Part shown: positions 1-64,000 of the stretch, in pieces
How positions within the stretch are numbered: position 1 is the stretch's first letter
Layout of the letters: each line of letters begins with the position of its first letter
NCBI GenBank assembly: GCA_008107755.1
Contig: VIRH01000058.1
Coordinates: forward strand, 248,001-312,000
Length of the DNA: 64,000 nt
DNA from: Rhodobacterales bacterium
GTDB taxonomy: Bacteria > Pseudomonadota > Alphaproteobacteria > Rhizobiales > Stappiaceae
Direction of reading: 5' to 3'
Translations under genes and position numbers: made by a program
The notes under the pieces: generated by a model
What the model saw: the letters and a program-made list of their open reading frames with translations, nothing else
Databases searched by the model: none
Told to the model about the DNA's origin: nothing

Positions 1-359
1 AAGGCCGCGACGAGGTCGACAGGCATCCGAGGGTCTACAAGCCCTGGGGCTATACCGAGCGGATCAACTCCGGCGACCGGTTTGCGGTTCAGTCCATGAT
101 GATCAAGCCGAGCAAACAGCTCAGCCTGCAGAGCCATCTGCACCGGGCCGAGCACTGGGTCGTCGTTTCCGGCACAGTGGAAATAACGATCAACGGTGAG
201 ACGCGCCTGCTCACCGAAAACCAGTCGGCCTATGTGCCACTGGGTGCGCGCCACACGCTGACCAACCCCGGAAAGATCCCGGTCCGCATGATTGAAGTCC
301 AGTCCGGCACCTATCTGGATGAGGACGACATTGTCCGGCATCCGCTGGAAAGCACCTGA
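1..359 (+). CDS. manC: Mannose-1-phosphate guanylyltransferase / mannose-6-phosphate isomerase, C-terminal part (5' cut by window)
   Basis: Only the last ~118 residues are present, reading from base 3 to the TGA at 357-359. They form the C-terminal cupin (phosphomannose isomerase type II) domain of ManC/AlgA/XanB-like bifunctional enzymes, which make GDP-mannose from mannose 1-phosphate and GTP. Seen directly: a VYKPWG-Y segment followed by the cupin core with SLQSHLHRAEHWVVVSGT, the metal-binding HRxEHW pattern, and a GARHTLTN turn. The N-terminal nucleotidyltransferase half lies outside the window. GDP-mannose is the substrate of the Gmd-like enzyme at 53.5-54.5 kb, but that gene is 53 kb away, so a working link is only possible. 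Family assignment is firm; which activities the full protein keeps cannot be judged. Confidence 0.85.
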   Translation, partial: GRDEVDRHPRVYKPWGYTERINSGDRFAVQSMMIKPSKQLSLQSHLHRAEHWVVVSGTVEITINGETRLLTENQSAYVPLGARHTLTNPGKIPVRMIEVQSGTYLDEDDIVRHPLEST

Positions 360-396
360 ACGGGCGCGGGCCCGGTCCTGCGCGCAATTAAATTCT

Positions 397-831
397 TCAG
401 ATATCCAGAAGAAGGGGCTCCTCGCCTTTCGGCGAGGCGCCGGCACTGCCGCGTATTCCGCGTTCCGGAAACGATCCGCCGACAGGAAGACCTCGCGTGC
501 GCGGTCTCGACAGTACGCTCGGCGGCATCTCGTCCCGCGAGAGCGCGCGGTCGACCTCATCAAGACGGTCCGCAAGTCGCTCGAACACCATCGACGGCAT
601 CCGCAACGTCGTGACGTAGAATGAGATCGCCTCGTCTCCGACGATCTGCCATCCCATCCGACGGATTTCCGTGTAAGCGCCAACTGTCAGATCCGCGATC
701 TCCACGGCATCTTCCACCAGTAGCCGCATGACGTCGTCCAAATCATCGGTCCGCATCGCGGCCCAGACGGCGGACGCGCATGAAGCAAATGCAAAAACAA
801 GAATATGCAAATTTCTCAATAGAAAACGCAT
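397..831 (-). CDS. Hypothetical exported protein behind a CtrA-type box
   Basis: Encodes about 144 residues of no family I recognise. The chosen ATG at 831 follows a G-rich Shine-Dalgarno stretch (GGGGGG) and begins a typical signal sequence (MRFLLRNLHILVFAFASC, then AVWA). An upstream in-frame start at 891 would add 20 residues ahead of that signal. The middle, RTDDLDDVMRLLVEDAVEIA and onward, looks helical and acidic. The C-terminal third is rich in Arg, Gly, Ser and Pro and looks disordered. The last codons encode an RNA hairpin (CCTCGCC at 420-426, GGCGAGG at 431-437). A perfect TTAA-N7-TTAAC box lies 21 nt upstream of the start. That the protein is periplasmic or a lipoprotein (Cys in the signal region) is inferred. 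Confidence 0.6.
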   Translation of the reverse strand: MRFLLRNLHILVFAFASCASAVWAAMRTDDLDDVMRLLVEDAVEIADLTVGAYTEIRRMGWQIVGDEAISFYVTTLRMPSMVFERLADRLDEVDRALSRDEMPPSVLSRPRTRGLPVGGSFPERGIRGSAGASPKGEEPLLLDI

Positions 832-851
832 TAGCCCCCCCAAAGAGCCGG

Positions 852-867
852 TTAACAAAAGCTTAAC
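852..867. promoter_or_regulatory. Perfect CtrA-type binding box (TTAA-N7-TTAAC)
   Basis: TTAA at 852-855, seven bases, then TTAAC at 863-867. This is the full consensus for the alphaproteobacterial cell-cycle regulator CtrA. It lies about 21-36 nt upstream of the start of the exported hypothetical protein at 831, so CtrA bound here could act at that gene's promoter. Binding is inferred from the sequence alone. Confidence 0.6.
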
Positions 868-1149
868 CCGCCTTAGGTGGTAATTTTTCACGCTGCGTCA
901 CACAACGCATCTTCTTGAATTTGTGTCTTGTTTTAATGAAATTGGTTAATTCCGACGCGCGGTCTTTCCTATACGCGCATCGCGAATGTGTGCCGCCTTC
1001 CGAAAGAGTTCGACAGTGCGCTGAAACCGGACTGGCGCCCTCATCGCTTCCGCGGACAGAAGATCCGGCGCCGCCCGACAAGAGGCCTCTCTTCTCCAGG
1101 ACCGACCAATCAGAGCAAGCGCTCCCTTTGCCGGTTGGACGGGGGAGCG

Positions 1150-1220
1150 ATGGGCAAATGCCTTGCCAAAACCAAAGACGCCGCAGTAGCGGCGCCTGAG
1201 GTTTTGCATGGCTTGCCCAT
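1150..1220. repeat. Large imperfect inverted repeat (about 71 nt)
   Basis: ATGGGCAA (1150-1157) pairs with TTGCCCAT (1213-1220). Inner arms AAAACC (1168-1173) and GGTTTT (1200-1205) also pair, with GCC-TGC / GCA-GGC between them. The tip is the CGCCGC hairpin. Read as RNA, either strand would fold into one long bulged hairpin, so it may be an extended terminator, a small RNA or a repeat copy. Only one copy is seen in this window. Confidence 0.45.
1165..1194 (-). terminator. Probable terminator downstream of allantoinase
   Basis: On the minus strand CGCCGC, loop TACT and GCGGCG form a 6-bp stem (1179-1194), followed by a T-rich run TCTTTGGTTTT. It is about 105 nt after the puuE stop and forms the tip of the larger dyad at 1150-1220. 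Confidence 0.5.
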
Positions 1221-1300
1221 TTCGGATGTCGGCAGGCTGAAATGCCGGACGGTTCACCGACGATGACGGTCGGCGGCAAAGCCTCGCCTGCTGGTGAAGC

Positions 1301-2212
1301 TCAGCTCCTGGCGTGGTGAGCGTGCCAGTGCCAGGCGATGTCGATACGCCGCGCGACCCAGACGTCGTCATGGCTCATCACGTAGTCCAGGAACCTTGCA
1401 AGGGATGCCGCCCGGCCCGGCCGACCGACGAGGCGGCAGTGAAGACCGATATTCAGCATCTTCGGCGCCCCGTCCGAGCCCTCTGCGTAGAGCACGTCGA
1501 ACGAATCCTTCAGGTAGGAAAAAAACTGGTCGCCCGAGTTGAACCCCTGAGGCGAGGCAAAACGCATGTCATTGGAGTCGAGCGTATAGGGAATGACCAG
1601 GTGATCACCGTGGGGACCATCCACCCAATAGGGCAGATCGTCCGCATAGCTGTCGGAATCATAGAGGAAACCGCCCTCCTCCATCACAAGCTTCTGGGTC
1701 TGCATGGAACAGCGGCCGGTGTACCAGCCGAGCGGGCGGGCCCCGGTCACTTCCTCGTGGATGCGGATCGCCTCCCGGATCTGATCGCGCTCCTCGTCCT
1801 CGGGCATATCCTTGTGTTCGATCCACTTGAGACCGTGAGAGGCGATTTCCCAGTCGGCTTCCTTCATCGCGGCGACAACGTCCGGATTGCGCTGAAGCGC
1901 GGTTGCGACACCGTAAACCGTCACGGGCAGAGAGCGCTGCGTGAACATCCGCCAAAGACGCCAGAAGCCGGCACGTGATCCGTATTCGTAGATGGATTCC
2001 ATGTTCCAGTGACGCTTGCCCGGCCAGGGCTGCGCACCGACCACCTCCGACAGAAAGGCCTCGGACGCATCGTCGCCGTGGAGGATGTTGTTCTCGCCGC
2101 CTTCCTCGTAATTGATCACGAACTGAACCGCGATCTTGGCACCGCCAGGCCATTGGGGATCCGGCGGCGTGCGCCCGTATCCGATCATGTCACGGGGATA
2201 GGAATCGCTCAT
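1301..2212 (-). CDS. puuE: Allantoinase, PuuE type (polysaccharide-deacetylase fold)
   Basis: Encodes about 303 residues of the PuuE family. These are NodB-fold enzymes that hydrolyse allantoin to allantoate in purine/urate breakdown, and are unrelated to amidohydrolase-type allantoinases. Seen: the N-terminus YPRDMIGYGRTPPDPQWPGG, VQFVINYEEGGE, WRLWRMF, ASHGLKWIEHKDMP, GWYTGRCSMQT, YDSDSYADDLPYW and a C-terminal HCRLVGRPGRAASL. These are diagnostic, and the length is normal. The ATG at 2212 has GGAG nine bases upstream; the longer frame from 2272 lacks a site and adds non-family residues. No other urate-pathway gene is in the window, so its partners must lie elsewhere. Confidence 0.92.
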   Translation of the reverse strand: MSDSYPRDMIGYGRTPPDPQWPGGAKIAVQFVINYEEGGENNILHGDDASEAFLSEVVGAQPWPGKRHWNMESIYEYGSRAGFWRLWRMFTQRSLPVTVYGVATALQRNPDVVAAMKEADWEIASHGLKWIEHKDMPEDEERDQIREAIRIHEEVTGARPLGWYTGRCSMQTQKLVMEEGGFLYDSDSYADDLPYWVDGPHGDHLVIPYTLDSNDMRFASPQGFNSGDQFFSYLKDSFDVLYAEGSDGAPKMLNIGLHCRLVGRPGRAASLARFLDYVMSHDDVWVARRIDIAWHWHAHHARS

Positions 2213-2503
2213 CTCAGTCTCCAGAGTTCCATTTGTCGGGACCAAAAGAGCGCATCCGGCAGAAGTGCGCAAGCTGCTTGAAAAGGCAGATCGTTCGCGT
2301 CCGTTGGCGGGCCCTCAGCAGCTTTTCGCCAGGCTCTGCAAATCTGCGGAAGCTGCCGCAGCGAGAGAATGATACGTGTTTCTTCGTACCAAAATCGGCG
2401 TTGCTTAAAATTTTAATATTCGGGTTACCGTGACCTTAGCGCCTGACGCCCACACTTCTGCGCGGTGGCAGGGGGTGCCACATACGCAGAGAGGATCGGA
2501 AAG

Positions 2504-2632
2504 ATGAAGCTATCTTTTGCCGGATTGCTGCTTCTTCTCACTGCGGCCGCCATGACACAGCTTATAGACACAAAAAAAATGGCGACCGGAACGGTCAATG
2601 CAACAGAACTCTCTCGGAACATGACCTGGTGA
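2504..2632 (+). CDS. Possible small secreted or membrane protein (42 aa)
   Basis: A short frame, MKLSFAGLLLLLTAAAMTQL then a polar tail ending NMTW. It is preceded by GAGGATCGGAAAG, a fair Shine-Dalgarno region. The first ~20 residues would make a signal peptide or single membrane helix. It lies alone between the divergent puuE start and the convergent small membrane protein gene at 2659-3033. An AT-rich stretch at about 2400-2420 could hold its promoter. I recognise no family. Support is only the start context plus the signal-like N-terminus, so it may be chance. Confidence 0.35.
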   Translation: MKLSFAGLLLLLTAAAMTQLIDTKKMATGTVNATELSRNMTW

Positions 2633-2658
2633 CCAAGGTCAGCAGGTCATGAGCAGTC

Positions 2659-3033
2659 TTAAAGACGATGATCTCTGCGGCTGGTGGAAGCGGTTACGCG
2701 CACCGGCTGCAGAGCCATTGCTTGCCGTCCCTGCCGGCCGACCTGCCGAAATGTGCCGCCGCCTGATTGCGGCTCGCGCAACAGCATGATGGCAGAGCCC
2801 ATCACCACGGATGCCAGCGTTATCACCAGCGAGAATCCCAGCATCAGAACCGGCAACACCGGATCCTGTGCCGTCAGCACCAGATCCCGCAGGCGGCCGA
2901 TGTTGGTGATGAAGATACCCGCCAGCACCAAAACAGCTACGGCAGTTCCCGCAAGGCCGTTGATGACCAGCAAGCGGAACAATGGATCGCGCGGCAAGCG
3001 CACTGCGGAAAGAGGATTGCGAAAGCGAAACAC
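2659..3033 (-). CDS. Small conserved-looking membrane protein
   Basis: Encodes about 124 residues, starting at a GTG (3033) with GAGGAG eight bases upstream. After a basic N-terminus (MFRFRNPLSAVRLPRDPLFR) there are two clear hydrophobic segments, INGLAGTAVAVLVLAGIFI (about residues 24-42) and PVLPVLMLGFSLVITLASVV (about 58-77). These suggest a two-helix inner-membrane protein with cytoplasmic ends. The C-terminal ~35 residues are polar, basic and probably disordered. It is transcribed away from the PadR-RND operon, with about 300 bases between the starts, so the operator dyad at 3209-3246 might also affect it. I recognise no function. Confidence 0.6.
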   Translation of the reverse strand: MFRFRNPLSAVRLPRDPLFRLLVINGLAGTAVAVLVLAGIFITNIGRLRDLVLTAQDPVLPVLMLGFSLVITLASVVMGSAIMLLREPQSGGGTFRQVGRQGRQAMALQPVRVTASTSRRDHRL

Positions 3034-3208
3034 GGGCGAGGCTCCTCATGTTGCATTGTCGAATTCGTTTCTTTTTAGAATAACGCCCGTCCTGCCGGCG
3101 GCGCAAGCTGTCAATATGGGCCATTCCCGCCCTTTTTCGCTTAAAAAGCTCGCAATGTTACGTAAAGGACATATTTTGGTGCGACGCACTCTTGAACTAT
3201 CGCGAACC

Positions 3209-3246
3209 GACATATATTTGTCCGATATATCGGATCGTCATATGTC
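3209..3246. promoter_or_regulatory. Symmetric operator dyad upstream of padR-RND operon
   Basis: Three nested elements share one centre (3227.5): outer arms GACATAT (3209-3215) and ATATGTC (3240-3246), and a central 14-bp palindrome TCCGATATATCGGA (3221-3234). ATGT/ACAT-type arms are typical of PadR operators. It sits 85-122 bases before the padR start, where autorepression would be expected. Confidence 0.7.
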
Positions 3247-3330
3247 AGTTTCGACATGCTCCATGACGCCCGGACCACGGCACTAAACGGACGGATATCG
3301 TCACCGGGTGACCCGGAGCTGGAGAAGATC

Positions 3331-3888
3331 ATGAGTGTCCGCAGCCTTTGCCTTGCGATTCTGACCTTTGGAGATGCAACCGGATACGAGATCCGGAAGG
3401 AATCGACCGAAGGCAGGTTCAGTTATTTCGACGATGCGAGCTTCGGTTCCATCTATCCCGCACTGGCGCGCCTTGAATCGGAAGGGCTCGTGACCGTGCG
3501 CGAGGAGCCCCAGGCGGGAAAACCCGCCCGCAAGGTCTACTCGATCACTGAGGAGGGCCGCGTGGAATTCGTCCGTTCCCTGTGCGAACCGCCGGGCCCC
3601 GACACCTACAAGTCGCCGTTTCTCCTGATCGCGCTCAATGCCGGCCAACTTCCGCCCGAAATCGTTCGACGGGCGATCGACCGCCGGAAGGCCCAGGCGG
3701 AAGCCGAGCTCAAGCTGCTGATGGACGGCGAAAAGGACGAGAATTGCCCCCATCCCGGGTCCCGCTGGACGCGGGAATTCGGCATTGGCTGCATGAATTT
3801 CACGATCGCCTATCTGAACGAGCATGGCGACGAACTGATCAGAATTGCCGAAGAGGCCGCCGAACCCATTCCGGCAGCAGCCGAGTAA
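3331..3888 (+). CDS. PadR-family transcriptional repressor
   Basis: Encodes about 185 residues. The N-terminal PadR winged helix is clear: CLAILTFGDATGYEIRKE, FGSIYPALARLESEGLVT and KPARKVYSITEEGRVEF. The C-terminal half (about 95-170) matches the helical dimerisation/effector region (Vir_act_alpha_C-like), with RRAIDRRKAQAEAELKLL. The ATG at 3331 follows CTGGAGAAGATC; the frame stays open upstream to 3256, but across the operator region. Only 25 bases separate it from the membrane-fusion gene, so padR-MFP-RND is a likely operon. By analogy with other PadR repressors it should bind the dyad at 3209-3246 and release it on binding a pump substrate; both points are inferred. Confidence 0.88.
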   Translation: MSVRSLCLAILTFGDATGYEIRKESTEGRFSYFDDASFGSIYPALARLESEGLVTVREEPQAGKPARKVYSITEEGRVEFVRSLCEPPGPDTYKSPFLLIALNAGQLPPEIVRRAIDRRKAQAEAELKLLMDGEKDENCPHPGSRWTREFGIGCMNFTIAYLNEHGDELIRIAEEAAEPIPAAAE

Positions 3889-3913
3889 GGCACGACGTTT
3901 TGGAGCATATCCC

Positions 3914-5011
3914 ATGCGAGTAAGATTTTCGTACATTCTGGCTTTCGGGCTGGCCGTCGGTATCGGCGCCTGGATGTACAGTGGCGACCTCGTGGTCGGC
4001 GGCGTCGGCGACGGTGAGGATGCGGCGCCTGCCCCGGCAGAGCGCGTCAACAACGAAACCAGAGATATCTTCCGTGTGCAGGTGCGCCGTCTGGTCGCCG
4101 AGGACCGCAATGCGGTGCTGGAGGTGCGCGGACGGACAGAGGCGGAAGCCAAGGTCGAAGTGCGTGCGGCAACTTCTGACGATGTTGTCGAGCGCCCTGC
4201 TCGCGAAGGTGCGCATGTGAATGCCGGGGATGTCCTGTGCGTTCTCGACAGGGGCACACGGGAATCGAACGTCCTTGAAGCCAAGGCGTCGCTGGCTCAG
4301 GCGGAACTCGACCATTCGGCAGCGAAACAGCTCAGCACCAAGGGATTTACCGCCGAAACGCGGGTCGCCGCCATTCAGGCGCAGCTCGACGCCGCCAAGG
4401 CACGGCTGAAGGAAGCGGAACTTGAGCTGGACAGAACAGTCATCCGCGCTCCCATCGATGGTGTCATTGAAAGCCCGATGGCGGAGATCGGCGCACGCCT
4501 CGACGCCGGCGGCATCTGCGCGACCGTCGTGAATTCGGATCCCATGATTGCGATCGGTCAGGTGTCCGAGCTGAGTATCAGCCAGATTTCGCTGGGCATG
4601 CCCGCGGACGTGCAACTCGTGACCGGAGAAAAGCTTGCCGGAAAGGTTCGGTATATTTCCCCGTCGGCCGATCCGGACACACGGACATTTCGTATCGAAG
4701 TCGAGATGCCGAACCCGGACAAAACGGCTCGCGACGGTGTTACCGCGCTGACCAAACTGACGTTGCCGTCCGTCAAGGCGCACAAGATTTCACCGGCGAT
4801 CCTCACACTGAACGATGCCGGTCAGGTTGGGATCCGCGCTGTCGATGAAAACAACAAGACCATCTTCTACCCGGTCAAGGTTCTGGGCGGGGAGCAGGAC
4901 GGCATGTGGATCGGCGGTCTTCCCGAAGACGTAACGGCGATCACGGTTGGACAGGAATACGTCTCGGACGGCGAAACCGTGGAACCAGTCTTCGATCAGG
5001 CGGAAGGGTAA
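3914..5011 (+). CDS. RND efflux membrane-fusion (periplasmic adaptor) protein
   Basis: Encodes about 365 residues. It has an N-terminal membrane anchor (YILAFGLAVGIGAWMYSG), then the adaptor layout: a lipoyl/barrel-sandwich half (RGRTEAEAKVEVRAATSDDV), a helical hairpin (about residues 115-165: EAKASLAQAELDHSAAKQL), the second lipoyl half (RTVIRAPIDGVIESPMAEIG), a beta-barrel (MIAIGQVSELSISQISLG) and a membrane-proximal domain. Such proteins link an inner-membrane RND pump to an outer-membrane channel. GGAG lies eight bases before the ATG. It ends four bases before the RND gene. No outer-membrane TolC-like gene is in the cluster, so a shared channel encoded elsewhere is presumably used. Confidence 0.9.
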   Translation: MRVRFSYILAFGLAVGIGAWMYSGDLVVGGVGDGEDAAPAPAERVNNETRDIFRVQVRRLVAEDRNAVLEVRGRTEAEAKVEVRAATSDDVVERPAREGAHVNAGDVLCVLDRGTRESNVLEAKASLAQAELDHSAAKQLSTKGFTAETRVAAIQAQLDAAKARLKEAELELDRTVIRAPIDGVIESPMAEIGARLDAGGICATVVNSDPMIAIGQVSELSISQISLGMPADVQLVTGEKLAGKVRYISPSADPDTRTFRIEVEMPNPDKTARDGVTALTKLTLPSVKAHKISPAILTLNDAGQVGIRAVDENNKTIFYPVKVLGGEQDGMWIGGLPEDVTAITVGQEYVSDGETVEPVFDQAEG

Positions 5012-5015
5012 TCCG

Positions 5016-8000
5016 ATGATAGACATGCTCGAGGGCATCCTCAGACGCCCCAAAACAGTCTTCGTCCTGATGCTGGCGCTGATTGCCGCCGGGTTCGTGA
5101 CCTATGTCTCGATCCCAAAGGAAGCCAGCCCGGACATCGATCTGCCGATCTTCTACGTCTCCATCGTTCAGCAGGGCATTTCGCCCGAGGACGCGGAGCG
5201 GTTGCTGGTGCGGCCCATGGAAACGGAGCTGCGCGGGCTCGACGGCCTGAAGGAGCTCACGGCCGTGGCGTCGGAAAGCCATGCCGGTATCGTTCTGGAA
5301 TTCGACATCTCGTTCAACAAGGACGAGGCGCTTGCCGATGTGCGCGACAAGGTCGATCAGGCGAAGGCGAAACTGCCCGAGGAAGCCGAGGAACCGACGA
5401 TCACGGAGATGAACTTCGCGCTCGCTCCAACAATGTTCATCGCGCTCTCGGGCAATGTGCCGGAACGCACGCTCTATCAGCACGCACGGCGCCTCAAGGA
5501 CGAGGTCGAGGCGGTCGACACGGTGCGATCCGCCGATCTGACGGGCCACCGCGAGGAACTTCTGGAGGTCCTTATCGACAGCCAGAAGCTGGAATCCTAT
5601 GCCATCACGCAGCAGGAACTCCTCAATGCGCTCCAGCAGAACAACCAGCTGGTTCCGGCCGGCTTTCTCGACAGCGGCAAGGGCCGGTTCAACGTCAAGG
5701 TTCCCGGCCTCGTCGAAAACATTCAGGACGTCTATTCGCTTCCACTGAAACAAAGCGGCGAAGGGGTGGTCACGCTCGGCGATGTTGCAGAGATCCGGCG
5801 TACCTTCAAGGACGCCAGTTCCTACACGCGTGTCAACGGCAGCCCGGCAATCTCGCTTCAGGTCGTCAAGCGCATCGGCACCAACATCATCGAGAACAAC
5901 ACCGCCGTGCGCGAAGTGGTCGAGGAAGCGACCAAGGACTGGCCGAGTACGATCCACGTCGATCTGATGCTTGACCAGTCGAACAACATCTTCGAGGTGC
6001 TCGGCTCCCTCCAGTCATCGATCCTGACGGCGATTTTCCTGGTGATGATCCTGGTGCTGGCCGCGCTCGGTCTGCGCTCCGCCCTGCTTGTCGGGCTTTC
6101 CATCCCGACGTCGTTCATGGTGGGCTTCCTCATCCTCGGCGGGTCGGGCTACACGGTCAACAACATGGTCATGTTCGGCCTCGTTCTGACGGTTGGACTT
6201 CTCGTCGACGGCGCCATCGTCATGACCGAATATGCGGACCGGAAAATCCAGGAGGGCATGGAGGATCGGGAAGCCTACATCCGTGCCGCCAAGCTGATGT
6301 TCTGGCCGATCGTCTCCTCGACGGCGACGACACTGGTCGCGTTCCTGCCGATGCTCATGTGGCCCGGCGTTGCCGGCGAATTCATGAGCTACCTGCCGAT
6401 CATGGTGATCATCGTCCTGACGGCATCGCTGTTCACGGCGATGATCTTCCTGCCGGTCACCGGCGGCATTCTCGCCGCCGTGTTTCACTGGATCAGCCGG
6501 CATGCGACGTTGGTGTTGGCGCTCACCTTTGGTCTTATCGTGGGATTGGGGGTTGCCGTCGGCCCCTTCCTCGATTTCGCCGTCGGTGGTGCTGTTCCGC
6601 CATGGGTCTCTTCGATCAAGATAGGGCTCGGTGTCGGACTGTTTTTCCTGGTTACGTACCTCTGCCGCAAGTTTCTTTCGCCATTCATACTCTGGTCCCA
6701 GGCCAGGGCGGCGCGGCGTGCCGAACAGGAACGGGAAGAAGCAGCGGCTCTGTCCGGAACAGAAGCTTTCGATATCAAGAAAGTCAGTGGTTTCACAGGC
6801 GCTTACGTGCGTCTTTTGAAGCTGTTTGCCGGCAGTCCGATGGGCAACATCGCGGCGATCGTTCTGCTACTCGGCTCCTGCGCCGTCATCATGGGTGCCT
6901 TCATGGCGAGCCCCACCGGCGTTCAGTTCTTTATTGAGGAAGAACCGGAGCAGGCTGTCGTCCTCGTCTCCGGACGAGGCAACATGTCGTCTGCCGAAGC
7001 CCGCGATCTTGTCGTGAAGGTGGAAGACGAGATCATGCAAGTCCCCGGCATCGAGAACGTCATCACCAATGCGTATATTCCCGGCGGCTCGTCGGGTGGG
7101 CCTTCCGTCGGCGACGTGCAGGACAAGCCGGCCGACGTCATGGGCGAGATCAATATCGAGCTTGCCGATTTCTGCTGCCGCCGTGTCGCGAAGGAGATCT
7201 TCGCAGATATCCGGCAGGCGACCGCGGACATCCCCGGCATCAAGGTGGAAACCCGCAAGATCGAGGGCGGCCCCCCCACGGGCAAGGACATCCAGCTCGA
7301 GGTGCGCTCCACCAACTATGACGAGATGGTCGCCGCCGTGGCGCGCATCCGTCAGCATATAGATGCGGACGAAGCCCTCATCGATCAGGAGGACGACCGT
7401 CCCCTGCCCGGTATCGAATGGCAGATCTCCATCGACCGGCAGCAGGCCGGCCGCTATCAGGCGGGCATCGCTTCCGTCGGCAACATGGTTCAGCTCGTCA
7501 CCAACGGTGTCCTGATCGGCACCTACCGGCCGGACGACAGCGAGGATGAAGTCGACATTCGGGTCCGCCTCCCGGAGGGGGAACGCTCCATTGACCGGTT
7601 CGACCAGTTGCGCCTCCAGACCGAACTCGGTCTAATTCCCATGGCCAATTTCGTCAGCCGCGAGCCAGCGCAGAAGGTCTCGGAGGTCATACGCCGCGAC
7701 GGGCTCTATTCGATGTTCGTCAAGGCCACCGTCAATCCGGAGTCCGGCTCCAATCCGGTGGAACAGGTCAACAAGCTGCAGACCTGGCTCGATGGTCAGG
7801 AGTGGCCGGCCGATGTTTATCTTAAGTTCCGTGGCGCCGACGAGGACCAGCAGGAATCCTTCGAATTCCTCTTGAAAGCGATGATCGCGTCACTGTTCCT
7901 GATGTTCCTCATCCTGCTGACGCAGTTCAACTCCTTCTACCAGACGATCCTGACGCTCTCGACGGTCGTCATGTCGGTTTTCGGGGTGCTGCTCGGCATG

Positions 8001-8582
8001 TTGGTCACCAATCAGCCGTTCTCGATTATCATGACGGGAACAGGTGTGGTCGCGCTGGCCGGTATCGTCGTGAACAACGCAATCGTTCTCATCGATACCT
8101 ATAACAGGTTCCTCGAAGACGGTCTGGAGCCGCTGGACGCGATCCTGAAGACGTCGGCGCAACGTATCCGGCCAATCCTGCTGACAACCATCACGACCAT
8201 CGCGGGCCTTATCCCGATGGCGACGATGATCAACTTCGATTTCTTCAATCAGGTGATCACCTTCGGCGGAATTACCGCCGTGTGGTGGGTGCAGCTTGCC
8301 ACGGCGGTGATCTCGGGCCTGGCCTTCTCCACGATCCTGACGCTTCTGATGATACCGGTCATGCTGGCGCTTCCGAGTGTCTGGATGAAATCGTTCAGTG
8401 GTGTCGCTGCGCGGTTCGGCGGTCGGTCAAGGGCACCTGCCGACGCTGAAGCGCGGCAGGATGATGGCGACGATGGTTCGCAAAAGGACCAAGAGCGCCC
8501 GGCAGCTGCCGTCGTCAACATGCCCAAGCCGAAGAAGCCCAGGAAGCATCCACGGGACGAAGTGCCTCACGCCGCCGAATAA
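5016..8582 (+). CDS. RND-family efflux pump permease with extra membrane segments
   Basis: Encodes about 1188 residues, longer than the usual ~1030-1050. The RND order is clear: TM1 (KTVFVLMLALIAAGFVTYVS), first periplasmic loop, TM2-6 (including GLRSALLVGLSIPTSFMVGF and VGLLVDGAIVMTEYADRK), second loop, and TM8-12 (including TGTGVVALAGIVVNNAIVL). Between TM6 and TM7 (about residues 490-560) there are at least two added hydrophobic stretches, LVLALTFGLIVGLGVAV and IGLGVGLFFLVTYL, then a charged linker rich in Arg and Glu. In TM4 the AcrB Asp-Asp pair reads Asp-Gly, and the TM10 Lys is replaced (VVNNAIV). The C-terminal tail is Lys/Arg/Asp-rich. GAAGGG precedes the ATG, four bases after the adaptor gene. 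Substrate unknown. Confidence 0.92.
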   Translation: MIDMLEGILRRPKTVFVLMLALIAAGFVTYVSIPKEASPDIDLPIFYVSIVQQGISPEDAERLLVRPMETELRGLDGLKELTAVASESHAGIVLEFDISFNKDEALADVRDKVDQAKAKLPEEAEEPTITEMNFALAPTMFIALSGNVPERTLYQHARRLKDEVEAVDTVRSADLTGHREELLEVLIDSQKLESYAITQQELLNALQQNNQLVPAGFLDSGKGRFNVKVPGLVENIQDVYSLPLKQSGEGVVTLGDVAEIRRTFKDASSYTRVNGSPAISLQVVKRIGTNIIENNTAVREVVEEATKDWPSTIHVDLMLDQSNNIFEVLGSLQSSILTAIFLVMILVLAALGLRSALLVGLSIPTSFMVGFLILGGSGYTVNNMVMFGLVLTVGLLVDGAIVMTEYADRKIQEGMEDREAYIRAAKLMFWPIVSSTATTLVAFLPMLMWPGVAGEFMSYLPIMVIIVLTASLFTAMIFLPVTGGILAAVFHWISRHATLVLALTFGLIVGLGVAVGPFLDFAVGGAVPPWVSSIKIGLGVGLFFLVTYLCRKFLSPFILWSQARAARRAEQEREEAAALSGTEAFDIKKVSGFTGAYVRLLKLFAGSPMGNIAAIVLLLGSCAVIMGAFMASPTGVQFFIEEEPEQAVVLVSGRGNMSSAEARDLVVKVEDEIMQVPGIENVITNAYIPGGSSGGPSVGDVQDKPADVMGEINIELADFCCRRVAKEIFADIRQATADIPGIKVETRKIEGGPPTGKDIQLEVRSTNYDEMVAAVARIRQHIDADEALIDQEDDRPLPGIEWQISIDRQQAGRYQAGIASVGNMVQLVTNGVLIGTYRPDDSEDEVDIRVRLPEGERSIDRFDQLRLQTELGLIPMANFVSREPAQKVSEVIRRDGLYSMFVKATVNPESGSNPVEQVNKLQTWLDGQEWPADVYLKFRGADEDQQESFEFLLKAMIASLFLMFLILLTQFNSFYQTILTLSTVVMSVFGVLLGMLVTNQPFSIIMTGTGVVALAGIVVNNAIVLIDTYNRFLEDGLEPLDAILKTSAQRIRPILLTTITTIAGLIPMATMINFDFFNQVITFGGITAVWWVQLATAVISGLAFSTILTLLMIPVMLALPSVWMKSFSGVAARFGGRSRAPADAEARQDDGDDGSQKDQERPAAAVVNMPKPKKPRKHPRDEVPHAAE

Positions 8583-8612
8583 GGCCATGCCGTTTTGAGA
8601 TGAATGAGAGAA

Positions 8613-8638
8613 AGCCGCCGGAAATCCGGCGGCTTTTC
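8613..8638 (+). terminator. Rho-independent terminator of the RND operon
   Basis: GCCGCCGGA (8614-8622), loop AA and TCCGGCGGC (8625-8633) form a 9-bp stem followed by TTTTCATTTTC, 31 bases after the RND stop codon. Confidence 0.9.
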
Positions 8639-8703
8639 ATTTTCGTTTTCAGGAACGTGTCAGAAGGGTTTCAAACAGGCGGCTTGCAACGCCGTCCAGA
8701 AGC

Positions 8704-8730
8704 CATATAGTTGCTTTGTACAACTATATG
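8704..8730. promoter_or_regulatory. Perfect palindrome at the start of the MarR-GNAT gene
   Basis: CATATAGTTG (8704-8713) and CAACTATATG (8721-8730) are perfect 10-bp inverted arms around the 7-base spacer CTTTGTA. The right arm ends in an in-frame ATG, 10 bases before the preferred start codon. Size and AT-rich arms fit a MarR-type operator, so autorepression is likely but inferred. Confidence 0.7.
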
Positions 8731-8739
8731 GATTTTCCA

Positions 8740-9699
8740 ATGTCTCCCTCTCCCAACCTCGTCACCGACATTCGCGCCGCCTCCCGAAAGCTGGTGCGGG
8801 AATTCGGCTTTCTGGACAAGACCATCGCCGGGACGAACCTCTCTGGCTCCGGTGTGCATGCAATCATGGAAATCGGCCTCCACCCCGGCATCACGGCCAA
8901 GGAACTGGCCGGCCGGCTGAAGCTTGAAAAGTCGACGGTGAGCCGTCTTCTGAAGGCACTGGAAGCACGCGGAGATATCCGCCAGACCCGCTCGAAAACA
9001 GACGGTCGCGTGTTCGGGCTGTCGCTGACGGACACGGGTCGGGCCACCTTCGCCAAGGTCGATGCCTTCGGCAACGACCAGGCCCGGCGAGCACTTTCCG
9101 TGATCGAAGGCAACAAGGCAAAGACGATTGCCGACTCGCTTGCCGCCTATGCGGACGCACTTGCAGGGTCCGTTGATAGCCGCGAGCAGGTACAGCAGCC
9201 CTTTGACATCGTCGAGGGCTATCAAACCGGAATGATCGGGGACATCGCGGCGATGCACGGACGCACCCATGGCCGCATCGTCGGCGCAGGACCGACGTTC
9301 GAAAGCGTGGTAGCTCGGGGAATGGCCGAGTTCATGCCCCGTGTCGGCAATCCGGTCAACAATTCCTGGAGCGTCCTGGAAAACGGACAGGTCATCGGAT
9401 CGATCAGCATAGACGGAGAGGACCTCGGCGAGAATATCGCCCATCTGCGCTGGTTCATCCTGTCCAAAAAGCTGCGGGGCAAGGGCCTCGGCCGCATATT
9501 GCTGACGAAGGCCCTAGACCATTGCGACAGGCTCGGGCTCGACGAGATCCACCTCTGGACCTTGAAAGGGCTGGACGCGGCGCGGGCGCTTTATGAAAAG
9601 AACGGTTTTGTCCTTGCCGACGAATATGTCGGCGACCAATGGGGCAAAGCGGTCACGGAACAGATGTTCATCCGCAAGCGGCCTTCTCGTTCCAACTGA
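8740..9699 (+). CDS. MarR-type regulator fused to GNAT acetyltransferase
   Basis: Encodes about 319 residues in two domains. Residues ~1-145 are a MarR winged helix (ITAKELAGRLKLEKSTVSRL, then a DGRVFGLSLTDTGR wing). Residues ~155-315 are a GNAT acyltransferase with FILSKKLRGKGLGRILL, the acetyl-CoA-binding R/Q-x-x-G-x-G/A loop, and ALYEKNGFVLADE. Such MarR-GNAT fusions are known in bacteria; the acetyl acceptor is unknown. The start is uncertain: ATG 8740 gives the family-like MSPSPNLVTDIRAASRKLV, while ATG 8728 lies inside the palindrome. Neither has a strong Shine-Dalgarno sequence, so translation from a very short leader is possible. It is a single-gene unit after the RND terminator. Confidence 0.88.
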   Translation: MSPSPNLVTDIRAASRKLVREFGFLDKTIAGTNLSGSGVHAIMEIGLHPGITAKELAGRLKLEKSTVSRLLKALEARGDIRQTRSKTDGRVFGLSLTDTGRATFAKVDAFGNDQARRALSVIEGNKAKTIADSLAAYADALAGSVDSREQVQQPFDIVEGYQTGMIGDIAAMHGRTHGRIVGAGPTFESVVARGMAEFMPRVGNPVNNSWSVLENGQVIGSISIDGEDLGENIAHLRWFILSKKLRGKGLGRILLTKALDHCDRLGLDEIHLWTLKGLDAARALYEKNGFVLADEYVGDQWGKAVTEQMFIRKRPSRSN

Positions 9700-9710
9700 G
9701 CACTATGTCT

Positions 9711-9817
9711 CCCTCATCCTGCGGAAGCGCTAATGCGCTGTCTCGAAGGTAAGCCAATTGCTTCGGACAAGCCGCAGATCCGTCGAGACGAACCTTACAG
9801 TCCTCCTCAGGATGAGG
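9711..9817. repeat. Palindromic intergenic repeat of the alphaproteobacterial CCTCATCCTGAGGA type
   Basis: CCTCATCCTG (9712-9721) and CAGGATGAGG (9808-9817) are perfect inverted arms. Inside are GTCTCG (9740-9745) pairing with CGAGAC (9784-9789) and the small stem GCGC-TAAT-GCGC (9727-9738). The CCTCATCCTG...GCGC...GTCTCGAAGG wording resembles a dispersed element I know from many Hyphomicrobiales genomes; this copy looks degenerate in the middle. It fills the gap between the converging MarR-GNAT and SDR genes. Confidence 0.6.
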
Positions 9818-9843
9818 TTCTTTTGCCGGACCACCGCACGCCC

Positions 9844-10593
9844 TCATGCCTTGGTAATGGAATTGCCGCCGTCGCACAGCATGGCGGAGCCGGTGACGAA
9901 AGAAGCCGCGTCGGACAGGAGAAAGGCGGCTGCTTCGGCGATTTCTTTAGGGGCAGCCATACGCTTGAGAGCATGGAGACCTGCGACATAGTCGTGGAAG
10001 GCTATGTCGTCTCCGGCCATTTCCGTCCGCGTGCCGCCGGGAAGCAGCGCGTTGACCCGGATATTCTGCGGACCGTGCTCCACAGCGAGGACCTGGGTCA
10101 GCCCGATCAGGCCCGCCTTCGATGCGGCATAGACCGCCATTCCCGGCAGTCCGATGGTGTAACCGACGAAGGACGAGGTAAAGACAATCGATCCACCGCC
10201 GGAGGTCTTCATGGCCGGGATCTGGTATTTCGCCGCAAGGAAGGCACTTGTGAGATTGGTGTCGATGACCTTGTGCCAGTTCTCCAGGCTGAGGTCCGTG
10301 ACCGGCCCCATGTCCCCCACCGTTCCGGCATTGTTGAAAGCCCCGTCCAGGCCCCCGAAGGTTTGAAGGGCCACATCAACGGCAGCTTCGGAAAACGCGG
10401 GATCGGCAACATCCCCGGCGAAGACGGCGATGCGGTCAGCCGCATCCGGCAGAGAGGCCCTCACCTCTTCCAGCTTGTCCTTCCGGCGGGCGGTCAGAAC
10501 AAGATTTGCACCGCCTTCGGCGCACTTGCGCGCGGCCGCTTCCCCGATGCCGCTGCTGGCACCAGTGATCAGAATGGTTTTTCCGTGAAACAT
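9844..10593 (-). CDS. Short-chain dehydrogenase/reductase (SDR)
   Basis: Encodes about 249 residues, the normal length for a classical SDR. Seen: the NAD(P) Rossmann motif TGASSGIG near residue 10, then LVLTARRKDKLEEV, in which Arg after the second strand suggests NADPH preference. Also present are the NNAG motif (FNNAGTVGDMGP), the catalytic Ser in SIVFTSSFVG and the YAASK Tyr/Lys pair (AVYAASKAGLIGLT), plus NALLPGGTRTEM. All catalytic residues are therefore present. The ATG at 10593 has GGAG eight bases before it. It stands alone, converging on the MarR-GNAT gene, and its context gives no clue to the substrate. A glucose/ribitol-type or quinone-type SDR is equally possible. Confidence 0.9.
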   Translation of the reverse strand: MFHGKTILITGASSGIGEAAARKCAEGGANLVLTARRKDKLEEVRASLPDAADRIAVFAGDVADPAFSEAAVDVALQTFGGLDGAFNNAGTVGDMGPVTDLSLENWHKVIDTNLTSAFLAAKYQIPAMKTSGGGSIVFTSSFVGYTIGLPGMAVYAASKAGLIGLTQVLAVEHGPQNIRVNALLPGGTRTEMAGDDIAFHDYVAGLHALKRMAAPKEIAEAAAFLLSDAASFVTGSAMLCDGGNSITKA

Positions 10594-10684
10594 CGAAAGG
10601 CTCCTCAAATGATCGAGGACACCTGATTGAACCGGAAAACGGCCGGCTGAAACCCGGTTTGCGAGATGTCAGCCGGATTGCGGA

Positions 10685-11551
10685 TCAGCTGCCGTGATCC
10701 ATGTCCCGGTCACTCGCGATGTTGTCGAGGTCTGTATCGTCATCATCGTCATCCCCTTCAAGAACCTGGGACGCGTCGGCGTGGACGAGTTTCCGGTGCG
10801 CGTGCCAGGAAAAGGGTATGGTGAGGAGATAGAGCACGGTGCCGCCCGCGAGCATTCGGAACGGATAGCTGACGGTCAGGGCAACGATCAGCACCGCAAA
10901 GACGAACAGCGGCAGAACGTAATCCCGGCGCACCCTCGTCCCGAGCGTCTTGCCGGAATATGTCGGCAGCCGGCTGATCAGCAGGAAGGCGATTGCGATC
11001 GTATAGAGCGCGACGAAGGCTTCGTCGGCGAACCAGCGCGGAAAGAGACCCAGAAAATCGAGATAAAGCGGCAGCAGAACCGCGAGCGCGCCGGCTGGCG
11101 CCGGGACACCGGTGAAAAACCTGGACGCCCAGGCCGGCTTGTCCGGATTGTCGAGTGCGACGTTGAATCTCGCAAGGCGCAGGGCAGCAGAGATGGCGAA
11201 GATAAGAGCTGCAATCCAGCCGAGATTGCCGCCTTCCTTCAGGATCCAGAGATAAAGCATCAGCGCCGGTGTGACACCGAAATTGACAAAGTCGGACAGC
11301 GAATCCAGTTCCGCACCGAACCGGGATGTGCCTTTCATCATCCGCGCGACGCGGCCATCGAGACCATCAAGCACAGCTGCGACGAGAATTGCCCCGACCG
11401 CAAACTCCCAGCGCCCCTCGAAGGCCATGCGGACGGCTGTCAGCCCCGAGCAGAGCGCAAGCAGCGTCACCATGTTCGGGATGATCATGCGCAAGGGCAC
11501 CCTGCGAAAACGCGGGGGACGGCGCAGCTTGGATTCCGATTCGTCCGTCAT
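10685..11551 (-). CDS. pssA: CDP-diacylglycerol-serine O-phosphatidyltransferase
   Basis: Encodes about 288 residues of the membrane CDP-alcohol phosphatidyltransferase family, making phosphatidylserine from CDP-diacylglycerol and serine. The signature D-G-x2-A-R-x(n)-G-x3-D-x3-D is complete: LDGLDGRVARMMKGTSRFG followed by AELDSLSD. Six to eight hydrophobic segments follow an N-terminal RRVPLRMIIPNMVTLLALC. The C-terminus is a run of Asp residues (GDDDDDD) and an acidic tail, probably cytoplasmic. It directly follows psd (16 bases after its stop), the standard order for phosphatidylethanolamine synthesis in alphaproteobacteria. Start ATG 11551 is used; a GTG at 11578 would overlap psd and add nine residues. 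Confidence 0.95.
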   Translation of the reverse strand: MTDESESKLRRPPRFRRVPLRMIIPNMVTLLALCSGLTAVRMAFEGRWEFAVGAILVAAVLDGLDGRVARMMKGTSRFGAELDSLSDFVNFGVTPALMLYLWILKEGGNLGWIAALIFAISAALRLARFNVALDNPDKPAWASRFFTGVPAPAGALAVLLPLYLDFLGLFPRWFADEAFVALYTIAIAFLLISRLPTYSGKTLGTRVRRDYVLPLFVFAVLIVALTVSYPFRMLAGGTVLYLLTIPFSWHAHRKLVHADASQVLEGDDDDDDTDLDNIASDRDMDHGS

Positions 11552-11567
11552 GGCGCGATGATGCTTC

Positions 11568-12272
11568 CTAGCTGACACGGGTCAGGGGTTGAGCGGCGGG
11601 CTGGTCGCCCTTGAGATCCGCCAGAATGGTTTCGCCGGCAATCATGGTCTGCCCAACTGCCACCCTTGGCGTCGTGCCGGCGGGAAAATAGATGTCGAGC
11701 CGCGAGCCGAAACGGATCAGGCCGAAGCGATCGCCCGTCGAAATGGTCTCGCCTTCACGCACGAAGCAGACGATGCGTCGCGCAACGAGCCCTGCGATCT
11801 GGACGACACCGATCTGGGTGTCGGCTGTCTCGATCACCAGGCCATTGCGCTCATTGTCCTCGCTGGCCTTGTCCAGCTCCGCATTCAGGAACTTGCCGGC
11901 CCTGTAGGCTATGCGCACGATCCGCCCGCCGATCGGGGCGCGGTTCACGTGGCAGTTGAACACGTTCATGAAGACCGAGACGCGCATCAGCGGTTCGGTC
12001 CCGAGGTCCAGCTCCACCGGCGGTCGCACAAGGCCGACCTGACTGACGATGCCATCGGCGGGAGAGACGACAAGACCGTCCCCCACGGGTGTCACCCTCT
12101 TGGGATCGCGGAAGAAATAGCAGACCCAGCCGGTGAAGATGAGGCCGATCCAGAACAATGGATCGACGAACCAGCCGACCACAAGGGTCGCGACAAGCGC
12201 GATGGCGATGAACGGCCAGCCTTCCCGGTGGATCGGAACCATGGCTTTGGAAATGGAATCAACTATCGACAT
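11568..12272 (-). CDS. psd: Phosphatidylserine decarboxylase proenzyme
   Basis: Encodes about 234 residues, the short class of Psd. It decarboxylates phosphatidylserine to phosphatidylethanolamine at the inner membrane. Seen: an N-terminal hydrophobic hairpin ([17 protein letters not shown] and [14 protein letters not shown]), [34 protein letters not shown], and near the C-terminus [11 protein letters not shown]. In the last, the Gly-Ser bond (L/F-G-S) is the site of autocleavage that makes the pyruvoyl group. ATG 12272 has GGAAAG upstream; a start at 12287 is also in frame. It is the first gene of the psd-pssA pair. Confidence 0.95.
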
Positions 12273-12687
12273 CAACACTTTCCGCATTCGCTTCGGCGCT
12301 TTCGCCCAAAGGGGCCGTGCTTCCGGCCATCGCCGAAGACATGCACAGTTACGCCTGTTTCTACGTTCCGCTTCTAGAGGCTTTTAGGGCTGTTGAGAAC
12401 CGGTTTAGCCGCTTTCGGTCAGAATTCCGCCTGCCTCTCAACAGACAAACACCTTGATCGCGTCTTACGACGCTTCAAGGATAAACGCGCGAAAGCCGTT
12501 GTTGTGCCATTGATCATGCTCATTCGTAGAAGAGTTGGTTCCCGGTCCCATGATGACCAAGCCCTTCTCCGAGCCACCGGGGCATCTGTTATCCTCGTTT
12601 CGAACCGCAAGTCAGCGGCTTGCACCTGAACGCGACTGTCCCGGCTGAAGACTTCTCCGGCAGGTTCGGTGGCGATGCCTGCCTTTG
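12273..12687. other. Gene-poor stretch between psd and the LysR gene
   Basis: About 415 bases; overlapping frames on both strands show no start signal or recognisable motif. One hairpin is seen at 12452-12480: CCTTGA and GCGTC, loop TTAC, GACGC and TCAAGG. On the minus strand it is followed by TGTTTGTCTG, so it may end the LysR transcript. The psd promoter should lie near 12273-12350. Confidence 0.4.
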
Positions 12688-13629
12688 CTACTGGCCAACA
12701 GCCGTCTTCCGCGCCGCCGCGGCCGACCGGTAGTCCATTTCCCAATAAGCCGGACGACCGACCTTGGAAATCAGGAAATCGATAAAGACGGAGATCTTGG
12801 GGGGAACGAATTTCGCCGACGGATAGACAGCGTAGATGTTGCCCGTTCGTGCGATCGGATAGTCTTCCATCACCGCGACCAAGCGCCCGTCCCTCAGATC
12901 CTCCCAGATATGCGCCAGCGATTTGACCGTCAGCCCCAGACCATAAAGCGCGGCATCATAGGCAAAATCGCCGTTGTCGCCGGAGACCATCGGATCTTCG
13001 ATCTGCCAGGCGATTTCACCTTCGGGCCCGTTGAAATACCAGACCGGCATCGGGTCATAGCCAATGCAGTCGTGATTTCTCAAATCCTCCGGCGTGCGCG
13101 GCGCGCCCTTGCGCGAAAGATACTCGGGACTGGCACACAGGACGCGCGGGTTCTCGCCTATCTTGCGCATGAGAAGGCTGGAGTCGGGCATCGGGCCGCC
13201 GCGCACACCGACGTCGTACCCCTCCTCCATCAGATCGATGATCCGGTCGCTCATGTCTATCTCGATGCGAAGATCGGGGTAGAGCCTGCGGAACTCCGCG
13301 AGATGCGGAAGGATGTGCTTTCTGCCGAAGAAGACGTTGGAAGTTATCCGCAAGATGCCTCGAGGGGTCTCCTCGGCAGCGTCGATTATTTCCCTTGCCG
13401 TCTGCAACTCGCTGATCGCGGACGCCGCGTGGCGCAGGAAAACCTTGCCCGCCTCCGTCAACGACGTCCTTCGGGTCGTGCGGGCGAGCAACTGCGTCCC
13501 GAGATCCTTTTCCAGGGTCGTCAGTCGACTACTGGCTGCCGACGGCGACAACCCGAATTCCCTGCCAGCCGCAGACAGGCTGCCGAGTTCGGCCACTCGC
13601 TTGAAGAATTTCAGATCATCCAGACGCAT
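12688..13629 (-). CDS. LysR-family transcriptional regulator
   Basis: Encodes about 313 residues, normal for the family. The N-terminal winged helix is classic: MRLDDLKFFKRVAELGSLSA, LSPSAASSRLTTLEKDLGTQ, and LLARTTRRTSLTEAGKVFL. The C-terminal part is the two-lobed substrate-binding domain (GILRITSNVFFGRKHILPHL, GYDVGVRGGPMPDSSL). It resembles the subgroup in which regulator and target are often divergent. The neighbour across 96 bases on the plus strand is only a 62-residue hypothetical gene, so the target is not evident. The ATG at 13629 fits the family start; upstream residues to 13734 are in frame but atypical. Confidence 0.9.
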   Translation of the reverse strand: MRLDDLKFFKRVAELGSLSAAGREFGLSPSAASSRLTTLEKDLGTQLLARTTRRTSLTEAGKVFLRHAASAISELQTAREIIDAAEETPRGILRITSNVFFGRKHILPHLAEFRRLYPDLRIEIDMSDRIIDLMEEGYDVGVRGGPMPDSSLLMRKIGENPRVLCASPEYLSRKGAPRTPEDLRNHDCIGYDPMPVWYFNGPEGEIAWQIEDPMVSGDNGDFAYDAALYGLGLTVKSLAHIWEDLRDGRLVAVMEDYPIARTGNIYAVYPSAKFVPPKISVFIDFLISKVGRPAYWEMDYRSAAAARKTAVGQ

Positions 13630-13725
13630 TATTCGAAACTTTCGAAAGATGCCTTCGAGCCTACCCCAATTCTTCAAAAATTCATAACGTGCGACCTTGT
13701 GCTCCACAAACCGGAGACCACCGTC

Positions 13726-13914
13726 ATGATGCATACAGGCGACAAATACGAAGCCCGCGCCCGCGCGGAACGATACAGCGAACTGCGCCGCATCGCCGGG
13801 GCGATCATCGGACGGCTCGCCCCGGGAATTTCGTCGAAAAGTCCCGCTGGGTCCGTTTCAGCGGCGCTTGAGGCCGCAAACGACTGGCAGCGAAAAGAAG
13901 ACCACGCGGCCTGA
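13726..13914 (+). CDS. Small hypothetical protein (62 aa)
   Basis: Starts at ATG 13726 with CCGGAG nine bases upstream, divergent from the LysR gene, and ends 16 bases before the converging ABC exporter stop. The product is charged and probably helical (KYEARARAERYSELRRIAG), followed by IIGRLAPGISSKSPAG and a C-terminal AALEAANDWQRKEDHAA. There is no signal sequence, Cys or recognisable motif. The frame stays open far upstream only because it is antisense to the LysR gene. The Shine-Dalgarno site and compact divergent layout support it; no function can be proposed. Confidence 0.5.
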   Translation: MMHTGDKYEARARAERYSELRRIAGAIIGRLAPGISSKSPAGSVSAALEAANDWQRKEDHAA

Positions 13915-13929
13915 GGCCGACACATGCCC

Positions 13930-15888
13930 CTATTTGGGCGGCACGTAGTCGGCAGGCTTGCCACGTGTGACGATACCCATCTCGTCATTCTCGCGCGCAG
14001 CACGCAGCCGCTCTTCCGCCTCGTCGGCTTCGCGCTGACGCGCCCACATGGACGCATAGAGCCCGCCACTTTCCAGAAGCGTCGTATGGGTGCCCCGCTC
14101 GGCGATCTGGCCAGCCTCCAGAACGATGATCTGGTCCGCGTCGACCACGGTCGACAGCCGGTGCGCAATGACGAGCGTGGTCCGGTTCTGCGAAACTTCG
14201 TCCAGCGCCGACTGGATTTCCTGCTCCGTATGGGTGTCGAGCGCCGACGTTGCCTCGTCCAGTATCAGGATTGGAGGAGCCTTGAGGATCGTGCGGGCGA
14301 TGGCGACGCGTTGCTTCTCTCCGCCCGAGAGCTTCAGGCCCCGCTCGCCGACTTCCGAATTGAATCCCTGCGGCAGGTTCTCGATGAAATCGTGAATTTG
14401 CGCCATGCGGGCCGCCTCGCGAACTTCCTCGTCGCTCGCATCCGGTCTGCCATAGCGAATGTTGTAGGCAATCGTGTCGTTGAACAACACAGTGTCCTGA
14501 GGAACCATGCCGATGGAGTGGCGCACGCTTTCCTGCGTCACGTCGCGCACGTCCTGGCCGTCGATCTCGACCGCGCCGCCAGTCACATCGTAGAAGCGGA
14601 ACAAAAGCCGGGAAATCGTCGATTTTCCGGCGCCCGACGGTCCGACAATGGCGATTGTCTTTCCCGCTGGAACTTCGAAATCGATCCCCTTCAGGATAGG
14701 ACGCTCCGGGTCGTAGTGAAAGCGCACGTCCCGGAAGACGATCTTGCCCTCGACGGCCTTGAGCGGCTTTGCGTCCGCCTTGTCCTGGATTTCCTCCGGA
14801 ACGTTGAGGAGGTCGAACATTGCCTCGATATCCGCCAGCCCCTGACGGATTTCGCGGTATAGAAATCCGATGAAGTTGAGCGGAATGGAAATCTGCATCA
14901 GAAGCGCATTGATCAGCACGAAATCGCCGACGTTCTGTTCGCCCGCAAGAACGGCCCTTGCAGACAAGGCCATGCAGGCCGCCATGCCGATCCCCAGGAT
15001 CACCGCCTGACCGAAGTTCAGCCAGGAGAGCGAGGTCCATGTGCGCGTCGCCGCGCTTTCGTATTTGGCCATGGAGACGTCGAAGCGCTCGGCTTCCATC
15101 TTCTCATTGCCGAAATACTTGACCGTCTCGAAATTCAGAAGGCTGTCGATGGCCTTGGAGTTGGCGTCGGTGTCACTGTCGTTCATTTCGCGGCGGATGC
15201 CGATCCGCCAATTCGATGTTTTGATCGTGAACCAGACATAGGCCACGATCATCACCGCGACGATGATGACGTACACAAAGCCGAACTGGTACCAGATCAC
15301 CGCCGCCATGATGGCGAATTCCAGGATCGTCGGAATGCCGTTGAGAATGGTGAAGCGAACGATGGATTCGATCCCCTTCACCCCACGCTCGATCACGCGG
15401 CTGAGGCCGCCGGTCCTGCGGGCAAGATGAAAGCGGAGTGACAACTGGTGCAGGTGGCGGAAGGTCAGCATGGCAAGCTGACGGACCGCATGCTGTCCGA
15501 CCCGGGCAAACAGGGCGTCGCGCAACTGGTTGAAGGCGACCGCCAGAACCCGGGCGACATTGTAGGCGAGCACCAGCATGACAGGCGCGACGATAAAGGC
15601 CGGAAGACCGTTGTCCTCGCCGGTCAGAGCATCGGTCGCCCAGGCGAAGAAATACGGCGAGAGAACCGTCACGATCTTGGCGATGACGAGGGTGAAGATC
15701 GCAAGCAGCACGCGCTGCTTCAGGTCCGGCCTGTCGGACGGCCAGATATAAGGCCACAGGTTTGCCAGGGTCTGCAGGGTCGAGCCTTCTTCGGCACTAA
15801 CCGCTTTGCCCCCGTTCCCCGGATTTGAATGGCTGCCGTTGGCCGCGCTTTTTTTCTTTTGCGGCGAAGTAGCTGTTTGATCGGTCAC
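13930..15888 (-). CDS. Atm1-type ABC transporter, fused permease and ATPase
   Basis: Encodes about 652 residues: a polar N-terminal tail (~40), a six-helix ABC exporter membrane domain (about 55-350) and a C-terminal ATPase. Seen: Walker A GPSGAGKST, Q-loop GMVPQDTVLFNDT, signature LSGGEKQRVAIART, Walker B ILILDEATSALD and the H-loop IAHRLST. The membrane domain has FAWATDAL, LARRTGGLSRVIERG and FGQAVILGIGMAA, typical of the Atm1/ABCB7 group. Structurally studied bacterial members export glutathione-linked metals such as mercury. It starts 40 bases after the stop of a Cys-rich ArsR regulator in the same direction, suggesting metal-regulated expression. A homodimer is expected. Confidence 0.93.
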   Translation of the reverse strand: MTDQTATSPQKKKSAANGSHSNPGNGGKAVSAEEGSTLQTLANLWPYIWPSDRPDLKQRVLLAIFTLVIAKIVTVLSPYFFAWATDALTGEDNGLPAFIVAPVMLVLAYNVARVLAVAFNQLRDALFARVGQHAVRQLAMLTFRHLHQLSLRFHLARRTGGLSRVIERGVKGIESIVRFTILNGIPTILEFAIMAAVIWYQFGFVYVIIVAVMIVAYVWFTIKTSNWRIGIRREMNDSDTDANSKAIDSLLNFETVKYFGNEKMEAERFDVSMAKYESAATRTWTSLSWLNFGQAVILGIGMAACMALSARAVLAGEQNVGDFVLINALLMQISIPLNFIGFLYREIRQGLADIEAMFDLLNVPEEIQDKADAKPLKAVEGKIVFRDVRFHYDPERPILKGIDFEVPAGKTIAIVGPSGAGKSTISRLLFRFYDVTGGAVEIDGQDVRDVTQESVRHSIGMVPQDTVLFNDTIAYNIRYGRPDASDEEVREAARMAQIHDFIENLPQGFNSEVGERGLKLSGGEKQRVAIARTILKAPPILILDEATSALDTHTEQEIQSALDEVSQNRTTLVIAHRLSTVVDADQIIVLEAGQIAERGTHTTLLESGGLYASMWARQREADEAEERLRAARENDEMGIVTRGKPADYVPPK

Positions 15889-15927
15889 GTTGTTCTCCGG
15901 ACCACACTCAGGCGGCCCTTGTTATTG

Positions 15928-16317
15928 TCATTCCGTTTTTGTCACGAGTAGCCCGCCGGTCTGCGCCTCGCCCCGAAGGGCGTCAAGGCGGTCCCAGAAC
16001 CCTTTCGAGCAGGCGGCCGCCTTTTCGAGCTTTTCCCAGTCCAGCAGGTAGTGGCAATTGCGCCCGCGCTGTTCACATGTCAGAAGCCCGGCTTCCTTGA
16101 GAACCTGCAGATGCTGGGACACCGTGGACTGCGCCAGCGGCAGATGATTTACGATCTCGCCGCAGCAAGCCGTCTCACGTGCGGCGAGTTGCTTGACGAT
16201 CGCGAGGCGCGCGGGATGTCCGAGGGCACGGAAAATGGCCGCGAGTTCCTCGCAGCTTTCCAGACACTCCCTCGACGCCGTGCAGCAAGCTTCGGACGGC
16301 ACGTCCGCTCCGCTCAT
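15928..16317 (-). CDS. Cysteine-rich ArsR-family metal(loid) regulator
   Basis: Encodes about 129 residues with the ArsR/SmtB winged helix: CEELAAIFRALGHPARLAI, CCGEIVNHLPLAQSTVSQHL and QVLKEAGLLTCEQRGRNCHY. Nine cysteines are present (11, 12, 18, 22, 51, 52, 81, 88, 103). They include a CC pair at the metal-box position before the recognition helices and an N-terminal CC-x5-C-x3-C cluster, suggesting thiol coordination of a soft metal or metalloid. ATG 16317 has GAGGGA eight bases upstream; ATG 16326 also exists. The frame runs further upstream to 16518 without a site. It should form an operon with the Atm1-type exporter. The effector (mercury, arsenite, persulfide, other) is unknown. Confidence 0.9.
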   Translation of the reverse strand: MSGADVPSEACCTASRECLESCEELAAIFRALGHPARLAIVKQLAARETACCGEIVNHLPLAQSTVSQHLQVLKEAGLLTCEQRGRNCHYLLDWEKLEKAAACSKGFWDRLDALRGEAQTGGLLVTKTE

Positions 16318-16347
16318 GCGCTCCATCCCTCGATCACGCTCGTGTGT

Positions 16348-16369
16348 TCCATCGGTGATATGCGATGGA
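16348..16369. promoter_or_regulatory. Possible ArsR operator
   Basis: TCCATCG (16348-16354) and CGATGGA (16363-16369) are 7-bp inverted arms around an 8-base spacer. The site lies about 30-50 nt upstream of the ArsR start, where autoregulation is expected. The assignment rests on position and symmetry only. Confidence 0.45.
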
Positions 16370-16493
16370 TCCGTGAAAAAACAAGTGTCAAGTTTACCGA
16401 ACCGGCCAAAGAAAGTCCGCAAACGAGCCAGATGAAGCAAAACGGGCGCGAGAGGCAATCTCGCTGAACATACGTGGATCCAACGTTTCAGAT

Positions 16494-16528
16494 GAAAAAC
16501 GAGAGCCGGCTGCGCCACAGCCGGCTCC
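16494..16528 (-). terminator. Terminator of the LysM protein gene
   Basis: On the minus strand a 10-bp stem GAGCCGGCTG / CAGCCGGCTC (16503-16527, 5-base loop) is followed by TCGTTTTTC. It begins about 30 bases after the LysM stop. Confidence 0.8.
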
Positions 16529-16556
16529 CCGATCCAGTTGTCCGTTTTTCCGAGGT

Positions 16557-18110
16557 TCAGCCCGGTTCGTTCTCAGCCGGCTGCCAGCTCAGATCGCCTT
16601 CCGGCGTCAGGAAAACCTGCCCGGGATAGATCAGATCCGGATTGCGGATCTGATCCTGGTTGGCCTGATAGATCGTCGTGTAGCGGACGCCGTCACCATA
16701 GAGACGGCGAGAGATGCGCCACAGGTTGTCGCCCTTGCGGATAATGACGACCGGCAGCGACTTGCGAACATCTGCGCCCTGGCCGGACTTGCCACTGCCC
16801 GCGCCACTGGCGACGACCTTGGTCAGCACGATCTGCCGGTCTTCAGACTTCTCGAAGGTGACGGCTGCCCGTGCTTCCACGGAGTTGCCGTCCTGTGCAA
16901 TCTGGTCCGCGCGCACCTCGACATTGCCTTCGGCAACATTCTTCGTACCCTGAACAAGCCATTTGCCGGTTGAATTGACTTCCGCCTCGCCCTGGAACTC
17001 GTCCCCGACATAGACCCTGACGGAGGTGCCCGGTTCGCCGGTCCCGGCGACATAGACCTTGTCCTGCTCGGATTCCACGGCTTCGACGGTCACGCTTACG
17101 CCATCGCCGGCAACGTCTGCCGCATCATCAGCCGTACCGCCTGCCTGCGCTGTCGCTGCGGGTGCATTCCCGGCGGCTTCATCCCCGGTCTCCGCGGAAG
17201 CTGAGGCAGATACCTTCGCATCGCCCTTCTGCGACGTCGGGGCGTCGGCCGAGGCCGTCGATGCCGACCCTGCTTCGGACGTTTGAGACGCTGATTGATC
17301 GTCCTGCCGGGCCGTCACCGTTACTCCCGCAGTCGAACTTCCCCCCTCCTGGCCGGCGGAACCTTGATCGCCCGCATCGGCAATGGATGCCTCGGAAGGT
17401 TCTTCGGCTGAGGCTGTGCCCTGCGGCTGTGCTTCGGTCGGGTCACCGGCGCTCTGCTGATCTTGCGATCCTGAAGCGGGCGCCGTGGCGGCGGCCACTT
17501 CTACCTCGTCTTCCGGCTTTTGCAGGATAGCGGAGGGGCCGTCCGGCGTGTTCAGCACCACCAGCGGCTTCTGCTTGCTTCCCGGGGGAACTGAAACGGC
17601 AAGACGTTGCTCGGATTTTTCGACCGACTTCCCGGTTTCGTCGTGTACTTCAAGCCCGACGTCATAATCGCCCGGCTTGAACGGCTCATCCAGAATGATG
17701 GTCCACTCGCCCGCTTCGTTCGCAATGCTCTTGCCGACAACCTTGCCGTTGGCGGTCAGAGCGACAATCGCACCTGCTTCCGAACGGCCCGCAACGACGG
17801 TCTCGCCGGTCGGCTCGACACCGACAACGTCGAAGCTCGGCCCGTGCAGCGGTGCTGCGGGCTCGGCGCCTTCGCTCGCCGTTTCGTCGATCTGCACCGC
17901 TCCGGCGGTCTCCGGTTCGCCGGTTTCATCCGGTTCCGGCGCATTTTGGCTTGATGCGGTCTGGCCGTCCGCACCAGATGTTTGGCTGGTTCCAGCCTCC
18001 TCCTGAAAAGGCAACTTGCCCGTATCGCGATAGACAATGCCCGTCGCAAGCGCAGCCAGTCCGACCGGCACCGCCACGATCAAAGCCCAGATCAATGTCT
18101 GCTTGTTCAT
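16557..18110 (-). CDS. Membrane-anchored LysM protein with Ig-like modules
   Basis: Encodes about 517 residues. An N-terminal helix (TLIWALIVAVPVGLAALATG) anchors it. A first Ig-like module follows (about 85-170: VVGVEPTGETVVAGRSEAG, GEWTIILDEPFKPGDYDVGL). Then comes a ~150-residue Ser/Ala/Glu/Gln-rich low-complexity linker, a second Ig-like module (about 345-420: KVYVAGTGEPGTSVRVYVGD) and a C-terminal LysM domain (IRKGDNLWRISRRLYGDG ... NPDLIYPGQVFL), which binds peptidoglycan. The layout suggests a periplasmic tether between membrane and cell wall, with a long flexible spacer. GGGAAGAAC precedes ATG 18110. It is divergent from the LOG gene and ends in a good terminator. No enzymatic domain is seen. 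Confidence 0.85.
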   Translation of the reverse strand: MNKQTLIWALIVAVPVGLAALATGIVYRDTGKLPFQEEAGTSQTSGADGQTASSQNAPEPDETGEPETAGAVQIDETASEGAEPAAPLHGPSFDVVGVEPTGETVVAGRSEAGAIVALTANGKVVGKSIANEAGEWTIILDEPFKPGDYDVGLEVHDETGKSVEKSEQRLAVSVPPGSKQKPLVVLNTPDGPSAILQKPEDEVEVAAATAPASGSQDQQSAGDPTEAQPQGTASAEEPSEASIADAGDQGSAGQEGGSSTAGVTVTARQDDQSASQTSEAGSASTASADAPTSQKGDAKVSASASAETGDEAAGNAPAATAQAGGTADDAADVAGDGVSVTVEAVESEQDKVYVAGTGEPGTSVRVYVGDEFQGEAEVNSTGKWLVQGTKNVAEGNVEVRADQIAQDGNSVEARAAVTFEKSEDRQIVLTKVVASGAGSGKSGQGADVRKSLPVVIIRKGDNLWRISRRLYGDGVRYTTIYQANQDQIRNPDLIYPGQVFLTPEGDLSWQPAENEPG

Positions 18111-18325
18111 TGTTCTTCCCACCGCATGCGCAGTGCGGCATCCGCCGCCGCGCTTAGAAAGCGGCCCCCTGTGTGCATTGCAGCTTTTGCGCGTGTCACA
18201 TTTTCGAATTCATTTCCATGCATAGCCACCTTTTTAGGGTGCGGCAAGGAATCCTGCTTGTTCCCCAATGCCTTTCAAACAGAATGCTTGACCTTGCAGC
18301 GAACTCAATGCCACATCTTTGCGTC

Positions 18326-18940
18326 ATGAATACGGTTTCTGAAAAAACACTCAAAAGCATCTGCGTCTATTGCGGTTCAAGCTTCGGCTCGGACCCGGCC
18401 CACGAGGCAGCCGCTACGCGACTCGGCCAGAGCATCGCCGATGCCGGAATCGGTCTCGTCTACGGCGGCGGGTCGGTCGGGCTGATGGGCACTGTCGCCA
18501 ATGCGGCGCTGGAGGCCGGCGGCAAGGTCACCGGCATAATCCCGCATTTCCTCGAGAAGCGCGAAGTCATGCTGGACACCCTGGAAGACCTGATCGTTAC
18601 CCGGGACATGCATGAACGCAAACATCTGATGTTCGAGAAATCGGACGCCTTCGTCGCACTGCCAGGCGGCATCGGTACGCTTGAAGAGGCGGTCGAGATG
18701 ATGACCTGGGCGCAGCTCGGGCAACACAGGAAACCGGTGCTGCTTGCCGATATCAACGGCTTCTGGTCACCCCTTATGGAACTGTTGGACCACATGCGCT
18801 CGCAGGGGTACATCCGTCCGGACACCGAGGTCCCCTATCTCGTCGCAAAGAAGGTCGACGACATTCTGCCCATGCTGCGCGAATGGAATTCCGGCGGCTC
18901 GAAAACCGGCGAGGCTCTGGCATCTGCGCGCGAGATGTGA
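18326..18940 (+). CDS. LOG-family protein (cytokinin riboside 5'-monophosphate phosphoribohydrolase-like)
   Basis: Encodes about 204 residues of the TIGR00730/Lonely-guy family, which cleave nucleoside 5'-monophosphates at the N-glycosidic bond. Seen: SICVYCGSSFGSDP, VYGGGSVGLMG, RDMHERKHLMFEKSDAFVAL and the signature PGGIGTLEEAVEMMTW, carrying the Arg/Lys-x6-P-G-G-x-G-T-x-x-E active-site pattern. Length is typical. ATG 18326 is chosen by homology; ATG 18308 would add six residues, and no strong Shine-Dalgarno site separates them. In bacteria not living with plants the true substrate is often unclear (AMP or other nucleotides). It converges with rarD. Confidence 0.93.
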   Translation: MNTVSEKTLKSICVYCGSSFGSDPAHEAAATRLGQSIADAGIGLVYGGGSVGLMGTVANAALEAGGKVTGIIPHFLEKREVMLDTLEDLIVTRDMHERKHLMFEKSDAFVALPGGIGTLEEAVEMMTWAQLGQHRKPVLLADINGFWSPLMELLDHMRSQGYIRPDTEVPYLVAKKVDDILPMLREWNSGGSKTGEALASAREM

Positions 18941-18977
18941 AGGGCTTCAAAGGAGACGGGCGGGCTTTACCAAACCC

Positions 18978-19889
18978 TCATTTCGAAGCGCGGTAGCGGC
19001 GCCAGCTGTCGTAGCTGAAGATGCACAGCGCACCCCAGATCATCACGAATCCGAGCAGCTTCGTCGGCTCGAGTTCCTCTCCCCAGACAAAAACCGCAAA
19101 GAGCAGATGCAGGGACGGTGCCAGATACTGCATCAGCCCCAGCATGAACAGCGGAACGCGGCGGGCCGCCGACGAGAACATGATCAGCGGCAACGCCGTG
19201 ACGATCCCCGACCCCGCCAATGCCGCGAACACCGGCAGGTCGTCCAGCTGCAGCGCATCGCCACCCGAAACGGCCAACACCACCAGATATAGAACCGAGA
19301 ACGGCAGCAGCACAATCGTTTCGACGAAAAGGCCGGGCGTCGCCTTGACCGGTGTCACCTTGCGGACATAGCCATAACCGGCGAAGGAAAACGCGAGCAT
19401 CAGTGACACCCAGGGCAGCCCTCCCGCCAACACGGCCTGCAGCGCAACGGAGAGAACCGCGATACCGACCGCGATCCCCTGCCAGCGGGACATTCTTTCA
19501 TGAAGAACGACAAGCCCCACCAGAATGCTGACAAGCGGGTTGATGAAATAGCCGAGCGATATATCGACAACGCGGTGGTTGGTGATCGCCCACAGGAAGA
19601 CCAGCCAGTTGACCGCGATGAGAACCGCCGAGAGGCTGAGGCACATCAGAACCCTGGGCTGGCGGAAGACCTCGCGCACCTCGGGCCAGCGCCCGCGTAG
19701 ATACAGAAAAAGCCCGACGAAGATGATCGACCAGATGATGCGGTGCGACACGACGACATCGGGCGCCACTGTTTCGGTCAGCTTGTAGTAGGCCGGCAGA
19801 AAGCCCCACATGCCATAGGCCGAAAGACCGAACAGAACGCCCTGGCGAAGTTCGTCGTTCGCCTCGGCACTCGATGCCGTCTGCGACAT
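18978..19889 (-). CDS. rarD: RarD-type EamA/DMT permease
   Basis: Encodes about 303 residues with ten hydrophobic segments, the drug/metabolite transporter fold. The RarD branch is recognised by GVLFGLSAYGMWGFLPAYYK near the N-terminus, VSHRIIWSIIFVGLFL, NWLVFLWAITNHRVVDISLG, YFINPLVSILVGLVVLHERM and QYLAPSLHLLFAVFVWGE. RarD proteins are named for chloramphenicol sensitivity in E. coli; the physiological substrate is not established. AGGTAA lies upstream of the ATG. It starts 37 bases after the cimA stop in the same direction, so the two are probably co-transcribed; a metabolite-exporter role is a guess. Confidence 0.93.
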   Translation of the reverse strand: MSQTASSAEANDELRQGVLFGLSAYGMWGFLPAYYKLTETVAPDVVVSHRIIWSIIFVGLFLYLRGRWPEVREVFRQPRVLMCLSLSAVLIAVNWLVFLWAITNHRVVDISLGYFINPLVSILVGLVVLHERMSRWQGIAVGIAVLSVALQAVLAGGLPWVSLMLAFSFAGYGYVRKVTPVKATPGLFVETIVLLPFSVLYLVVLAVSGGDALQLDDLPVFAALAGSGIVTALPLIMFSSAARRVPLFMLGLMQYLAPSLHLLFAVFVWGEELEPTKLLGFVMIWGALCIFSYDSWRRYRASK

Positions 19890-19926
19890 GAGGGTTACCT
19901 TTCAGGCTCTCCCGGTGCGAAAGCGA

Positions 19927-21531
19927 TCAGGCGTCGACCGCCTCGCCGCTTTTCAGGAGAGCAAATGTGATGGAATCGACCAGCGCCTGAAACGACGCGT
20001 CGACGATGTTGGAAGAAACGCCGATGGTGAACCAGCGGCGGTGTGTTCTGGTGTCCTGACTCTCGATCAGAACGCGTGTCACCGCGCCCGTTCCCCCGTT
20101 CAGGATGCGAACCTTGTAGTCAATCAGCTCCAGGCCTTCAATGGCCGACTGATACTTGCCGAGATCCTTGCGCAGCGCCGTGTCGAGCGCGTTGACCGGA
20201 CCGTTGCCTTCAGCGACCGACATGCGCGGCTCGCCGTCGATATCGATCTTCACCACCGCCTCGGACATCGTGACGAGATCGCCGATAGCGTTGAAGCGGC
20301 GCTCCACCATGACCCGGAAGGAATTGATCTCGAAGAAACGCGGAACCTCTCCGAGTTCGCGCCGCGCGAGCAGTTCGAAGGAGGCATCGGCGGCCTCGTA
20401 GGCATAGCCTTCCGCCTCCCGTTCCTTGACCAGCGCCAGCAGCCTGTCCAGCCTCGGGTCGGCCTTGTCGACCTTGATGCCGACACGGCCAAGCTCGCCC
20501 AGAAGGTTGCTCTTGCCGGCCTGGTCCGAGACGAGAACCCGGCGTGAATTGCCGACGCTTTCGGGCGGAATGTGTTCGTAGGTCTGCGGATCCTTCAGGA
20601 TGGCAGAAGCGTGAATGCCGGCCTTGGTGGCGAAAGCGGTTTCGCCGACATAGGGTGCCTGCCGGTCCGGCGACCGGTTGAGAACCTCGTCAAAGGCATG
20701 CGAGATCGCGGTGATGTCCGCGAGCTGGGCTTCCGAGACCCCGATCTCGAACCGGTCGGAAAAGGCGCGCTTCAGCTTCAGCGTCGGGATCAGCGTCACG
20801 AGGTTGGCGTTGCCGCACCGCTCGCCAAGCCCGTTCAGCGTTCCCTGGACCTGTCGGACGCCTGCATCGACCGCAGCCAAGGAATTGGCAACGGCGTGGC
20901 CGGTGTCGTCATGGGTGTGAATGCCGAGATGCGTGCCCGGCACGACCTCCTGAACCCTGGTGACGATGTGATGGACCTCATCCGGCAGCGTGCCGCCATT
21001 GGTGTCACACAGGATGATCCAGCGCGCACCTGCCTGATAGGCGGTACGGGCGCAATCGAGCGCATACTCCGGATTGGCCTTGTAACCATCAAAAAAGTGC
21101 TCGCAATCGATCATCGCTTCCTTGCCGGCGGCCACCGCCGCCGTCACGGTTTCGTGGATCGAATCCAGATTTTCCTGATTGGTGCAGCCAAGTGCGACCT
21201 CCACGTGGTAATCCCAGGCCTTGGCGACGAAACAGCAGGCATCGGAACAGGAAGCCAGCGTCTCCTGGAGTCCCGGATCGTTGGCCGCCGAGCGCCCTGC
21301 CCGCTTGGTCATGCCGAAGGCGGTGAAAGTTGCCCGTTCGGTTCGCTTTTCGGCGAAGAACTCGGTGTCGGTCGGATTGGCACCGGGGTATCCGCCTTCG
21401 ACGTAGTCCACGCCGAGGCGTTCCAGAAGGTCTGCAACGACGATCTTCTCGTTCACGGAGAAATCGACACCGCTCGTCTGCGCCCCGTCGCGCAGCGTCG
21501 TATCGTAAAGGTAAAGGCGTTCCTTGGTCAT
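19927..21531 (-). CDS. cimA: Citramalate synthase
   Basis: Encodes about 534 residues, the length of CimA (TIGR00977) enzymes, which condense pyruvate and acetyl-CoA to (R)-citramalate for a threonine-independent isoleucine route. Seen: LYLYDTTLRDGAQTSGVDFS at the N-terminus, EGGYPGANPTDTEFF, CEHFFDGYKANPEYAL, HTHDDTGHAVANSLAAVDAG, GTLNGLGERCGNANL and the C-terminal LeuA dimer/regulatory domain (about 400-530) with RVRILNGGTGAVTRVLIES-type text. The EGGYPG and FDGYK motifs separate it from isopropylmalate synthase and homocitrate synthase. ATG 21531 matches the family start; upstream in-frame residues to 21603 do not. Probably followed by rarD in one transcript. Confidence 0.94.
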   Translation of the reverse strand: MTKERLYLYDTTLRDGAQTSGVDFSVNEKIVVADLLERLGVDYVEGGYPGANPTDTEFFAEKRTERATFTAFGMTKRAGRSAANDPGLQETLASCSDACCFVAKAWDYHVEVALGCTNQENLDSIHETVTAAVAAGKEAMIDCEHFFDGYKANPEYALDCARTAYQAGARWIILCDTNGGTLPDEVHHIVTRVQEVVPGTHLGIHTHDDTGHAVANSLAAVDAGVRQVQGTLNGLGERCGNANLVTLIPTLKLKRAFSDRFEIGVSEAQLADITAISHAFDEVLNRSPDRQAPYVGETAFATKAGIHASAILKDPQTYEHIPPESVGNSRRVLVSDQAGKSNLLGELGRVGIKVDKADPRLDRLLALVKEREAEGYAYEAADASFELLARRELGEVPRFFEINSFRVMVERRFNAIGDLVTMSEAVVKIDIDGEPRMSVAEGNGPVNALDTALRKDLGKYQSAIEGLELIDYKVRILNGGTGAVTRVLIESQDTRTHRRWFTIGVSSNIVDASFQALVDSITFALLKSGEAVDA

Positions 21532-21563
21532 CGTCGCGTCCTGCCCGGTGTTCGTCCCGGTTC

Positions 21564-22061
21564 CTATTTGTCGTGGGTTTCGCCGGGCTGAGCCGGCGGC
21601 CATGTGTCCGTCTCGTGGTCCGGGTGCTGGAAGGAGACGACGGACGCAAGAAACGGCGCGGCCTCCAGATCGTCTTCCGTCACCCGCTCGGGTATATCCG
21701 CCATCGTGTCGGTGTAGGGCAGCTTGGCCTCCACCCCGAACTGGATCACGGGTGCAATTGATTGTGCGTCGTCAAACGAGCCGATCGCCAGAGCGATGCC
21801 GTCCGGTGCCTCATACGTCAGAGGCGTGCCGCAATCCGGACAGAACCCGCGCGAAGCATGGTTGGAACTGCGGAAATGCTTCGGCGCACCGCGCGTCCAC
21901 GTCAGGGAGGAGCCGTCCGGCACGCTGACGAGCGGTGCGTAGAAACCGCCGAAGGCCTTCTGGCACATACGGCAGTGACAGATGGAAGCTTCGCCGAGCT
22001 TTCCCTCAACGCGAAACCTGACAGCGCCGCACTGACACCCGCCGGTGTGGATCTCCGTCAT
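21564..22061 (-). CDS. GFA-family (glutathione-dependent formaldehyde-activating-like) zinc protein
   Basis: Encodes about 165 residues. The GFA fold's zinc cysteines are complete: GGCQCGAVRF (about 7-16), CHCRMCQKAFGGFYAP (about 32-47) and FCPDCGTPLTY (about 79-89). An insertion-free core is followed by a polar His/Asp-rich tail. GGGAGGGAAAG directly before ATG 22061 is a strong ribosome-binding site. Members bind zinc and may act on glutathione adducts; for most, including this one, the reaction is not known, and the original formaldehyde-activating role does not hold for all. It lies between cysS and cimA in the same direction, with a palindromic repeat upstream. Confidence 0.9.
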   Translation of the reverse strand: MTEIHTGGCQCGAVRFRVEGKLGEASICHCRMCQKAFGGFYAPLVSVPDGSSLTWTRGAPKHFRSSNHASRGFCPDCGTPLTYEAPDGIALAIGSFDDAQSIAPVIQFGVEAKLPYTDTMADIPERVTEDDLEAAPFLASVVSFQHPDHETDTWPPAQPGETHDK

Positions 22062-22090
22062 CTTTCCCTCCCAGGCCAGTCGGGCGTGCG

Positions 22091-22160
22091 GCAGGCACCC
22101 CTCTCCCCCCTTGAGGGGGAGATGTCCCAGGAAGGAACAGAGGGGGGAAGCTGCGTGCCG
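22091..22160. repeat. GC-rich palindromic intergenic repeat
   Basis: Central hairpin TCTCCCCC (22102-22109), loop CTTGA, GGGGGAGA (22115-22122), followed by TGTCCC and an AGAGGGGGG block that can pair with the upstream CCCCTCT. The wording (CTCCCCCTTGAGGGGGAGATGTCCC) resembles a dispersed element I know from many Hyphomicrobiales. It lies between the cysS stop and the GFA start. Confidence 0.65.
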
Positions 22161-22173
22161 GCAATCACCGCTG

Positions 22174-23589
22174 TCACCGCTTGACCTCCCAGGAGGTGAT
22201 CCGCGCACCGGTTTCGGAGTCTTTTGAATCCTTTAGAAGAATCCCCTGAGACGTCAGTTCATCCCTGATGCGATCGGCCTCGGCCCAATTCTTGGCGTTC
22301 AGCGCCTCCAGGCGGTTGTTGACGGCTTCAAGGATCGCGCTTTCGTCGATACCGGCCATGTCGACCTTCACCGGGCTCAAGCCGAGCAAGGCTGCTGAAG
22401 CCGAATAGGCCGCAAGCTTTTCGGAGTCCTTCGCGGCGTCGCTTGCCAGCGCGTGCAGGCGCTGGATGGCCGCAGAGGTGTTGAGGTCGTCGAGCAGTGC
22501 ATCGAGGACCTGAGGATCTGGCGCGGCGTCCGTCTCGATCGGCTCGGGCCATTTCACCAGCAGGTTTTCCGCCTCTTCCAGCTTGCGCACCGAAAAGTCG
22601 ATGGGCTCGCGGTAATTGGTCATCAGCATGGCAAGTCGCAGCACCTCGCCCGGCCATTTGCGACCGCCGAAACCGGTGTCCTCAAGCAACTCCTTGATCG
22701 TGAAGAAATTGCCTTCCGACTTGGACATCTTCCGGCCCTCTACCTGCAGGAAGCCGTTGTGCATCCAGTAATTCGCCATGGTGCCGGTGCCATGGGCGCA
22801 GCGCGACTGGGCGATTTCGTTCTCGTGGTGCGGAAAGATCAGATCGAGGCCGCCGCCGTGAATGTCGAAAACCTCGCCGAGGTGATGCTCGCTCATGACA
22901 GAGCACTCAAGATGCCAGCCCGGACGTCCCCGGCCCCAGGGACTGGCCCATCCCGGCTCTTCGTCGGAAGACAGTTTCCACAGCACGAAGTCGCCCGGGT
23001 TCTTCTTGTGCGCGTCGACCGCGATGCGCGCCCCGGCTCTCTGCTCATCGAGGTTACGTTTGGACAGACCGCCATAGTCGGGCATGGACACGGTGTCGAA
23101 CAGCACTTCGCCGTCCGCTTCATAGGCATGTCCCTTATCGATCAGCGTCTTGACCATCTCGATCATGCCGTCGATGTGCTGGGTCGCGCGTGGCTCGTGG
23201 GTCGGCTGGAGAACACCGAGGGCGGCAATATCCTTGTGGAACTGGTCGGCGGTCTTCTGCGTAACCAGCGCAATCGCCTCGTTCAAGGGCATGTCCGGGT
23301 GGTCCCGAAGTGCCCGGGCGTTGATCTTGTCATCGACGTCGGTGATGTTGCGCGCATAGGTGACATGATCCTCGCCGTAGAGATGGCGCAGGAGGCGGAA
23401 CAGGACGTCGAAGACGATCGCAGGTCGGGCATTTCCGATATGGGCATAGTCGTAGACGGTCGGCCCGCAGACATAAAGGCGCACGTTGCCATCATCGATC
23501 GCCCGGAAGTCCTCCCGGGATCTCGTCAACGTATTGGTGAGCCTCAAGCCCTTGAAAGTGCCGGATTTTTCCGTCTCAGCGGCGCTCAT
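22174..23589 (-). CDS. cysS: Cysteinyl-tRNA synthetase
   Basis: Encodes about 471 residues, a full-length class I synthetase that charges tRNA-Cys. Seen: [19 protein letters not shown], carrying the zinc-ligand Cys and the HIGH-like HIGN; then [45 protein letters not shown] with further zinc and substrate residues; and KMSKSEGNF, the KMSKS loop. The C-terminus ([20 protein letters not shown]) is the usual helical tRNA-binding region. GGAG lies about ten bases before the ATG. It is divergent from the L,D-transpeptidase gene by about 280 bases. Essential housekeeping gene. Confidence 0.97.
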
Positions 23590-23866
23590 GTAAAACCGTC
23601 TCCTGGCCGGCTGGCCGGGCGGTCCGTCTCAGAGGAATTTTTGCCAAGAGGGAACGGCCACAGCCAGCGGTGTCGCTAGCTGCAAATAATGGTGATCGAA
23701 ATGATGTTCCAAGTGGCCGTCATCATGACCGGCTTTATGGACCGGAAACCGGAGAGCGGTCAAGACTTGATCTGTCAGGACGAAGCAAAACAAATTGCGG
23801 GCGACGTTGGCGGCTCAGCAGAGTTCATCTAAGCTTTTCACGCAGGGAATCAGAGAGGTTTTTCCC

Positions 23867-25567
23867 GTGAAAGCGATATTCAAAAGCAGATTGACGTCCG
23901 CAGAACTTTTTCTACTCGCGGCATTTACACTGATGACTTGTTTCAACGTTTCGGCTAGCGATGCCCGCGCCGAAGCGGCAGGTCCTCCCGAGACATCGGA
24001 AGGCGCGCCAGCCGAGCCGACCGCCGCACAGGCGCCCGCGCCAGACCTGAACGAGCCCGAGACACCGGTCGCCAAGGCGCTCCAGGCTTTGACCTCGACA
24101 GATGTTCCGAACGGCCTCGTTCTCTATTACAGCGACCGCGCTTTTGCGCCGGTGTGGTTCGACCGGAACGGCCTGACGGAAAACGCCCACCTGACCATCG
24201 CGGCCATGGCAGCAGCCAACCAGCACGCGCTGGACCCGAGCAATTACGCTCCGCTGGCGCTGGCAAAGCAGGCCGAAACCGCAGAAACACCCGAAGAATG
24301 GGCTGAACTCGATCTGGACCTTTCCCTGCAGTTCCTGCGTTATGCCACGCATCTTTCATCCGGCCGCGTCCAGCCCAACAAGATCAACAAGGCGCTCAAC
24401 GTCTTCCCGCACCGGCCCGAGCCAAAGATCCTGTTCGAAACGGCCGAGCGCGCAGTGGACTACAGCGCTTTTCTGGAAAGCCTCGCTCCGCAATCGCACA
24501 ATTACCAGCGCCTCAAACTTCGCCTTTCTCAATATCGGAAGAAGGCTGCGGAGGGTGGGTTCATCACTGTGCCGTCAGGAGATGTTCTCAAGCCCGGCAT
24601 GAGCGATCCGCGCATCCCGACCTTGCGGGCCCGACTGATCGAGGAGGATATCCCGGGGGCGGAAGAGCATACGGGTGATGTCTATGACGGCACGCTTGTG
24701 GAAGCCGTAAAGGCGTTTCAGGATTATAACGGCGTGAAGATCGACGGTGTCATCGGCCCCGATACGATCGAGCGCCTGAATGTCACTCTTCAGGAAAAGC
24801 TCATCCAGATGGAGCTCAACATGGAGCGTCGCCGCTGGATGCCGGACGACCCGGGCGACTTTTATGTTTTCGTCAATCTGGCCGACCAGAACCTGAAGGT
24901 GGTGCGCGACGGAAATACCGTCCACACGACGCGCGTCGTAGTCGGCAAGCCCTATCACGCAACCCCCGTGTTCTCGGACCAACTCGAATATGTCGACATA
25001 AACCCCTACTGGAATGTGCCCTACTCGATCGCGACGACGGAGTATCTTCCGAAGCTCCAGCAGAATGCCTCGGCACTCATGAGCAAGAGGATCCGCATTT
25101 TCCAGGACGGCAACGAGATCGCGCCGACGCAGGTGGCATGGAACAGTTATACCGGCAGCAACTTTCCGTTCCGACTGCGGCAGGACCCGGGGGACGGCAA
25201 TGCGCTTGGCCGGATCAAGTTCATGTTTCCCAACAAGTTCAACATCTACATTCACGATACGCCGTCGAAGTCGCTGTTCGATCGCGCGGAGCGGGCCTTC
25301 AGTCATGGCTGCATCCGGGTCTCGAAACCGTTCGAGCTGGCGGCGATCCTCATGTCCGACACGAATGGATCACCCGCGTACTGGGAGCAGATCCGTGACA
25401 CGGGCAATCGCGAGGTGGTCAAGCCCAAGGTCCCGATCCAGGTTCATCTGACCTACCTCACCGCCTGGATGAACAAGGACGGATCAACCCACTTCCGAAA
25501 GGATATCTACGGTCGCGACAAGGTGCTTCTGGAAGCGCTGCGTACGGCAATGACGCAAAACCAGTAA
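23867..25567 (+). CDS. Murein L,D-transpeptidase, YcbB-like
   Basis: Encodes about 566 residues, beginning at a GTG with GAGAGG eight bases upstream. An N-terminal signal/anchor (SAELFLLAAFTLMTCFNVSA) is followed by a Pro/Ala-rich linker, an LdtD-type scaffold domain (about 85-220: VLYYSDRAFAPVWFDRNGL), a PG_binding_1 domain (about 255-315: VKAFQDYNGVKIDGVIGPDT) and the YkuD catalytic domain (about 330-500). The active site is intact: HDTPSKSLFDRAERAFSHGC followed by IRVSKPFELA, with the His and the nucleophile Cys. These periplasmic enzymes make 3-3 cross-links in peptidoglycan and are insensitive to most beta-lactams. A TGA 52 codons downstream of other starts does not occur in frame. Confidence 0.94.
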   Translation: MKAIFKSRLTSAELFLLAAFTLMTCFNVSASDARAEAAGPPETSEGAPAEPTAAQAPAPDLNEPETPVAKALQALTSTDVPNGLVLYYSDRAFAPVWFDRNGLTENAHLTIAAMAAANQHALDPSNYAPLALAKQAETAETPEEWAELDLDLSLQFLRYATHLSSGRVQPNKINKALNVFPHRPEPKILFETAERAVDYSAFLESLAPQSHNYQRLKLRLSQYRKKAAEGGFITVPSGDVLKPGMSDPRIPTLRARLIEEDIPGAEEHTGDVYDGTLVEAVKAFQDYNGVKIDGVIGPDTIERLNVTLQEKLIQMELNMERRRWMPDDPGDFYVFVNLADQNLKVVRDGNTVHTTRVVVGKPYHATPVFSDQLEYVDINPYWNVPYSIATTEYLPKLQQNASALMSKRIRIFQDGNEIAPTQVAWNSYTGSNFPFRLRQDPGDGNALGRIKFMFPNKFNIYIHDTPSKSLFDRAERAFSHGCIRVSKPFELAAILMSDTNGSPAYWEQIRDTGNREVVKPKVPIQVHLTYLTAWMNKDGSTHFRKDIYGRDKVLLEALRTAMTQNQ

Positions 25568-25782
25568 CGCCATGACGGGCCGGGAAAGAGTTTTCCTGGC
25601 AGCCGCCTTGCCTCGCGAGATCGACGTGGCGCCATGGCTGGACGGCTCATTTTGCGTGCATGTTTCGGGTGTTAAGCCCCGTTTATAAATCTGAATGCCG
25701 TCTGAATGCGGCACTCAGCATGAGTTCAACGTCAAAAGTGCATTCTTCAGGCAATCGAGATGAAGCGCCCTGGAGAGACCCG

Positions 25783-25971
25783 ATGTTGAGCCGTGTTTTT
25801 GTTCTTCTGTTCCTTGCCATTGTACTTGCAGGCCCGTTTGCGGCTATCATCTTCATAACCGACGGCACCAAGGCCTTTGGCCAGGAGATGCAGCAAAAAA
25901 GCATGTGCCTGTTAACTGGAACTGGATGTGGCAATGGGAACATCATTGTCACCGTTGCGTCCCGGATATAA
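25783..25971 (+). CDS. Small secreted or membrane protein (62 aa)
   Basis: ATG 25783 with TGGAGAG eight bases upstream. The N-terminus LSRVFVLLFLAIVLAGPFAA then IIFITDG is one long hydrophobic helix, either a signal peptide or a permanent anchor. The remainder has two Cys close together (MCLLTGTGCGNGN) and ends in a hydrophobic stretch IIVTVASRI. I recognise no family. It lies 68 bases upstream of the ArsR-type gene in the same direction. The good ribosome-binding site and signal-like start support a real gene. Confidence 0.5.
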   Translation: MLSRVFVLLFLAIVLAGPFAAIIFITDGTKAFGQEMQQKSMCLLTGTGCGNGNIIVTVASRI

Positions 25972-26038
25972 AAGAACCACAAAACTGAGCCGGAAACTCA
26001 GGATTGCGGTTTGTCCGAAGATTTGCCAGAGTCGCCCA

Positions 26039-26380
26039 ATGAACTACGATGCACTTGAAGAAAAAGCGGAATCCGCTGCCGAGTTTCTGAAGATGATGGC
26101 GTCCGCGCCGCGCCTTCTACTGATGTGTCTGGTTCTGGAGGAAGAGCGCTGCGTCAGCGATCTGGCCGAAAAGACCGGTATGCGCATGCCGACGGTCTCG
26201 CAGCAGCTATCGCTTCTGCGCGCACAAGGGCTGGTTTCGACACGCCGGGAAGGCACCACTATCTACTATCGCCTCGCCAGCGAACCGGTCAAAGACATCA
26301 TGGCGATGCTCTACAAGCATTTCTGTGCCGGCAGCGACCTGCCCGTGGCAAAGCACCTGGAAAAGCTGGACGCCGAATAA
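26039..26380 (+). CDS. ArsR-family winged-helix regulator
   Basis: Encodes about 113 residues: EKAESAAEFLKMMASAPRLL, LVLEEERCVSDLAEKTGMRM, PTVSQQLSLLRAQGLVSTRR and EGTTIYYRLASEPVKDIMAM, a complete ArsR-type helix-turn-helix and wing. There are only three scattered cysteines (in MCLVLEEERC and near HFC), without the classical metal box, so the signal may be redox or non-metal, as in BigR/SqrR-like proteins with Cys pairs. This is inference. The ATG has no strong Shine-Dalgarno sequence. It is preceded by the small membrane protein and converges on creA; its target is not clear. Confidence 0.88.
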   Translation: MNYDALEEKAESAAEFLKMMASAPRLLLMCLVLEEERCVSDLAEKTGMRMPTVSQQLSLLRAQGLVSTRREGTTIYYRLASEPVKDIMAMLYKHFCAGSDLPVAKHLEKLDAE

Positions 26381-26404
26381 CGGCGCCGCGCGCTTTCCGA
26401 GCCG

Positions 26405-26920
26405 TTATCCATTCACGAAGTCCCCGCATTTCGGCGGCATCTGATCGCCCCACGGCATGATCGGCACGGTGGAGGTCGAGTTTTTCGGGCTGCCTTCGAT
26501 GATCTTGTCGGAATAAACGAGATAGACGAGAACGTTGCGCTTGGCGTCGCAGCCCCGCACGATCCGCATCTTCTTGAACAGGAACGAACGGCGCTGACGG
26601 AACATCTCCTCGCCCTGCTCGAAGTTTTTCTTGATCGTCACCGGCCCGACCTGACGGCAGGCAAGCGAAATGTCCGAGACTTCTTCCGCAACCCCAAGCC
26701 AGCCCGAAACCCCGCCCTTCTCCGGAACAGTGAAATGACACGAGACGCCGTCGATTATGGGATCGTCGACCGCATAGGTCGCGAGCTTGTGGTCGGGGGT
26801 CAGGAATTTCCAGACCGTGGATTTCTTGAAGATCAGATCCGGTTCATCCGCTGAGTGGGACGGCCCGACCGCCTGGACAAGAATTGCTAGCGCCAAGGCG
26901 GCAGCGGACAGGAAACGCAT
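26405..26920 (-). CDS. creA: CreA-family periplasmic protein
   Basis: Encodes about 171 residues of the CreA family (DUF1264-unrelated; named from the E. coli creABCD operon), whose biochemical role is unknown. An N-terminal signal peptide (MRFLSAAALALAILVQAVGP, cleavage near SHSA-DE) precedes the conserved body: LIFKKSTVWKFLTPDHKLAT, DPIIDGVSCHFT, DISLACRQVGPV, LFKKMRIVRGCDAKRNVLVY and PWGDQMPPKCGDF. Four conserved-looking cysteines could form disulfides in the periplasm. There are no creB/C/D partners nearby. It converges with the ArsR-type gene. Confidence 0.92.
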   Translation of the reverse strand: MRFLSAAALALAILVQAVGPSHSADEPDLIFKKSTVWKFLTPDHKLATYAVDDPIIDGVSCHFTVPEKGGVSGWLGVAEEVSDISLACRQVGPVTIKKNFEQGEEMFRQRRSFLFKKMRIVRGCDAKRNVLVYLVYSDKIIEGSPKNSTSTVPIMPWGDQMPPKCGDFVNG

Positions 26921-27002
26921 TCAAAAATCCTCCGAAAATGACTGTTCAATGGAAACGACATGTGGGGATAACGCGCGGACCGTCAAGAAAGATGCAGAAG
27001 AA

Positions 27003-27030
27003 ACAACGCGCGCCTCAGGGGCGCGCGCTT
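27003..27030 (-). terminator. Terminator of the metallo-beta-lactamase-fold gene
   Basis: GCGCGCC (27008-27014) and GGCGCGC (27020-27026) form a 7-bp GC stem. On the minus strand it is followed by GTTGTTTCTTC, about 25 bases after the stop codon. Confidence 0.65.
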
Positions 27031-27054
27031 CATTGTGGGAAAGCGGTGATCAAT

Positions 27055-28317
27055 TCAGTGGCGGGCGGCTTCCAGAACCTTGCGCTCATCGCTGCCCTCA
27101 TCGCTTTCCGGATCGTCCTGCTGGTCCTCGGAAACTGCCTCCTCACCTGCCGTCTGATCCTCGCGGTCGATATCCTGTTCCGTCAGGTCGAGCGCCTCAT
27201 CACCGGTCAGGGACGCGGCAAATGCGCTGTCTGACACCAGATCGCCGGTCGCTTCGTCGGTTTGGGCAAACGCATCCGCCTCGCCGCTGTCCGGCTGGAA
27301 CCGGGCATCCTGCGCTTGCGCGTTCACGTCATCAGAAGCAGGTTCTTCTTCATTAGAGACGGCAATGACGCCGCGCACCGCATCCTGCAGGTCGGCAGCA
27401 CGCTCCAGCGTCCAGACCTGAGGCTGGTCGAGACCCAGGGCCTCATCATAGGCCCGCGCCACGTTAAAGGGCATGTGCTCCTCGAAATCGGTCTTGTCAC
27501 CGAACTGCTGCGCGAGAGCATCCGTCACGCTGTCGCACGTATCTTTCAGGCCGAGGTGCTGGTCCACGCAGGCAACAGCAGCATCACGCAGGGTGGTCAC
27601 GAAATCCCGCGTGGTCTCGATTGCCGCGGCAACAGCCGGAGCCCCGAGCGCGGACCGCCCCTGCCCCGGCATCAGCGCGTTCGGGCGGAACGCCAGAATA
27701 CGATCGAGCGCCCGCGGCCAATCGGTCAGATGCGCGTCGCCGCAGAAAGGTGCAGCAGAGGTCTGCACGAGATCGCCGGCGAAGATCACACCCGTTGACG
27801 GCACCCATACGACCAGATCACCCATCGTGTGGCCCCGGCCGAGATGCATGAGTCGCACCTCGACTCCGCCGAGGTCGATCGTCATCGACGAGGCGATTGT
27901 CATGGAGGGCGCTGCCACTGCAGCGTCATGCTTCACGCCGGAGAAGAGTTGCGGAAAGCGATTGCGCGCGACGCGAATCTCTTCCTTGCCGCGGGTATCC
28001 ATCATCCGGCGCGTAAGATCCGAGGCGATGATCTCACCGGCCTCGAACGCATCGGCGCCAAGCGTGTTTTCGCAATGAAAGTGGCTGAAGACCAACAGCT
28101 TGATCGGCTTATCAGTCTTCTCGCGAATCTTTTCCAGCACCTTCTCTGCAAGGTCGGGCGACGCCTGCCCATCGACCACCAGAACCCCGCGCTCTCCGAT
28201 CACGACGCCGCTGTTGGAACATCCGTCGGCGCTATAGGCGTAGCAGCCCCGCCCCAGTTCCTCGAAGCGCGCGTTCTCGCCCGGCGCCGCCGAAGAATTG
28301 TTCGCATTTTTCGCCAT
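27055..28317 (-). CDS. Metallo-beta-lactamase-fold protein with altered metal ligands and acidic tail
   Basis: Encodes about 420 residues. Residues ~15-300 are an MBL-fold domain (YSADGCSNSGVVIGERGVLV, LGRGHTMGDLVVWVPSTGVI, FAGDLVQTSAAPF). Of the metal ligands, His79, His81, His163 and the bridging Asp182 are present. The second-site set is changed: HxHxDH reads HFHCEN (Asp to Glu83, His to Asn84) and the last ligand reads PGQG (His to Gln219). Residues ~325-420 form an acidic, Gln/Asp/Glu-rich, probably disordered tail. There is no signal peptide. The nearest known relatives are quinoprotein-relay-type hydrolases, but activity with this ligand set is uncertain: it may use one metal or be non-catalytic. 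It is a single gene with its own terminator. Confidence 0.85.
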   Translation of the reverse strand: MAKNANNSSAAPGENARFEELGRGCYAYSADGCSNSGVVIGERGVLVVDGQASPDLAEKVLEKIREKTDKPIKLLVFSHFHCENTLGADAFEAGEIIASDLTRRMMDTRGKEEIRVARNRFPQLFSGVKHDAAVAAPSMTIASSMTIDLGGVEVRLMHLGRGHTMGDLVVWVPSTGVIFAGDLVQTSAAPFCGDAHLTDWPRALDRILAFRPNALMPGQGRSALGAPAVAAAIETTRDFVTTLRDAAVACVDQHLGLKDTCDSVTDALAQQFGDKTDFEEHMPFNVARAYDEALGLDQPQVWTLERAADLQDAVRGVIAVSNEEEPASDDVNAQAQDARFQPDSGEADAFAQTDEATGDLVSDSAFAASLTGDEALDLTEQDIDREDQTAGEEAVSEDQQDDPESDEGSDERKVLEAARH

Positions 28318-28880
28318 AGCAGCCTCGCTTTCCTGCCTGCCTGTTTTCCCCGAAATCCGGACCTGCCGGACGGCGAAAGCACCTTATTCCTGTTGACTGT
28401 AGCGTCTCAGCTTCAGAGCCTGATTCGCAAATTCCCGCATATCGATTCGTTAACTATTGCTTTTTTATCAACAGATAGGTGCCCCATTCAGGGCGAAGTT
28501 TGTCTTTTCCATTCCAAGCACTCAGGAAACCTTGCTTGCTTAAACGTCAATTTTCTTTAGAAGGGCGGGCTAAAATTTACCGCTTCTTCGAAAGACTATA
28601 CTTGCTACAGCCTGAAAGTGGCCGGAAAGCGGCACCCGTAACCTCGGTCTCTCAACGATATTTCTAGCAAGCGCGCGCCCTCAACCTCCCGGCTCATTGC
28701 GCCGCCTGAAGGCTGACGTCTCCAACGTGTCCGAATGAGCCCCCACCGCATGCTCAACGGCGAAGGCCCCTGCGGTATTAACCGAACGTGAGCGCTTTTC
28801 CCGCTATTGTGAAACCGGTCGGCAAGAGCGACACAGAAGCAATCGCGCCGTGCCTGACAGACTGCAGCAGGGGATGGGAA
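28318..28880. other. Non-coding stretch between divergent MBL-fold and DUF2865 genes
   Basis: About 560 bases with lower GC than the flanks around 28430-28620. No frame has a convincing start plus protein-like composition, no tRNA or clear hairpin is seen, and no CtrA box was found. It must carry both divergent promoters. Confidence 0.4.
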
Positions 28881-30221
28881 ATGCGGCCGCCGGGAAGCGC
28901 CAGAGCGATCAAGACGTTTGTTTTCCTGTCGGTTTTAGCCGCAGGTGCTTTTCCGCTGTCGAGCGCGCGTGCCGCCAGTTGCGAAGCCCTGACGGCCGAA
29001 TTGCGCCGCCTTGGATCGGCGTCTCCTGCCCGTTCTCCCGCCGCGCAAAAATGGTCGACCGCCAAGCAGCAACAGCAAGGCGCCATAAGCGCCGCAGAGC
29101 GTGATGCCCGCTATTTCGGTTGCGAGGGAAGCGCAGGCTCCAATTGCAAGGCCATCAACGGCAAACTCAAGCGCATGAAGGCGAATCTGGCAGCCATCAA
29201 CCGGCAGCTTGCCAAGGCTGGCGGCGGTTCGACGCGACAAGCGCAAAGAATCGCAAAAGTGCGTGCCAGCCTTGCGCGCCAGAAATGTGACGCACGGACG
29301 GGACGCCAGGCCAGATCGTCAGGAACTGAAAGCTCCGCAGAGCAGCAATCACTGTTGCAGCGCCTTTTCGGCAAAGAGCCCCGTCCAGACAAGTCCTCCA
29401 CTGGCCGGCGAACCCGTGAGATTGCGACCACTCGCCCCTCGCGATCGACCGGTCGGTCCCCCCGACGGCTGAGTCTGCCTTCCGGTGGTACCTTCCGCAC
29501 CCTGTGCGTGCGCGCCTGCGATGGCTATTTCTTTCCCGTCAGCTTCTCCGCCGGAAAAGACCAGTTCGTGAATGACGCGGCGCGTTGCTCTGAAATCTGC
29601 CCTGCTGCGGAGACCGAGCTTTATGTCTATCGCAACCCGGGTGGTAACCAGTCAGAGATGATGTCCATGAGTGGCATGCTCTACTCCGAAGAACCGTTCG
29701 CCTATCGCTACCGCTCGGAACTGGTGGATGGCTGCAGTTGCCGCGCGACGCGAGAGGCAACCACGCGCTCCGCATGGCAGGAAGTCACTGCTGCGAGGGG
29801 TGGCGTCTTCTTTGCCGACATAAGCGCCGGAATTCCCCACACGTCGCTTTCGCCGAGCCTTGGCGGAACCTATCAGGCCGATGACCAGACGCCCTCGGCG
29901 CTGTCTCGTCCCCCTATGCGCAAGGCACAGCTACCGCTCTACGAGGATCCGGACACACTGTTCAACCTGGAAAAGGGCCTGGATGTTCAGGCAGACCTCT
30001 CTCTTGCGCAAAAGCGGCACGAGGCGCCAGTGGATACGGCAAGCGCCGGGGCCGACGCGGGCCTGCCGCTCCTGTCCGTCCGCCCGGTTTCCGAAAAGGC
30101 GGCCGAGGACATCGTGTCATCGTCGCCGGTCTTCAAGACCGACGACGCCGGTTTCAGGCCTGCGCCGGAGCGCAAGGGGCCTGTCAGGGTAGTCGGGCCA
30201 GAGTATTTTGTCGCCCAATAA
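28881..30221 (+). CDS. DUF2865-domain exported protein
   Basis: Encodes about 446 residues. ATG 28881 follows AGGGGATGGGAA and starts a signal peptide ([20 protein letters not shown], cleavage near ARA-AS). The first part is Lys/Gln/Arg-rich with several Cys ([34 protein letters not shown]) and looks helical. A basic Ser/Thr/Arg-rich linker follows. The DUF2865 core is at about 205-300: [20 protein letters not shown], then [20 protein letters not shown] and [15 protein letters not shown]. The C-terminus is low complexity. The function of DUF2865 is unknown; it is common in Hyphomicrobiales, where it is predicted periplasmic. Its last 38 bases overlap the 3' end of the gltX paralogue on the other strand. 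Confidence 0.85.
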
Positions 30222-31545
30222 GCGGCAGCAACGCCTTCATGTCCGGTCCGTGGTCCATACCCGTGAGCACGCGGCGCAGCGGCATGAACAGCCCGCGCCC
30301 CTTGCGGCCGGTTTCGGCTTTCAGCGCACCGGTCCACTGCCCCCAGCTTTCTTCGGTCATTTCCCCCTCAGGCAAAAACGATCGCGCCTTCGCGATGAAA
30401 TCCCGGTCTTCTTCCTCGACCTTGCCCTCGACCGGGCCCTTGATAGCCTGCCAGTAACGGCTTGCATCGCCGACGGTCTCGCAGTTGCCGCGAACCGTGT
30501 CCCAGAATTGCGAACTCGGCTCTATCCCCAGGCTCTCTAGCCGGTCCTTGACCTCCTCGAACGGCAGGTCATGCACCAGCCGCGCATTGAGGCTTTTCAG
30601 CTCCTCCGGATCGAATTTCGCCGATGAGCGTGAGACGCTCGACAGGTCGAACTTGTCGACGAGGTCGTCCATGGTCGCCACAGGTTCGACCGCCTGGCTG
30701 GTTCCCGTGAGTACGGCGAGCGAGGCGACCGCCATCGGCTCCAGCCCGTCTTCACGAAGGGAGCCGATCGAGAGCGCGCCCTTGCGCTTCGACAGCCCTT
30801 CGCCGTCCCGGGTGGTCAGAAGGTTGTGATGCCCGAAAACCGGCGGCGAGGCCTCCAGCGCCTGAAAAATGGCGATCTGGACACCGGTGTTGGACACATG
30901 ATCCTCGCCCCGGATAACATGGGTCACGCCCATGTCGACGTCATCGACGATGGAGGTGAACGTATAGAGATAGGTTCCGTCTTCGCGGATCAGGACCGGG
31001 TCTGACATGGACGCAAGGTCGATGGTCTGATCGCCGCGGCACAAGTCATCCCAGGCGACATCGGTGCGTCTTGTCTCCAGCGGATCGCTTTCGAAGTTGG
31101 GAAGCAGAAAGCGCCAGTGCGGCTTGCGGCCTTCGGCTTCGAAAGCGGCACGCTCTTCTGCGCTCTGACGATAGCCGGCGCGGTCATAGACCGGTGGGCG
31201 GCCAAGCGCGCGCTGGCGGGAGCGGCGGCGCTCCAGTTCGTCCGGCGTCTCGTAACACGGATAAAGCAGCCCTTTCTTTTTCAGAAGGTCCGCTGCGGCG
31301 TCATATTGCCCGAGACGTTCCGATTGGCGCTCGATCCGGTCCGGCGCGATGCCGATCCAGCGCAGATCTCTTTCGATCGAGTCGGCATATTCCTGCTTCG
31401 AACGCTGCACGTCCGTGTCATCGAAACGCAGGATGAAGGTGCCGCCAGCCTTTCTGGCGAAAAGCCAGTTGTAAAGGGCGGGACGGATGTTGCCGATGTG
31501 AATGTGGCCGGTCGGAGACGGCGCGAAGCGAACAGTAACAGTCAT
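30184..31545 (-). CDS. gltX: Glutamyl-tRNA synthetase (second, GltX2-like)
   Basis: Encodes about 453 residues. Class I motifs are intact: [58 protein letters not shown], and the KMSKS-type loop as [11 protein letters not shown]. The anticodon-binding domain follows (about 330-453), ending [24 protein letters not shown] text, close to [10 protein letters not shown]. Alphaproteobacteria commonly carry two gltX genes, one of which charges tRNA-Gln with glutamate for later amidation by GatCAB. This shorter form resembles that second copy, but the specificity cannot be read by eye. It overlaps the DUF2865 gene tail-to-tail by 38 bases. Confidence 0.93.
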
Positions 31546-31599
31546 GCCGCCTCAGTTAGCTTGCGGCACGCGCCCCGGCAAGCCCCAAAACGAAGCGGA

Positions 31600-32805
31600 T
31601 CAGGTTTGCAGCTCGCTCCGGTAGGCCCGAGCGGTCACGAACAGGACCACGCAGAACACCAGGCAATAGAGAGCCATGCCCAGAACCTGCAGATCGAACG
31701 CGACGCCAATGTCAATCAGCCAGCCGACCAGGCCCGGGCCGGCAGCCGATGCGAACACCATGACAGAGAATGCTATCGCCCGGATCGCCCCCATGTGGCG
31801 CGTGCCGTAGACCTCGGGCCAGAGGGCGCCGACAAGCGTGCTGTTGAAGCCGTTGGATATGCCGATCAGCGCCATGAAGATGAATGCCGAGGCGGGCGCA
31901 TGATAGAGGACCAGAACCAGACAGGCCGAAGCGATCGGCACGAGCGTGAAGGGCAGAAGCTGGCGCGCGGAGAAACGGTCGATCAAGGGGCCGATAACGA
32001 GCGAGGCACCGACCACGCCGAAGGCCATGACGAGGAACGAGCTGGCGAACAGCTCCAGCGTCCATCCGCGCAGTTCCACCAGATAGACCTGATGGAAGAA
32101 AATGGATGTACCGATGAAGGCAGGTGCGTTGACGCCGAAAGAGACGGCCCAGAAGCGTGGATCACGTATGGCTTCCGCCCGGGTCCACTGGCGTCCTTCC
32201 GGCTTGGCAGAGGCGATTTCACGTGCGCTCGGCACCCTGTCCTTCGCCAGAAGCACCATCATCACCGGAAGGGCCGCCAGAAAGAGAACGCCGCCGGAAA
32301 CCGCCCAGGCGGTGCGCCAGCCAACCACATTGGTCAGGGCGACGAAACAGATTGGAAACAACGCCTCGGCAGTCGGAAACCCAAGGATGGCGAGCGACAG
32401 CGCCCGTCCGCGCTGCGCCGAGAACCAGCGTCCTGCAGCCGTAATCGAAGTGTGGGTCATCATGCCCTGCCCGCACAGGCGCAGGCCATAGAAGGTCAGC
32501 GCGACCATCCACACCGAAGAGCTTGCGGCCATGGCGAGGCAGCACAAGGCCAGACCGATCATCACCACCGCCGCAATCCGGCGGACGGGGAAATAGTCGA
32601 GGCTCTTGCCCACGTAGGGCAGCGTCAGCGCGCTGCCGAGGGTTGCCAGCATGTAGACAAGCCCCAGATCGCCGTGACTGAGGCCGAATTCGGCCCGCAG
32701 GTCGCCGCCGGAAAGCGAAATGAAAAACGTCTGACCGAACCCGGAAAAGACCGCCAGAAGATAGCCGGCGGAAAGCCACCGCGCATTCTCCAGAACGAAG
32801 GTCAT
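31600..32805 (-). CDS. Major facilitator superfamily transporter
   Basis: Encodes about 401 residues with twelve hydrophobic segments, a standard MFS fold. Seen: LSAGYLLAVFSGFGQTFFIS in TM1, the loop 2-3 motif region YVGKSLDYFPVRRIAAVVMI, and GRWFSAQRGRALSLAILGFP in TM5, typical of the monocarboxylate/oxalate-type MFS branch. The substrate is unknown. ATG 32805 gives the family-like start MTFVLENARWLSAGYL; a GTG at 32847, only three bases after the nadE stop, would add 14 residues. Neither has a clear Shine-Dalgarno sequence, so translation may be coupled to nadE. The same direction and close spacing suggest an operon with nadE, but a functional link is not obvious. Confidence 0.88.
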   Translation of the reverse strand: MTFVLENARWLSAGYLLAVFSGFGQTFFISLSGGDLRAEFGLSHGDLGLVYMLATLGSALTLPYVGKSLDYFPVRRIAAVVMIGLALCCLAMAASSSVWMVALTFYGLRLCGQGMMTHTSITAAGRWFSAQRGRALSLAILGFPTAEALFPICFVALTNVVGWRTAWAVSGGVLFLAALPVMMVLLAKDRVPSAREIASAKPEGRQWTRAEAIRDPRFWAVSFGVNAPAFIGTSIFFHQVYLVELRGWTLELFASSFLVMAFGVVGASLVIGPLIDRFSARQLLPFTLVPIASACLVLVLYHAPASAFIFMALIGISNGFNSTLVGALWPEVYGTRHMGAIRAIAFSVMVFASAAGPGLVGWLIDIGVAFDLQVLGMALYCLVFCVVLFVTARAYRSELQT

Positions 32806-32849
32806 ATAGGGAACGTTGCCGCTCTGGGGGGCTTGGGGCGCGTTCACGT

Positions 32850-34517
32850 TCAGGATCGGTCCCGGAACCGGTTGGTGATCGGGTACCGGCGATCCTTGCC
32901 AAAATTGCGCTCTGTGATCTTGACGCCTGGAGGCGCCTGACGGCGCTTGTATTCGGCGATGTAGAGCAGATGCTCGATCCTGTGGATCAGTTGCCTGTCG
33001 TGGCCGCGCTGCTCGATCTCTGTGACTGACATCTCTTCCTCGACGAGGCACTCCAGAATGTCGTCAAGAACGTCATAGGGCGGCAGGGAATCCTGGTCGG
33101 TCTGGTTTTCGCGCAGCTCCGCCGTCGGCACCTTGGCGATGATGTTGACGGGCACAACCTCCCCTTCCGGGCCCTGCAGGCCCTCCGGCCGGTTGACATT
33201 GCGCCAGGCTGCCAGATGATAGACCTGCGTCTTGTAGAGATCCTTGATCGGGTTGTAGCCGCCGTTCATGTCGCCATAGAGCGTCGCGTAGCCCACCGAC
33301 ATTTCGGACTTGTTGCCTGTCGTCAGAACCATGTGACCGAACTTGTTGGAGACGGCCATCAGGATGACGCCCCGCGTTCGGGATTGCAGGTTTTCCTCGG
33401 TCGTATCTTCGCTGGTGCCGCTGAAGAGTTCGCCCAAGGCAGAGTGGAACCCCTCGACCGGCTCGACAATCGGCACGGTGTCATAGCGAATGCCGAGCGC
33501 CGCGGCGCATTCGGCCGCATCCTTGATGCTTTCCTCGGAAGTGTAGCGGTAGGGCAGCATGATCGCATGCACCCTGTCGGCACCAAGCGCGTCGACCGCC
33601 ATCGCGGCACAGATGGCGGAGTCGAGCCCCCCGGACAGACCCAGCACCACACCTGGAAACCCGTTCTTGTTCACATAGTCGCCGAGGCCCAGAACGCAGG
33701 CGCACCAGTTGGCTTCGTCGATCTCCGGAAGCTTGACGGTGTCGCCCTTTTCGCAGACCCAGCCGTCGCCGTCGCGTTTCCAGTCGCTGATGCCGAGCGC
33801 AGGTTTGAACTGGGGCATCTGGAAGGCAAGAGACCGGTCGGCCTCAAGCGCAAAGGAACCGCCGTCGAACACGAGTTCGTCCTGGCCGCCAAGCTGATTG
33901 CAGTAGATGAGCGGCAGCCCCGTCTGGACCACACGCGCGACGACCACCTGCAACCGGTCCTCCGCGCGGTTCGCCCAGTAGGGAGAGCCGTTTGGCACGA
34001 GGAGCAGTTCGGCACCGGTTTCCGCCAGGCACTCGCAGACCTCGTCGTTCCAGATGTCCTCGCAGATCGGCAGACCCAGGCGGACACCGCGAAAATCGAC
34101 CGGCCCGGGCAAGGGACCGGCTGCGAAGACGCGTTTCTCGTCGAAGACGCTGTAGTTCGGCAGGTCGTACTTGTAGCGGATTGCCTTGATCTCGCCAGCG
34201 TCGAGCAGCAGCGCCGCGTTGTAGATGCGGCCGTCGTCGCCCTTCCACGGAGACCCGATGATCAAGCCCGGTCCGCCATCACCCGTTTCCTGCGCCAGCG
34301 CCTGAGCTGCTTCCATGCAGCGCCGCACGAAAGCCGGCTTCAGCACAAGGTCCTCCGGAAGATAGCCGGACAGGATAAGCTCGGAAACCAGAACCAGATC
34401 AGCCCCCTTTTCGGCGGCTTCTCGGCGGGCGGCGCGCACCAGTTCGGTGTTGCCGGCAATGTCGCCAACAGTCGGGTTTAGCTGGGCCACAGCCAGTCGA
34501 AAACGATCAGAAATCAT
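32850..34517 (-). CDS. nadE: Glutamine-dependent NAD+ synthetase
   Basis: Encodes about 555 residues in two domains. The N-terminal glutaminase (nitrilase fold) has the Glu-Lys-Cys triad in ELILSGYLPEDL, YKYDLPNYSVFDEKR and GLPICEDIW. The C-terminal synthetase (about 290-555) has the P-loop LGLSGGLDSAICAAMAVDAL and TGNKSEMSVGYATLYGDMNG. It amidates nicotinate adenine dinucleotide to NAD+ using glutamine and ATP. ATG 34517 fits the family start (MISDRFRLAVAQLNPTVGDI). The window also carries nadV-nadM at its far end, so both amidating and nicotinamide-salvage routes to NAD+ are encoded. The MFS gene follows almost without a gap. Confidence 0.96.
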   Translation of the reverse strand: MISDRFRLAVAQLNPTVGDIAGNTELVRAARREAAEKGADLVLVSELILSGYLPEDLVLKPAFVRRCMEAAQALAQETGDGGPGLIIGSPWKGDDGRIYNAALLLDAGEIKAIRYKYDLPNYSVFDEKRVFAAGPLPGPVDFRGVRLGLPICEDIWNDEVCECLAETGAELLLVPNGSPYWANRAEDRLQVVVARVVQTGLPLIYCNQLGGQDELVFDGGSFALEADRSLAFQMPQFKPALGISDWKRDGDGWVCEKGDTVKLPEIDEANWCACVLGLGDYVNKNGFPGVVLGLSGGLDSAICAAMAVDALGADRVHAIMLPYRYTSEESIKDAAECAAALGIRYDTVPIVEPVEGFHSALGELFSGTSEDTTEENLQSRTRGVILMAVSNKFGHMVLTTGNKSEMSVGYATLYGDMNGGYNPIKDLYKTQVYHLAAWRNVNRPEGLQGPEGEVVPVNIIAKVPTAELRENQTDQDSLPPYDVLDDILECLVEEEMSVTEIEQRGHDRQLIHRIEHLLYIAEYKRRQAPPGVKITERNFGKDRRYPITNRFRDRS

Positions 34518-34609
34518 GGAAACCGAACCAGGGAGTGTCTTTTCCCTTGGTGTAGCGGCAAGGCCGAGGCGTTGCAATCACCCAAATCGGCGGAAAGCGC
34601 TCTTGACGC

Positions 34610-35200
34610 TCATAGCAGGGCAAGGCCGTCTTGTTGGCCGCCACCCGGCTTCAAGGGGGCTACCGTGCCAACCGGCGCGCGTGTGTCCGCGTGCGTCGAC
34701 CGCGGCGCGGTGCGGTTCTGTCCCGGCCCCGGAATACCCTTGGACCGTCCCTGCATCTCCTGGCGCTCCAGGATTTCGCCGATATGGGCATAGAGAATTG
34801 CCGGCGCGATCGGTTTCGCGACAAAGCCGTGGATACCGAGATCGATGGCCTCCATGATGATTGCACGCCGCGCATAGGCCGTAACGATCAACACGGGCGT
34901 CGTGTTGACCAGCGGGTCGCGGTCCTTGCGCAGAAAGCGCAGGAAATCCGCGCCTCCGAATGGCTCCATGGCCCAGTCGCACAGAACCAGATCCGGCCTT
35001 CGGTCAACGACGAGTTCCAGTGCTTCCGTACCGTCCGTGGCCTCGAAAACACTGCGGATGCCGAAGCCAGCCAGCACTGAGCGAAGGATCGTACGCATAT
35101 GGGGATTGTCTTCCGCTATCAGGCAAGCGACAGACGACAAATCCCATTTCCGTTGCACGACCAATCCTCCCGAAGCGTTTTCCTGAAGGAACGTATACAT
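34610..35200 (-). CDS. Single-domain response regulator with disordered C-terminal tail
   Basis: Encodes about 196 residues. Residues ~22-145 are a receiver domain: the acidic pair in SVACLIAEDNPHMRTILRSV, the phospho-acceptor Asp in DLVLCDWAMEPFGGADFLRF, the conserved Thr in PVLIVTAYARRAIIMEAIDL and Lys in GFVAKPIAPAILY. There is no output domain; the last ~50 residues are Gly/Pro/Arg-rich. It resembles CheY-like or PleD/DivK-like receivers that act through protein contacts. ATG 35200 is chosen for the family-like leader; a GTG further in is possible. There is no histidine kinase next to it. A near-CtrA box (TTAA-N7-TTAC) sits just upstream. Confidence 0.88.
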   Translation of the reverse strand: MYTFLQENASGGLVVQRKWDLSSVACLIAEDNPHMRTILRSVLAGFGIRSVFEATDGTEALELVVDRRPDLVLCDWAMEPFGGADFLRFLRKDRDPLVNTTPVLIVTAYARRAIIMEAIDLGIHGFVAKPIAPAILYAHIGEILERQEMQGRSKGIPGPGQNRTAPRSTHADTRAPVGTVAPLKPGGGQQDGLALL

Positions 35201-35297
35201 CGGGTTGTTTAAGCGAGCCTTACCTGTCGGTACTTTTCCGTGCCTAGACAAGCTGAATAAGCAGTCAAAGCGCGCGGTTCCCCTCGCGCATGCAATA

Positions 35298-35317
35298 AGG
35301 GCGGCCGAAGCCGCCCT
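35298..35317 (-). terminator. Terminator of the DAHP synthase gene
   Basis: AGGGCGGC (35298-35305) and GCCGCCCT (35310-35317). On the minus strand the tetraloop is TTCG, a very stable hairpin, followed by a weak T run (TTATTGC). It begins about 53 bases after the stop codon. Confidence 0.65.
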
Positions 35318-35370
35318 GTCGTTGCATTGTCATGTGTCGGACTGGATATCCCGGGCCTGCGCCCCTGACA

Positions 35371-36753
35371 TCAGGCGCTTGCGGCGATCGGCTCGGCGCT
35401 CCGTCCGTCGCGTTCCTTCTTGAGGTTTTCCGCGATGAGGAAGGCCAGTTCGAGCGCCTGATCCGCATTGAGGCGCGGATCGCAGTGCGTGTGGTAACGA
35501 TCGCCGAGCTGCTCGGCTGTCAGCGCACGCGCGCCGCCGGTGCATTCGGTCACGTTGCGACCGGTCATTTCGACATGGACACCGCCGGCATGCGAGCCTT
35601 CGGCACGGTGAACCGCAAAGAAGGACTCCACTTCCTTCAGGATGCGGTCGAACGGACGGGTCTTGTAGCCGCCGGCCGTGATCGTGTTGCCGTGCATCGG
35701 GTCACAGGACCAGACCACCGAGCGTCCCTCGCGCTGGACGGCGCGAATGAGGTTCGGCAGGTGATCGTAGACCTTGTCGGCACCGAAGCGGGCAATCAGG
35801 GTCAGCCGCCCCGGCTCGTTTTCCGGGTTCAGGATGTCGATCAGCTCCAGAAGACCGTCCGGGGACATGGACGGGCCACATTTCAGGCCGATCGGATTCT
35901 TGATGCCGCGGAAGAACTCCACATGGGCATGATCGGGCTGGCGGGTCCGGTCGCCGATCCAGATCATGTGGCCCGAGGTGGCATACCAGTCGCCAGAAGT
36001 GGAATCGACACGGGTCAGCGCTTCTTCATACCCCAGAAGCAGAGCTTCGTGGCTGGTGAAGAAATCCGTGGACCGGAGCTGCGGAACGCTCTCGGCATTG
36101 ACGCCGCAGGCCTTCATGAAGTTCAGCGATTCCGAGATACGGTCCGCGAGTTCCTTGTAGCGATGTCCCTGCGGGCTGTCGGAGATGAACCCGAGCATCC
36201 AGCGATGCACCTGGTCCAGATTGGCGAAGCCACCTTGGGCGAAGGCGCGCAGCAGGTTCAGCGTTGCAGCCGACTGACGATAGGCCATCGTCATCCGGTT
36301 TGGATCGGGGATCCGGCTTTCCGGGGTGAAGTTGATGTCGTTGATGATGTCGCCGCGATAGCTCGGCAGCTCCACGTCGCCCTTCGTTTCCATGTTGGAG
36401 GAACGCGGCTTGGCAAACTGGCCCGCAATGCGGCCGACCTTGACCACCGGCTGGCTCGCCGCATAGGTCAGAACGACGGCCATCTGAAGGAAGACGCGGA
36501 AAAAGTCGCGAATGTGATCGGCCTGGTGCTCGGCAAAACTTTCGGCGCAATCGCCGCCCTGAAGCAGAAAACCGTTCCCCGCAGCAACCTGGGCTAGCTG
36601 ATTTTTCAGTGCTCGCGCCTCGCCGGCAAAAACCAGCGGCGGATACGTTGCCAGGCGCTGTTCAACATCCGCCAAAGCTTCCTGATCCGGGTATTCCGGA
36701 ACCTGCAGGATCGGTTTCGATCTCCAGCTCTCCGGGCTCCACTTCTCCGCCAT
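35371..36753 (-). CDS. Class II 3-deoxy-7-phosphoheptulonate (DAHP) synthase
   Basis: Encodes about 460 residues of the plant-like class II DAHP synthases, the first step of the shikimate pathway (phosphoenolpyruvate plus erythrose 4-phosphate). Seen: [35 protein letters not shown] with a metal-binding Cys, [67 protein letters not shown] and [19 protein letters not shown], including the metal-ligand His and Glu. GGAGTAGGAAGA precedes ATG 36753. Length is typical. It is a single gene with a strong hairpin after it. Feedback properties cannot be read from sequence by eye. Confidence 0.96.
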
Positions 36754-37056
36754 TCTTCCTACTCCTACTGGACCCGAAGCCACATTTCGCTTTTTCGAGC
36801 TACGCGGTCCACGATCTTTTTCCTTGGGTAAGCCTGCCTCAGATAAGCAAACGTGCGGCCTTATACACCTGTCGCCCTGCTAAGGCCACAGGGCAATCCG
36901 CCAAAAATAAACCATACGCCGGACAGCTCCAAGCCTCCCTTGCCCTTTGGTCATTTTCTGATCCTGATCAATCCGGGCGAAGGCGAAGTCGTCTAATATC
37001 GTCGCGGTGAGACCTCGCCGGCATCGTCCCGAGGGCAGCCAAAGATGGGAGCCAGC

Positions 37057-37788
37057 ATGGCCAATCGCAGATTGGAACACAGCCACCGTCCCTCAGATAT
37101 CGCCGCCAGGCTGGCAGCCGGGCCCCGCCTGAGCTACCTCAGGGACTGGGTCTACGGCGGCATTGATGGCGCGGTCACGACCTTCGCGGTGGTCGCCGGA
37201 TCGGTCGGGGCTGCCTTTTCGATCAGGGTGATCCTCATCCTCGGCATCGCCAATCTGCTTGCGGACGGTTTTTCCATGGCGGCGGCGAATTACAGCGGCT
37301 CGAAATCGGAAAACGAAGACTACGCGCGCCTTCAGGCGGTGGAGGAAAAACACATCGCGATCGAGCCGGAAGGCGAGCGGGAGGAGATCCGCCAGATATT
37401 CAAGGCGAAGGGGTATGAAGGCGACGATCTTGATACGATGGTCCGGCTTGTGACCTCGAACCGGGCGGCCTGGATCGAGGCCATGATGCAGGGTGAATAC
37501 GGAATGGCGGGAAGCGACCGCTCGGCGGTCAGGGCCGCCCTTTACACATTCGCGGCCTTCGTCGTGTTCGGCTCCATTCCGCTGCTCCCCTTCGCCCTGT
37601 CATTGCCGCAAAGTCCGTCCCTTGCCTGCGGCCTGACGGCGCTGGCATTTTTCGTCATCGGATCCTTGCGGGCGCGCTGGTCCCAGCGCAGCTGGATATC
37701 CTGCGGCAGCGAAACGACCGCGATCGGAATGCTCGCGGCCGTCATTGCCTTTCTCGCAGGACATGGCCTGCAGATCCTCTTCGGCTGA
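37057..37788 (+). CDS. VIT1/CCC1-family membrane transporter
   Basis: Encodes about 243 residues. The VIT1/CCC1 hallmark is present: LRDWVYGGIDGAVTTFAVVA (TM1), then ILGIANLLADGFSMAAANYS (TM2), a cytoplasmic Glu-rich segment (EEKHIAIEPEGEREEIRQIF), which in the family binds metal, and three further C-terminal hydrophobic segments. Eukaryotic members move Fe2+ or Mn2+ into vacuoles; in bacteria the role is probably Fe/Mn efflux or handling, which is inferred. ATG 37057 is chosen because GGGAG lies six bases upstream; ATG 37045 is also in frame. It converges on the cyclotransferase gene 11 bases away. Confidence 0.9.
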   Translation: MANRRLEHSHRPSDIAARLAAGPRLSYLRDWVYGGIDGAVTTFAVVAGSVGAAFSIRVILILGIANLLADGFSMAAANYSGSKSENEDYARLQAVEEKHIAIEPEGEREEIRQIFKAKGYEGDDLDTMVRLVTSNRAAWIEAMMQGEYGMAGSDRSAVRAALYTFAAFVVFGSIPLLPFALSLPQSPSLACGLTALAFFVIGSLRARWSQRSWISCGSETTAIGMLAAVIAFLAGHGLQILFG

Positions 37789-37799
37789 GCCGCCCGGGA

Positions 37800-38396
37800 T
37801 CAGCTGGCCGGCTTCAGGTAGCTGACGCCGAGCTGGCGCAGCTTGCCGTCGATCAGGTCGGCAAGCTCATCGCTCAGGATGACGCTGCGCACATAATGGG
37901 GGGCGCTCCTGTCGGCTAGGACCGGCACCTGCCAGCCATCCGTCGTCTCGAGGAAGTGGTCTATCCCCTCTTCTCCCCAGATGCGGAAATAGCCGGCCAG
38001 AACACAGTCCAGATAACTTTGCAGGATCGGATGGGTGTCGGTTCCCCACATGTAGTGAGGCGCTGATGCGCGGAAGAGAAAGAGCCCTTCCGGCCCCGGG
38101 TTTCCGAGCGCCTCGCACTGGAAAGCCGCAGAAATTCCCTCAACGATATCATAGCGCTTTTCCCGCTCGCGCAAGGCGCCCAGACCGCTGAGGGGCTCGC
38201 GGGCGACGACGCCCCGGATCTCGCTTCCCGGCGCTTCGCGAACCGTCAACGCACACCGGCCGAGACCGTTTTCTCCGGTTCCGCAAACCTTCCACTCGCG
38301 CTTCCAGTTTGCGAGCCTCCCCGGTGTGACGTCGACCCCGGCGGGGATGGTGTCGATATTGACGAGGGAGCCATATCCAAAATAAGTGAATGTCAT
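37800..38396 (-). CDS. Gamma-glutamylcyclotransferase-like (GGCT/AIG2 fold) protein
   Basis: Encodes about 198 residues. The N-terminus TFTYFGYGSLVNIDTIPAG has the family's FGYGSL substrate-binding loop. The likely catalytic Glu lies in LREREKRYDIVEGI, where a Glu precedes RYD as in GGCT enzymes. The rest (PHYMWGTDTHPILQSYLDCV, GYFRIWGEEGIDHFLETTDG) matches longer alphaproteobacterial members. Enzymes of this fold cyclise gamma-glutamyl groups to 5-oxoproline; the substrate here is not certain. It is divergent from the class V aminotransferase by 54 bases, suggesting a shared regulatory region, and converges on the VIT1-like gene. Confidence 0.85.
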   Translation of the reverse strand: MTFTYFGYGSLVNIDTIPAGVDVTPGRLANWKREWKVCGTGENGLGRCALTVREAPGSEIRGVVAREPLSGLGALREREKRYDIVEGISAAFQCEALGNPGPEGLFLFRASAPHYMWGTDTHPILQSYLDCVLAGYFRIWGEEGIDHFLETTDGWQVPVLADRSAPHYVRSVILSDELADLIDGKLRQLGVSYLKPAS

Positions 38397-38450
38397 TGGG
38401 CTTACGTGATGAATTAGCGAACTCTTTCAAGGGTTGGTAGCGGGGAGATT

Positions 38451-39650
38451 ATGATGACTGTTCCATCCCTTTCCAAGCAGGACGTGGAAAACCTGCGTCA
38501 GGACACAGCCGGCGTGGAGGAGTTGATCCACTTCAACAATGCAGGAACAGGCCTTGCCCTGAAGCCCTGCCTAACCGCCGTGAAGGATCATCTCGACCTG
38601 GAAGCCCGCCTTGGCGGATACGAAGCCGCAAATGTCGCAAAGTCGGATCTGGACGCTTTCTATACCGCCCTTGCCGCGCTGATCGGCTGCAGGCCGCATG
38701 AGATCGCCTATGTCGAAAACGCCACCCGCGCCTGGGACATGGCTTTCTACGGCATCGATTTCCGTGAGGGCGACAGGATCGTCACGGGTCGGTCGGAATA
38801 CGTATCGAACTTTGTCGCCTTCCTGCAGATGAAAAAGCGGCGCGGCATCGAAATCGACATCGTGGAGGACGATCAGGACGGACAGATCGACCTGAAGGCG
38901 TTGAAGGCCACGATCGGGCCGAAAACGCGTCTTGTCGCGCTGACACATATTCCGACGTTTTCCGGACTCATCAATCCGGCGGAAGAGGTCGGCGAAATCG
39001 CCCGAGCGCACAAGGTGCTCTATCTGCTCGATGCCTGCCAGTCCGCGGGCCAGATCCCGCTGAATGCCAGGGAAATCGGCTGCCACATTCTCTCGGGCAC
39101 GGGCCGGAAATACCTCAGAGGGCCCAGGGGCACCGGGTTTCTGCATGTCAGCGACAACGTTCTCGACCAGATCGAGCCGCCCTTCACCGATCTCCAGTCC
39201 GCCGTCTGGGTCGACGAGACCAGCTATGAACTCGTTCCTGGCGCGAGGCGCTTTGAAACCTGGGAGCGATACGTCGCCGGACAGATCGGCCTTGCGGTCG
39301 CAACAAACTATGCCATCGGCGTCGGGATGGAGAAGATCGGCGAGAGGATCTGCACCCTCGCTGGCGAGCTCCGCACTGCCCTCTCCGCACTTCCGGGCGT
39401 CGCCCTTCACGACAAGGGCGCGCGCAAGGGCGGTATCGTCACCTTCACCGTTGAAGGTGAGGATCCACAGCAGACGAAGCACCGTCTTGAACAAGCCGGC
39501 ATGAACGTTTCCGTCAGCAGCGCAAGCTCCGCCCGAATAGACCTGCCTCTCCGGGGCCTGGACAGCGTCGTACGTGCCTCCGTCCACGCCTTCAACACGG
39601 AAGCGGAAGTCGAACGGTTTGTGAAGACACTGGGCACCTTCACCCGGTGA
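38451..39650 (+). CDS. Class V aminotransferase (PLP-dependent)
   Basis: Encodes about 399 residues of the fold-type I class V family (NifS/CsdB-like). Seen: IHFNNAGTGLALKPCL near the N-terminus, YVENATRAWDMAFYGI, ALTHIPTFSGLINPAEEVGE, LYLLDACQSAGQIPLNARE (Asp binding the PLP pyridine nitrogen and Gln two residues on) and the Schiff-base Lys in SGTGRKYLRGPRGTGFL. There is no obvious active-site Cys loop of desulfurases in the C-terminal part, so a role as aminotransferase, racemase or ergothioneine EgtE-like lyase is as likely as desulfurase. GGGGAG lies upstream; two adjacent ATG codons (38451, 38454) are possible. Substrate unknown. Confidence 0.87.
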   Translation: MMTVPSLSKQDVENLRQDTAGVEELIHFNNAGTGLALKPCLTAVKDHLDLEARLGGYEAANVAKSDLDAFYTALAALIGCRPHEIAYVENATRAWDMAFYGIDFREGDRIVTGRSEYVSNFVAFLQMKKRRGIEIDIVEDDQDGQIDLKALKATIGPKTRLVALTHIPTFSGLINPAEEVGEIARAHKVLYLLDACQSAGQIPLNAREIGCHILSGTGRKYLRGPRGTGFLHVSDNVLDQIEPPFTDLQSAVWVDETSYELVPGARRFETWERYVAGQIGLAVATNYAIGVGMEKIGERICTLAGELRTALSALPGVALHDKGARKGGIVTFTVEGEDPQQTKHRLEQAGMNVSVSSASSARIDLPLRGLDSVVRASVHAFNTEAEVERFVKTLGTFTR

Positions 39651-39937
39651 GCGCGCCCGAAAGCCTCTCTGACATCTGCAAATGAAACGGTGGCAACACC
39701 GGCCCGCGAGAGGTTTGACGCATGGTCCTCAGTGCATTGGGAGCGAATTCGCACATAAAATGAAATACTTATGTATACTTCATCGTAAAAATTAACACCA
39801 AATATTAACGATAAGAAATGAAATAAAACCCGAACTTTATAAGTTCAGGACCACCCATTGTTAAGGTATTTACTGCTACTGTCGGCGGGTCAAAAAATTA
39901 TAGCAATCTCAATTGATTGCATCGACAGGACTGCAAG

Positions 39938-41527
39938 TTGACAAAACCCAGCACAGAAAACGGTGGCCGGCAAGGAAGGCTGCCGCGCCAGCGTATTTCG
40001 CGTCTGGCATTTCTTCTGGCCGGTCTCCTGATCGCGGTTACGTCGGTTTCGTTGCTGTTCGTCGGTTATGTCGCATCGCGTGCATCCAACCGCCAGGCGA
40101 TCTCCCACGAAGAAAGACTGTTTCGCAACACGCTTGCCGATCAGAAGCGTTCGATCGTGCGCGGCCTGATGTCAGTGGCCGTGTCGGACGATTCCGTGGC
40201 CGGCCTCGTTCAGAAATTCGATCCGGTTTACGCCCGTAAGAGCTTCAAATCCCTGTGGAGCGAATTTTCCTTCAGCAAGGTCGTCGTCATTTCCGCAGAC
40301 TCCCAAATTCTCGCAGAGTCCTTCGAAGGTTACACACATATCTTCGAGCGATCTGTCGACGAGACGCCAGAGCTCCGTCACATCGTTGAAAAGGCGCGCA
40401 AGCTCTTTGTCTCGAACCGCGTCCGCATTCCCGGTGGCTTCGGCCATCGCTCGCTCAACGGGGTCGACCCGAGCGAGTTCGCGGTCATGGGGTTTGCCCG
40501 GATCGACGGTCAACCAGCGATCTATGGCGCGATGCCCGTCATTCCGGACGAATACAGGACGGCGCTTCCCGATGGTCCACCGACAATTCTTGTGTCGGCC
40601 ACCTATCTCAATTCGGCCCAGTTGAAACAATTGAATGCGCGTCTCAATTTCAATTCCTTCTCCTTCACCGAGGGGGATGCGAAACCGACGGACGGCCCCT
40701 ATCATCCTGTCGTGGACAGTCGCGGCAGGCTCATCGGTGCCTTTACGTGGGACTGGCAGCCGTTCGACACGACAATCTGGCCAACCGTGATACCGGTGGT
40801 CGTTCTCCTCAGCACTGCCCTGGCTGCCCTTGCCTTCGGAATTGCCTGGCGCATCGGACAGCTGACCCGCTCGCTACAGGCAAGCGAAGAGCAGAACCGA
40901 TACCTTGCCCTGCACGACAGCCTTTCTGGACTTGCAAACCGCCTCTCTTTCAATCGGGAGCTGGAGACAGCGATATCCGGCATTCGCGAAAAGCCGATCG
41001 CAATTCTTCATTGCGACCTCGACAAGTTCAAGAACGTGAATGATTCTCACGGTCACGCGGCGGGTGACGAGGTGATCCGGACGATCTCGGCCCGGCTGCG
41101 CAGGATCGTCGGGGAACTCGGGCTTGTCTGCCGGGTTGGCGGCGACGAATTCATGGTGATCTATCGCGGACCTGTGTCGAAGACCTATCTTCGCGTCCTG
41201 TGCGACGCCGTGCTCGACATGGGACGGCAGCACGTTCCGATCGAGCCAGGCCTTTCCGTTTCCGTGGGGATCAGCATCGGTGTCGCCATTGCGCCCCGCG
41301 ACGGCAGAACTGCCGAAGCCCTTGTCGCGGCGTCCGACGCCGCCCTTTATCATGCAAAACGCAACGGTCGGGGCGACCTTGCCTTTTATGGCGATCTTCC
41401 ACCGACACGGGACGCTACCCCTCAAGCAAGGCAGCCGCTCGAGGAGACGGCGGCTGCCGATGCCAATGGTTCAGGAACTGCCGGTGAGACTGGCCCGGTT
41501 GACCGACGGCGACTGGCGGCCAGCTGA
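39938..41527 (+). CDS. Membrane diguanylate cyclase with CHASE4-like sensor
   Basis: Encodes about 529 residues and starts, as best I can tell, at TTG 39938 with AGGA seven bases upstream; there is no ATG near. TM1 (ISRLAFLLAGLLIAVTSVSL) and TM2 (TVIPVVVLLSTALAALAFGI, about 275-295) flank a ~220-residue periplasmic CHASE4-like domain (ASNRQAISHEERLFRNTL, FSFSKVVVISADSQILAESF). A GGDEF domain follows (about 320-490): HDSLSGLANRLSFNRELE, LHCDLDKFKNVNDSHGHAAG and the intact catalytic loop VGGDEFMVIY. There is no EAL domain. The inhibitory RxxD site is not seen before GGDEF. It should make cyclic di-GMP in response to a periplasmic signal. The last ~40 residues are disordered. Confidence 0.9.
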   Translation: MTKPSTENGGRQGRLPRQRISRLAFLLAGLLIAVTSVSLLFVGYVASRASNRQAISHEERLFRNTLADQKRSIVRGLMSVAVSDDSVAGLVQKFDPVYARKSFKSLWSEFSFSKVVVISADSQILAESFEGYTHIFERSVDETPELRHIVEKARKLFVSNRVRIPGGFGHRSLNGVDPSEFAVMGFARIDGQPAIYGAMPVIPDEYRTALPDGPPTILVSATYLNSAQLKQLNARLNFNSFSFTEGDAKPTDGPYHPVVDSRGRLIGAFTWDWQPFDTTIWPTVIPVVVLLSTALAALAFGIAWRIGQLTRSLQASEEQNRYLALHDSLSGLANRLSFNRELETAISGIREKPIAILHCDLDKFKNVNDSHGHAAGDEVIRTISARLRRIVGELGLVCRVGGDEFMVIYRGPVSKTYLRVLCDAVLDMGRQHVPIEPGLSVSVGISIGVAIAPRDGRTAEALVAASDAALYHAKRNGRGDLAFYGDLPPTRDATPQARQPLEETAAADANGSGTAGETGPVDRRRLAAS

Positions 41528-41569
41528 CACCTGGACACATCGGGTCGCACCGGCCGGTGTCGCCTGTCT

Positions 41570-42946
41570 TCAGCCGCGCAGTTGCTCGGTCGGTTCTCGC
41601 ATGGTGACGAGCTCTTCTGCAGCCGTCGGATGGACCGCGATCGTTTTGTCGAAATCGGCCTTTGTCGCGCCCATCTGCAACGCAATTCCCAGAACCTGCG
41701 CCAGTTCGCCGGCATCGGGCCCGAGGACGTGGACGCCCAGCACCTTTTGCGTGTCGGCATCAACGATCATCTTCATGAGCATTTTCTCGTCGCGACCGGA
41801 CAAGGTGTGCTTCATCGGACGGAAGCTCGACTTGTAGATGTCGAGGTTCGGCGTTTTCTTCAGCGCCTCGTCCTGTGTCAGCCCCACGGTGCCCATTTCA
41901 GGCTGGGAGAAGACGGCGGTCGGAATGAGACTGTGGTCGACGGTCCAGGGCTTGTTCCCGAAAACGGTATCTGCAAAGGCATGGCCCTCGCGAATTGCGA
42001 CCGGCGTCAGAGCAGCGCGGTCGGTGACGTCACCCACTGCGTAAATGGATTCCACGCTCGTCCTGGAATCCGCGCTCACCTTGATCGAACCGTTATCCGC
42101 CAACTCGACACCCGCCTTTTCGAGGCCGAGGTCCTTGGTGTGCGGATTGCGGCCGATCGCATACATGATCTGATCCGCTTCCAGCGCCCGTCCGCTCGTT
42201 GTATGGCCGATCAGTGTCCCCTCTCCGGTCTTCTCGATCTTTGAGAAGACCTCACCGAGAATGACCTTGATGCCCTTCTTTTCCATTTCCTGACGCACGG
42301 CAGTGCGCAGGTCCGCGTCGAAACCGCGCAGGATTTCCTCGCCGCGATAGATCAGCGTCGTATCGACGCCCATACCGTTAAAGATGCCGGCAAATTCCAC
42401 TGCGATGTAACCACCGCCCGCCACCAGGATGCGGTCCGGCAGTTCGGCCATGTTGAAGGCTTCGTTCGATGTGATCACATGCTCGACGCCGGCAACGGAG
42501 TGGTCGAGATTTGGCGAGGCTCCGACCGCGATCAGGATGTATTTCGCGGTGATCTGCTGGCCCGTCGACAGGAGCCGCACCGTATGAGCATCTTCCACCA
42601 CGGCCCGACTGTCATGCGCTTCGACATCCGTGCGCTCGAGATTGCGCCGGTAGATGCCTTCCAGACGGGTGATTTCCTGATCTTTCGCGGCCACAAGCTT
42701 CTGCCAGGAGAAGTTACGCTCGCCAACGCTCCAGCCGAAGCCCTCGGCGTCTTCGAACTCTTCGGAAAATTTGGAGGCATAGACAAAGAGCTTCTTCGGC
42801 ACGCAGCCGCGAATAACGCAGGTTCCGCCATAACGATACTCTTCCGCGATGCCGACGCGCGCGCCATGGGTTGCAGCGATCCGGGCCGCGCGCACACCGC
42901 CGGAGCCCCCGCCGATGACAAAAAGGTCGTAATCGTAGTCGGTCAT
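41570..42946 (-). CDS. gor: Glutathione-disulfide reductase
   Basis: Encodes about 458 residues, full length. Seen: FAD motif FVIGGGSGGVRAARIAA, redox pair YGGTCVIRGCVPKK, NAD(P) motif LVAGGGYIAVEFAGIFNGMG with downstream Arg (IYRGEEILRGFD) favouring NADPH, YAVGDVTDRAALTPVAIREG and the dimer-interface catalytic HPTAAEE at the C-terminus. It reduces glutathione disulfide in the cytoplasm. AGAGGCGCAT precedes the ATG. It is downstream of DUF2059 and rpiA in the same direction, with gph divergent beyond, a neighbourhood I recognise from Hyphomicrobiales. It converges on the diguanylate cyclase gene. Confidence 0.96.
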   Translation of the reverse strand: MTDYDYDLFVIGGGSGGVRAARIAATHGARVGIAEEYRYGGTCVIRGCVPKKLFVYASKFSEEFEDAEGFGWSVGERNFSWQKLVAAKDQEITRLEGIYRRNLERTDVEAHDSRAVVEDAHTVRLLSTGQQITAKYILIAVGASPNLDHSVAGVEHVITSNEAFNMAELPDRILVAGGGYIAVEFAGIFNGMGVDTTLIYRGEEILRGFDADLRTAVRQEMEKKGIKVILGEVFSKIEKTGEGTLIGHTTSGRALEADQIMYAIGRNPHTKDLGLEKAGVELADNGSIKVSADSRTSVESIYAVGDVTDRAALTPVAIREGHAFADTVFGNKPWTVDHSLIPTAVFSQPEMGTVGLTQDEALKKTPNLDIYKSSFRPMKHTLSGRDEKMLMKMIVDADTQKVLGVHVLGPDAGELAQVLGIALQMGATKADFDKTIAVHPTAAEELVTMREPTEQLRG

Positions 42947-43084
42947 ATGCGCCTCTTCTTTATGCCGCCTCCAGCCAGGCGGGGACTTTCAGGTCTTTCC
43001 GCAGATAAGCGGTCACATCTGGCATGCAAGTGCTTCGGCCGAAGCTTTTGCGGACCGGCAAATACGGGGAGTTCGTTCTTCCAA

Positions 43085-43108
43085 AAGAAACAGGCCGCTG
43101 AAGCGGCC
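43085..43108 (-). terminator. Terminator of the DUF2059 gene
   Basis: GGCCGC (43093-43098) and GCGGCC (43103-43108) with loop TTCA on the minus strand, followed by TGTTTCTTTTGG, about 95 bases after the stop. It separates rpiA-DUF2059 transcripts from gor. Confidence 0.6.
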
Positions 43109-43203
43109 CGCTGCCGGAAGGTTTGCGCCGGCATCAATTGATTGTGTTCGCCGAAAAGGCGTGTGCCCTGCGCGCCCATTGTGCGCAAGGCAAACTCGCT
43201 TCG

Positions 43204-43779
43204 TTACTGCTGCTGCTCAGGCTGCTGCTGTTCGGGCTGCTGCTGTTCGGGCTGAAGCTCGACGTCGGCACGCTCTGCAAGCTGTTCCTGGACCATGGTC
43301 ACCATCTCGGTGGAAATGGTGTCCTGCCATTCGCGCGCAGCCTGAACCGCTTCACCGGTCACGACCGGGATAGCCCTCGTGAGCTTCTGGCCAAGGTCCG
43401 TGCCGTAGAATTCGGCGAGTTGGTTCAGCTCTTCCTCGGTAAAGGCTTTCGCCCATGCCACATAGACCTTGCGATTGAGTTCGGACCGGCGCGGCGCGAG
43501 CTTCAGCGCCACGTCCTGGGTGACCTCGATCACGTCTTCGGCCCGGGTCGGGTCCGACTGAATGAAGACCGTACGGGTCTGCTCGGCCAGCACCGGGAGA
43601 ATATCGTCAAAAGGCTCCGTCGCCCGCGTGGTCGCGACGACTCTCTTCGCAGCATCCAGATGGCTTTCCGAAAACGTTTCCTGTGCGAAGGCGCCCGTAG
43701 ATACCGTCGACAGCGATCCGGCGGCAATCATTACTGCGCCCAGTACAGCAGCCCGAGGGAAAATATTGATATGTTTCAT
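43204..43779 (-). CDS. DUF2059-domain exported protein with PEQQQ repeats
   Basis: Encodes about 191 residues. ATG 43779 has GGAG eight bases upstream and begins a signal peptide (ILMA-type: INIFPRAAVLGAVMIAAGSL, cleavage near AFA-QE). The DUF2059 helical domain spans about 35-170: ESHLDAAKRVVATTRATEPF, DVALKLAPRRSELNRKVYVA and WAKAFTEEELNQLAEFYGTD. The C-terminus is three copies of PEQQQ, encoded by a 15-base tandem repeat (43207-43251). The domain's function is unknown; it is predicted periplasmic. The rpiA-DUF2059-gor order recurs in related genomes as I know them, which hints at a link with redox or pentose-phosphate metabolism, but that is inference. Confidence 0.88.
   Translation of the reverse strand: MKHINIFPRAAVLGAVMIAAGSLSTVSTGAFAQETFSESHLDAAKRVVATTRATEPFDDILPVLAEQTRTVFIQSDPTRAEDVIEVTQDVALKLAPRRSELNRKVYVAWAKAFTEEELNQLAEFYGTDLGQKLTRAIPVVTGEAVQAAREWQDTISTEMVTMVQEQLAERADVELQPEQQQPEQQQPEQQQ
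43207..43251 (-). repeat. 15-base tandem repeat inside the DUF2059 gene
   Basis: Three units of CCCGAACAGCAGCAG (the last as CCTGAGCAGCAGCAG) on the minus strand encode three PEQQQ units directly before the stop codon. As 15 is a multiple of 3, copy-number change would alter tail length but not frame. Confidence 0.9.
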
Positions 43780-43834
43780 ACTTCTACTCCTAGGCGGCTT
43801 CCACATGTTGCCTGGAAAGCCAAATTCACTCCAC

Positions 43835-44527
43835 TTAAATGGGCAAGACGGTCTTTACCCCATCTTGATCTGCCACGTAAGCTTTTGTTGCAAGTTGAAT
43901 AAACAGACCATGGTCCACCACGCCCGGTATTGCGACCAGGCGGTCGGCCAGAGCCTGTACTTCCGTGATTTCCTTGAGATGTGCGTCCAGAATGTAATGG
44001 CCGCCATCCGTGAGGAAGGGATCCCCTGCCCCGCCCCGCAATTCCAGTTTTTGCGGCAATTGCAGTTCGGCAAGAACCTTGCCTATTGCCAACCGCGTCG
44101 CCTCGAGACCGAAGGAAACCACCTCGATCGGCAACGGAAAACGCCCCAGCGTCTTCACCATCTTGCTGCCGTCGGCGATCACGATCATCTGCCGCGAGGC
44201 GGAAGCGACTATTTTTTCACGCAGAAGCGCGCCACCACCGCCCTTTATCAGTGAAAGCTCGCTGTTCAGTTCGTCTGCACCGTCAACGGTGAGGTCAAGC
44301 TCCGGCTCGTCGTCCAGGGTCGTCAGCCGGATACCGAGCCCGGTGGCCAGCTGGTGCGTACGCTCCGATGTCGGAACGCCGATCACGTCAAGCCCGTCGC
44401 GGACACGCTGAGCCAGCGCATGCACGAAGAACTCCGCGGTCGATCCTGTTCCGATCCCCAGCCGCATGCCGTGCTGTACGTCATCCGCCGCGCGTTCGGC
44501 TGCCTGTCGCTTAAACTGGTCGCTCAT
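43835..44527 (-). CDS. rpiA: Ribose-5-phosphate isomerase A
   Basis: Encodes about 230 residues, the normal length. It interconverts ribose 5-phosphate and ribulose 5-phosphate. Seen: [49 protein letters not shown] with the catalytic Asp pair, [20 protein letters not shown] with the catalytic Lys and Glu, and [17 protein letters not shown] 44527 (MSDQFKRQ) is preferred since AGGGA sits six bases upstream; ATG 44533 is also in frame, and the frame continues upstream without signals. DUF2059 follows 55 bases later. gph lies divergently beyond a 540-base gap. Confidence 0.96.
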
Positions 44528-45066
44528 ACACATTCCCTGGCGCCGGCCCTGCCCTGCATTTGCCTGGCACCGACCGTCCCGCTTTGCGGTGAAGGCCGGA
44601 CGTCTCCTCTTGGCCGCCGGGTGCTTAACATGGGCACAGTCCGCCGGTCCAGTGACATTCCCCATTTCAACAAGGAAACGGCAGCAATCTGCCGTCCGCC
44701 ATCGTTTCCCATCATTTCAGGTTGAAAATCGATGTCAGCGAAAGTTCCCCTGGGTTGCGAGAATAAAGAATCACAAGGAGGTGTTTCCGTTTCTTCGAAA
44801 CATACCACCAAAACAGTACCTTGAACTCCGCAACAAACCACCGACTGGAGAGCGACATGCTGCGCATTCATCGATCCGGGCGGCGTTGCATCCGAGGCAG
44901 TCTTGTCAGTGCGCAGATCGATCTGCACGGTCGTCACTGGACGGCTTTCGAACGCCCCGAGAACTGAAAAACGCGAGGCGGACAAACGATCCACCGACAA
45001 CTGCCTTGCACAGCGATGCGGCTACGGCTACGCAGAAGCAAAATGCGTCAAGCTGCAGGAGATTTC
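44528..45066. other. Mostly non-coding stretch between divergent rpiA and gph
   Basis: About 540 bases. It holds a possible 36-codon frame (44857-44967) and a small hairpin GTTTC-TTC-GAAAC near 44790 with flanking GGTG/CACC that can extend it. Nothing else is recognised; it must contain both divergent promoters. Confidence 0.4.
44857..44967 (+). CDS. Possible small basic peptide (36 aa)
   Basis: ATG 44857 has CTGGAGAG ending six bases upstream, a good ribosome-binding site. The product MLRIHRSGRRCIRGSLVSAQ continues with IDLHGRHWTAFERPEN and stops at TGA 44965-44967, 99 bases before gph. It is basic and has one Cys. It is in the same direction as gph and could be a leader peptide or chance. 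I recognise no family. Confidence 0.25.
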   Translation: MLRIHRSGRRCIRGSLVSAQIDLHGRHWTAFERPEN

Positions 45067-45738
45067 ATGTCGGTTCTGGTTTTCGATCTGGACGGTACGC
45101 TGGTGTCATCGATGGAGGATCTCGTCGCCACACTGAACGTCGTCATGTCCGCAGCCGGACATCGGGAAATCCCGAAGCAAGACGTTGCCAACATGGTTGG
45201 CCTCGGGGCGAAAGTCCTCTTGCAGCGCGGTCTCGATTACAACAACGTCGAATGGAATGAAGAGACGCTCGCCCCGCTCCTAGACCATTTCCTGGATTAC
45301 TACTCCGCCAATATCGCCGTTCACACGAGACCGTTCGAGGGCGTCGTTCCTGCGCTGGAGACGTTCCGTGAACAAGGCTGGAAACTGGCCATCTGCACCA
45401 ACAAGGCCGAACGGCTGACGCTGCCGCTTCTCGATGCGCTGAACCTCTCCGGTTATTTCGATGCTGTTGTCAGCGGCGATACCTTTTCGGTCGCAAAGCC
45501 GCATGCGGAGCCCCTCCTCGGCGCGATTTCGCGAGCCGGAGGCAATGTGCAGGGCTCGATCATGATTGGCGACAGCGGTGCGGACATCCAGGCTGCCCGC
45601 AACGCGAAGATTCCGGTCATCGCCGTCGATTTTGGCTATACGCCGGTTCCGGTCAACGAGCTCGGCCCGGACAAGGTTATCTCCCATTTCGATGAGCTTG
45701 CAGGTGCGATCTCGGAGCTGTCCGAGACCGCAGCCTGA
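45067..45738 (+). CDS. gph: Phosphoglycolate phosphatase-like HAD hydrolase
   Basis: Encodes about 223 residues. HAD motifs: I, LVFDLDGTLVSSMEDLV (nucleophile and acid Asp); II, KLAICTNKAERL; III/IV, SVAKPHAEPLL and MIGDSGADIQAARNA. The helical cap between motifs I and II matches Gph, which dephosphorylates 2-phosphoglycolate. AGGAG lies seven bases before ATG 45067; upstream in-frame residues from 45016 look non-coding. It is divergent from rpiA, an arrangement familiar from related genomes. The substrate is assigned by resemblance and neighbourhood; other small phosphoesters are possible. Confidence 0.9.
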   Translation: MSVLVFDLDGTLVSSMEDLVATLNVVMSAAGHREIPKQDVANMVGLGAKVLLQRGLDYNNVEWNEETLAPLLDHFLDYYSANIAVHTRPFEGVVPALETFREQGWKLAICTNKAERLTLPLLDALNLSGYFDAVVSGDTFSVAKPHAEPLLGAISRAGGNVQGSIMIGDSGADIQAARNAKIPVIAVDFGYTPVPVNELGPDKVISHFDELAGAISELSETAA

Positions 45739-45860
45739 CCTTTTTTAGGCATGCCCTAAACCCAAAGAAAAGCTTCCGCTCCCTCGGCTCCTCCGGACTG
45801 AGACGCCCCGGAGCGCGAAGCGTTTCCCGTCAGCCGACAGACGCGGCCCCCAGGGCCCAC

Positions 45861-47834
45861 CTAAAACGTGCGGATTGCCTCGCCAAGTGTCTCCCGGATT
45901 TCCGCTTCTCGCTTTTCCAGCTCCGCAATCTGCTGATCGATTTCCTCAATCCGCGTTTCCGACTGCGTCAGCTTGAACGCCGAGCTTTTATAGAGGTCGG
46001 CGCCTGGTTCAACCGCAGCAAGGTTGGCCCTGTGCCGCTGCTGATCAGTGGTTTCCTCTGCCTTGTCTCGCTGAAGACCTTCGATCCGGCGGGTGACCTG
46101 AGTGATCTCCGACTGCAGAGCGGCCAGATCCTGCAGTTTTTCCGCAGTTTCCGGGTCGGGAGCACGGTTTGACAGATCGAGAAGCTGATCGGCGCTTGTG
46201 CGCACGAGCGCGAAGGTCTCGCTGATCGTCTTTTCGGAGACGGCAGACACGGTTTCCGTGGCCCCCTCTGCGACGTCGATCTTGAGGCGGTTATGGGTTG
46301 GCGTATCCTCGAAATGCTGCGGCGAAGAGAACTTCCAGCCATGCATCCTCGGGTGTTCGATCACGACAGTACGGTCCCCATCGGGCGCTCCCTTGATGAC
46401 ATAGGAAACAGTCGATTTTTCCAGAACAGATGCGGTCAGAACACCGTTCACCACCTTGATCTTCGTGATCCTGTAGTCCGGCTCGCGTGTCTGATTAATG
46501 CGCACCTTCTTGTCGGTGGCAAAGCTGGCGAGCCGGCTTTCGCCAGATGGCATACCGCCGATACGGGCGTCTCCGACGTAGCCCTCCGTTCGGTCGTAAA
46601 CCGTCAGGATGCCTTGCGGCAGGCTCGTATCCGTTTCGTTGCGGATCAGGATCGCCGCGACTGGATGCTGAGACCCGCTGCCTGGCTGAAACACGGAAAC
46701 GGTCTCCGCCGGCACCACCTTGTCGACGATCGGCGCCGACAGGGTCTCGCCGCTTTGCAGGCTCACCGGCCAGGGGATCTGGAACGAAGCCGTGACCGCG
46801 CCTTCGCTGGCCTCACCAACCTGAGCTTCGGCCATTTCGAAGGCATCGAAAGATGGCGCGGCCTCTGCCAAGGGGGCTGGCAGAGCATTTCTGTCCGCCA
46901 GACCACTGCGCTGCAGCTTGCGTTCGCTTCTAAAAGTGTCTGAGGACGGCTCGGCGCCTTCATCCATGGGCGGCACATAACCGGCCGAGACATCAACAGG
47001 GACTTCCAGTCGCTCTTTCCAGTAGAGGTCATGCAGGCGCTGTTTCAGTGTCACCGGCGCGCCGGACGACAGGGTGACTTCGACATTGTCCCAGTCTTCG
47101 CCGCTCGCATTTTCCAGAATGGCCCAAGCCTGAAGGCGCGCGGTATCATCGTCCATCGTCACAATGCGATAAGCGGTTTTCCAGATCGGAGCCGGAACCA
47201 CATAGGAGACCGCCACCTCTCTCTCGCCCTCACCGGTGACTTTCAGCGACACGCTTCGTGAGCCGTCCGACTTGCCGCTACCGACGGCGGACAACGCCTT
47301 GACGACCTTCTCTCGAATATCCTCATCGAGAAACGTGATTTCCGTATCAGGCTCCAGCTCGACACCAACGATTTTGCCATTACTCAGCACAGAAACCACA
47401 TCGACGCTGCCGCGATCACCCCGGTTGCGCGACGAAACGCCGAGCACCATCCCCTCCGTCTGCGACCCGGCCCGATCAAGTCGTACATTCGTGCCCTGGA
47501 GCCTCGCAAGCAGCAGGGCCGGCGACTGCAGATCCTCCTCTGCAAAAGGCAGGTTCTTGAAGGTTTCGGCTAGCGGGCTTGGGCCCGGAAGCGTGATTCC
47601 CTCTACCGCGCCGGCATCATCGAAGACGACGATACTCTTCAGAACATCGTTCACCTGTTCCAGCGGAATGGTCATTCGGATAAGGCCGTCGCTGTCGATA
47701 TCAGCCTTTCTGACCACTTCGGCAAGCCCGCCCGACGACAGGGTAATGCTGGTGATCGGTCCATTGTCGGCGGCAAGCACCGCAAGTGGATGGACAAGAA
47801 AGACAATGGCACTGCAGGACAATCGAAAAAACAT
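45861..47834 (-). CDS. DUF4139-domain exported protein
   Basis: Encodes about 657 residues. ATG 47834 has GGAG nine bases upstream and starts a signal peptide (MFFRLSCSAIVFLVHPLAVL, cleavage near AA-DN). The DUF4139 body shows SYVVPAPIWKTAYRIVTMDD, LQAWAILENASGEDWDNVEV, TLSSGAPVTLKQ and YVIKGAPDGDRTVVIEHPRM. The C-terminal ~100 residues form a predicted coiled coil (EKLQDLAALQSEITQVTRRI ... IDQQIAELEKREAEIRETLG). Related mucoidy-inhibitor MuiA/DUF4139 proteins are poorly characterised. Location outside the inner membrane is inferred. It is a stand-alone gene between gph and the tRNA-Val gene. Confidence 0.87.
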   Translation of the reverse strand: MFFRLSCSAIVFLVHPLAVLAADNGPITSITLSSGGLAEVVRKADIDSDGLIRMTIPLEQVNDVLKSIVVFDDAGAVEGITLPGPSPLAETFKNLPFAEEDLQSPALLLARLQGTNVRLDRAGSQTEGMVLGVSSRNRGDRGSVDVVSVLSNGKIVGVELEPDTEITFLDEDIREKVVKALSAVGSGKSDGSRSVSLKVTGEGEREVAVSYVVPAPIWKTAYRIVTMDDDTARLQAWAILENASGEDWDNVEVTLSSGAPVTLKQRLHDLYWKERLEVPVDVSAGYVPPMDEGAEPSSDTFRSERKLQRSGLADRNALPAPLAEAAPSFDAFEMAEAQVGEASEGAVTASFQIPWPVSLQSGETLSAPIVDKVVPAETVSVFQPGSGSQHPVAAILIRNETDTSLPQGILTVYDRTEGYVGDARIGGMPSGESRLASFATDKKVRINQTREPDYRITKIKVVNGVLTASVLEKSTVSYVIKGAPDGDRTVVIEHPRMHGWKFSSPQHFEDTPTHNRLKIDVAEGATETVSAVSEKTISETFALVRTSADQLLDLSNRAPDPETAEKLQDLAALQSEITQVTRRIEGLQRDKAEETTDQQRHRANLAAVEPGADLYKSSAFKLTQSETRIEEIDQQIAELEKREAEIRETLGEAIRTF

Positions 47835-48227
47835 GGACCAAAACTCCGAAACAGACGAGCGATCAATGAGATATGCAGAATGAGGCCTTTTGAGGATATG
47901 GAGGCAGCCGAATGGGCTACCGGCCTCGAGGATGGACCCGCCCCGACTTGCTCCTGTCGCGCTTTTTCTGCCGAAAAGTTGGGGTCAATGATTTCGGTTA
48001 AAACGTTGGTGCAAGTCCGCCAGTGCTCAGTTTGCCAGGGTAGCTGCGATCGGCTCACCGCATTCGCCCCCGCTCTCCAGCCAGCACGGAACGTGACACA
48101 GGCACCAAAAAACGCGCGAAATTGGAAGTGGATATGGGAAAGCGTTGGGAATGGAAATCCGACCCGCAAAAAGGGGATTGCGCAACACGTGGGATTGCCG
48201 TAGATACGCGCCACACCGATGATATTC
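47835..48227. other. Non-coding stretch upstream of tRNA-Val
   Basis: About 390 bases. Long frames cross it on both strands but lack ribosome-binding sites and protein-like composition, and one runs through the tRNA. It carries the promoters of the DUF4139 gene and of the tRNA; nothing more is recognised. Confidence 0.4.
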
Positions 48228-48302
48228 GGGCGATTAGCTCAGCGGGAGAGCACTCCCTTCACACGGGAGGGGTCACTGGTTCAATCCCAGTATCGCCCAC
48301 CA
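48228..48302 (+). tRNA. tRNA-Val (anticodon CAC), CCA encoded
   Basis: A full cloverleaf: acceptor GGGCGAT (48228-48234) with ATCGCCC (48292-48298), D arm GCTC/GAGC, anticodon stem CTCCC/GGGAG enclosing loop TTCACAC (anticodon CAC, reading GUG valine codons), T arm ACTGG-TTCAATC-CCAGT, then ACCA encoded in the DNA. A TTTTT run follows immediately and may terminate transcription. Confidence 0.96.
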
Positions 48303-48404
48303 TTTTTCCAGTCTTTAGATATCAGAATCCCCCCCTGCCGTTGGCTTGAGGATCAGCAAGCTGTGCGTTTGACTGTGTTCAAGATGACCGTCTGGCGACA
48401 CGGT

Positions 48405-48437
48405 CTGCCGCGGCTCGGGGGCAACGTTCCGCGGCAG
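48405..48437. repeat. Inverted repeat between tRNA-Val and the HD-domain gene
   Basis: CTGCCGCGG (48405-48413) and CCGCGGCAG (48429-48437), perfect 9-bp arms around 15 bases. There is no T run on either strand. It could be a weak terminator for the HD gene, whose stop is 16 bases away, or a protein site. Confidence 0.45.
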
Positions 48438-48453
48438 GACCACAAGATTGTTC

Positions 48454-48918
48454 TCAGAGCGCGCGGTGATTGCCGGCCACAGGTACGGACGCGACAGGCA
48501 TCGTGACGCCGGCAAGGAACTCAAGCCCGTTCTCGTAAAGTGTGGTATCGCGACCGGCGGATTTCGCCTGTTCGAGGTCATCCTTGAGATCTTCAACCTT
48601 GACCGAATGCGCCATGGCGTCTTCAAAAACGCGGCAGAGGTAGCTTGTCTCGGTTTCGCTCGGGCGCTGCGTCAGCGCATCGATCGCGCACAGGATATCG
48701 CGATCGAAGCCAACATGAGCCAGCCGCTCCAAAGACCAGCACTCGGATTTGGCAATGACATCGTGTAGATACGCAATTGTCTTCTGCTTGGTGTCGATCA
48801 AGGCATCCGACATTCGTGCGCAGTGCCCGACATAAGGCTTTCCGAAGCTGTCCTTCTGACCCTTGTGGGCGTCAGCGGCGATCTTTTTCGCCAGTTCAAG
48901 CTGCATGTCCTCGTTCAT
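48454..48918 (-). CDS. Small HD-domain protein resembling (p)ppGpp hydrolases
   Basis: Encodes about 154 residues. The N-terminal part follows the RelA/SpoT hydrolase pattern: AADAHKGQKDSFGKPYVGHC, then ARMSDAL and TIAYLHDVIAKSECWSLERL. Metal-binding His32 and His52-Asp53 are present, but the second half of the HDxxED motif reads Ala-Lys (HDVIAK), so the usual catalytic Glu-Asp is lost. No synthetase domain is present. ATG 48918 is preferred because GGAG lies six bases upstream; ATG 48930 or 48954 are possible. It might hydrolyse another nucleotide, bind without cleaving, or be inactive. It stands alone after the tRNA-Val gene. Confidence 0.78.
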   Translation of the reverse strand: MNEDMQLELAKKIAADAHKGQKDSFGKPYVGHCARMSDALIDTKQKTIAYLHDVIAKSECWSLERLAHVGFDRDILCAIDALTQRPSETETSYLCRVFEDAMAHSVKVEDLKDDLEQAKSAGRDTTLYENGLEFLAGVTMPVASVPVAGNHRAL

Positions 48919-49355
48919 GACTTTCTCCATCAGGGGGGGAACGGCATTGGTCATCTAAGGTAAAACTCCATACCCAGCATTGGGTTCCCCGCATCGCAGC
49001 AATTTCTTAACCGACAAACGGATTCGGATATCTGATCCTGCGTAAAACGGCTCTTTTCTGAGCGAGTGAGCGTGATTCCAACGCCAACTTCCGTTGTTGA
49101 CATTTGCCTTCAAGAGCCTTGTACGTCAGTCTGCAAGAATGTGTCTTTCTGCATTGCACACATTTCGCGATAAGAAAGCCCCTTGCCTCAAATGCCTGAA
49201 TTGTCACACACCATTAAAGGTTGGCTGATCACCGTTTATATTTCTAAACTATTCGACTATAGCCTGACATTCTCCGAACAGGCCGGTCTTTCTTTGCGTC
49301 ATCAAGCGCAAATCCTGCGGTCACAAGCACTCCCGATACCGAGCCGAAGGTCAGA
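48919..49355. other. Non-coding stretch between divergent HD-domain and coiled-coil genes
   Basis: About 440 bases, lower in GC than its flanks. A frame at 49007-49207 (minus) encodes a Cys/Lys-rich 66-residue sequence but has no clear start signal. TTGACA at 49097-49102 is a possible -35 box without a good -10. Nothing firm is seen. Confidence 0.35.
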
Positions 49356-49796
49356 ATGGTCAAGAGCTTCATCAAGTCCGTCCCATTTCTCCTTCTTGCC
49401 TTACCCCTCCTGGGGAACTCCCCCCACGCAAGCGTCGTCGTAGCCTCCGAGCCGGAGCTGCGCCACATGCGACAAGACCTTCCGCGGTTTAGTCACAGGG
49501 ATATCGGTCGCCGGGTTGCGCAAGCAGATCCGCTCCTTCGAGAACCGACCACATCTCGCCTGCTGGAAGAGCTGGAGCAAAAACGGCGGATGCTGGAACA
49601 GGACCTTCTCAGACTGGAAGAGATGCGACTTCGCAAGTTGCGAGCCTTGCAGGCAGAGCGGATGCAGGACGCCGAGCAAGGCCGCCAGCAATTCGATCGG
49701 TCACAGTTCAATCGTCAGGAGTACCAGCCTGAGCAGCACCGGCGGCAGCAATTCAAGCACCAGCAATATCAGACGCAGCAGTTTCGGCTGCAGTAG
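49356..49796 (+). CDS. Exported coiled-coil protein with Gln-rich tail
   Basis: Encodes about 146 residues. ATG 49356 has GAAGG about seven bases upstream. An N-terminal signal (FIKSVPFLLLALPLLGNSPH) is followed by a helical, Leu/Glu/Arg-rich region with heptad character (LLEELEQKRRMLEQDLLRLE then EMRLRKLRALQAERM, about 70-105), then a Gln/Arg/Phe-rich tail (QFDRSQFNRQEYQPEQHRRQ and onward to the end). I recognise no family. It is probably periplasmic. It lies 134 bases upstream of the TPR glycosyltransferase in the same direction, so the two may share a transcript. Confidence 0.65.
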   Translation: MVKSFIKSVPFLLLALPLLGNSPHASVVVASEPELRHMRQDLPRFSHRDIGRRVAQADPLLREPTTSRLLEELEQKRRMLEQDLLRLEEMRLRKLRALQAERMQDAEQGRQQFDRSQFNRQEYQPEQHRRQQFKHQQYQTQQFRLQ

Positions 49797-49930
49797 GCGC
49801 GGCCTGCCCTCGCGTGCCGGTTTTTTGGCGCGAATCCCCAGCGGATTTGCAGAAAAATGGAGGAAAGCCTTCGCGTCGCCGGCCTGACTGCTATTGTGAA
49901 TTTGAGTGATTCCCATCTGGCAGAGACGAC

Positions 49931-51784
49931 ATGGCAACGCAAACGGCTGCAAACCCGCTCAGGGAAAAACTGGTCAAGGGACTGGGATACCAACAGGCGG
50001 GAGAGCTTGAAAAGGCGCGCCGTCAGTACAAGGACGTTTTGAAGAAAGCGCCGAAGAACGCCGACGCCCTTCATCTGCTCGGTGTAACCTACAGGCAGAT
50101 GGGCTTTCCCAAGCGGGCGATGGATTACATCACCAAGGCTATCGCCTCCGATCCCAAACAATCCGTCTTTTATGCCAACCTCGCCCGTGTGATGCTGGAC
50201 TTGGGCACCGACGCCGACAGCCTTCTTGCCGTAACCAACAAGGCACTTTCCCTGAACCCCAAGGAGCGTGAGGCGCGTAATATCAAGGCCATCGCCTTGA
50301 CGAAGAAGAAGGAATATCAGGAGGCGGAGTTCCTCTACCAGGGTCTGATCGTCGACTATCCGGATTTTGCCGAGGCCTATCAGAATTTCGGATCACTGCT
50401 GATCGAAGCCGGACAGGAAGAACATGCAGTCAATTTTTTTTCCAAGGCGATCATGCTCGACCCGAGCAACGTCAACGATTTCATTCAGCGTGCACGATGC
50501 CGGTTAAAGCTCAAGCAATATGAGGCCTCGCAGTATGAATTGACCGAAGCCCTGGAACGCTTTCCAGGCAACACCGAGGTGGATCATGAAGCCGCCCGAC
50601 TGCTGTTCTCGATGAACGAAACCCGTAAGGCTGTCGAATACGCTCGCAAGACTGTCGCTTCCGATCCGAAGAACTACCACAAGATGATCACGCTTGGCGT
50701 CAGCCTACTCATGAATGGGGCGTTGGAAGAATCGCTTGAAGCGATGATGAAAGCTCGCAAGCTTGCGCCAGAGGGCAACGAGACGGTCGAATGGAACCTG
50801 TCACTGGCTTATCTGGCGAATGGCGAGCTGAAAAAAGGTTGGGCCCTCCACCGGGCACGCTTTGACGACCCACAAACGCAAGTTCATCGCCGCAAATTCA
50901 AAGTACCGGAGTGGAAAGGCGAGGATATTTCCGACAAGACCATTCTGGTGTGGACCGACCAGGGTCTCGGCGACGCCCTTAGAACCGGCACCATGCTTCC
51001 GGAGATTATTTCACGCGCAGGCAAGGTGATCGTCGAACTGTCCGAGAAGGGTGCAAGGTTCATGCAGCATTCCTTTTCCCAGACTCAATGCCGCAAAAGC
51101 GCAATGGACGAGGAAATGATGGCGAAGAACACTGACTTCGACCTTCATGTGAACATTGGCGACATGGCAGAGTTCTTCCGGCCGGACATTGAGGCGTTCA
51201 GGAAAGCGCCTTGCCCGGTTTACACGTTCGAGAAGGACCGCGCACGCGACTACCTGAAGCGCCTAGCGGGTCACGAGGAAAAGCCTGTGATCGGCTTTTC
51301 GTGGCGTTCGAAGAACCTTGCTGCGAACCGCGCGCGCTATTACCTCTCGGCACCGGCTATTGCGCCAATCCTCGCCTCTCGCGATGCGATATTTGTCAAT
51401 TTGCAGTATGAAGCAATCGACAAGGAGATCGCCTTCTTCAGCGAGCAATTCCCGGACAAGTTCCATTTCTTCAAGGATGTAGATCTCTTCGATGACCTTC
51501 TGGGTGCAGCCGCGCTGACCGCGTGCTGCGACTTCGTTGTTTCAGCCAACACAAGTGTCGCCGACATGGCTGGCATTCTTGATGTGCCAGCGATCCGTTT
51601 CGGGCAACAGGAACCTGCCCTGCTGCTCGGCGAGAAAAACCCACCCTGGTATCCGTCGATGACGTACATGCACCCTTATGTCGACAGGCCATGTGCCGAC
51701 TTCGTGCCGGAAATTATCGCGGAAATGGACCGACAACTGGAGAACTGGACCCCGGAGCGCAGAAACAGGCGCCTGGAGCATTAG
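49931..51784 (+). CDS. TPR-containing glycosyltransferase (FlmG-like layout)
   Basis: Encodes about 617 residues. Residues ~10-300 are seven or more tetratricopeptide repeats (ARRQYKDVLKKAPKNADALH, AEFLYQGLIVDYPDFAEAYQ). Residues ~330-610 are a GT-B glycosyltransferase half with ILVWTDQGLGDALRTGTMLP, PVIGFSWRSKNLAANRARYY, and the donor-side ALTACCDFVVSANTSVADMA followed by GILDVPAIRF and NPPWYPSMTYMHP. TPR-GT proteins of this layout include Caulobacter FlmG, which adds a nonulosonic acid to flagellin. The convergent neighbour operon encodes CMP-nonulosonate enzymes, so this protein probably transfers that sugar to a protein bound by its TPRs. Acceptor unknown. GAGACGAC precedes the ATG. Confidence 0.88.
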   Translation: MATQTAANPLREKLVKGLGYQQAGELEKARRQYKDVLKKAPKNADALHLLGVTYRQMGFPKRAMDYITKAIASDPKQSVFYANLARVMLDLGTDADSLLAVTNKALSLNPKEREARNIKAIALTKKKEYQEAEFLYQGLIVDYPDFAEAYQNFGSLLIEAGQEEHAVNFFSKAIMLDPSNVNDFIQRARCRLKLKQYEASQYELTEALERFPGNTEVDHEAARLLFSMNETRKAVEYARKTVASDPKNYHKMITLGVSLLMNGALEESLEAMMKARKLAPEGNETVEWNLSLAYLANGELKKGWALHRARFDDPQTQVHRRKFKVPEWKGEDISDKTILVWTDQGLGDALRTGTMLPEIISRAGKVIVELSEKGARFMQHSFSQTQCRKSAMDEEMMAKNTDFDLHVNIGDMAEFFRPDIEAFRKAPCPVYTFEKDRARDYLKRLAGHEEKPVIGFSWRSKNLAANRARYYLSAPAIAPILASRDAIFVNLQYEAIDKEIAFFSEQFPDKFHFFKDVDLFDDLLGAAALTACCDFVVSANTSVADMAGILDVPAIRFGQQEPALLLGEKNPPWYPSMTYMHPYVDRPCADFVPEIIAEMDRQLENWTPERRNRRLEH

Positions 51785-51832
51785 AGCCCGCCCGTGGGTG
51801 TTCGATCCCGGAAATTTTACAGGAAGAGAAGA

Positions 51833-52711
51833 TCAACCTGGATTGCGCATGACTGCAACGAGCGTATCAGTCGCGTCGATCCGGTTGAGTGCTGCCTCGT
51901 ATGCATGGGTGAGATCCGGCGTATCGAGCGCGGCAAGCCCGGACTTGTGGCCGCCGGGTCGGCCGGAAGCCAGCCAGGTCAGATGGTTGGACAGCGGATA
52001 ACGCTGCACGCCCTCAACTACGATATTCTCGAATCCCGCTGCGGCCAAGAGCCGCCGCAGGCTGTCGCGTGTGTGAAGGACAAGGTGCTGGCTCCAGAGC
52101 GTGAAGGCCCTGAAGGCATCGTTGTCCAGCTCGTTCAACAGGAAATCACCTGCGTGGGGAACCTCGATCACGACCGTACCTCCGGGCTTCACAACACGGC
52201 AGAGGTCTTTCAAAATGGGCAGCGGATCGGGCAGATGCTCCAGCACATGGAAACTGACAGCTGTATCCATGCTGCCGTCCTCCAGAGCCGCAAGCGATGT
52301 GTGGCAGGCGATGCCCTCCCGGTTGAGTGCGTCGACATAATCCTTCTGAAGCTCGACGCCGCAACACGACAGGGTCTCGCTTTGAACCTTGCGCAGAAAG
52401 CTGCCATCGCCACAGCCGAAATCGACGACATGCCGGCCGCAGACATAAGGCTTGCAGGCAGCATACCGGCGCTCCGCGTTGCGGGAGATTTCGTAGTCAC
52501 GCGAGCCGGTTTTCGCCAGATTGATGCCCCGGTAGCTGCCGGCCTCATAAACCTCGTCGCCACCGTAGAAGCCGTCGATATAGATAACACCAGAACGGCG
52601 GTCACGATAGACCGTGACATCGTCCCGGTCCCGGGTCCGGGTCGCATAGACCTCGCGGTCCGCTTCGCTCGCAACGCCTATTTCCGCAAGCGCCTCAAAA
52701 ATGCCCGTCAT
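51833..52711 (-). CDS. Class I SAM-dependent methyltransferase
   Basis: Encodes about 292 residues. The methyltransferase core (about 85-200) has motif I HVVDFGCGDGSFLRKVQSET, then CGVELQKDYVDALNREGI, DTAVSFHVLEHLPDPLPILK and VKPGGTVVIEVPHAGDF. The N-terminal ~80 residues (TVYRDRRSGVIYIDGFYGGD) and the C-terminal part resemble methyltransferases of surface-sugar clusters. GAGAGG lies nine bases before ATG 52711. It is the last gene of the neuB-gmd-neuA-like operon, 46 bases after neuA, and converges on the TPR glycosyltransferase. A role in O- or N-methylating the nonulosonic acid or glycan is inferred. Confidence 0.88.
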   Translation of the reverse strand: MTGIFEALAEIGVASEADREVYATRTRDRDDVTVYRDRRSGVIYIDGFYGGDEVYEAGSYRGINLAKTGSRDYEISRNAERRYAACKPYVCGRHVVDFGCGDGSFLRKVQSETLSCCGVELQKDYVDALNREGIACHTSLAALEDGSMDTAVSFHVLEHLPDPLPILKDLCRVVKPGGTVVIEVPHAGDFLLNELDNDAFRAFTLWSQHLVLHTRDSLRRLLAAAGFENIVVEGVQRYPLSNHLTWLASGRPGGHKSGLAALDTPDLTHAYEAALNRIDATDTLVAVMRNPG

Positions 52712-52757
52712 GACACTAAGCCTCTCAGGGTTGCCTCTTTTCAAATCAACTCGGACT

Positions 52758-53450
52758 TTAATCCCGATTGCGTCCCCAGGCCTTCGCGAAAGCCTCTAAA
52801 GCAATCCAATCATTCGGCGTATCCAGATCGATCTCCGTGGCCCCGGTCAGAACGACCGGAACACTCTTGCCGAAGAAGCGCTGTCCAGCCTTGCAGAAGC
52901 CCTCCTTTTCGAGTGCGTAGATCGCACCGGTTTCCCGGAACTGCGCCGGCCTGTCCTGGCGGCGCTCGCGGGGCTGCGTTGCGTCATGATTTATACCGAT
53001 GCCGGTGCCGTCGGGTGCGATCTCCCAAAGGAAGGCATGTACTTCGACGACCGAAAAGGCTGTGTCGGCCTCATGGCGCTCTCGAGTGCGCACGACCGTA
53101 TCGATCTCACCAGCCGTCGTCAGCGGCGATGTGCACTGCAGGAAGACGATGGTCTGCACCTCCCGGCAAACATCGCACATCTCGATCGCGTGCAACAATG
53201 CAGACTCCGAAGACGCCTCATCGCCCGATATTTCGATCGGTCGCAGCAACGGGATCGCCCCAGCAAGTCTTGCAACCTCAAGGATCGCCGGATCGTCGCT
53301 CGTAACGACCACGTCGGAGACCGTTTCAGCAGCCAGAGCAGCGCGGATGGAATGAACGACCAGGGGTATATCCAGAAAAGGTTTGATGTTCTTTCCCGGA
53401 ATGCCCTTCGACCCGCCCCTGGCAGGAATGATGGCAACAGCCCGCTCCAT
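52758..53450 (-). CDS. CMP-nonulosonic acid synthetase (acylneuraminate cytidylyltransferase family)
   Basis: Encodes about 230 residues. The NeuA/PseF/LegF N-terminus is diagnostic: AVAIIPARGGSKGIPGKNIK (CTP-binding loop), then PFLDIPLVVHSIRAAL, VVVTSDDPAILEVARLAGA, IVFLQCTSPLTTAGEID, and RETGAIYALEKEGF with TEIDLDTPNDW (metal-binding Asp pair) near the C-terminus. It activates a nonulosonic acid with CTP to the CMP-sugar donor. GGAGGG precedes ATG 53450. It lies 21 bases after gmd and 46 before the methyltransferase. Which acid (sialic, legionaminic, pseudaminic or a new one) is activated cannot be told by eye. Confidence 0.92.
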   Translation of the reverse strand: MERAVAIIPARGGSKGIPGKNIKPFLDIPLVVHSIRAALAAETVSDVVVTSDDPAILEVARLAGAIPLLRPIEISGDEASSESALLHAIEMCDVCREVQTIVFLQCTSPLTTAGEIDTVVRTRERHEADTAFSVVEVHAFLWEIAPDGTGIGINHDATQPRERRQDRPAQFRETGAIYALEKEGFCKAGQRFFGKSVPVVLTGATEIDLDTPNDWIALEAFAKAWGRNRD

Positions 53451-53471
53451 GGCGCCCTCCACCTTGCGCTC

Positions 53472-54503
53472 CTAGAGACCGGGATTTCCGGCGGCGGCTT
53501 TCTTCAGGTCGTAGATCGCCATGCGCCGGGCGATCTCCGGTGCCAAGACTTCCGGCTTCCAGCCGAGCTGTTCCTGCGCCTTGCTGTTGTCGCCGCGCAG
53601 GTAAACCACGTCCGAAGCTCGGAAGTAGCGCGGATCGACATAGGCGATCAGCTTGCCGGTCTTGCGGTCAAAGCATTTCTCATCCACGCCTTCACCTTCC
53701 GAAACAAGATCAAAGCCCATTTCCTGTGCTGCCATGAACAGGAATTCGCGCACAGTGTGTTCCGTGTTGGTGGAAATCACGAAATCGTCCGGCTTGTCAT
53801 GGTCGAGCATGCGCACCATCATGTCCGTATATTCCGGCGCATAACCCCAGTCGCGCACGCTGCTCAGATTTCCCAGCGGCACCGCTTCCGCGTCCTGCAG
53901 CTTGATGCGCGCCAGCCAGCTGGTGATCTTCCGGGTCACGAATTCGTATCCGCGCAGCTCTGACTCGTGATTGAACAAAATGCCGGAGGTCGCGAACATG
54001 CCATAGGCATGGCGGTAGTTCACTACCAGCGAGTGCGCCGCCAGCTTTGAAACCGCGTAAGGGCTCAGCGGGTTGAACGGTGTCTTTTCCGACTGCGGCT
54101 TCTCAAGTACGTCGCCGTACATTTCCGAGGTCGATGCCTGGTAAAGACGAGCATCCATTTTGAGAACGCGCAAGGCTTCAAGTATATTCAAAACGCCGAT
54201 GTAGTTCACCCCCGACGTATAGTGCGGGAACTTGAAACTATCTCCCACGAAGCTCTGCGCCGAGAGGTTGAAGATCAAATCCGGACGGATCTCGTCCAGC
54301 ACGGCCTGGACATTTGCAAACTCCGTTACCTCAAGAGAGCAGAAATTCACCTTGTCACGAATTCCCAGCTCCTTGAGACGCCCTGTCTTGGACGTGCTAC
54401 CGCGCCGCATTGCGCCATAGACTTCGTCACCACGTCCCACAAGGGCACGGGCCAGAAATGCACCATCCTGTCCTGTGACGCCGATGATCAGTACTCTAGC
54501 CAT
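53472..54503 (-). CDS. gmd: GDP-mannose 4,6-dehydratase-like NDP-sugar enzyme
   Basis: Encodes about 343 residues of the extended SDR family. Seen: VLIIGVTGQDGAFLARALVG (cofactor loop GxTGQDG), MRRGSTSKTGRLKELGIRDK, IFNLSAQSFVGDSFKFPHYT, YQASTSEMYGDVLEKPQSEK (Ser/Thr plus Glu of dehydratases), YAVSKLAAHSLVVNYR (Tyr/Lys) and DWGYAPEYTDMMVRML. These are Gmd-like, but the GDP-GlcNAc dehydratase LegB of the legionaminic pathway belongs to the same group, so either substrate is possible. Its ATG overlaps the neuB stop by eight bases (translational coupling), and neuA follows 21 bases later. Confidence 0.85.
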   Translation of the reverse strand: MARVLIIGVTGQDGAFLARALVGRGDEVYGAMRRGSTSKTGRLKELGIRDKVNFCSLEVTEFANVQAVLDEIRPDLIFNLSAQSFVGDSFKFPHYTSGVNYIGVLNILEALRVLKMDARLYQASTSEMYGDVLEKPQSEKTPFNPLSPYAVSKLAAHSLVVNYRHAYGMFATSGILFNHESELRGYEFVTRKITSWLARIKLQDAEAVPLGNLSSVRDWGYAPEYTDMMVRMLDHDKPDDFVISTNTEHTVREFLFMAAQEMGFDLVSEGEGVDEKCFDRKTGKLIAYVDPRYFRASDVVYLRGDNSKAQEQLGWKPEVLAPEIARRMAIYDLKKAAAGNPGL

Positions 54504-56319
54504 GTTTTTCTCCCAATTTCAGGATGGCGTTTTCAAAGCCGTCGCCTTCGGACAGATGCCCCTGCCAGACTTCCAGCACCTTGCGGCCGGGTGCGTCGAT
54601 ATAGATGCTCGGATCGCCGAGATCCCCCTTGCCGAACTCTATGCCCTCGCCGTCGATCCCCACGGCGTCGGCAATATGCAGATGGCGCGCAAGGGGCATG
54701 AGCGCATCGCACCAGACCCGCCAGTCCACCTTGGCATAATTGGCGGAGAGAATGAGATGCGAAAGATCAAGGCACAGTTCCATTCCGATCTCGCGAACGA
54801 TATCGATGTCATCTGCGCCACAGAACATGTCGAGTACGTCCGCGCCGCCGAAATACCAGGCGATCCGCGGCAGCCACTGCGGATAGATCGGTATTCCCCG
54901 CGCCTTGCCCGCGCTCTCGAGAAAATCTTGGAGGCGCGTGTAGGTGGCGCGTTTTCCGTCCGGAAGCAGTCTTGAAAAACTGCCGACGACAGGAACGGCA
55001 GCGCCGGTCCTTGTCTCCAGTTCCAGCGCCAGGTCCACACAGGTAGCGATCATCCGGTCGCTTCCCTGCCGTATTTCCGCCTCGCCCGACAGCGGATCGA
55101 TCAGCGTCTTGCTGTCAATGTAATCGGGAATATGGATGGAGTACTGGCGGGTGAGATCGAGCCTTGCAAGATTTTCCTCCATGGCATCATTAAAAGAGGC
55201 CACTTCCTGAAAGGACAGATGAAGCTCGTTGTTGAGAATTGGAAACCGGGACTGCAAGATCGCCGCGTCATGAAGGCGGATCGGAATGGAAAGATGCTTT
55301 TCGTCGCAAAACACGACAAGGGCTTCGCTCAGCGGCGGTTTTGGCTCGGTGAAATGGAATTCCGAGAGTGCTGTTCCCGCAGCGACAGGACGCCTGACCG
55401 CCGACAGTCCGCGCCTTTTCAAGCCAGCCCTTGTCAGCCCCTTCCTCGGCGCCTTGATGATGGTGTTGTCGTGGCTGACCTTTTCACCCGCAGCAATATC
55501 GCAGCTTGCGTAAAGTGACGATCCAAGGTTCTGCATGTTGATGCGCTCGCCCTGGTTCACCTCGCGGCGTTCATTGCCCTGGATGCTGTCATAAGCATTC
55601 AACAGCCGACACAAGCGCCGAAACTCTTCTGGGTCGGAACTCGAGCTGTCGTCGATGCCCTTGCCATGCTTGTCCATTGTCAGATGGCGTTCGAAGACGG
55701 TCGCGCCGTTTGCGGCGGCGACGAGGCAGACTTCCCAGTCCTGATCGTGACTTGAATAGCCGACTTCTGCCCCGGTTCTTTCCTTGAGTGTCCGCAGGAA
55801 TGCCATCTGCTGGTTTCCCAGGAGCACGGGATAATTGGATATGCAATGAAGATAGATGACGTCCGAAAACACCGATGACGTGTCGACCGCGTGGAAGATG
55901 TCGTCCTCATCATGCCCGCCGGTGCTCAGGATAAGCGGTTTGCCGAGCCCCGCCAGAGAGGCGATCAGGTCCTCGTTCAAAAGTTCCGCCGACGGCACCT
56001 TGAAGAAATCGAACCGGTGGAGATCGTCCCCGAAATCAGCAGCATCCTCGAACTTGAAAAAACTGATCCCGGCCGCCATGCCGCCCGCACCGATCTGGTC
56101 CACCAGTTTCAGAACGTCGTCGGGCGAAATGTAGCTGGCGTCGATTTCTCGCGAAAGGATTTCATCGCCGATCTCGTTGGTAGCCTGATAGAAGCCCTCC
56201 CGCGCGCGGTACTGGAACTTGACGCCCCAGGCGCCTGCCTCCCGAGCAATCTCGATCAACTGCGCCGCGACATCGAGCGAGCCACGGTGGTTGATGCCCA
56301 ATTCGGCAATTACTTTCAT
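54496..56319 (-). CDS. NeuB-like nonulosonate synthase fused to a xylose-isomerase-like TIM barrel
   Basis: Encodes about 607 residues. Residues ~1-265: NeuB/LegI/PseI synthase, KVIAELGINHRGSLDVAAQL, WGVKFQYRAREGF, LHCISNYPVLLGNQQMAF, and the Mn-ligand histidines in VGYSSHDQDWE and ATVFERHLTMDKHGKG. The usual DH of GPDHxxSLEP reads DD (KGIDDSSSSDPEEF). Residues ~266-330: SAF domain (GSSLYASCDIAAGEKVSHDN, KAPRKGLTRAGL). Residues ~335-605: a sugar isomerase/epimerase-type TIM barrel (GMELCLDLSHLILSANYAKV, LARHLHIADAVGIDGEGIEF, KVLEVWQGHLSEGDGFENAI) with Glu/Asp/His candidates for metal binding. The synthase condenses phosphoenolpyruvate with a 6-carbon amino sugar; the barrel might make that sugar. 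First gene of the operon. ATG 56319 used; TTG 56328 possible. Confidence 0.88.
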   Translation of the reverse strand: MKVIAELGINHRGSLDVAAQLIEIAREAGAWGVKFQYRAREGFYQATNEIGDEILSREIDASYISPDDVLKLVDQIGAGGMAAGISFFKFEDAADFGDDLHRFDFFKVPSAELLNEDLIASLAGLGKPLILSTGGHDEDDIFHAVDTSSVFSDVIYLHCISNYPVLLGNQQMAFLRTLKERTGAEVGYSSHDQDWEVCLVAAANGATVFERHLTMDKHGKGIDDSSSSDPEEFRRLCRLLNAYDSIQGNERREVNQGERINMQNLGSSLYASCDIAAGEKVSHDNTIIKAPRKGLTRAGLKRRGLSAVRRPVAAGTALSEFHFTEPKPPLSEALVVFCDEKHLSIPIRLHDAAILQSRFPILNNELHLSFQEVASFNDAMEENLARLDLTRQYSIHIPDYIDSKTLIDPLSGEAEIRQGSDRMIATCVDLALELETRTGAAVPVVGSFSRLLPDGKRATYTRLQDFLESAGKARGIPIYPQWLPRIAWYFGGADVLDMFCGADDIDIVREIGMELCLDLSHLILSANYAKVDWRVWCDALMPLARHLHIADAVGIDGEGIEFGKGDLGDPSIYIDAPGRKVLEVWQGHLSEGDGFENAILKLGEKHG

Positions 56320-56634
56320 GTCCTGCAACCCAAGCCGAATCCGTCCGGTGAAATCCGATGCGATCCCATATCATGTTTCACGAGAGATTATGGCAATCCT
56401 CCTCTTCGTAGATATCGATCGGGACCGGGGTTTTGAGGGCGTCCACAGATAAGCAGTGTCGGCAATGCAAACCCTCGGCACTTTTACCGGCACGGGGAGT
56501 TGAAGAGACAACAAAAAAGGCCGGAAAATCCGGCCTCATGGTCGCACAGCTACAACTCACGTCCCGGTCGCCGTGCAACGATCAACCGGGATAAGTGAGT
56601 CGAGACAGTCTTGCGCGATATGTCATGGGCCGGC
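56320..56634. other. Intergenic stretch upstream of the nonulosonate operon
   Basis: About 315 bases holding the promoter of the neuB-like operon on the minus strand and, at 56512-56536, the terminator of the upstream ferredoxin reductase gene. No gene is seen. Confidence 0.5.
56512..56536 (-). terminator. Terminator of the ferredoxin-NADP reductase gene
   Basis: AGGCCGGA (56518-56525), loop of three bases, TCCGGCCT (56529-56536). On the minus strand the stem is followed by TTTTTTGTTG, about 100 bases after the fpr stop. Confidence 0.9.
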
Positions 56635-57447
56635 TTAGCCGACGAAGGCACGCTCGACGACAAACTCGGCGGGCTTGTTATTGGCCCCTTCGTTGAGGCC
56701 CGCGTCTTCCAGGAGCTGTTTGGTATCGCGCAGCATTTCCATCGAGCCGCAGATCATGCCGCGATCTACCGCGGGATCAAGAGGCGGAACGCCGAGATCC
56801 GTGAACAGCTTGCCGGACTTGATGAGATCGGTGATGCGACCCTGGCGCGGAAACGCTTCGCGGGTCACGGAGGTGTAGTGCACCAGCTTGTCCTTCGCGA
56901 ACTCACCGATAAGGGGATCATTGATCGTTTCACGGACGAGGTCCTCGCCGTATTTCAGCTCCGCAACTTCCCGGCACGTTTGCGTGAGGATGACCTGGTC
57001 GAACTTCTCGTAAGTATCCGGATCGCGGATCAGGCTCGCGAAAGGAGCAATTCCGGTGCCGGTGGAGAACATGTAGACGCGCTTGCCGGGGATCAAGGCA
57101 TCATTGACGAGCGTACCGGTGGATTTCTTCTTCATCAGGACCGCATCGCCTGGCTGTATCTTCTGAAGATGCGACGTCAGCGGACCGTCCGGCACCTTGA
57201 TAGAGAAGAACTCGAGCTCCTCGTCCCAGGCGGGACTTGCGATGGAATAGGCACGGTAAAGGGGCTTGCCGTCAATCATCAAGCCAATCATGACAAATTC
57301 GCCGGACCTGAACCGAAAGCTTGCGGGACGCGTCATGCGGAATCGGAACAGTCGATCCGTGTAATGCTGGACGCTCTTCACCTCTTCCACGAAGGCGCCG
57401 GCCGGCGCGAGAGCTTCAAGGTCGGAAGGTTTGGCAAGTACGTTCAT
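56635..57447 (-). CDS. fpr: Ferredoxin-NADP+ reductase
   Basis: Encodes about 270 residues, typical of bacterial subclass FPR enzymes that move electrons between NADPH and ferredoxin or flavodoxin. Seen: FRFRSGEFVMIGL, the FAD motif RAYSIASPAWDEELEFFSI, VPDGPLTSHLQKIQPGD, the NADP-binding loop MFSTGTGIAPFASLIRD and GMICGSMEMLRDTKQLLEDA. The C-terminus is extended past the FAD (KPAEFVVERAFVG), as in alphaproteobacterial members. ATG 57447 is used; a GTG at 57453 is also in frame. It is divergent from the GlxA-type regulator and has its own strong terminator. Oxidative-stress control, common for fpr, is not visible here. Confidence 0.94.
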   Translation of the reverse strand: MNVLAKPSDLEALAPAGAFVEEVKSVQHYTDRLFRFRMTRPASFRFRSGEFVMIGLMIDGKPLYRAYSIASPAWDEELEFFSIKVPDGPLTSHLQKIQPGDAVLMKKKSTGTLVNDALIPGKRVYMFSTGTGIAPFASLIRDPDTYEKFDQVILTQTCREVAELKYGEDLVRETINDPLIGEFAKDKLVHYTSVTREAFPRQGRITDLIKSGKLFTDLGVPPLDPAVDRGMICGSMEMLRDTKQLLEDAGLNEGANNKPAEFVVERAFVG

Positions 57448-57892
57448 GGTCACTGGTGTCCGTTCATCGTCGCATTTTTCAAACTCGACATGATGTACCC
57501 CACTCCAGCCTTGACTTGAAGCAACTCAGATCCTCCAAATCCACGTTAATCAAAAAAATCATTCTAAAAACGCTCAAGTTTCGGAAGGTCGCGCGCAATC
57601 CGTTGCTTTTCTGCGGCGGAAATCGCCGTGAGAATTTCGCAGTGCGCATCAAACGTCTTCGCTTCAACACATCTCAGGCGACGGCAAAAACCGCCGAGGC
57701 CAAAAAGCAGGCACGCTCGCGACCAATTTTCACGCAAGAGATCGCTTCGTAAGCAAGCGCCCGGCTGAATTGTGACATTTATAAGAATGTATTGAATTAC
57801 CGAGTTTTTTATTTGACACCCAAAGATAAAGTGTAAAACTCTCAGAATAAGAAAGATAAGATACAATAAAACCTTCCAACGAGGCTTAGTAT
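57448..57892. other. AT-rich intergenic stretch between fpr and the GlxA-type regulator
   Basis: About 445 bases, clearly more AT-rich from 57760 onward. It contains a candidate promoter for the regulator near 57813-57839. Frames inside it (for example 57564-57935 minus) run into the regulator start and look like chance. Confidence 0.45.
57813..57839 (+). promoter_or_regulatory. Candidate sigma-70-type promoter of the GlxA-type regulator
   Basis: A perfect TTGACA (57813-57818), a 15-base spacer and TAAAAC (57834-57839), a fair -10 box with a short spacer. It sits about 55 bases before the start codon at 57893. Confidence 0.35.
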
Positions 57893-58927
57893 ATGTCCGG
57901 ACGCACGCACGATGAAATTGGTCAATCGATAGCATTCGTACTCATGGACAGGTTTTCCATGAATGCTTTTGCCAGCGTCGTTGAACCGTTAAGAATAGCA
58001 AACCGCCTTCTCGGCCGGGCCTATTACGTCTGGACGACTTACTCCCTCGACGGAAACTCCATCGTAGCCAGCAACGGATGCGAAGTATCCGTGAAAAAGT
58101 CTGTGCGAGAACTCAACGATGCCGACGTTACTCTTCTTTGTACGGGCATAGATGTCGAGCGTCTGCCTCTCGATGCGGAACTTGGCAACAAGTTGCGGCG
58201 CCTCAACGCGATGGGCCGCACGTTCGGAGCGATCTGCACCGGTGCCTATCTTCTTGCCCGTTACAATCTGCTCGACGGACGCCGCTGCACCATTCACTGG
58301 GAAAATCTGCGCTCCCTGCGCGAGGAGTTCCCGGATGTTGAAGTCACGTCGGACATCTTTGCCATTGACCGCAACTGCATCACCTGCGCGGGCGGCATGT
58401 CGTCCCTCGACATGATGCTCCGTCTCATTGCAATTCAGCACGGCGCATATCTCGCGCACGAAGTAGCGGAAGTCGCGCTCTACCAGAACATGCGCTCCGG
58501 CGAATCCGCGCAGCGACACGACATCGAGGCCCGGACAGGCATTTCCAACGCCAAGATCCTGGATGCGATCCGGATCATGGATCTTCACATCGAGGATCCG
58601 CTGAGCTGCCAGCAACTCGCGATGACAGTCAATCTGTCTCCGCGCCAGCTTGAGCGACTGTTCCGGCGTCACTTCAACTGCACGCCCGGTCAGTATTACC
58701 TGCGCCTTCGTCTCGAAACAGCCCGGGACCTGCTGCGGCGCACCAGCCGACCGGTTCTGGATGTGGCGCTTGCCTGTGGTTTTGCATCGACGTCGCATTT
58801 CACCAAATGCTACCGCGAGCGCTTCCTGTGCACACCGACAGAGGAACGTCATTCCTATCAGTGGGCGAACAACCGCCCCGCCTCGGGCGTTGGAACGGCC
58901 GTCCCGATGCGTCTCGTTGCCAAATAG
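57893..58927 (+). CDS. GlxA-family AraC-type regulator with DJ-1/PfpI-like domain
   Basis: Encodes about 344 residues. The N-terminal ~190 residues are a class I glutamine-amidotransferase-like (DJ-1/PfpI) domain: IAFVLMDRFSMNAFASVVEP and GRTFGAICTGAYLLARYNLL with the nucleophile-elbow Cys, plus CTIHWENLRSL. The C-terminal ~100 residues are an AraC double helix-turn-helix (LSCQQLAMTVNLSPRQLERL, PVLDVALACGFASTSHFTKC). Relatives in alphaproteobacteria control glycine betaine, carnitine or choline metabolism (GbdR/CdhR-like), but the target here is unknown and no such catabolic genes are adjacent. GAGG lies nine bases before the ATG; the gene ends at a strong terminator. Confidence 0.92.
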   Translation: MSGRTHDEIGQSIAFVLMDRFSMNAFASVVEPLRIANRLLGRAYYVWTTYSLDGNSIVASNGCEVSVKKSVRELNDADVTLLCTGIDVERLPLDAELGNKLRRLNAMGRTFGAICTGAYLLARYNLLDGRRCTIHWENLRSLREEFPDVEVTSDIFAIDRNCITCAGGMSSLDMMLRLIAIQHGAYLAHEVAEVALYQNMRSGESAQRHDIEARTGISNAKILDAIRIMDLHIEDPLSCQQLAMTVNLSPRQLERLFRRHFNCTPGQYYLRLRLETARDLLRRTSRPVLDVALACGFASTSHFTKCYRERFLCTPTEERHSYQWANNRPASGVGTAVPMRLVAK

Positions 58928-58952
58928 GCGTCACCGGGAATTTGAGTGCCTC

Positions 58953-58977
58953 AAACGCCGCCTTCGGGTGGCGTTTT
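58953..58977 (+). terminator. Terminator between converging regulator and permease genes
   Basis: AAACGCCGCC (with one G-T pair), tetraloop TTCG, GGTGGCGTTT, then T: a 10-bp stem ending in TTTT on the plus strand, 26 bases after the regulator stop. Its edge touches the stop codon of the converging permease gene. Confidence 0.85.
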
Positions 58978-59747
58978 CAATTGAGGCGCCACAGTCCGAG
59001 CGGAATGAGATAGAGGCCAAGCGCCAGGATCGCCAGCAGGATCAGCTTGCGGAACGTCGCCTCCGAAACAACGCGGCGCACTCGCTGACCGACCCAGACC
59101 CCGGAGAGCGCCGGGATCACGAGTGCAAGCGACGCCAAGGCTTCCTCTTCCGCCATAAGGCCGAAACTGCCTAGCGACACCGCCAGAGCGATGGTCGAGA
59201 ACAGGAACAGAAGCCCCATGGCCTGGATGAGCTCGTCTCGTGACAAGCCGATCGCCTGAAGATACATGACACCGGGAACGGAATAGGATCCGGTCAAACC
59301 GGAAAACACACCATTCAGAAGGCCCGCTGCAATGCCGACCGGCACTTCGCGGACACGCGGCACCGAAAAGACAACACCGGCAAGTCCAGGAACCGCGTAA
59401 AGAATCATCAGGCCACCAAGCAGAAGATCGGCTGCGCCCTCTGGAAGCCTGGTGAGAATAAAGGTTCCGGCGCCAAGCATCACGACCGCGGCCAGCAGGA
59501 ACGGCCACAACCTCGCAAGCATTGGCTTGAAAAATGGTCCGGAAACGGCTTGCCACAAATTCGTGAGGAACGCCGGCAGAAGGATCAGCACCATGGCCTT
59601 TTCAACACCCACGAAGACCGTCATCAATCCGAGACTGATCGTTGGCAGGCCCAGCCCCACCAACCCCTTGATGAATCCGGCACCCAGAAAGACAAGGATC
59701 GAAATCGCGATCAGGTCCAGGCCTGCGCCGGACACCAGATCAGTCAT
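58977..59747 (-). CDS. TauE/SafE-type (TSUP) membrane permease
   Basis: Encodes about 256 residues with about eight hydrophobic segments. Typical TSUP text: ISILVFLGAGFIKGLVGLGL then PTISLGLMTVF near the N-terminus, and the repeat in the second half GIAAGLLNGVFSGLTGSYSV then PGVMYLQAIGLSRDELIQAM. Family members move sulfite, sulfoacetate, organic anions and other small acids across the inner membrane. The ATG at 59747 overlaps the stop of the upstream solute-binding-protein gene by eight bases, so translation is coupled. Such a dedicated periplasmic partner is unusual for this family. In-frame residues upstream of 59747 lie inside the partner gene in another frame and are not used. Confidence 0.88.
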   Translation of the reverse strand: MTDLVSGAGLDLIAISILVFLGAGFIKGLVGLGLPTISLGLMTVFVGVEKAMVLILLPAFLTNLWQAVSGPFFKPMLARLWPFLLAAVVMLGAGTFILTRLPEGAADLLLGGLMILYAVPGLAGVVFSVPRVREVPVGIAAGLLNGVFSGLTGSYSVPGVMYLQAIGLSRDELIQAMGLLFLFSTIALAVSLGSFGLMAEEEALASLALVIPALSGVWVGQRVRRVVSEATFRKLILLAILALGLYLIPLGLWRLN

Positions 59748-60561
59748 CAACAGATAGCCCCTCGACTTTAGCAGCCTGGTAAGTCCGCGTAAGTTCTTCG
59801 ACATTTCCAGCAGCGATGCGCTGCTCCAGTTCGCGGTCGAAAGCTTCAAGAAGGTGGATGCACGGCGACGTCCTCGAGAAGAGGAAATGCACCGAATTGA
59901 TCATGGCAGGCCAAGCGAGGGCGTCGAGATGATCAGAAGCATTCAGCTGATCGATCATCCGATCACCATCCTGACGAGAGGTGATGAAATAATCGACCTT
60001 TCCCTCCAGCAGAAGCCTCATGTTCATGGAAAGATCATCAAAAGGATGACTTTCCACCTTGAGACGCTCGGAGGCGAACGTGTCGAATTGCTCGCCGAAG
60101 GAAGCGCCGAAGGGAATGAGGCCTCTCAGTCCGATCAGGTCTTCCAGCCTTCCCGGCTGCTCGACCATGGTCTTGCGCATGAAGACAGCGACTTCCTCGA
60201 CCGTCACGCGAACGCTATAGGCGAATTTCTCCAACCGCTCCTCAGTCCGGTACGCTCCCGTAATCATGTCAATACCGCCATTTTCCAACGTCACCAAGAC
60301 CCGCTTCCACGGCAGCTCCGGCCCGGCTTCAACGGACACCTGCAGCTTGCCGAGTATCTCCCTTGCAAGATCCGGAAACACGCCTTCCAGCGTTTGCGTC
60401 TCCCGATTGCGCATGGCGATCGGAAACCAGTCACTGGCGCCATTTAGCCTGACGTTCGTGCATCCCTCAGCGTCAGCGCGAGCGTCGTGGCTAAAGCCCA
60501 GGCTGAGCAACAACGAACAGAGGAAGGCCGCCTTGATCAAGAACCTGCAATGAAAGCACAT
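59740..60561 (-). CDS. Periplasmic substrate-binding protein, family 3 (PBPb-like)
   Basis: Encodes about 273 residues. A signal peptide (FLIKAAFLCSLLLSLGFSHD, cleavage near ARA-DA) is followed by a type-3 solute-binding fold: VRLNGASDWFPIAMRNRETQ, LEGVFPDLAREILGKL, NGGIDMITGAYRTEERLEKF, VFMRKTMVEQPGRLEDLIGL, FGASFGEQFDTFASERL and LLEGKVDYFITSRQDGDRMI. The family usually binds amino acids or small acids for ABC importers or for sensory proteins. No ABC genes are nearby; instead the stop codon overlaps the TSUP permease start. Two Cys near residues 34 and ~238 could pair. The ligand is unknown. Confidence 0.85.
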   Translation of the reverse strand: MCFHCRFLIKAAFLCSLLLSLGFSHDARADAEGCTNVRLNGASDWFPIAMRNRETQTLEGVFPDLAREILGKLQVSVEAGPELPWKRVLVTLENGGIDMITGAYRTEERLEKFAYSVRVTVEEVAVFMRKTMVEQPGRLEDLIGLRGLIPFGASFGEQFDTFASERLKVESHPFDDLSMNMRLLLEGKVDYFITSRQDGDRMIDQLNASDHLDALAWPAMINSVHFLFSRTSPCIHLLEAFDRELEQRIAAGNVEELTRTYQAAKVEGLSVDD

Positions 60562-60795
60562 GGAGAAGCGACCATAAGAATTTCCACCTAAGAAGCGACG
60601 ACCATCAAACCACGTTCAGCGCGCCGGTCAATCCGAGACCTCGGCAGCCGCCGTTGCACTCGTATTTTACTGATATTATTTACAAAACATATACCTTGCC
60701 CCTCGGCCACACCAGAACTTTCTATTACGGGTTGTGGGCGGGGTGTACCTCCTCGACTCCCTTTACGCGTTTGGTGGAAATGCTAAGGTCAAGCG

Positions 60796-62007
60796 ATGAA
60801 AACCACCACCGCTGTCCGACTGCCCAATTCACAGGCGCGACGTCTTTTCCTTCAAAAACACGGTCTCTCAGAAGCACCGAAAGGTCCCGGCAAAGGCGAT
60901 GATCTGACCGCCGTGATCGACCGGCTGGGGTTCGTGCAGGTCGACAGTATCAACACGGTGGCGCGTGCACACCACATGATCCTTGCCGCACGGCGTCCCG
61001 CTTACAAGGAAAAGAATCTCAAGCACCACCTGGAACGGGACCGACTGCTGTTCGAACACTGGACCCACGACGCATCCGTTATCCCTATGACGTTCTATCC
61101 CCACTGGCGCTTGCGCTTCGAACGTGACCGGGAGCGGCTGATGTCGCGTTGGCGGACCTGGCAGCAGAACGACTTCGAGACGAAGTTCGAGGAGGTTCTG
61201 GAGAAGATCAGAGCCCATGGACCGGTGACCTCCGCCTCTGTCGGCGAAGAGGAAGAACGCAGCAATGGGGGCTGGTGGGAGTGGCACCCGTCCAAGACCG
61301 CCCTTGAATTCCTGTGGCGGACCGGCCAGCTGGCTGTGCGCGGCCGGAATAGTTTCCAGAAGGTCTACGACCTGACGGAGCGGGTAATCCCGAAGCCGTA
61401 TCTGGATATCCGATACGAGGTTAGGGAAACCGTGGACTGGGCCGCACGCTCTGCCCTCGACAGGCTGGGCTTCGCCACGTCCGGTGAGATTGCCGCCTTC
61501 TGGGCCCTCATCACCCCGCAGGAGTCGAAGGACTGGTGCCTTGCGGCGGTAAAGCGCGGCGAGATCATGGAAATCGAGATGGAATGCGCAGACGGTGCGT
61601 GGCGCAAGGTCTTCGCCTATCCCCAGACGCTCGAAGAGGTCCCTTCCCTGTCGGAGCCGGCGCCGCGCGTGCGCATCCTCTCGCCTTTCGACCCGGCCTT
61701 GCGCGACCGCAAACGCACGGAGCGCCTGTTCGGCTTCCACTACAGGATCGAGATCTTCGTGCCCGAACCCAAGCGCCGCTTCGGCTATTATGTCTTCCCG
61801 GTCATGGAGAAAGACAGGCTCATCGGCCGCATCGACATGAAGGCGCTTCGGGCCGACGACCGTCTGCATGTGCGCGCCTTCTGGCCGGAGCCGGGGGTGC
61901 GGATCAGCAAGGGACGGCTGGCGCGCCTGGAATCCGAGCTATCCCGTCTGGCCCGGTTCTCGGGCTGCGCGACTGTAGGCTTCGAGGCGGACTGGCTGAA
62001 GTCCTGA
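60796..62007 (+). CDS. ycaQ: YcaQ-like DNA glycosylase (HTH_42 family)
   Basis: Encodes about 403 residues of the AlkZ/YcaQ superfamily of tandem winged-helix glycosylases, which unhook interstrand DNA cross-links or excise bulky bases. Seen: SQARRLFLQKHGLSE, the catalytic QxD in FVQVDSINTVARAHHMILAA, LFEHWTHDASVIPMTFYPHW, EFLWRTGQLAVRGRNSFQKV, YDLTERVIP and RILSPFDPALRDRKRTERLF. Length is normal. The motifs Gln and Asp of QVD are both present, so activity is expected. Its last codons overlap the first codons of a TctA permease remnant in another frame. Upstream 230 bases are AT-rich and probably carry its promoter. Confidence 0.92.
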   Translation: MKTTTAVRLPNSQARRLFLQKHGLSEAPKGPGKGDDLTAVIDRLGFVQVDSINTVARAHHMILAARRPAYKEKNLKHHLERDRLLFEHWTHDASVIPMTFYPHWRLRFERDRERLMSRWRTWQQNDFETKFEEVLEKIRAHGPVTSASVGEEEERSNGGWWEWHPSKTALEFLWRTGQLAVRGRNSFQKVYDLTERVIPKPYLDIRYEVRETVDWAARSALDRLGFATSGEIAAFWALITPQESKDWCLAAVKRGEIMEIEMECADGAWRKVFAYPQTLEEVPSLSEPAPRVRILSPFDPALRDRKRTERLFGFHYRIEIFVPEPKRRFGYYVFPVMEKDRLIGRIDMKALRADDRLHVRAFWPEPGVRISKGRLARLESELSRLARFSGCATVGFEADWLKS

Positions 62008-62250
62008 TCGGCTGCGCCGTTCTGGGATGGCTGATGAATCGGGAGGGGTATCCGGTTGTCGCGGTGGTGATCGGGCTCATGCTGGGGTCCACCGCCATAC
62101 GGAGCTGATCAGGGGTTTCCAGCTTTATTCCGGCAATCTCTTGGTCTTTTGGTCCAGCCCGATCTGCGTCGTGCTGATCGTTGCCACCCTGCTCAGCATC
62201 GGGACAGCGCTGTGGAGAGCACGCTCGAGTTCAAATCCAACGGCGCCAGA
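61998..62250 (+). pseudogene. tctA: Remnant of a tripartite tricarboxylate transporter permease (TctA), C-terminal end, frameshifted
   Basis: From 61998 one frame reads EVLIGCAVLGWLMNREGYPV then VAVVIGLMLGSTAIRS and hits TGA at 62106-62108. From about 62100 the next frame continues ELIRGFQLYSGNLLVFWSSP then ICVVLIVATLLSIGTALWR. Joined, this matches the last ~80 residues of TctA permeases (typically G-x-L-M-x-x-x-G-x-P ... LG ... E-x-x-x-RR-x-L-x-x-S-G-G ... F-x-x-P). There is a frame change near 62100 and nothing of the first ~400 residues. No start or ribosome-binding site is seen. It is sandwiched between ycaQ and nadV, so it appears to be debris of a deletion. Confidence 0.75.
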
Positions 62251-62258
62251 ACAAATAT

Positions 62259-62296
62259 CGACCCCGGCGGCGTCCCGAAGAACGCCGCCGGGGTCG
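62259..62296 (-). terminator. Long-stem terminator of nadV
   Basis: CGACCCCGGCGGCGT (62259-62273) and ACGCCGCCGGGGTCG (62282-62296) form a perfect 15-bp stem with an 8-base loop, starting nine bases after the nadV stop. On the minus strand it is followed by ATATTTGTTC, only moderately T-rich. Confidence 0.75.
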
Positions 62297-62304
62297 GTGT
62301 CATG

Positions 62305-63711
62305 TCAGGCCGAGACGGTCTCCAGCAGGTGCTTGCCCGCCCTCGCCCTGACATCCTCGAAGCTCCACTCGGTCAGCAATTCACCGTTCCGGTAGACCGT
62401 CTGAAGCCGGTCTTCACCTTCTGCGATGTCATCCAGCCGCGTCGCGGCAAGGGTCCCGTCCACCGAGACCACCGCCTGACGGCCGGCTTTCGAGGCCTTG
62501 CCCGGATCTGTCGCCGGTTTCTTGGAGACATCGGCCCACTCGCCGCTGCCGGTTTCCATCGCGTTCGCCTTCATCGCAAAGCGCATGGTGTCGCGGTTGA
62601 TCCGCTGCAGCATGCCGCCTCCCATTCCGAAGGCGATGTTGTCGATCGACCAGTCGTTCTCGACCATCTTGCCGACCAGTCTGCCGATCGTCGTCAGCGA
62701 CATGCCGTCGCCCTGGATGATCCGGATCGCCGGGTCGAGGACCTTGGCGCCCTTTTCGTTGACGCTGCCACCGTAATGGCGCCACAGGGTTTCCAGAATG
62801 CGCAGCGGGGTTTCGACCGGGTTGCCGGAATCAGGCCTTACGACGATTGTCGCTCCCGATTGAAGCACGCGCTCTTTCAGGCTGCCTGACCAGATGTTCT
62901 CGACGGCGTTGTCGATGTCGTAACTGTCGGAGACGACGGCGACCATCTTTCCCTTCTGCGCGAACTGGTCGAGCATGTTCGCATAGGCATCCTCTTCGCG
63001 CTCCCGGCCCCAACTCGTCATCGTCGAGTGTTCTGCCGCTGGGATGGAGAAGCCGGGAACCTCGCCGCCGTAGAAGGTCATGGCCGCCTCGAGGGCTTCC
63101 ATCGTGTCCGTTCCGGCAAAGTTCACCAGATGCGCCATGCCACCGAGGCCCGCGCTTTGCGCCGAAGAGACGCCCCTTGCGCCGAAATCGTGCAGCTTGA
63201 ACGGTATCTGCGCATCCGGATCGTCAGAGGTCGCCATCAGTCCCTTGTAGATGGTCTGCTTGGCAAGGAACGACACGGTGGCAACTGTCGAGGGATACCA
63301 GATCGCGCGCAGAAGGCCGGTCTCGACCCAGGTCGTCAGCCAGGGCATGCGGGTGTCGGTGTTTTCCACCTGAACCATCGGCACGCCGCTCGGCACCAGA
63401 GCGCCTTCGGGCAAGGCCTTGATTTCCAGGGGAAACAGTCCGCCGTGGTCGTTGAGGATCTGCTCCCAGCCGGTCCGGTTGAACGGAACGCCATGAGCGG
63501 CGCAGATGGCCGTAGCTCGCTTGATGTCGTCCGCCGTGATTGGCTTCAGCAGGACGTCCTTCAGATAGGCCTGCAGCCCGAAGAACAGGACGTGGCTGGA
63601 AAAGTCGTTCGCACGCGCCTCGACATAGGCCGAGATCCGACGGGCTTCAGGAGGGTATTGCAGGAAGTGCGACTGCTTGTAGCTGTCGGTCGCCAAAAGC
63701 GGATTCGTCAT
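62305..63711 (-). CDS. nadV: Nicotinamide phosphoribosyltransferase
   Basis: Encodes about 468 residues of the NAMPT/NadV type, which join nicotinamide and PRPP to nicotinamide mononucleotide. Seen: NPLLATDSYKQSHFLQYPPE, VLFFGLQAYLKDVL, LHDFGARGVSSAQSAGLGGM, SIPAAEHSTMTSWGREREED, VVSDSYDIDNAVENIWSG, IVVRPDSGNPVETP (the phosphate/ribose site RPDSGNP), IIQGDGM and NIAFGMGGGMLQRINRDTMR. Length is right for NadV and longer than for nicotinate PRTase. GAGGAG precedes ATG 63711. It follows the nadM-like gene by 62 bases in the same direction, together forming the two-step nicotinamide-to-NAD+ salvage route. Confidence 0.95.
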   Translation of the reverse strand: MTNPLLATDSYKQSHFLQYPPEARRISAYVEARANDFSSHVLFFGLQAYLKDVLLKPITADDIKRATAICAAHGVPFNRTGWEQILNDHGGLFPLEIKALPEGALVPSGVPMVQVENTDTRMPWLTTWVETGLLRAIWYPSTVATVSFLAKQTIYKGLMATSDDPDAQIPFKLHDFGARGVSSAQSAGLGGMAHLVNFAGTDTMEALEAAMTFYGGEVPGFSIPAAEHSTMTSWGREREEDAYANMLDQFAQKGKMVAVVSDSYDIDNAVENIWSGSLKERVLQSGATIVVRPDSGNPVETPLRILETLWRHYGGSVNEKGAKVLDPAIRIIQGDGMSLTTIGRLVGKMVENDWSIDNIAFGMGGGMLQRINRDTMRFAMKANAMETGSGEWADVSKKPATDPGKASKAGRQAVVSVDGTLAATRLDDIAEGEDRLQTVYRNGELLTEWSFEDVRARAGKHLLETVSA

Positions 63712-63773
63712 TGTGAACTCCTCACGTGACATTTTTCGGTAATGCCCGCGGGCCTCACCCGCAGGCGGCAAGA

Positions 63774-64000
63774 TCAGAGATCAGCCATCATGCTGATGAT
63801 CGACCAGTGGTCCTCGAAGAACTGTTCGGATTCCAGATCCCCGAGGCGGTACCAGTTGGCGGCCCGGGCATCGTCGCCGCCGGTCACCGAAAACAGCTCC
63901 CGCCGTTCGGGAAGCCGGAACAGGAACGCGTGGGTGATGACCCGGCCACGCAGCGACCTGTCAGGATGGTCGAAAACACGTGTTCTCGCGCTGTCGATGA
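63774..64000 (-). CDS. nadM: NadM-type bifunctional NMN adenylyltransferase / Nudix hydrolase, C-terminal part (5' cut by window)
   Basis: The last ~75 codons read VFDHPDRSLRGRVITHAFLF, RLPERRELFSVTGGDDARAA, NWYRLGDLESEQFFEDHWSI and ISMMADL, then TGA. VFDHPDRSLRGR-ITHAF is the hallmark of the Nudix domain of NadM/NudV proteins (ADP-ribose pyrophosphatase part), which usually follow an N-terminal NMN adenylyltransferase. Only the end of the Nudix domain is in the window. The neighbour nadV supports the assignment: NadV makes NMN and NadM adenylylates it to NAD+. A stand-alone Nudix protein (NrtR-like) is the main alternative, but NrtR has a C-terminal winged helix that is absent here. Confidence 0.82.
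   Translation of the reverse strand, partial: IDSARTRVFDHPDRSLRGRVITHAFLFRLPERRELFSVTGGDDARAANWYRLGDLESEQFFEDHWSIISMMADL

Follow-up and report, generated by a model that had tools for sequence, protein, structure and literature searches.

The GT half of FlmG-type protein glycosyltransferases reportedly reads the donor sugar and can be exchanged, and Kint et al. are said to have reprogrammed the donor in this way. In the legionaminic acid route of Campylobacter, a GDP-sugar dehydratase acts upstream of a NeuB-type synthase, and Kdn is made from mannose-6-phosphate and PEP by way of a Kdn-9-phosphate phosphatase and a CMP-Kdn synthetase. The leg/ptm genes of Campylobacter, which belong to this route with GDP-linked precursors, are listed in PMC13317340. 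In FlmG of C. crescentus, the TPR half binds flagellins, residues 309-596 form the GT half, and the enzyme works with a NeuB; its donor is pseudaminic acid, made by a scattered six-gene pathway (PMC7591256). The same paper does not settle whether activated nonulosonic acids other than this one can serve FlmG as donors. The locus described here has, in contrast, its donor genes in a compact operon, with a Gmd and with NeuB as part of a fusion. This gene set of a marine Roseibium probably makes an unusual sialic-acid-like sugar with which the bacterium modifies proteins of its own, flagellin being the most likely one. In related bacteria, other sets of sugar genes have taken its place at this site of the genome.

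In the window, which is the whole stretch of 64,000 nucleotides that was analysed, a FlmG-like TPR-glycosyltransferase (TPR-GT; 49931..51784, plus strand, 617 aa) faces four minus-strand genes that encode a two-barrel NeuB fusion (54496..56319, 607 aa from the ATG, or 610 aa from an alternative TTG start 9 nt upstream), a Gmd-type GDP-mannose 4,6-dehydratase (53472..54503, 343 aa; GDP_Man_Dehyd, PF16363, 375 bits), a cytidylyltransferase resembling CMP-nonulosonate synthetases (52758..53462, 234 aa; CTP_transf_3, PF02348, 77 bits), and a SAM-dependent methyltransferase (51833..52744, 303 aa; Methyltransf_23). All five open reading frames of a preliminary description of this DNA are present, as is the 8-nt overlap of neuB and gmd that it pointed out; the other gaps in the operon are 13 and 9 nt, and the methyltransferase and TPR-GT genes converge at a distance of 48 nt. 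The constant flank of the interval that is exchanged among strains is a ferredoxin-NADP-reductase-like gene (FNR; 56635..57453, minus strand) outside the pathway, which is 82-96% identical and in the same position in the genus loci where it was seen, the exceptions being cassette type F and locus L131, which ends before it. A search of relatives for the same gene set, as had been proposed, found the five genes in unchanged order in each of the 15 other Roseibium/Labrenzia loci that were examined in full (11/11 and 4/4, the latter being L139-L142, with a tandem duplication of the TPR-GT in L142), so that the arrangement is not a matter of chance, and the overlap is retained in 9 of the 11 loci of the first set, in which it was counted. 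A nonulosonate-type operon facing a TPR-GT is thus borne out by gene families and layout, but the term compact module, while it fits the operon, undersells the locus, as every genome of the genus keeps the TPR-GT while the donor genes next to it vary by exchange. By composition, the cassette does not stand out as foreign DNA (58.2% G+C versus 59.6% for the window).

By the description in PMC7591256, FlmG shares with the TPR-GT the layout of an N-terminal TPR and a C-terminal GT half (596 versus 617 aa). In the TPR-GT, the TPR array covers about residues 1-306 and the glycosyltransferase-like half about residues 300-617. The former matches Pfam TPR families, and its helical repeats (residues 9-306) are modelled confidently over most of their length, whereas the latter is poorly modelled, and a profile of 17 sequences gave only chance-like PDB matches; 36 residues are invariant in 17/17 TPR-GTs, and 27 of these lie at or beyond position 298. 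Besides the N-terminal TPR array, the linkage to nonulosonic acid synthesis that marks the FlmG class is also found, as 35 of the 41 family genomes with a TPR-GT encode a NeuB no more than 8 kb away from it. Among all 61 family genomes, 39 encode both proteins, 2 only a TPR-GT (27% identity), 7 only a NeuB and 13 neither, while in the genus the TPR-GT has a homologue in all 45 genomes.

The NeuB ORF is nearly twice as long as usual, since the protein continues at its C-terminus into a second TIM barrel, which the first reading had missed. Residues 1-253 (55561..56319, minus strand) belong to the NeuB synthase family (PF03102, 140 bits, cutoff 22.1) and form a barrel with the PEP/metal active-site residues. 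The fusion stays below the cutoffs of the NeuB equivalog (175 bits, cutoff 399.65) and the PseI equivalog (145 bits, cutoff 340.25), the former being strict, since the NeuB beside a certified NeuC in the sister-genus locus L163 also falls below it (349.8 bits). Residues 328-607 (54499..55338, minus strand) are predicted to form a xylose-isomerase-like TIM barrel, which is the operon's only candidate for a missing sugar-processing step. The window protein itself gave no Pfam match to PF01261 (AP_endonuc_2) in this part at 1e-3; the homologous C-terminal domains of all five relatives scanned, 24-29% identical to that of the window, match it with 67.7-86.8 bits (1e-18 to 1e-24). A profile of 13 second-barrel domains matches the uncharacterised MJ1311 (3wqo), the nearest solved sequence, at 3.8e-7, and a match of this profile to 3lmz (E 0.045) was left out of the fold evidence. 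The predicted structure of the fusion is of middling confidence (pLDDT 67, pTM 0.49) and has alternating strands and helices in the C-terminal part; as the Foldseek and VIA lists are filled by the NeuB barrel, the fold of the second barrel rests on sequence and on this modelled strand-helix order. Invariant in 15/15 are E365, H367, H396, Q481, D518, H521, H546, H548, D551, E583 and H588, which look like metal ligands, and with the sugar isomerases and epimerases of PF01261 the barrel shares the D-x-x-H / H-x-H / E motif pattern and, judged by its relatives, the sequence family. In contrast to those enzymes, it is fused to NeuB, and no paper on such a NeuB-isomerase fusion was found among open-licence PMC papers. 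Several distant fusions adjoin other precursor enzymes (HddA/HddC-like, a class-III aminotransferase, SDRs), and the role of the second barrel may therefore not be specific for mannose. The missing textbook steps of the preliminary description are real insofar as the standard enzymes are absent at the locus, but with an additional catalytic-looking domain the gene set is not simply lacking steps.

The Gmd scores 362.2 bits against the equivalog TIGR01472 (cutoff 415) and 82 bits against LegB (cutoff 475). It aligns over nearly its full length with the GDP-D-mannose dehydratase 2z1m and retains the STSE and YxxxK motifs, and it may thus well work like a Gmd without the status of a certified equivalog. 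The association of a GDP-sugar dehydratase with NeuB that had been noticed in the window recurs, as Gmd adjoins the fusion in 15/15 loci with the window's cassette (type A), and in L128 and L129 a Gmd at 40-41% identity adjoins diverged fusions (43-44%) outside the TPR-GT locus. In Ensifer canadensis, a relative is encoded near a mannose-1-phosphate guanylyltransferase (652 bits, cutoff 373). The best NCBIfam family of the CMP-synthetase is PseF (TIGR03584), with 127.8 bits below the cutoff of 205.7, and cassette types A, B, C2 and E all keep a methyltransferase homologue (52-81% identity) next to the TPR-GT. Methylation of the sugar is plausible.

On balance it seems probable that the locus encodes a cytoplasmic protein O-glycosylation system in which Gmd and the fusion make an amino-free nonulosonic acid that is put on flagellin. 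Gmd would convert GDP-mannose to GDP-4-keto-6-deoxymannose, and the fusion may condense PEP with a six-carbon sugar derived from it to an amino-free, deoxygenated nonulosonic acid (9-deoxy-Kdn-like), with the C-terminal barrel most likely contributing an epimerisation, isomerisation or release step, for which standard routes have separate enzymes. GDP release and the handling of the 4-keto group would have to fit in here, and neither a hydrolase releasing the sugar from GDP nor a 4-keto reductase was found in the operon. The cytidylyltransferase would then form the CMP-sugar, the methyltransferase would probably methylate the sugar, and the TPR-GT would bind the acceptor with its TPR half and transfer the sugar to flagellin before export. 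As in the Campylobacter legionaminic acid route, a GDP-sugar dehydratase would precede a NeuB-type synthase, and the methyltransferase may modify the sugar, but the dehydratase there is LegB and here Gmd-like, and that route needs an aminotransferase, an N-acetyltransferase and a hydrolase/2-epimerase, none of which is seen at the window locus. With Kdn biosynthesis, the proposed route would have in common an amino-free nonulosonic acid derived from a manno sugar, but in type A there is no match for a HAD phosphatase, and Gmd and the second barrel are found instead.

Beside the TPR-GT, 17 of the 45 genus genomes have the window cassette, 24 have other NeuB sets, 2 (type E) only a methyltransferase, and 2 (L132, L133) nothing recognised between FNR and TPR-GT; these last four genomes all carry a NeuB elsewhere. 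By our own grouping, nine NeuB-containing donor sets thus occur beside one orthologous transferase. Type B cassettes carry a HAD domain with the KDN-9-phosphatase as best family (88 bits, cutoff 180) and have no Gmd, and in one case (L107) the GT half in front of such a cassette is A-like. The fusion of type I (L057) is a distant one, and no Gmd match was obtained at that locus. Not all cassettes are amine-free, as L121 has a class-IV aminotransferase, and L163, in the sister genus, has NeuC (certified), NeuB and a CMP-synthetase at the same locus.

These variants bear on the question whether Gmd belongs to the nonulosonic acid route at all. It could serve a second sugar (of the GDP-rhamnose, -fucose or -talose type) in the same glycosylation system, the fusion using mannose, mannose-6-phosphate or another housekeeping hexose to make Kdn or methyl-Kdn; the Kdn-like type B cassettes without any Gmd, their junction with an A-like GT half in L107, the distant type I fusion and the lack of a hydrolase or reductase that would feed a GDP-sugar into NeuB are all in line with this. 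It is nevertheless unlikely, as Gmd directly adjoins the fusion in every type-A locus, has been kept beside it in L128 and L129, where both genes are diverged (40-44%) and lie away from the TPR-GT, and has neither a second glycosyltransferase nor a 4-keto reductase recognised next to it in the type-A operon.

As to the acceptor, the window contains no flagellin gene, as had been stated, but the whole genome has five Flagellin_N matches on two contigs other than that of the locus, with FlbT following three of the flagellins. Flagellin does co-occur with the TPR-GT in 45/45 genus genomes, but as both are universal there, co-occurrence is powerless within the genus. The flagellin link, which had been drawn by analogy only, gains support from linkage in one sister-genus genome (G146), where a TPR-GT (32% identity) and a NeuB have FlgI on one side and, on the other, flagellin genes and then FlbT, and flagellin is still the presumptive acceptor by this context. 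No paper on flagellin glycosylation in Roseibium/Labrenzia was found among open-licence PMC papers. That the acceptor recognised by the TPR half in Roseibium is some other protein, secreted or on the surface, would agree with the separation of locus and flagellin genes on different contigs, far apart, and with a second TPR-GT without a NeuB seen nearby in some genomes (L137, L138, L143, L144), but the flagellar surroundings in G146 and the single TPR-GT of the own genome (at E 1e-20) speak against it, and it is hardly more than a one-in-five chance in our estimation.

In agreement with the preliminary description, the interval from the constant flank to the TPR-GT contains neither an aminotransferase nor an acetyltransferase or NDP-sugar hydrolase in the 15 loci, and as the recognised genes leave no room, there is no N-acetyltransferase, NDP-sugar hydrolase or hydrolysing 2-epimerase among them. 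The own genome (99.97% complete) has no second NeuB by PF03102 search. It has ten PF01041 (DegT/DnrJ/EryC1) matches above the Pfam cutoff of 19.8 bits, the best with 45.9 bits and none covering more than 139 of the 360 columns, and all ten score better against other PLP-enzyme families, so that a DegT-family NDP-sugar aminotransferase is absent. Judged by NeuB and DegT, a complete conventional pathway elsewhere in the genome, which would have contradicted the first reading, looks unlikely for Pse and Leg. The exclusion of the Neu5Ac route, which needs no aminotransferase, depends only on the lack of another NeuB and on the scores of the present one. That the operon makes Leg, Pse or Neu5Ac in the textbook way, helped by enzymes from other parts of the genome, is therefore very improbable, even though the C. 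crescentus pathway genes are scattered over several places (by their locus tags in PMC7591256) and NeuC-NeuB-CMPS occupies this locus in a sister genus, as the PF01041 matches belong to other families, the NeuB scores of 175 and 145 bits are far from the cutoffs of about 400 and 340, and the precursor enzyme is Gmd-like and not LegB.

For an amino-free nonulosonic acid on flagellin, we counted the TPR-GT/NeuB linkage, the flagellin context of G146, the coupling to the donor genes described below, the lack of an amine route, and manno-type GDP-linked chemistry (Gmd beside the fusion, the guanylyltransferase of Ensifer canadensis, the KDN-9-phosphatase-like HAD of type B behind an A-like GT half in L107). 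Counted against it were the lack of a GDP-release hydrolase or 4-keto reductase, the Gmd and CMP-synthetase scores below their equivalog cutoffs, the window barrel without a Pfam match, the other precursor enzymes beside several distant fusions, the amine cassettes of L121 and L163, and the loci of L132, L133 and type E. The wider reading, in which a new nonulosonic route (from GDP-mannose by way of Gmd and a two-barrel synthase, the sugar being amino-free, deoxy and possibly methylated, on flagellin) is combined with a natural modular swap site for donor genes and the donor-reading GT half, acceptor-reading half and flanks being constant, is a tentative one, with a chance somewhat below even. 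The fused NeuB and Gmd point to nonulosonic acids that, unlike those known from bacterial textbook routes, carry no amino groups, and gene searches for standard pathways would call such routes incomplete. The locus family amounts to a natural donor-swap experiment: the idea of an exchangeable GT half is shared with FlmG-type donor reprogramming, but here the exchange is natural, within one genus and together with the donor genes. With nine donor sets beside one orthologous transferase, and the GT half sorting with them, donor specificity can be mapped from natural alleles, which, like the fused NeuB, bears on the engineering of cytoplasmic O-glycosylation and on flagellar glycan variation.

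While the TPR-GT locus itself stays in place, the donor genes beside it are exchanged, and of the two halves of the transferase it is the GT half that follows them better. Cassette types were assigned before the donor test from ORF tables and Pfam matches of representatives, and all non-A loci were rechecked by tblastn; L132, L133, the second-locus or paralogous TPR-GTs (L136, L137, L138, L143, L144), the other tandem copy of L142 and all other genera were left out of statistics and trees. At a TPR identity of 60-70%, conservation of the GT half exceeds that of the TPR half by 5.1 points in same-cassette pairs (n=112), but falls short of it by 7.8 points in different-cassette pairs (n=58). The coupling statistic of 8.18 was reached in 0/2000 label shuffles, which ignore phylogeny, the TPR half serving as control. 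For pairs inside type B, C1 or C2, conservation is lower in the GT half than in the TPR half, and the sign of the same-type difference thus comes from A and D; the contrast between same-type and different-type pairs does not need type A (8.03, 0/2000). In trees made by a quick method, parts of which are unsure from long branches, the labels change 13 times on the TPR and 11 times on the GT half, the least possible being 9; the difference arises from types B (5 versus 2) and D (3 versus 1), while A, C1, C2, E and F are equal. The pair L123/L124 is not a whole-cassette swap, as the two loci match again from the HAD and NeuB genes onward and the exchange thus concerned only the TPR-GT side; with L124 relabelled or dropped, the statistic is 7.79 and 8.14, with 0/2000 shuffles as high in each case.

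The module at window positions 49931-56319 most likely represents, by analogy, a new form of flagellin glycosylation of the FlmG type, supplied by a nonulosonate route for which no description was found in the open-licence literature searched. The preliminary description, which had proposed protein glycosylation with an unusual nonulosonic acid, holds in outline, but missed that NeuB is a fusion and that donor genes are swapped at this locus; the five genes and the 8-base overlap that it reported are confirmed. On the minus strand, neuB (ATG at 56319) overlaps gmd by these 8 bases, followed with gaps of 9 and 13 nt by the genes of a CMP-sugar synthetase (CMPS) and a methyltransferase (MT), and the FlmG-like TPR-glycosyltransferase (TPR-GT) is encoded convergently on the opposite strand, 48 nt from the operon. 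The 607-aa NeuB carries a predicted xylose-isomerase-like TIM barrel (second barrel) behind its NeuB barrel. Full-length NeuBs with 73-80% identity occur in 11 loci, and as 10 of these are titled Roseibium or Labrenzia (one only Alphaproteobacteria), the genome is, judged by its relatives, one of this genus. The order AraC-FNR-NeuB-Gmd-CMPS-MT facing TPR-GT (FNR, ferredoxin-NADP-reductase-like) is kept in 11/11 of those loci and in 4/4 further genus loci. Beside the locus, a 657-aa DUF4139 protein is encoded (45861-47834) that has homologues near TPR-GT in several genus loci, and there is a tRNA-Val(cac) gene at 48228-48302, overlapped by the ORF 48219-48506, which probably is no real gene.

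The genome (99.97% complete) has only one PF03102 match, and the synthase, synthetase and dehydratase of the operon score under the equivalog cutoffs for NeuB (a strict one), PseI, PseF and Gmd. PF01041, the family of PseC/LegC-type aminotransferases, has 10 matches that exceed the cutoff in Pfam, which is low (19.8 bits; best match 45.9), but the Pfam scan places all 10 proteins better in other families of PLP enzymes (aminotransferase I/II or V, Cys/Met enzymes, SHMT, kynureninase), and they were rejected as such aminotransferases. In these genome-wide searches for NeuB and for PseC/LegC-type aminotransferases, no textbook Pse or Leg route was recognisable. Gmd adjoins the fusion in 15/15 examined loci with the window's cassette (type A), and in L128 and L129 a Gmd of 40-41% identity adjoins diverged fusions (43-44%) on contigs other than that of TPR-GT. 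The Gmd motifs, and an alignment with solved Gmds that runs nearly from end to end, favour the normal Gmd reaction. In Ensifer canadensis, a relative is encoded close to a certified mannose-1-phosphate guanylyltransferase, two relatives from the same order adjoin genes like HddA, one also like HddC (manno-heptose; 139-262 bits, under cutoffs), and the HAD domain of the type B cassette is closest to KDN-9-phosphatase (88 bits, cutoff 180). Together with the Gmd linkage, these neighbours and the HAD domain point to manno-type precursors and amino-free products. GDP release and the fate of the 4-keto group possibly involve the second barrel, the sole candidate in the operon.

The diverged clusters of L128 and L129 share a further gene (L128:5192-6580, L129:5095-6069), which in L129 matches DHDPS (61.5 bits), a superfamily that includes N-acetylneuraminate lyase; the L129 cluster also has an ABC transporter gene. 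Some NeuB-barrel fusions (L026, L044, L045) have an extra N-terminal CBS domain, as do the GHMP kinases adjoining the fusions of L027 and L029, and a shared nucleotide control is possible.

Going by linkage and analogy alone, flagellin is the likeliest acceptor. In G146, a genome of another genus, TPR-GT and NeuB have FlgI on one side and, on the other, three flagellin genes with FlbT behind them (the scan covered FlgI, FlbT and the first flagellin, the other two being assigned by sequence likeness). In C. crescentus (PMC7591256), FlmG has the two-part layout also seen in the Roseibium TPR-GT, its TPR half binds flagellins, and pseudaminic acid is required. The flagellins of the window's genome are on other contigs than the operon, and three have FlbT next. 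TPR-GT and NeuB co-occur among 61 family genomes: 39 have both, 2 only TPR-GT, 7 only NeuB and 13 neither (Fisher 9e-7, without correction for phylogeny). The two genes are at most 8 kb apart in 35 of the 41 with TPR-GT. A second TPR-GT (31-34% identical) occurs in L137, L138 and L143, in a common neighbourhood with no NeuB match and with an MgtE-like gene (scanned in L137).

TPR-GT is present in 45/45 genus genomes and the second barrel in 20/45, 17 of these reaching at least 72%. In the genus loci read, the donor genes are flanked by FNR and TPR-GT, except for type F, where the stretch read shows no FNR, and L131 (contig ends before FNR). Type A occurs in 17 genomes, for 12 of which the genome searches covered only the positions of second barrel and TPR-GT on one contig. 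Type B (9) has a short NeuB, a second methyltransferase, a synthetase fused to the HAD domain, and MT; C1 (3) another NeuB, HAD, B12-radical-SAM and another synthetase; C2 (3) NeuB, HAD and radical SAM as in C1 (the radical SAM seen in 2/3), joined to the type B synthetase-HAD and MT; D (4) a synthetase, a pyruvyl-transferase-like gene and MT behind three different NeuBs; E (2) only MT; and F (2) two NeuBs. Types G, H and I occur once each, and two genomes have no recognised gene in the interval. This mixed make-up indicates that the interval is exchanged in modules and not solely as whole cassettes. Type I (L057) has a distant NeuB-barrel fusion at the place taken in C1 by NeuB and the HAD phosphatase, while the adjoining radical SAM, methyltransferase and synthetase are the same; a locus combining a barrel fusion with a HAD match was found neither among the non-A genus loci (tblastn) nor in the type-A loci L139-L142. 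L163, from a sister genus, has NeuC-NeuB-CMPS within the same flank, an order also read in L166 from the sequence without family scan.

The B12-binding radical SAM protein (L123:10144-11886, also L112, L116, L119, L120, L130, L057) is encoded next to NeuB, often also a HAD phosphatase; in L123 it comes closest, among NCBIfam models, to a P-methyltransferase (69.6 bits, cutoff 575), and such cassettes possibly make a C- or P-methylated nonulosonic acid. An ATP-grasp (R2K) gene adjoins TPR-GT in L117 (6244-7179), with relatives in three other loci.

DNA comparisons place junctions within the TPR-GT gene, the 3' end of which encodes the GT half and faces the cassette. Between L123 (C1) and L124 (D), the first 572 nt of TPR-GT match (79.5%), then nothing up to the HAD-NeuB-FNR end (86%). 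L110 (B) and L112 (C1) share about 1.1 kb of the TPR-GT 5' end (75%) and have no further match up to the FNR gene (82%). Against this, almost the whole TPR-GT gene aligns between L110 and L116 (C1) at 70.5%.

The reading that the GT half tracks the donor genes has strong but not conclusive support, as label shuffles do not correct for phylogeny. In 861 pairs of 42 TPR-GTs, binned by TPR identity, GT conservation relative to the TPR half was +5.1 points in same-cassette pairs (n=112) and -7.8 in different-cassette pairs (n=58) at 60-70%, +0.3 (n=13) and -22 (n=7) at 70-80%, +2.9 (n=20) and -4.3 (n=356) at 50-60%, and +1.6 (n=5) and -1.6 (n=255) at 40-50%. The residual statistic of 8.18 was reached in 0/2000 shuffles, which ignore phylogeny, and likewise 8.03 without type A, 7.77 with A thinned to four and 8.43 with near-copies thinned; A-A pairs make up 120 of the 170 same-type pairs, and in B-B, C1-C1 and C2-C2 pairs conservation of the GT half is slightly below that of the TPR half. 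The trees agree in part: label changes fall from 5 on the TPR tree to 2 on the GT tree for type B and from 3 to 1 for D, are equal for the other five multi-row types, and total 13 and 11, the least possible being 9. On the GT tree, type D, with a common synthetase side but differing NeuBs, forms a single group (support 94), and it may therefore be the synthetase side, not NeuB, that the GT half tracks. Counter to such coupling, the GT half is more conserved in A-E and A-I pairs (+6.6, +4.0) despite differing cassettes, and L107 combines a type B cassette with a GT half that is A-like, which may mean that the A and B sugars are alike. In L107 (G684), both TPR-GT halves group with type A, and this locus probably represents a recent donor swap with the transferase unchanged.
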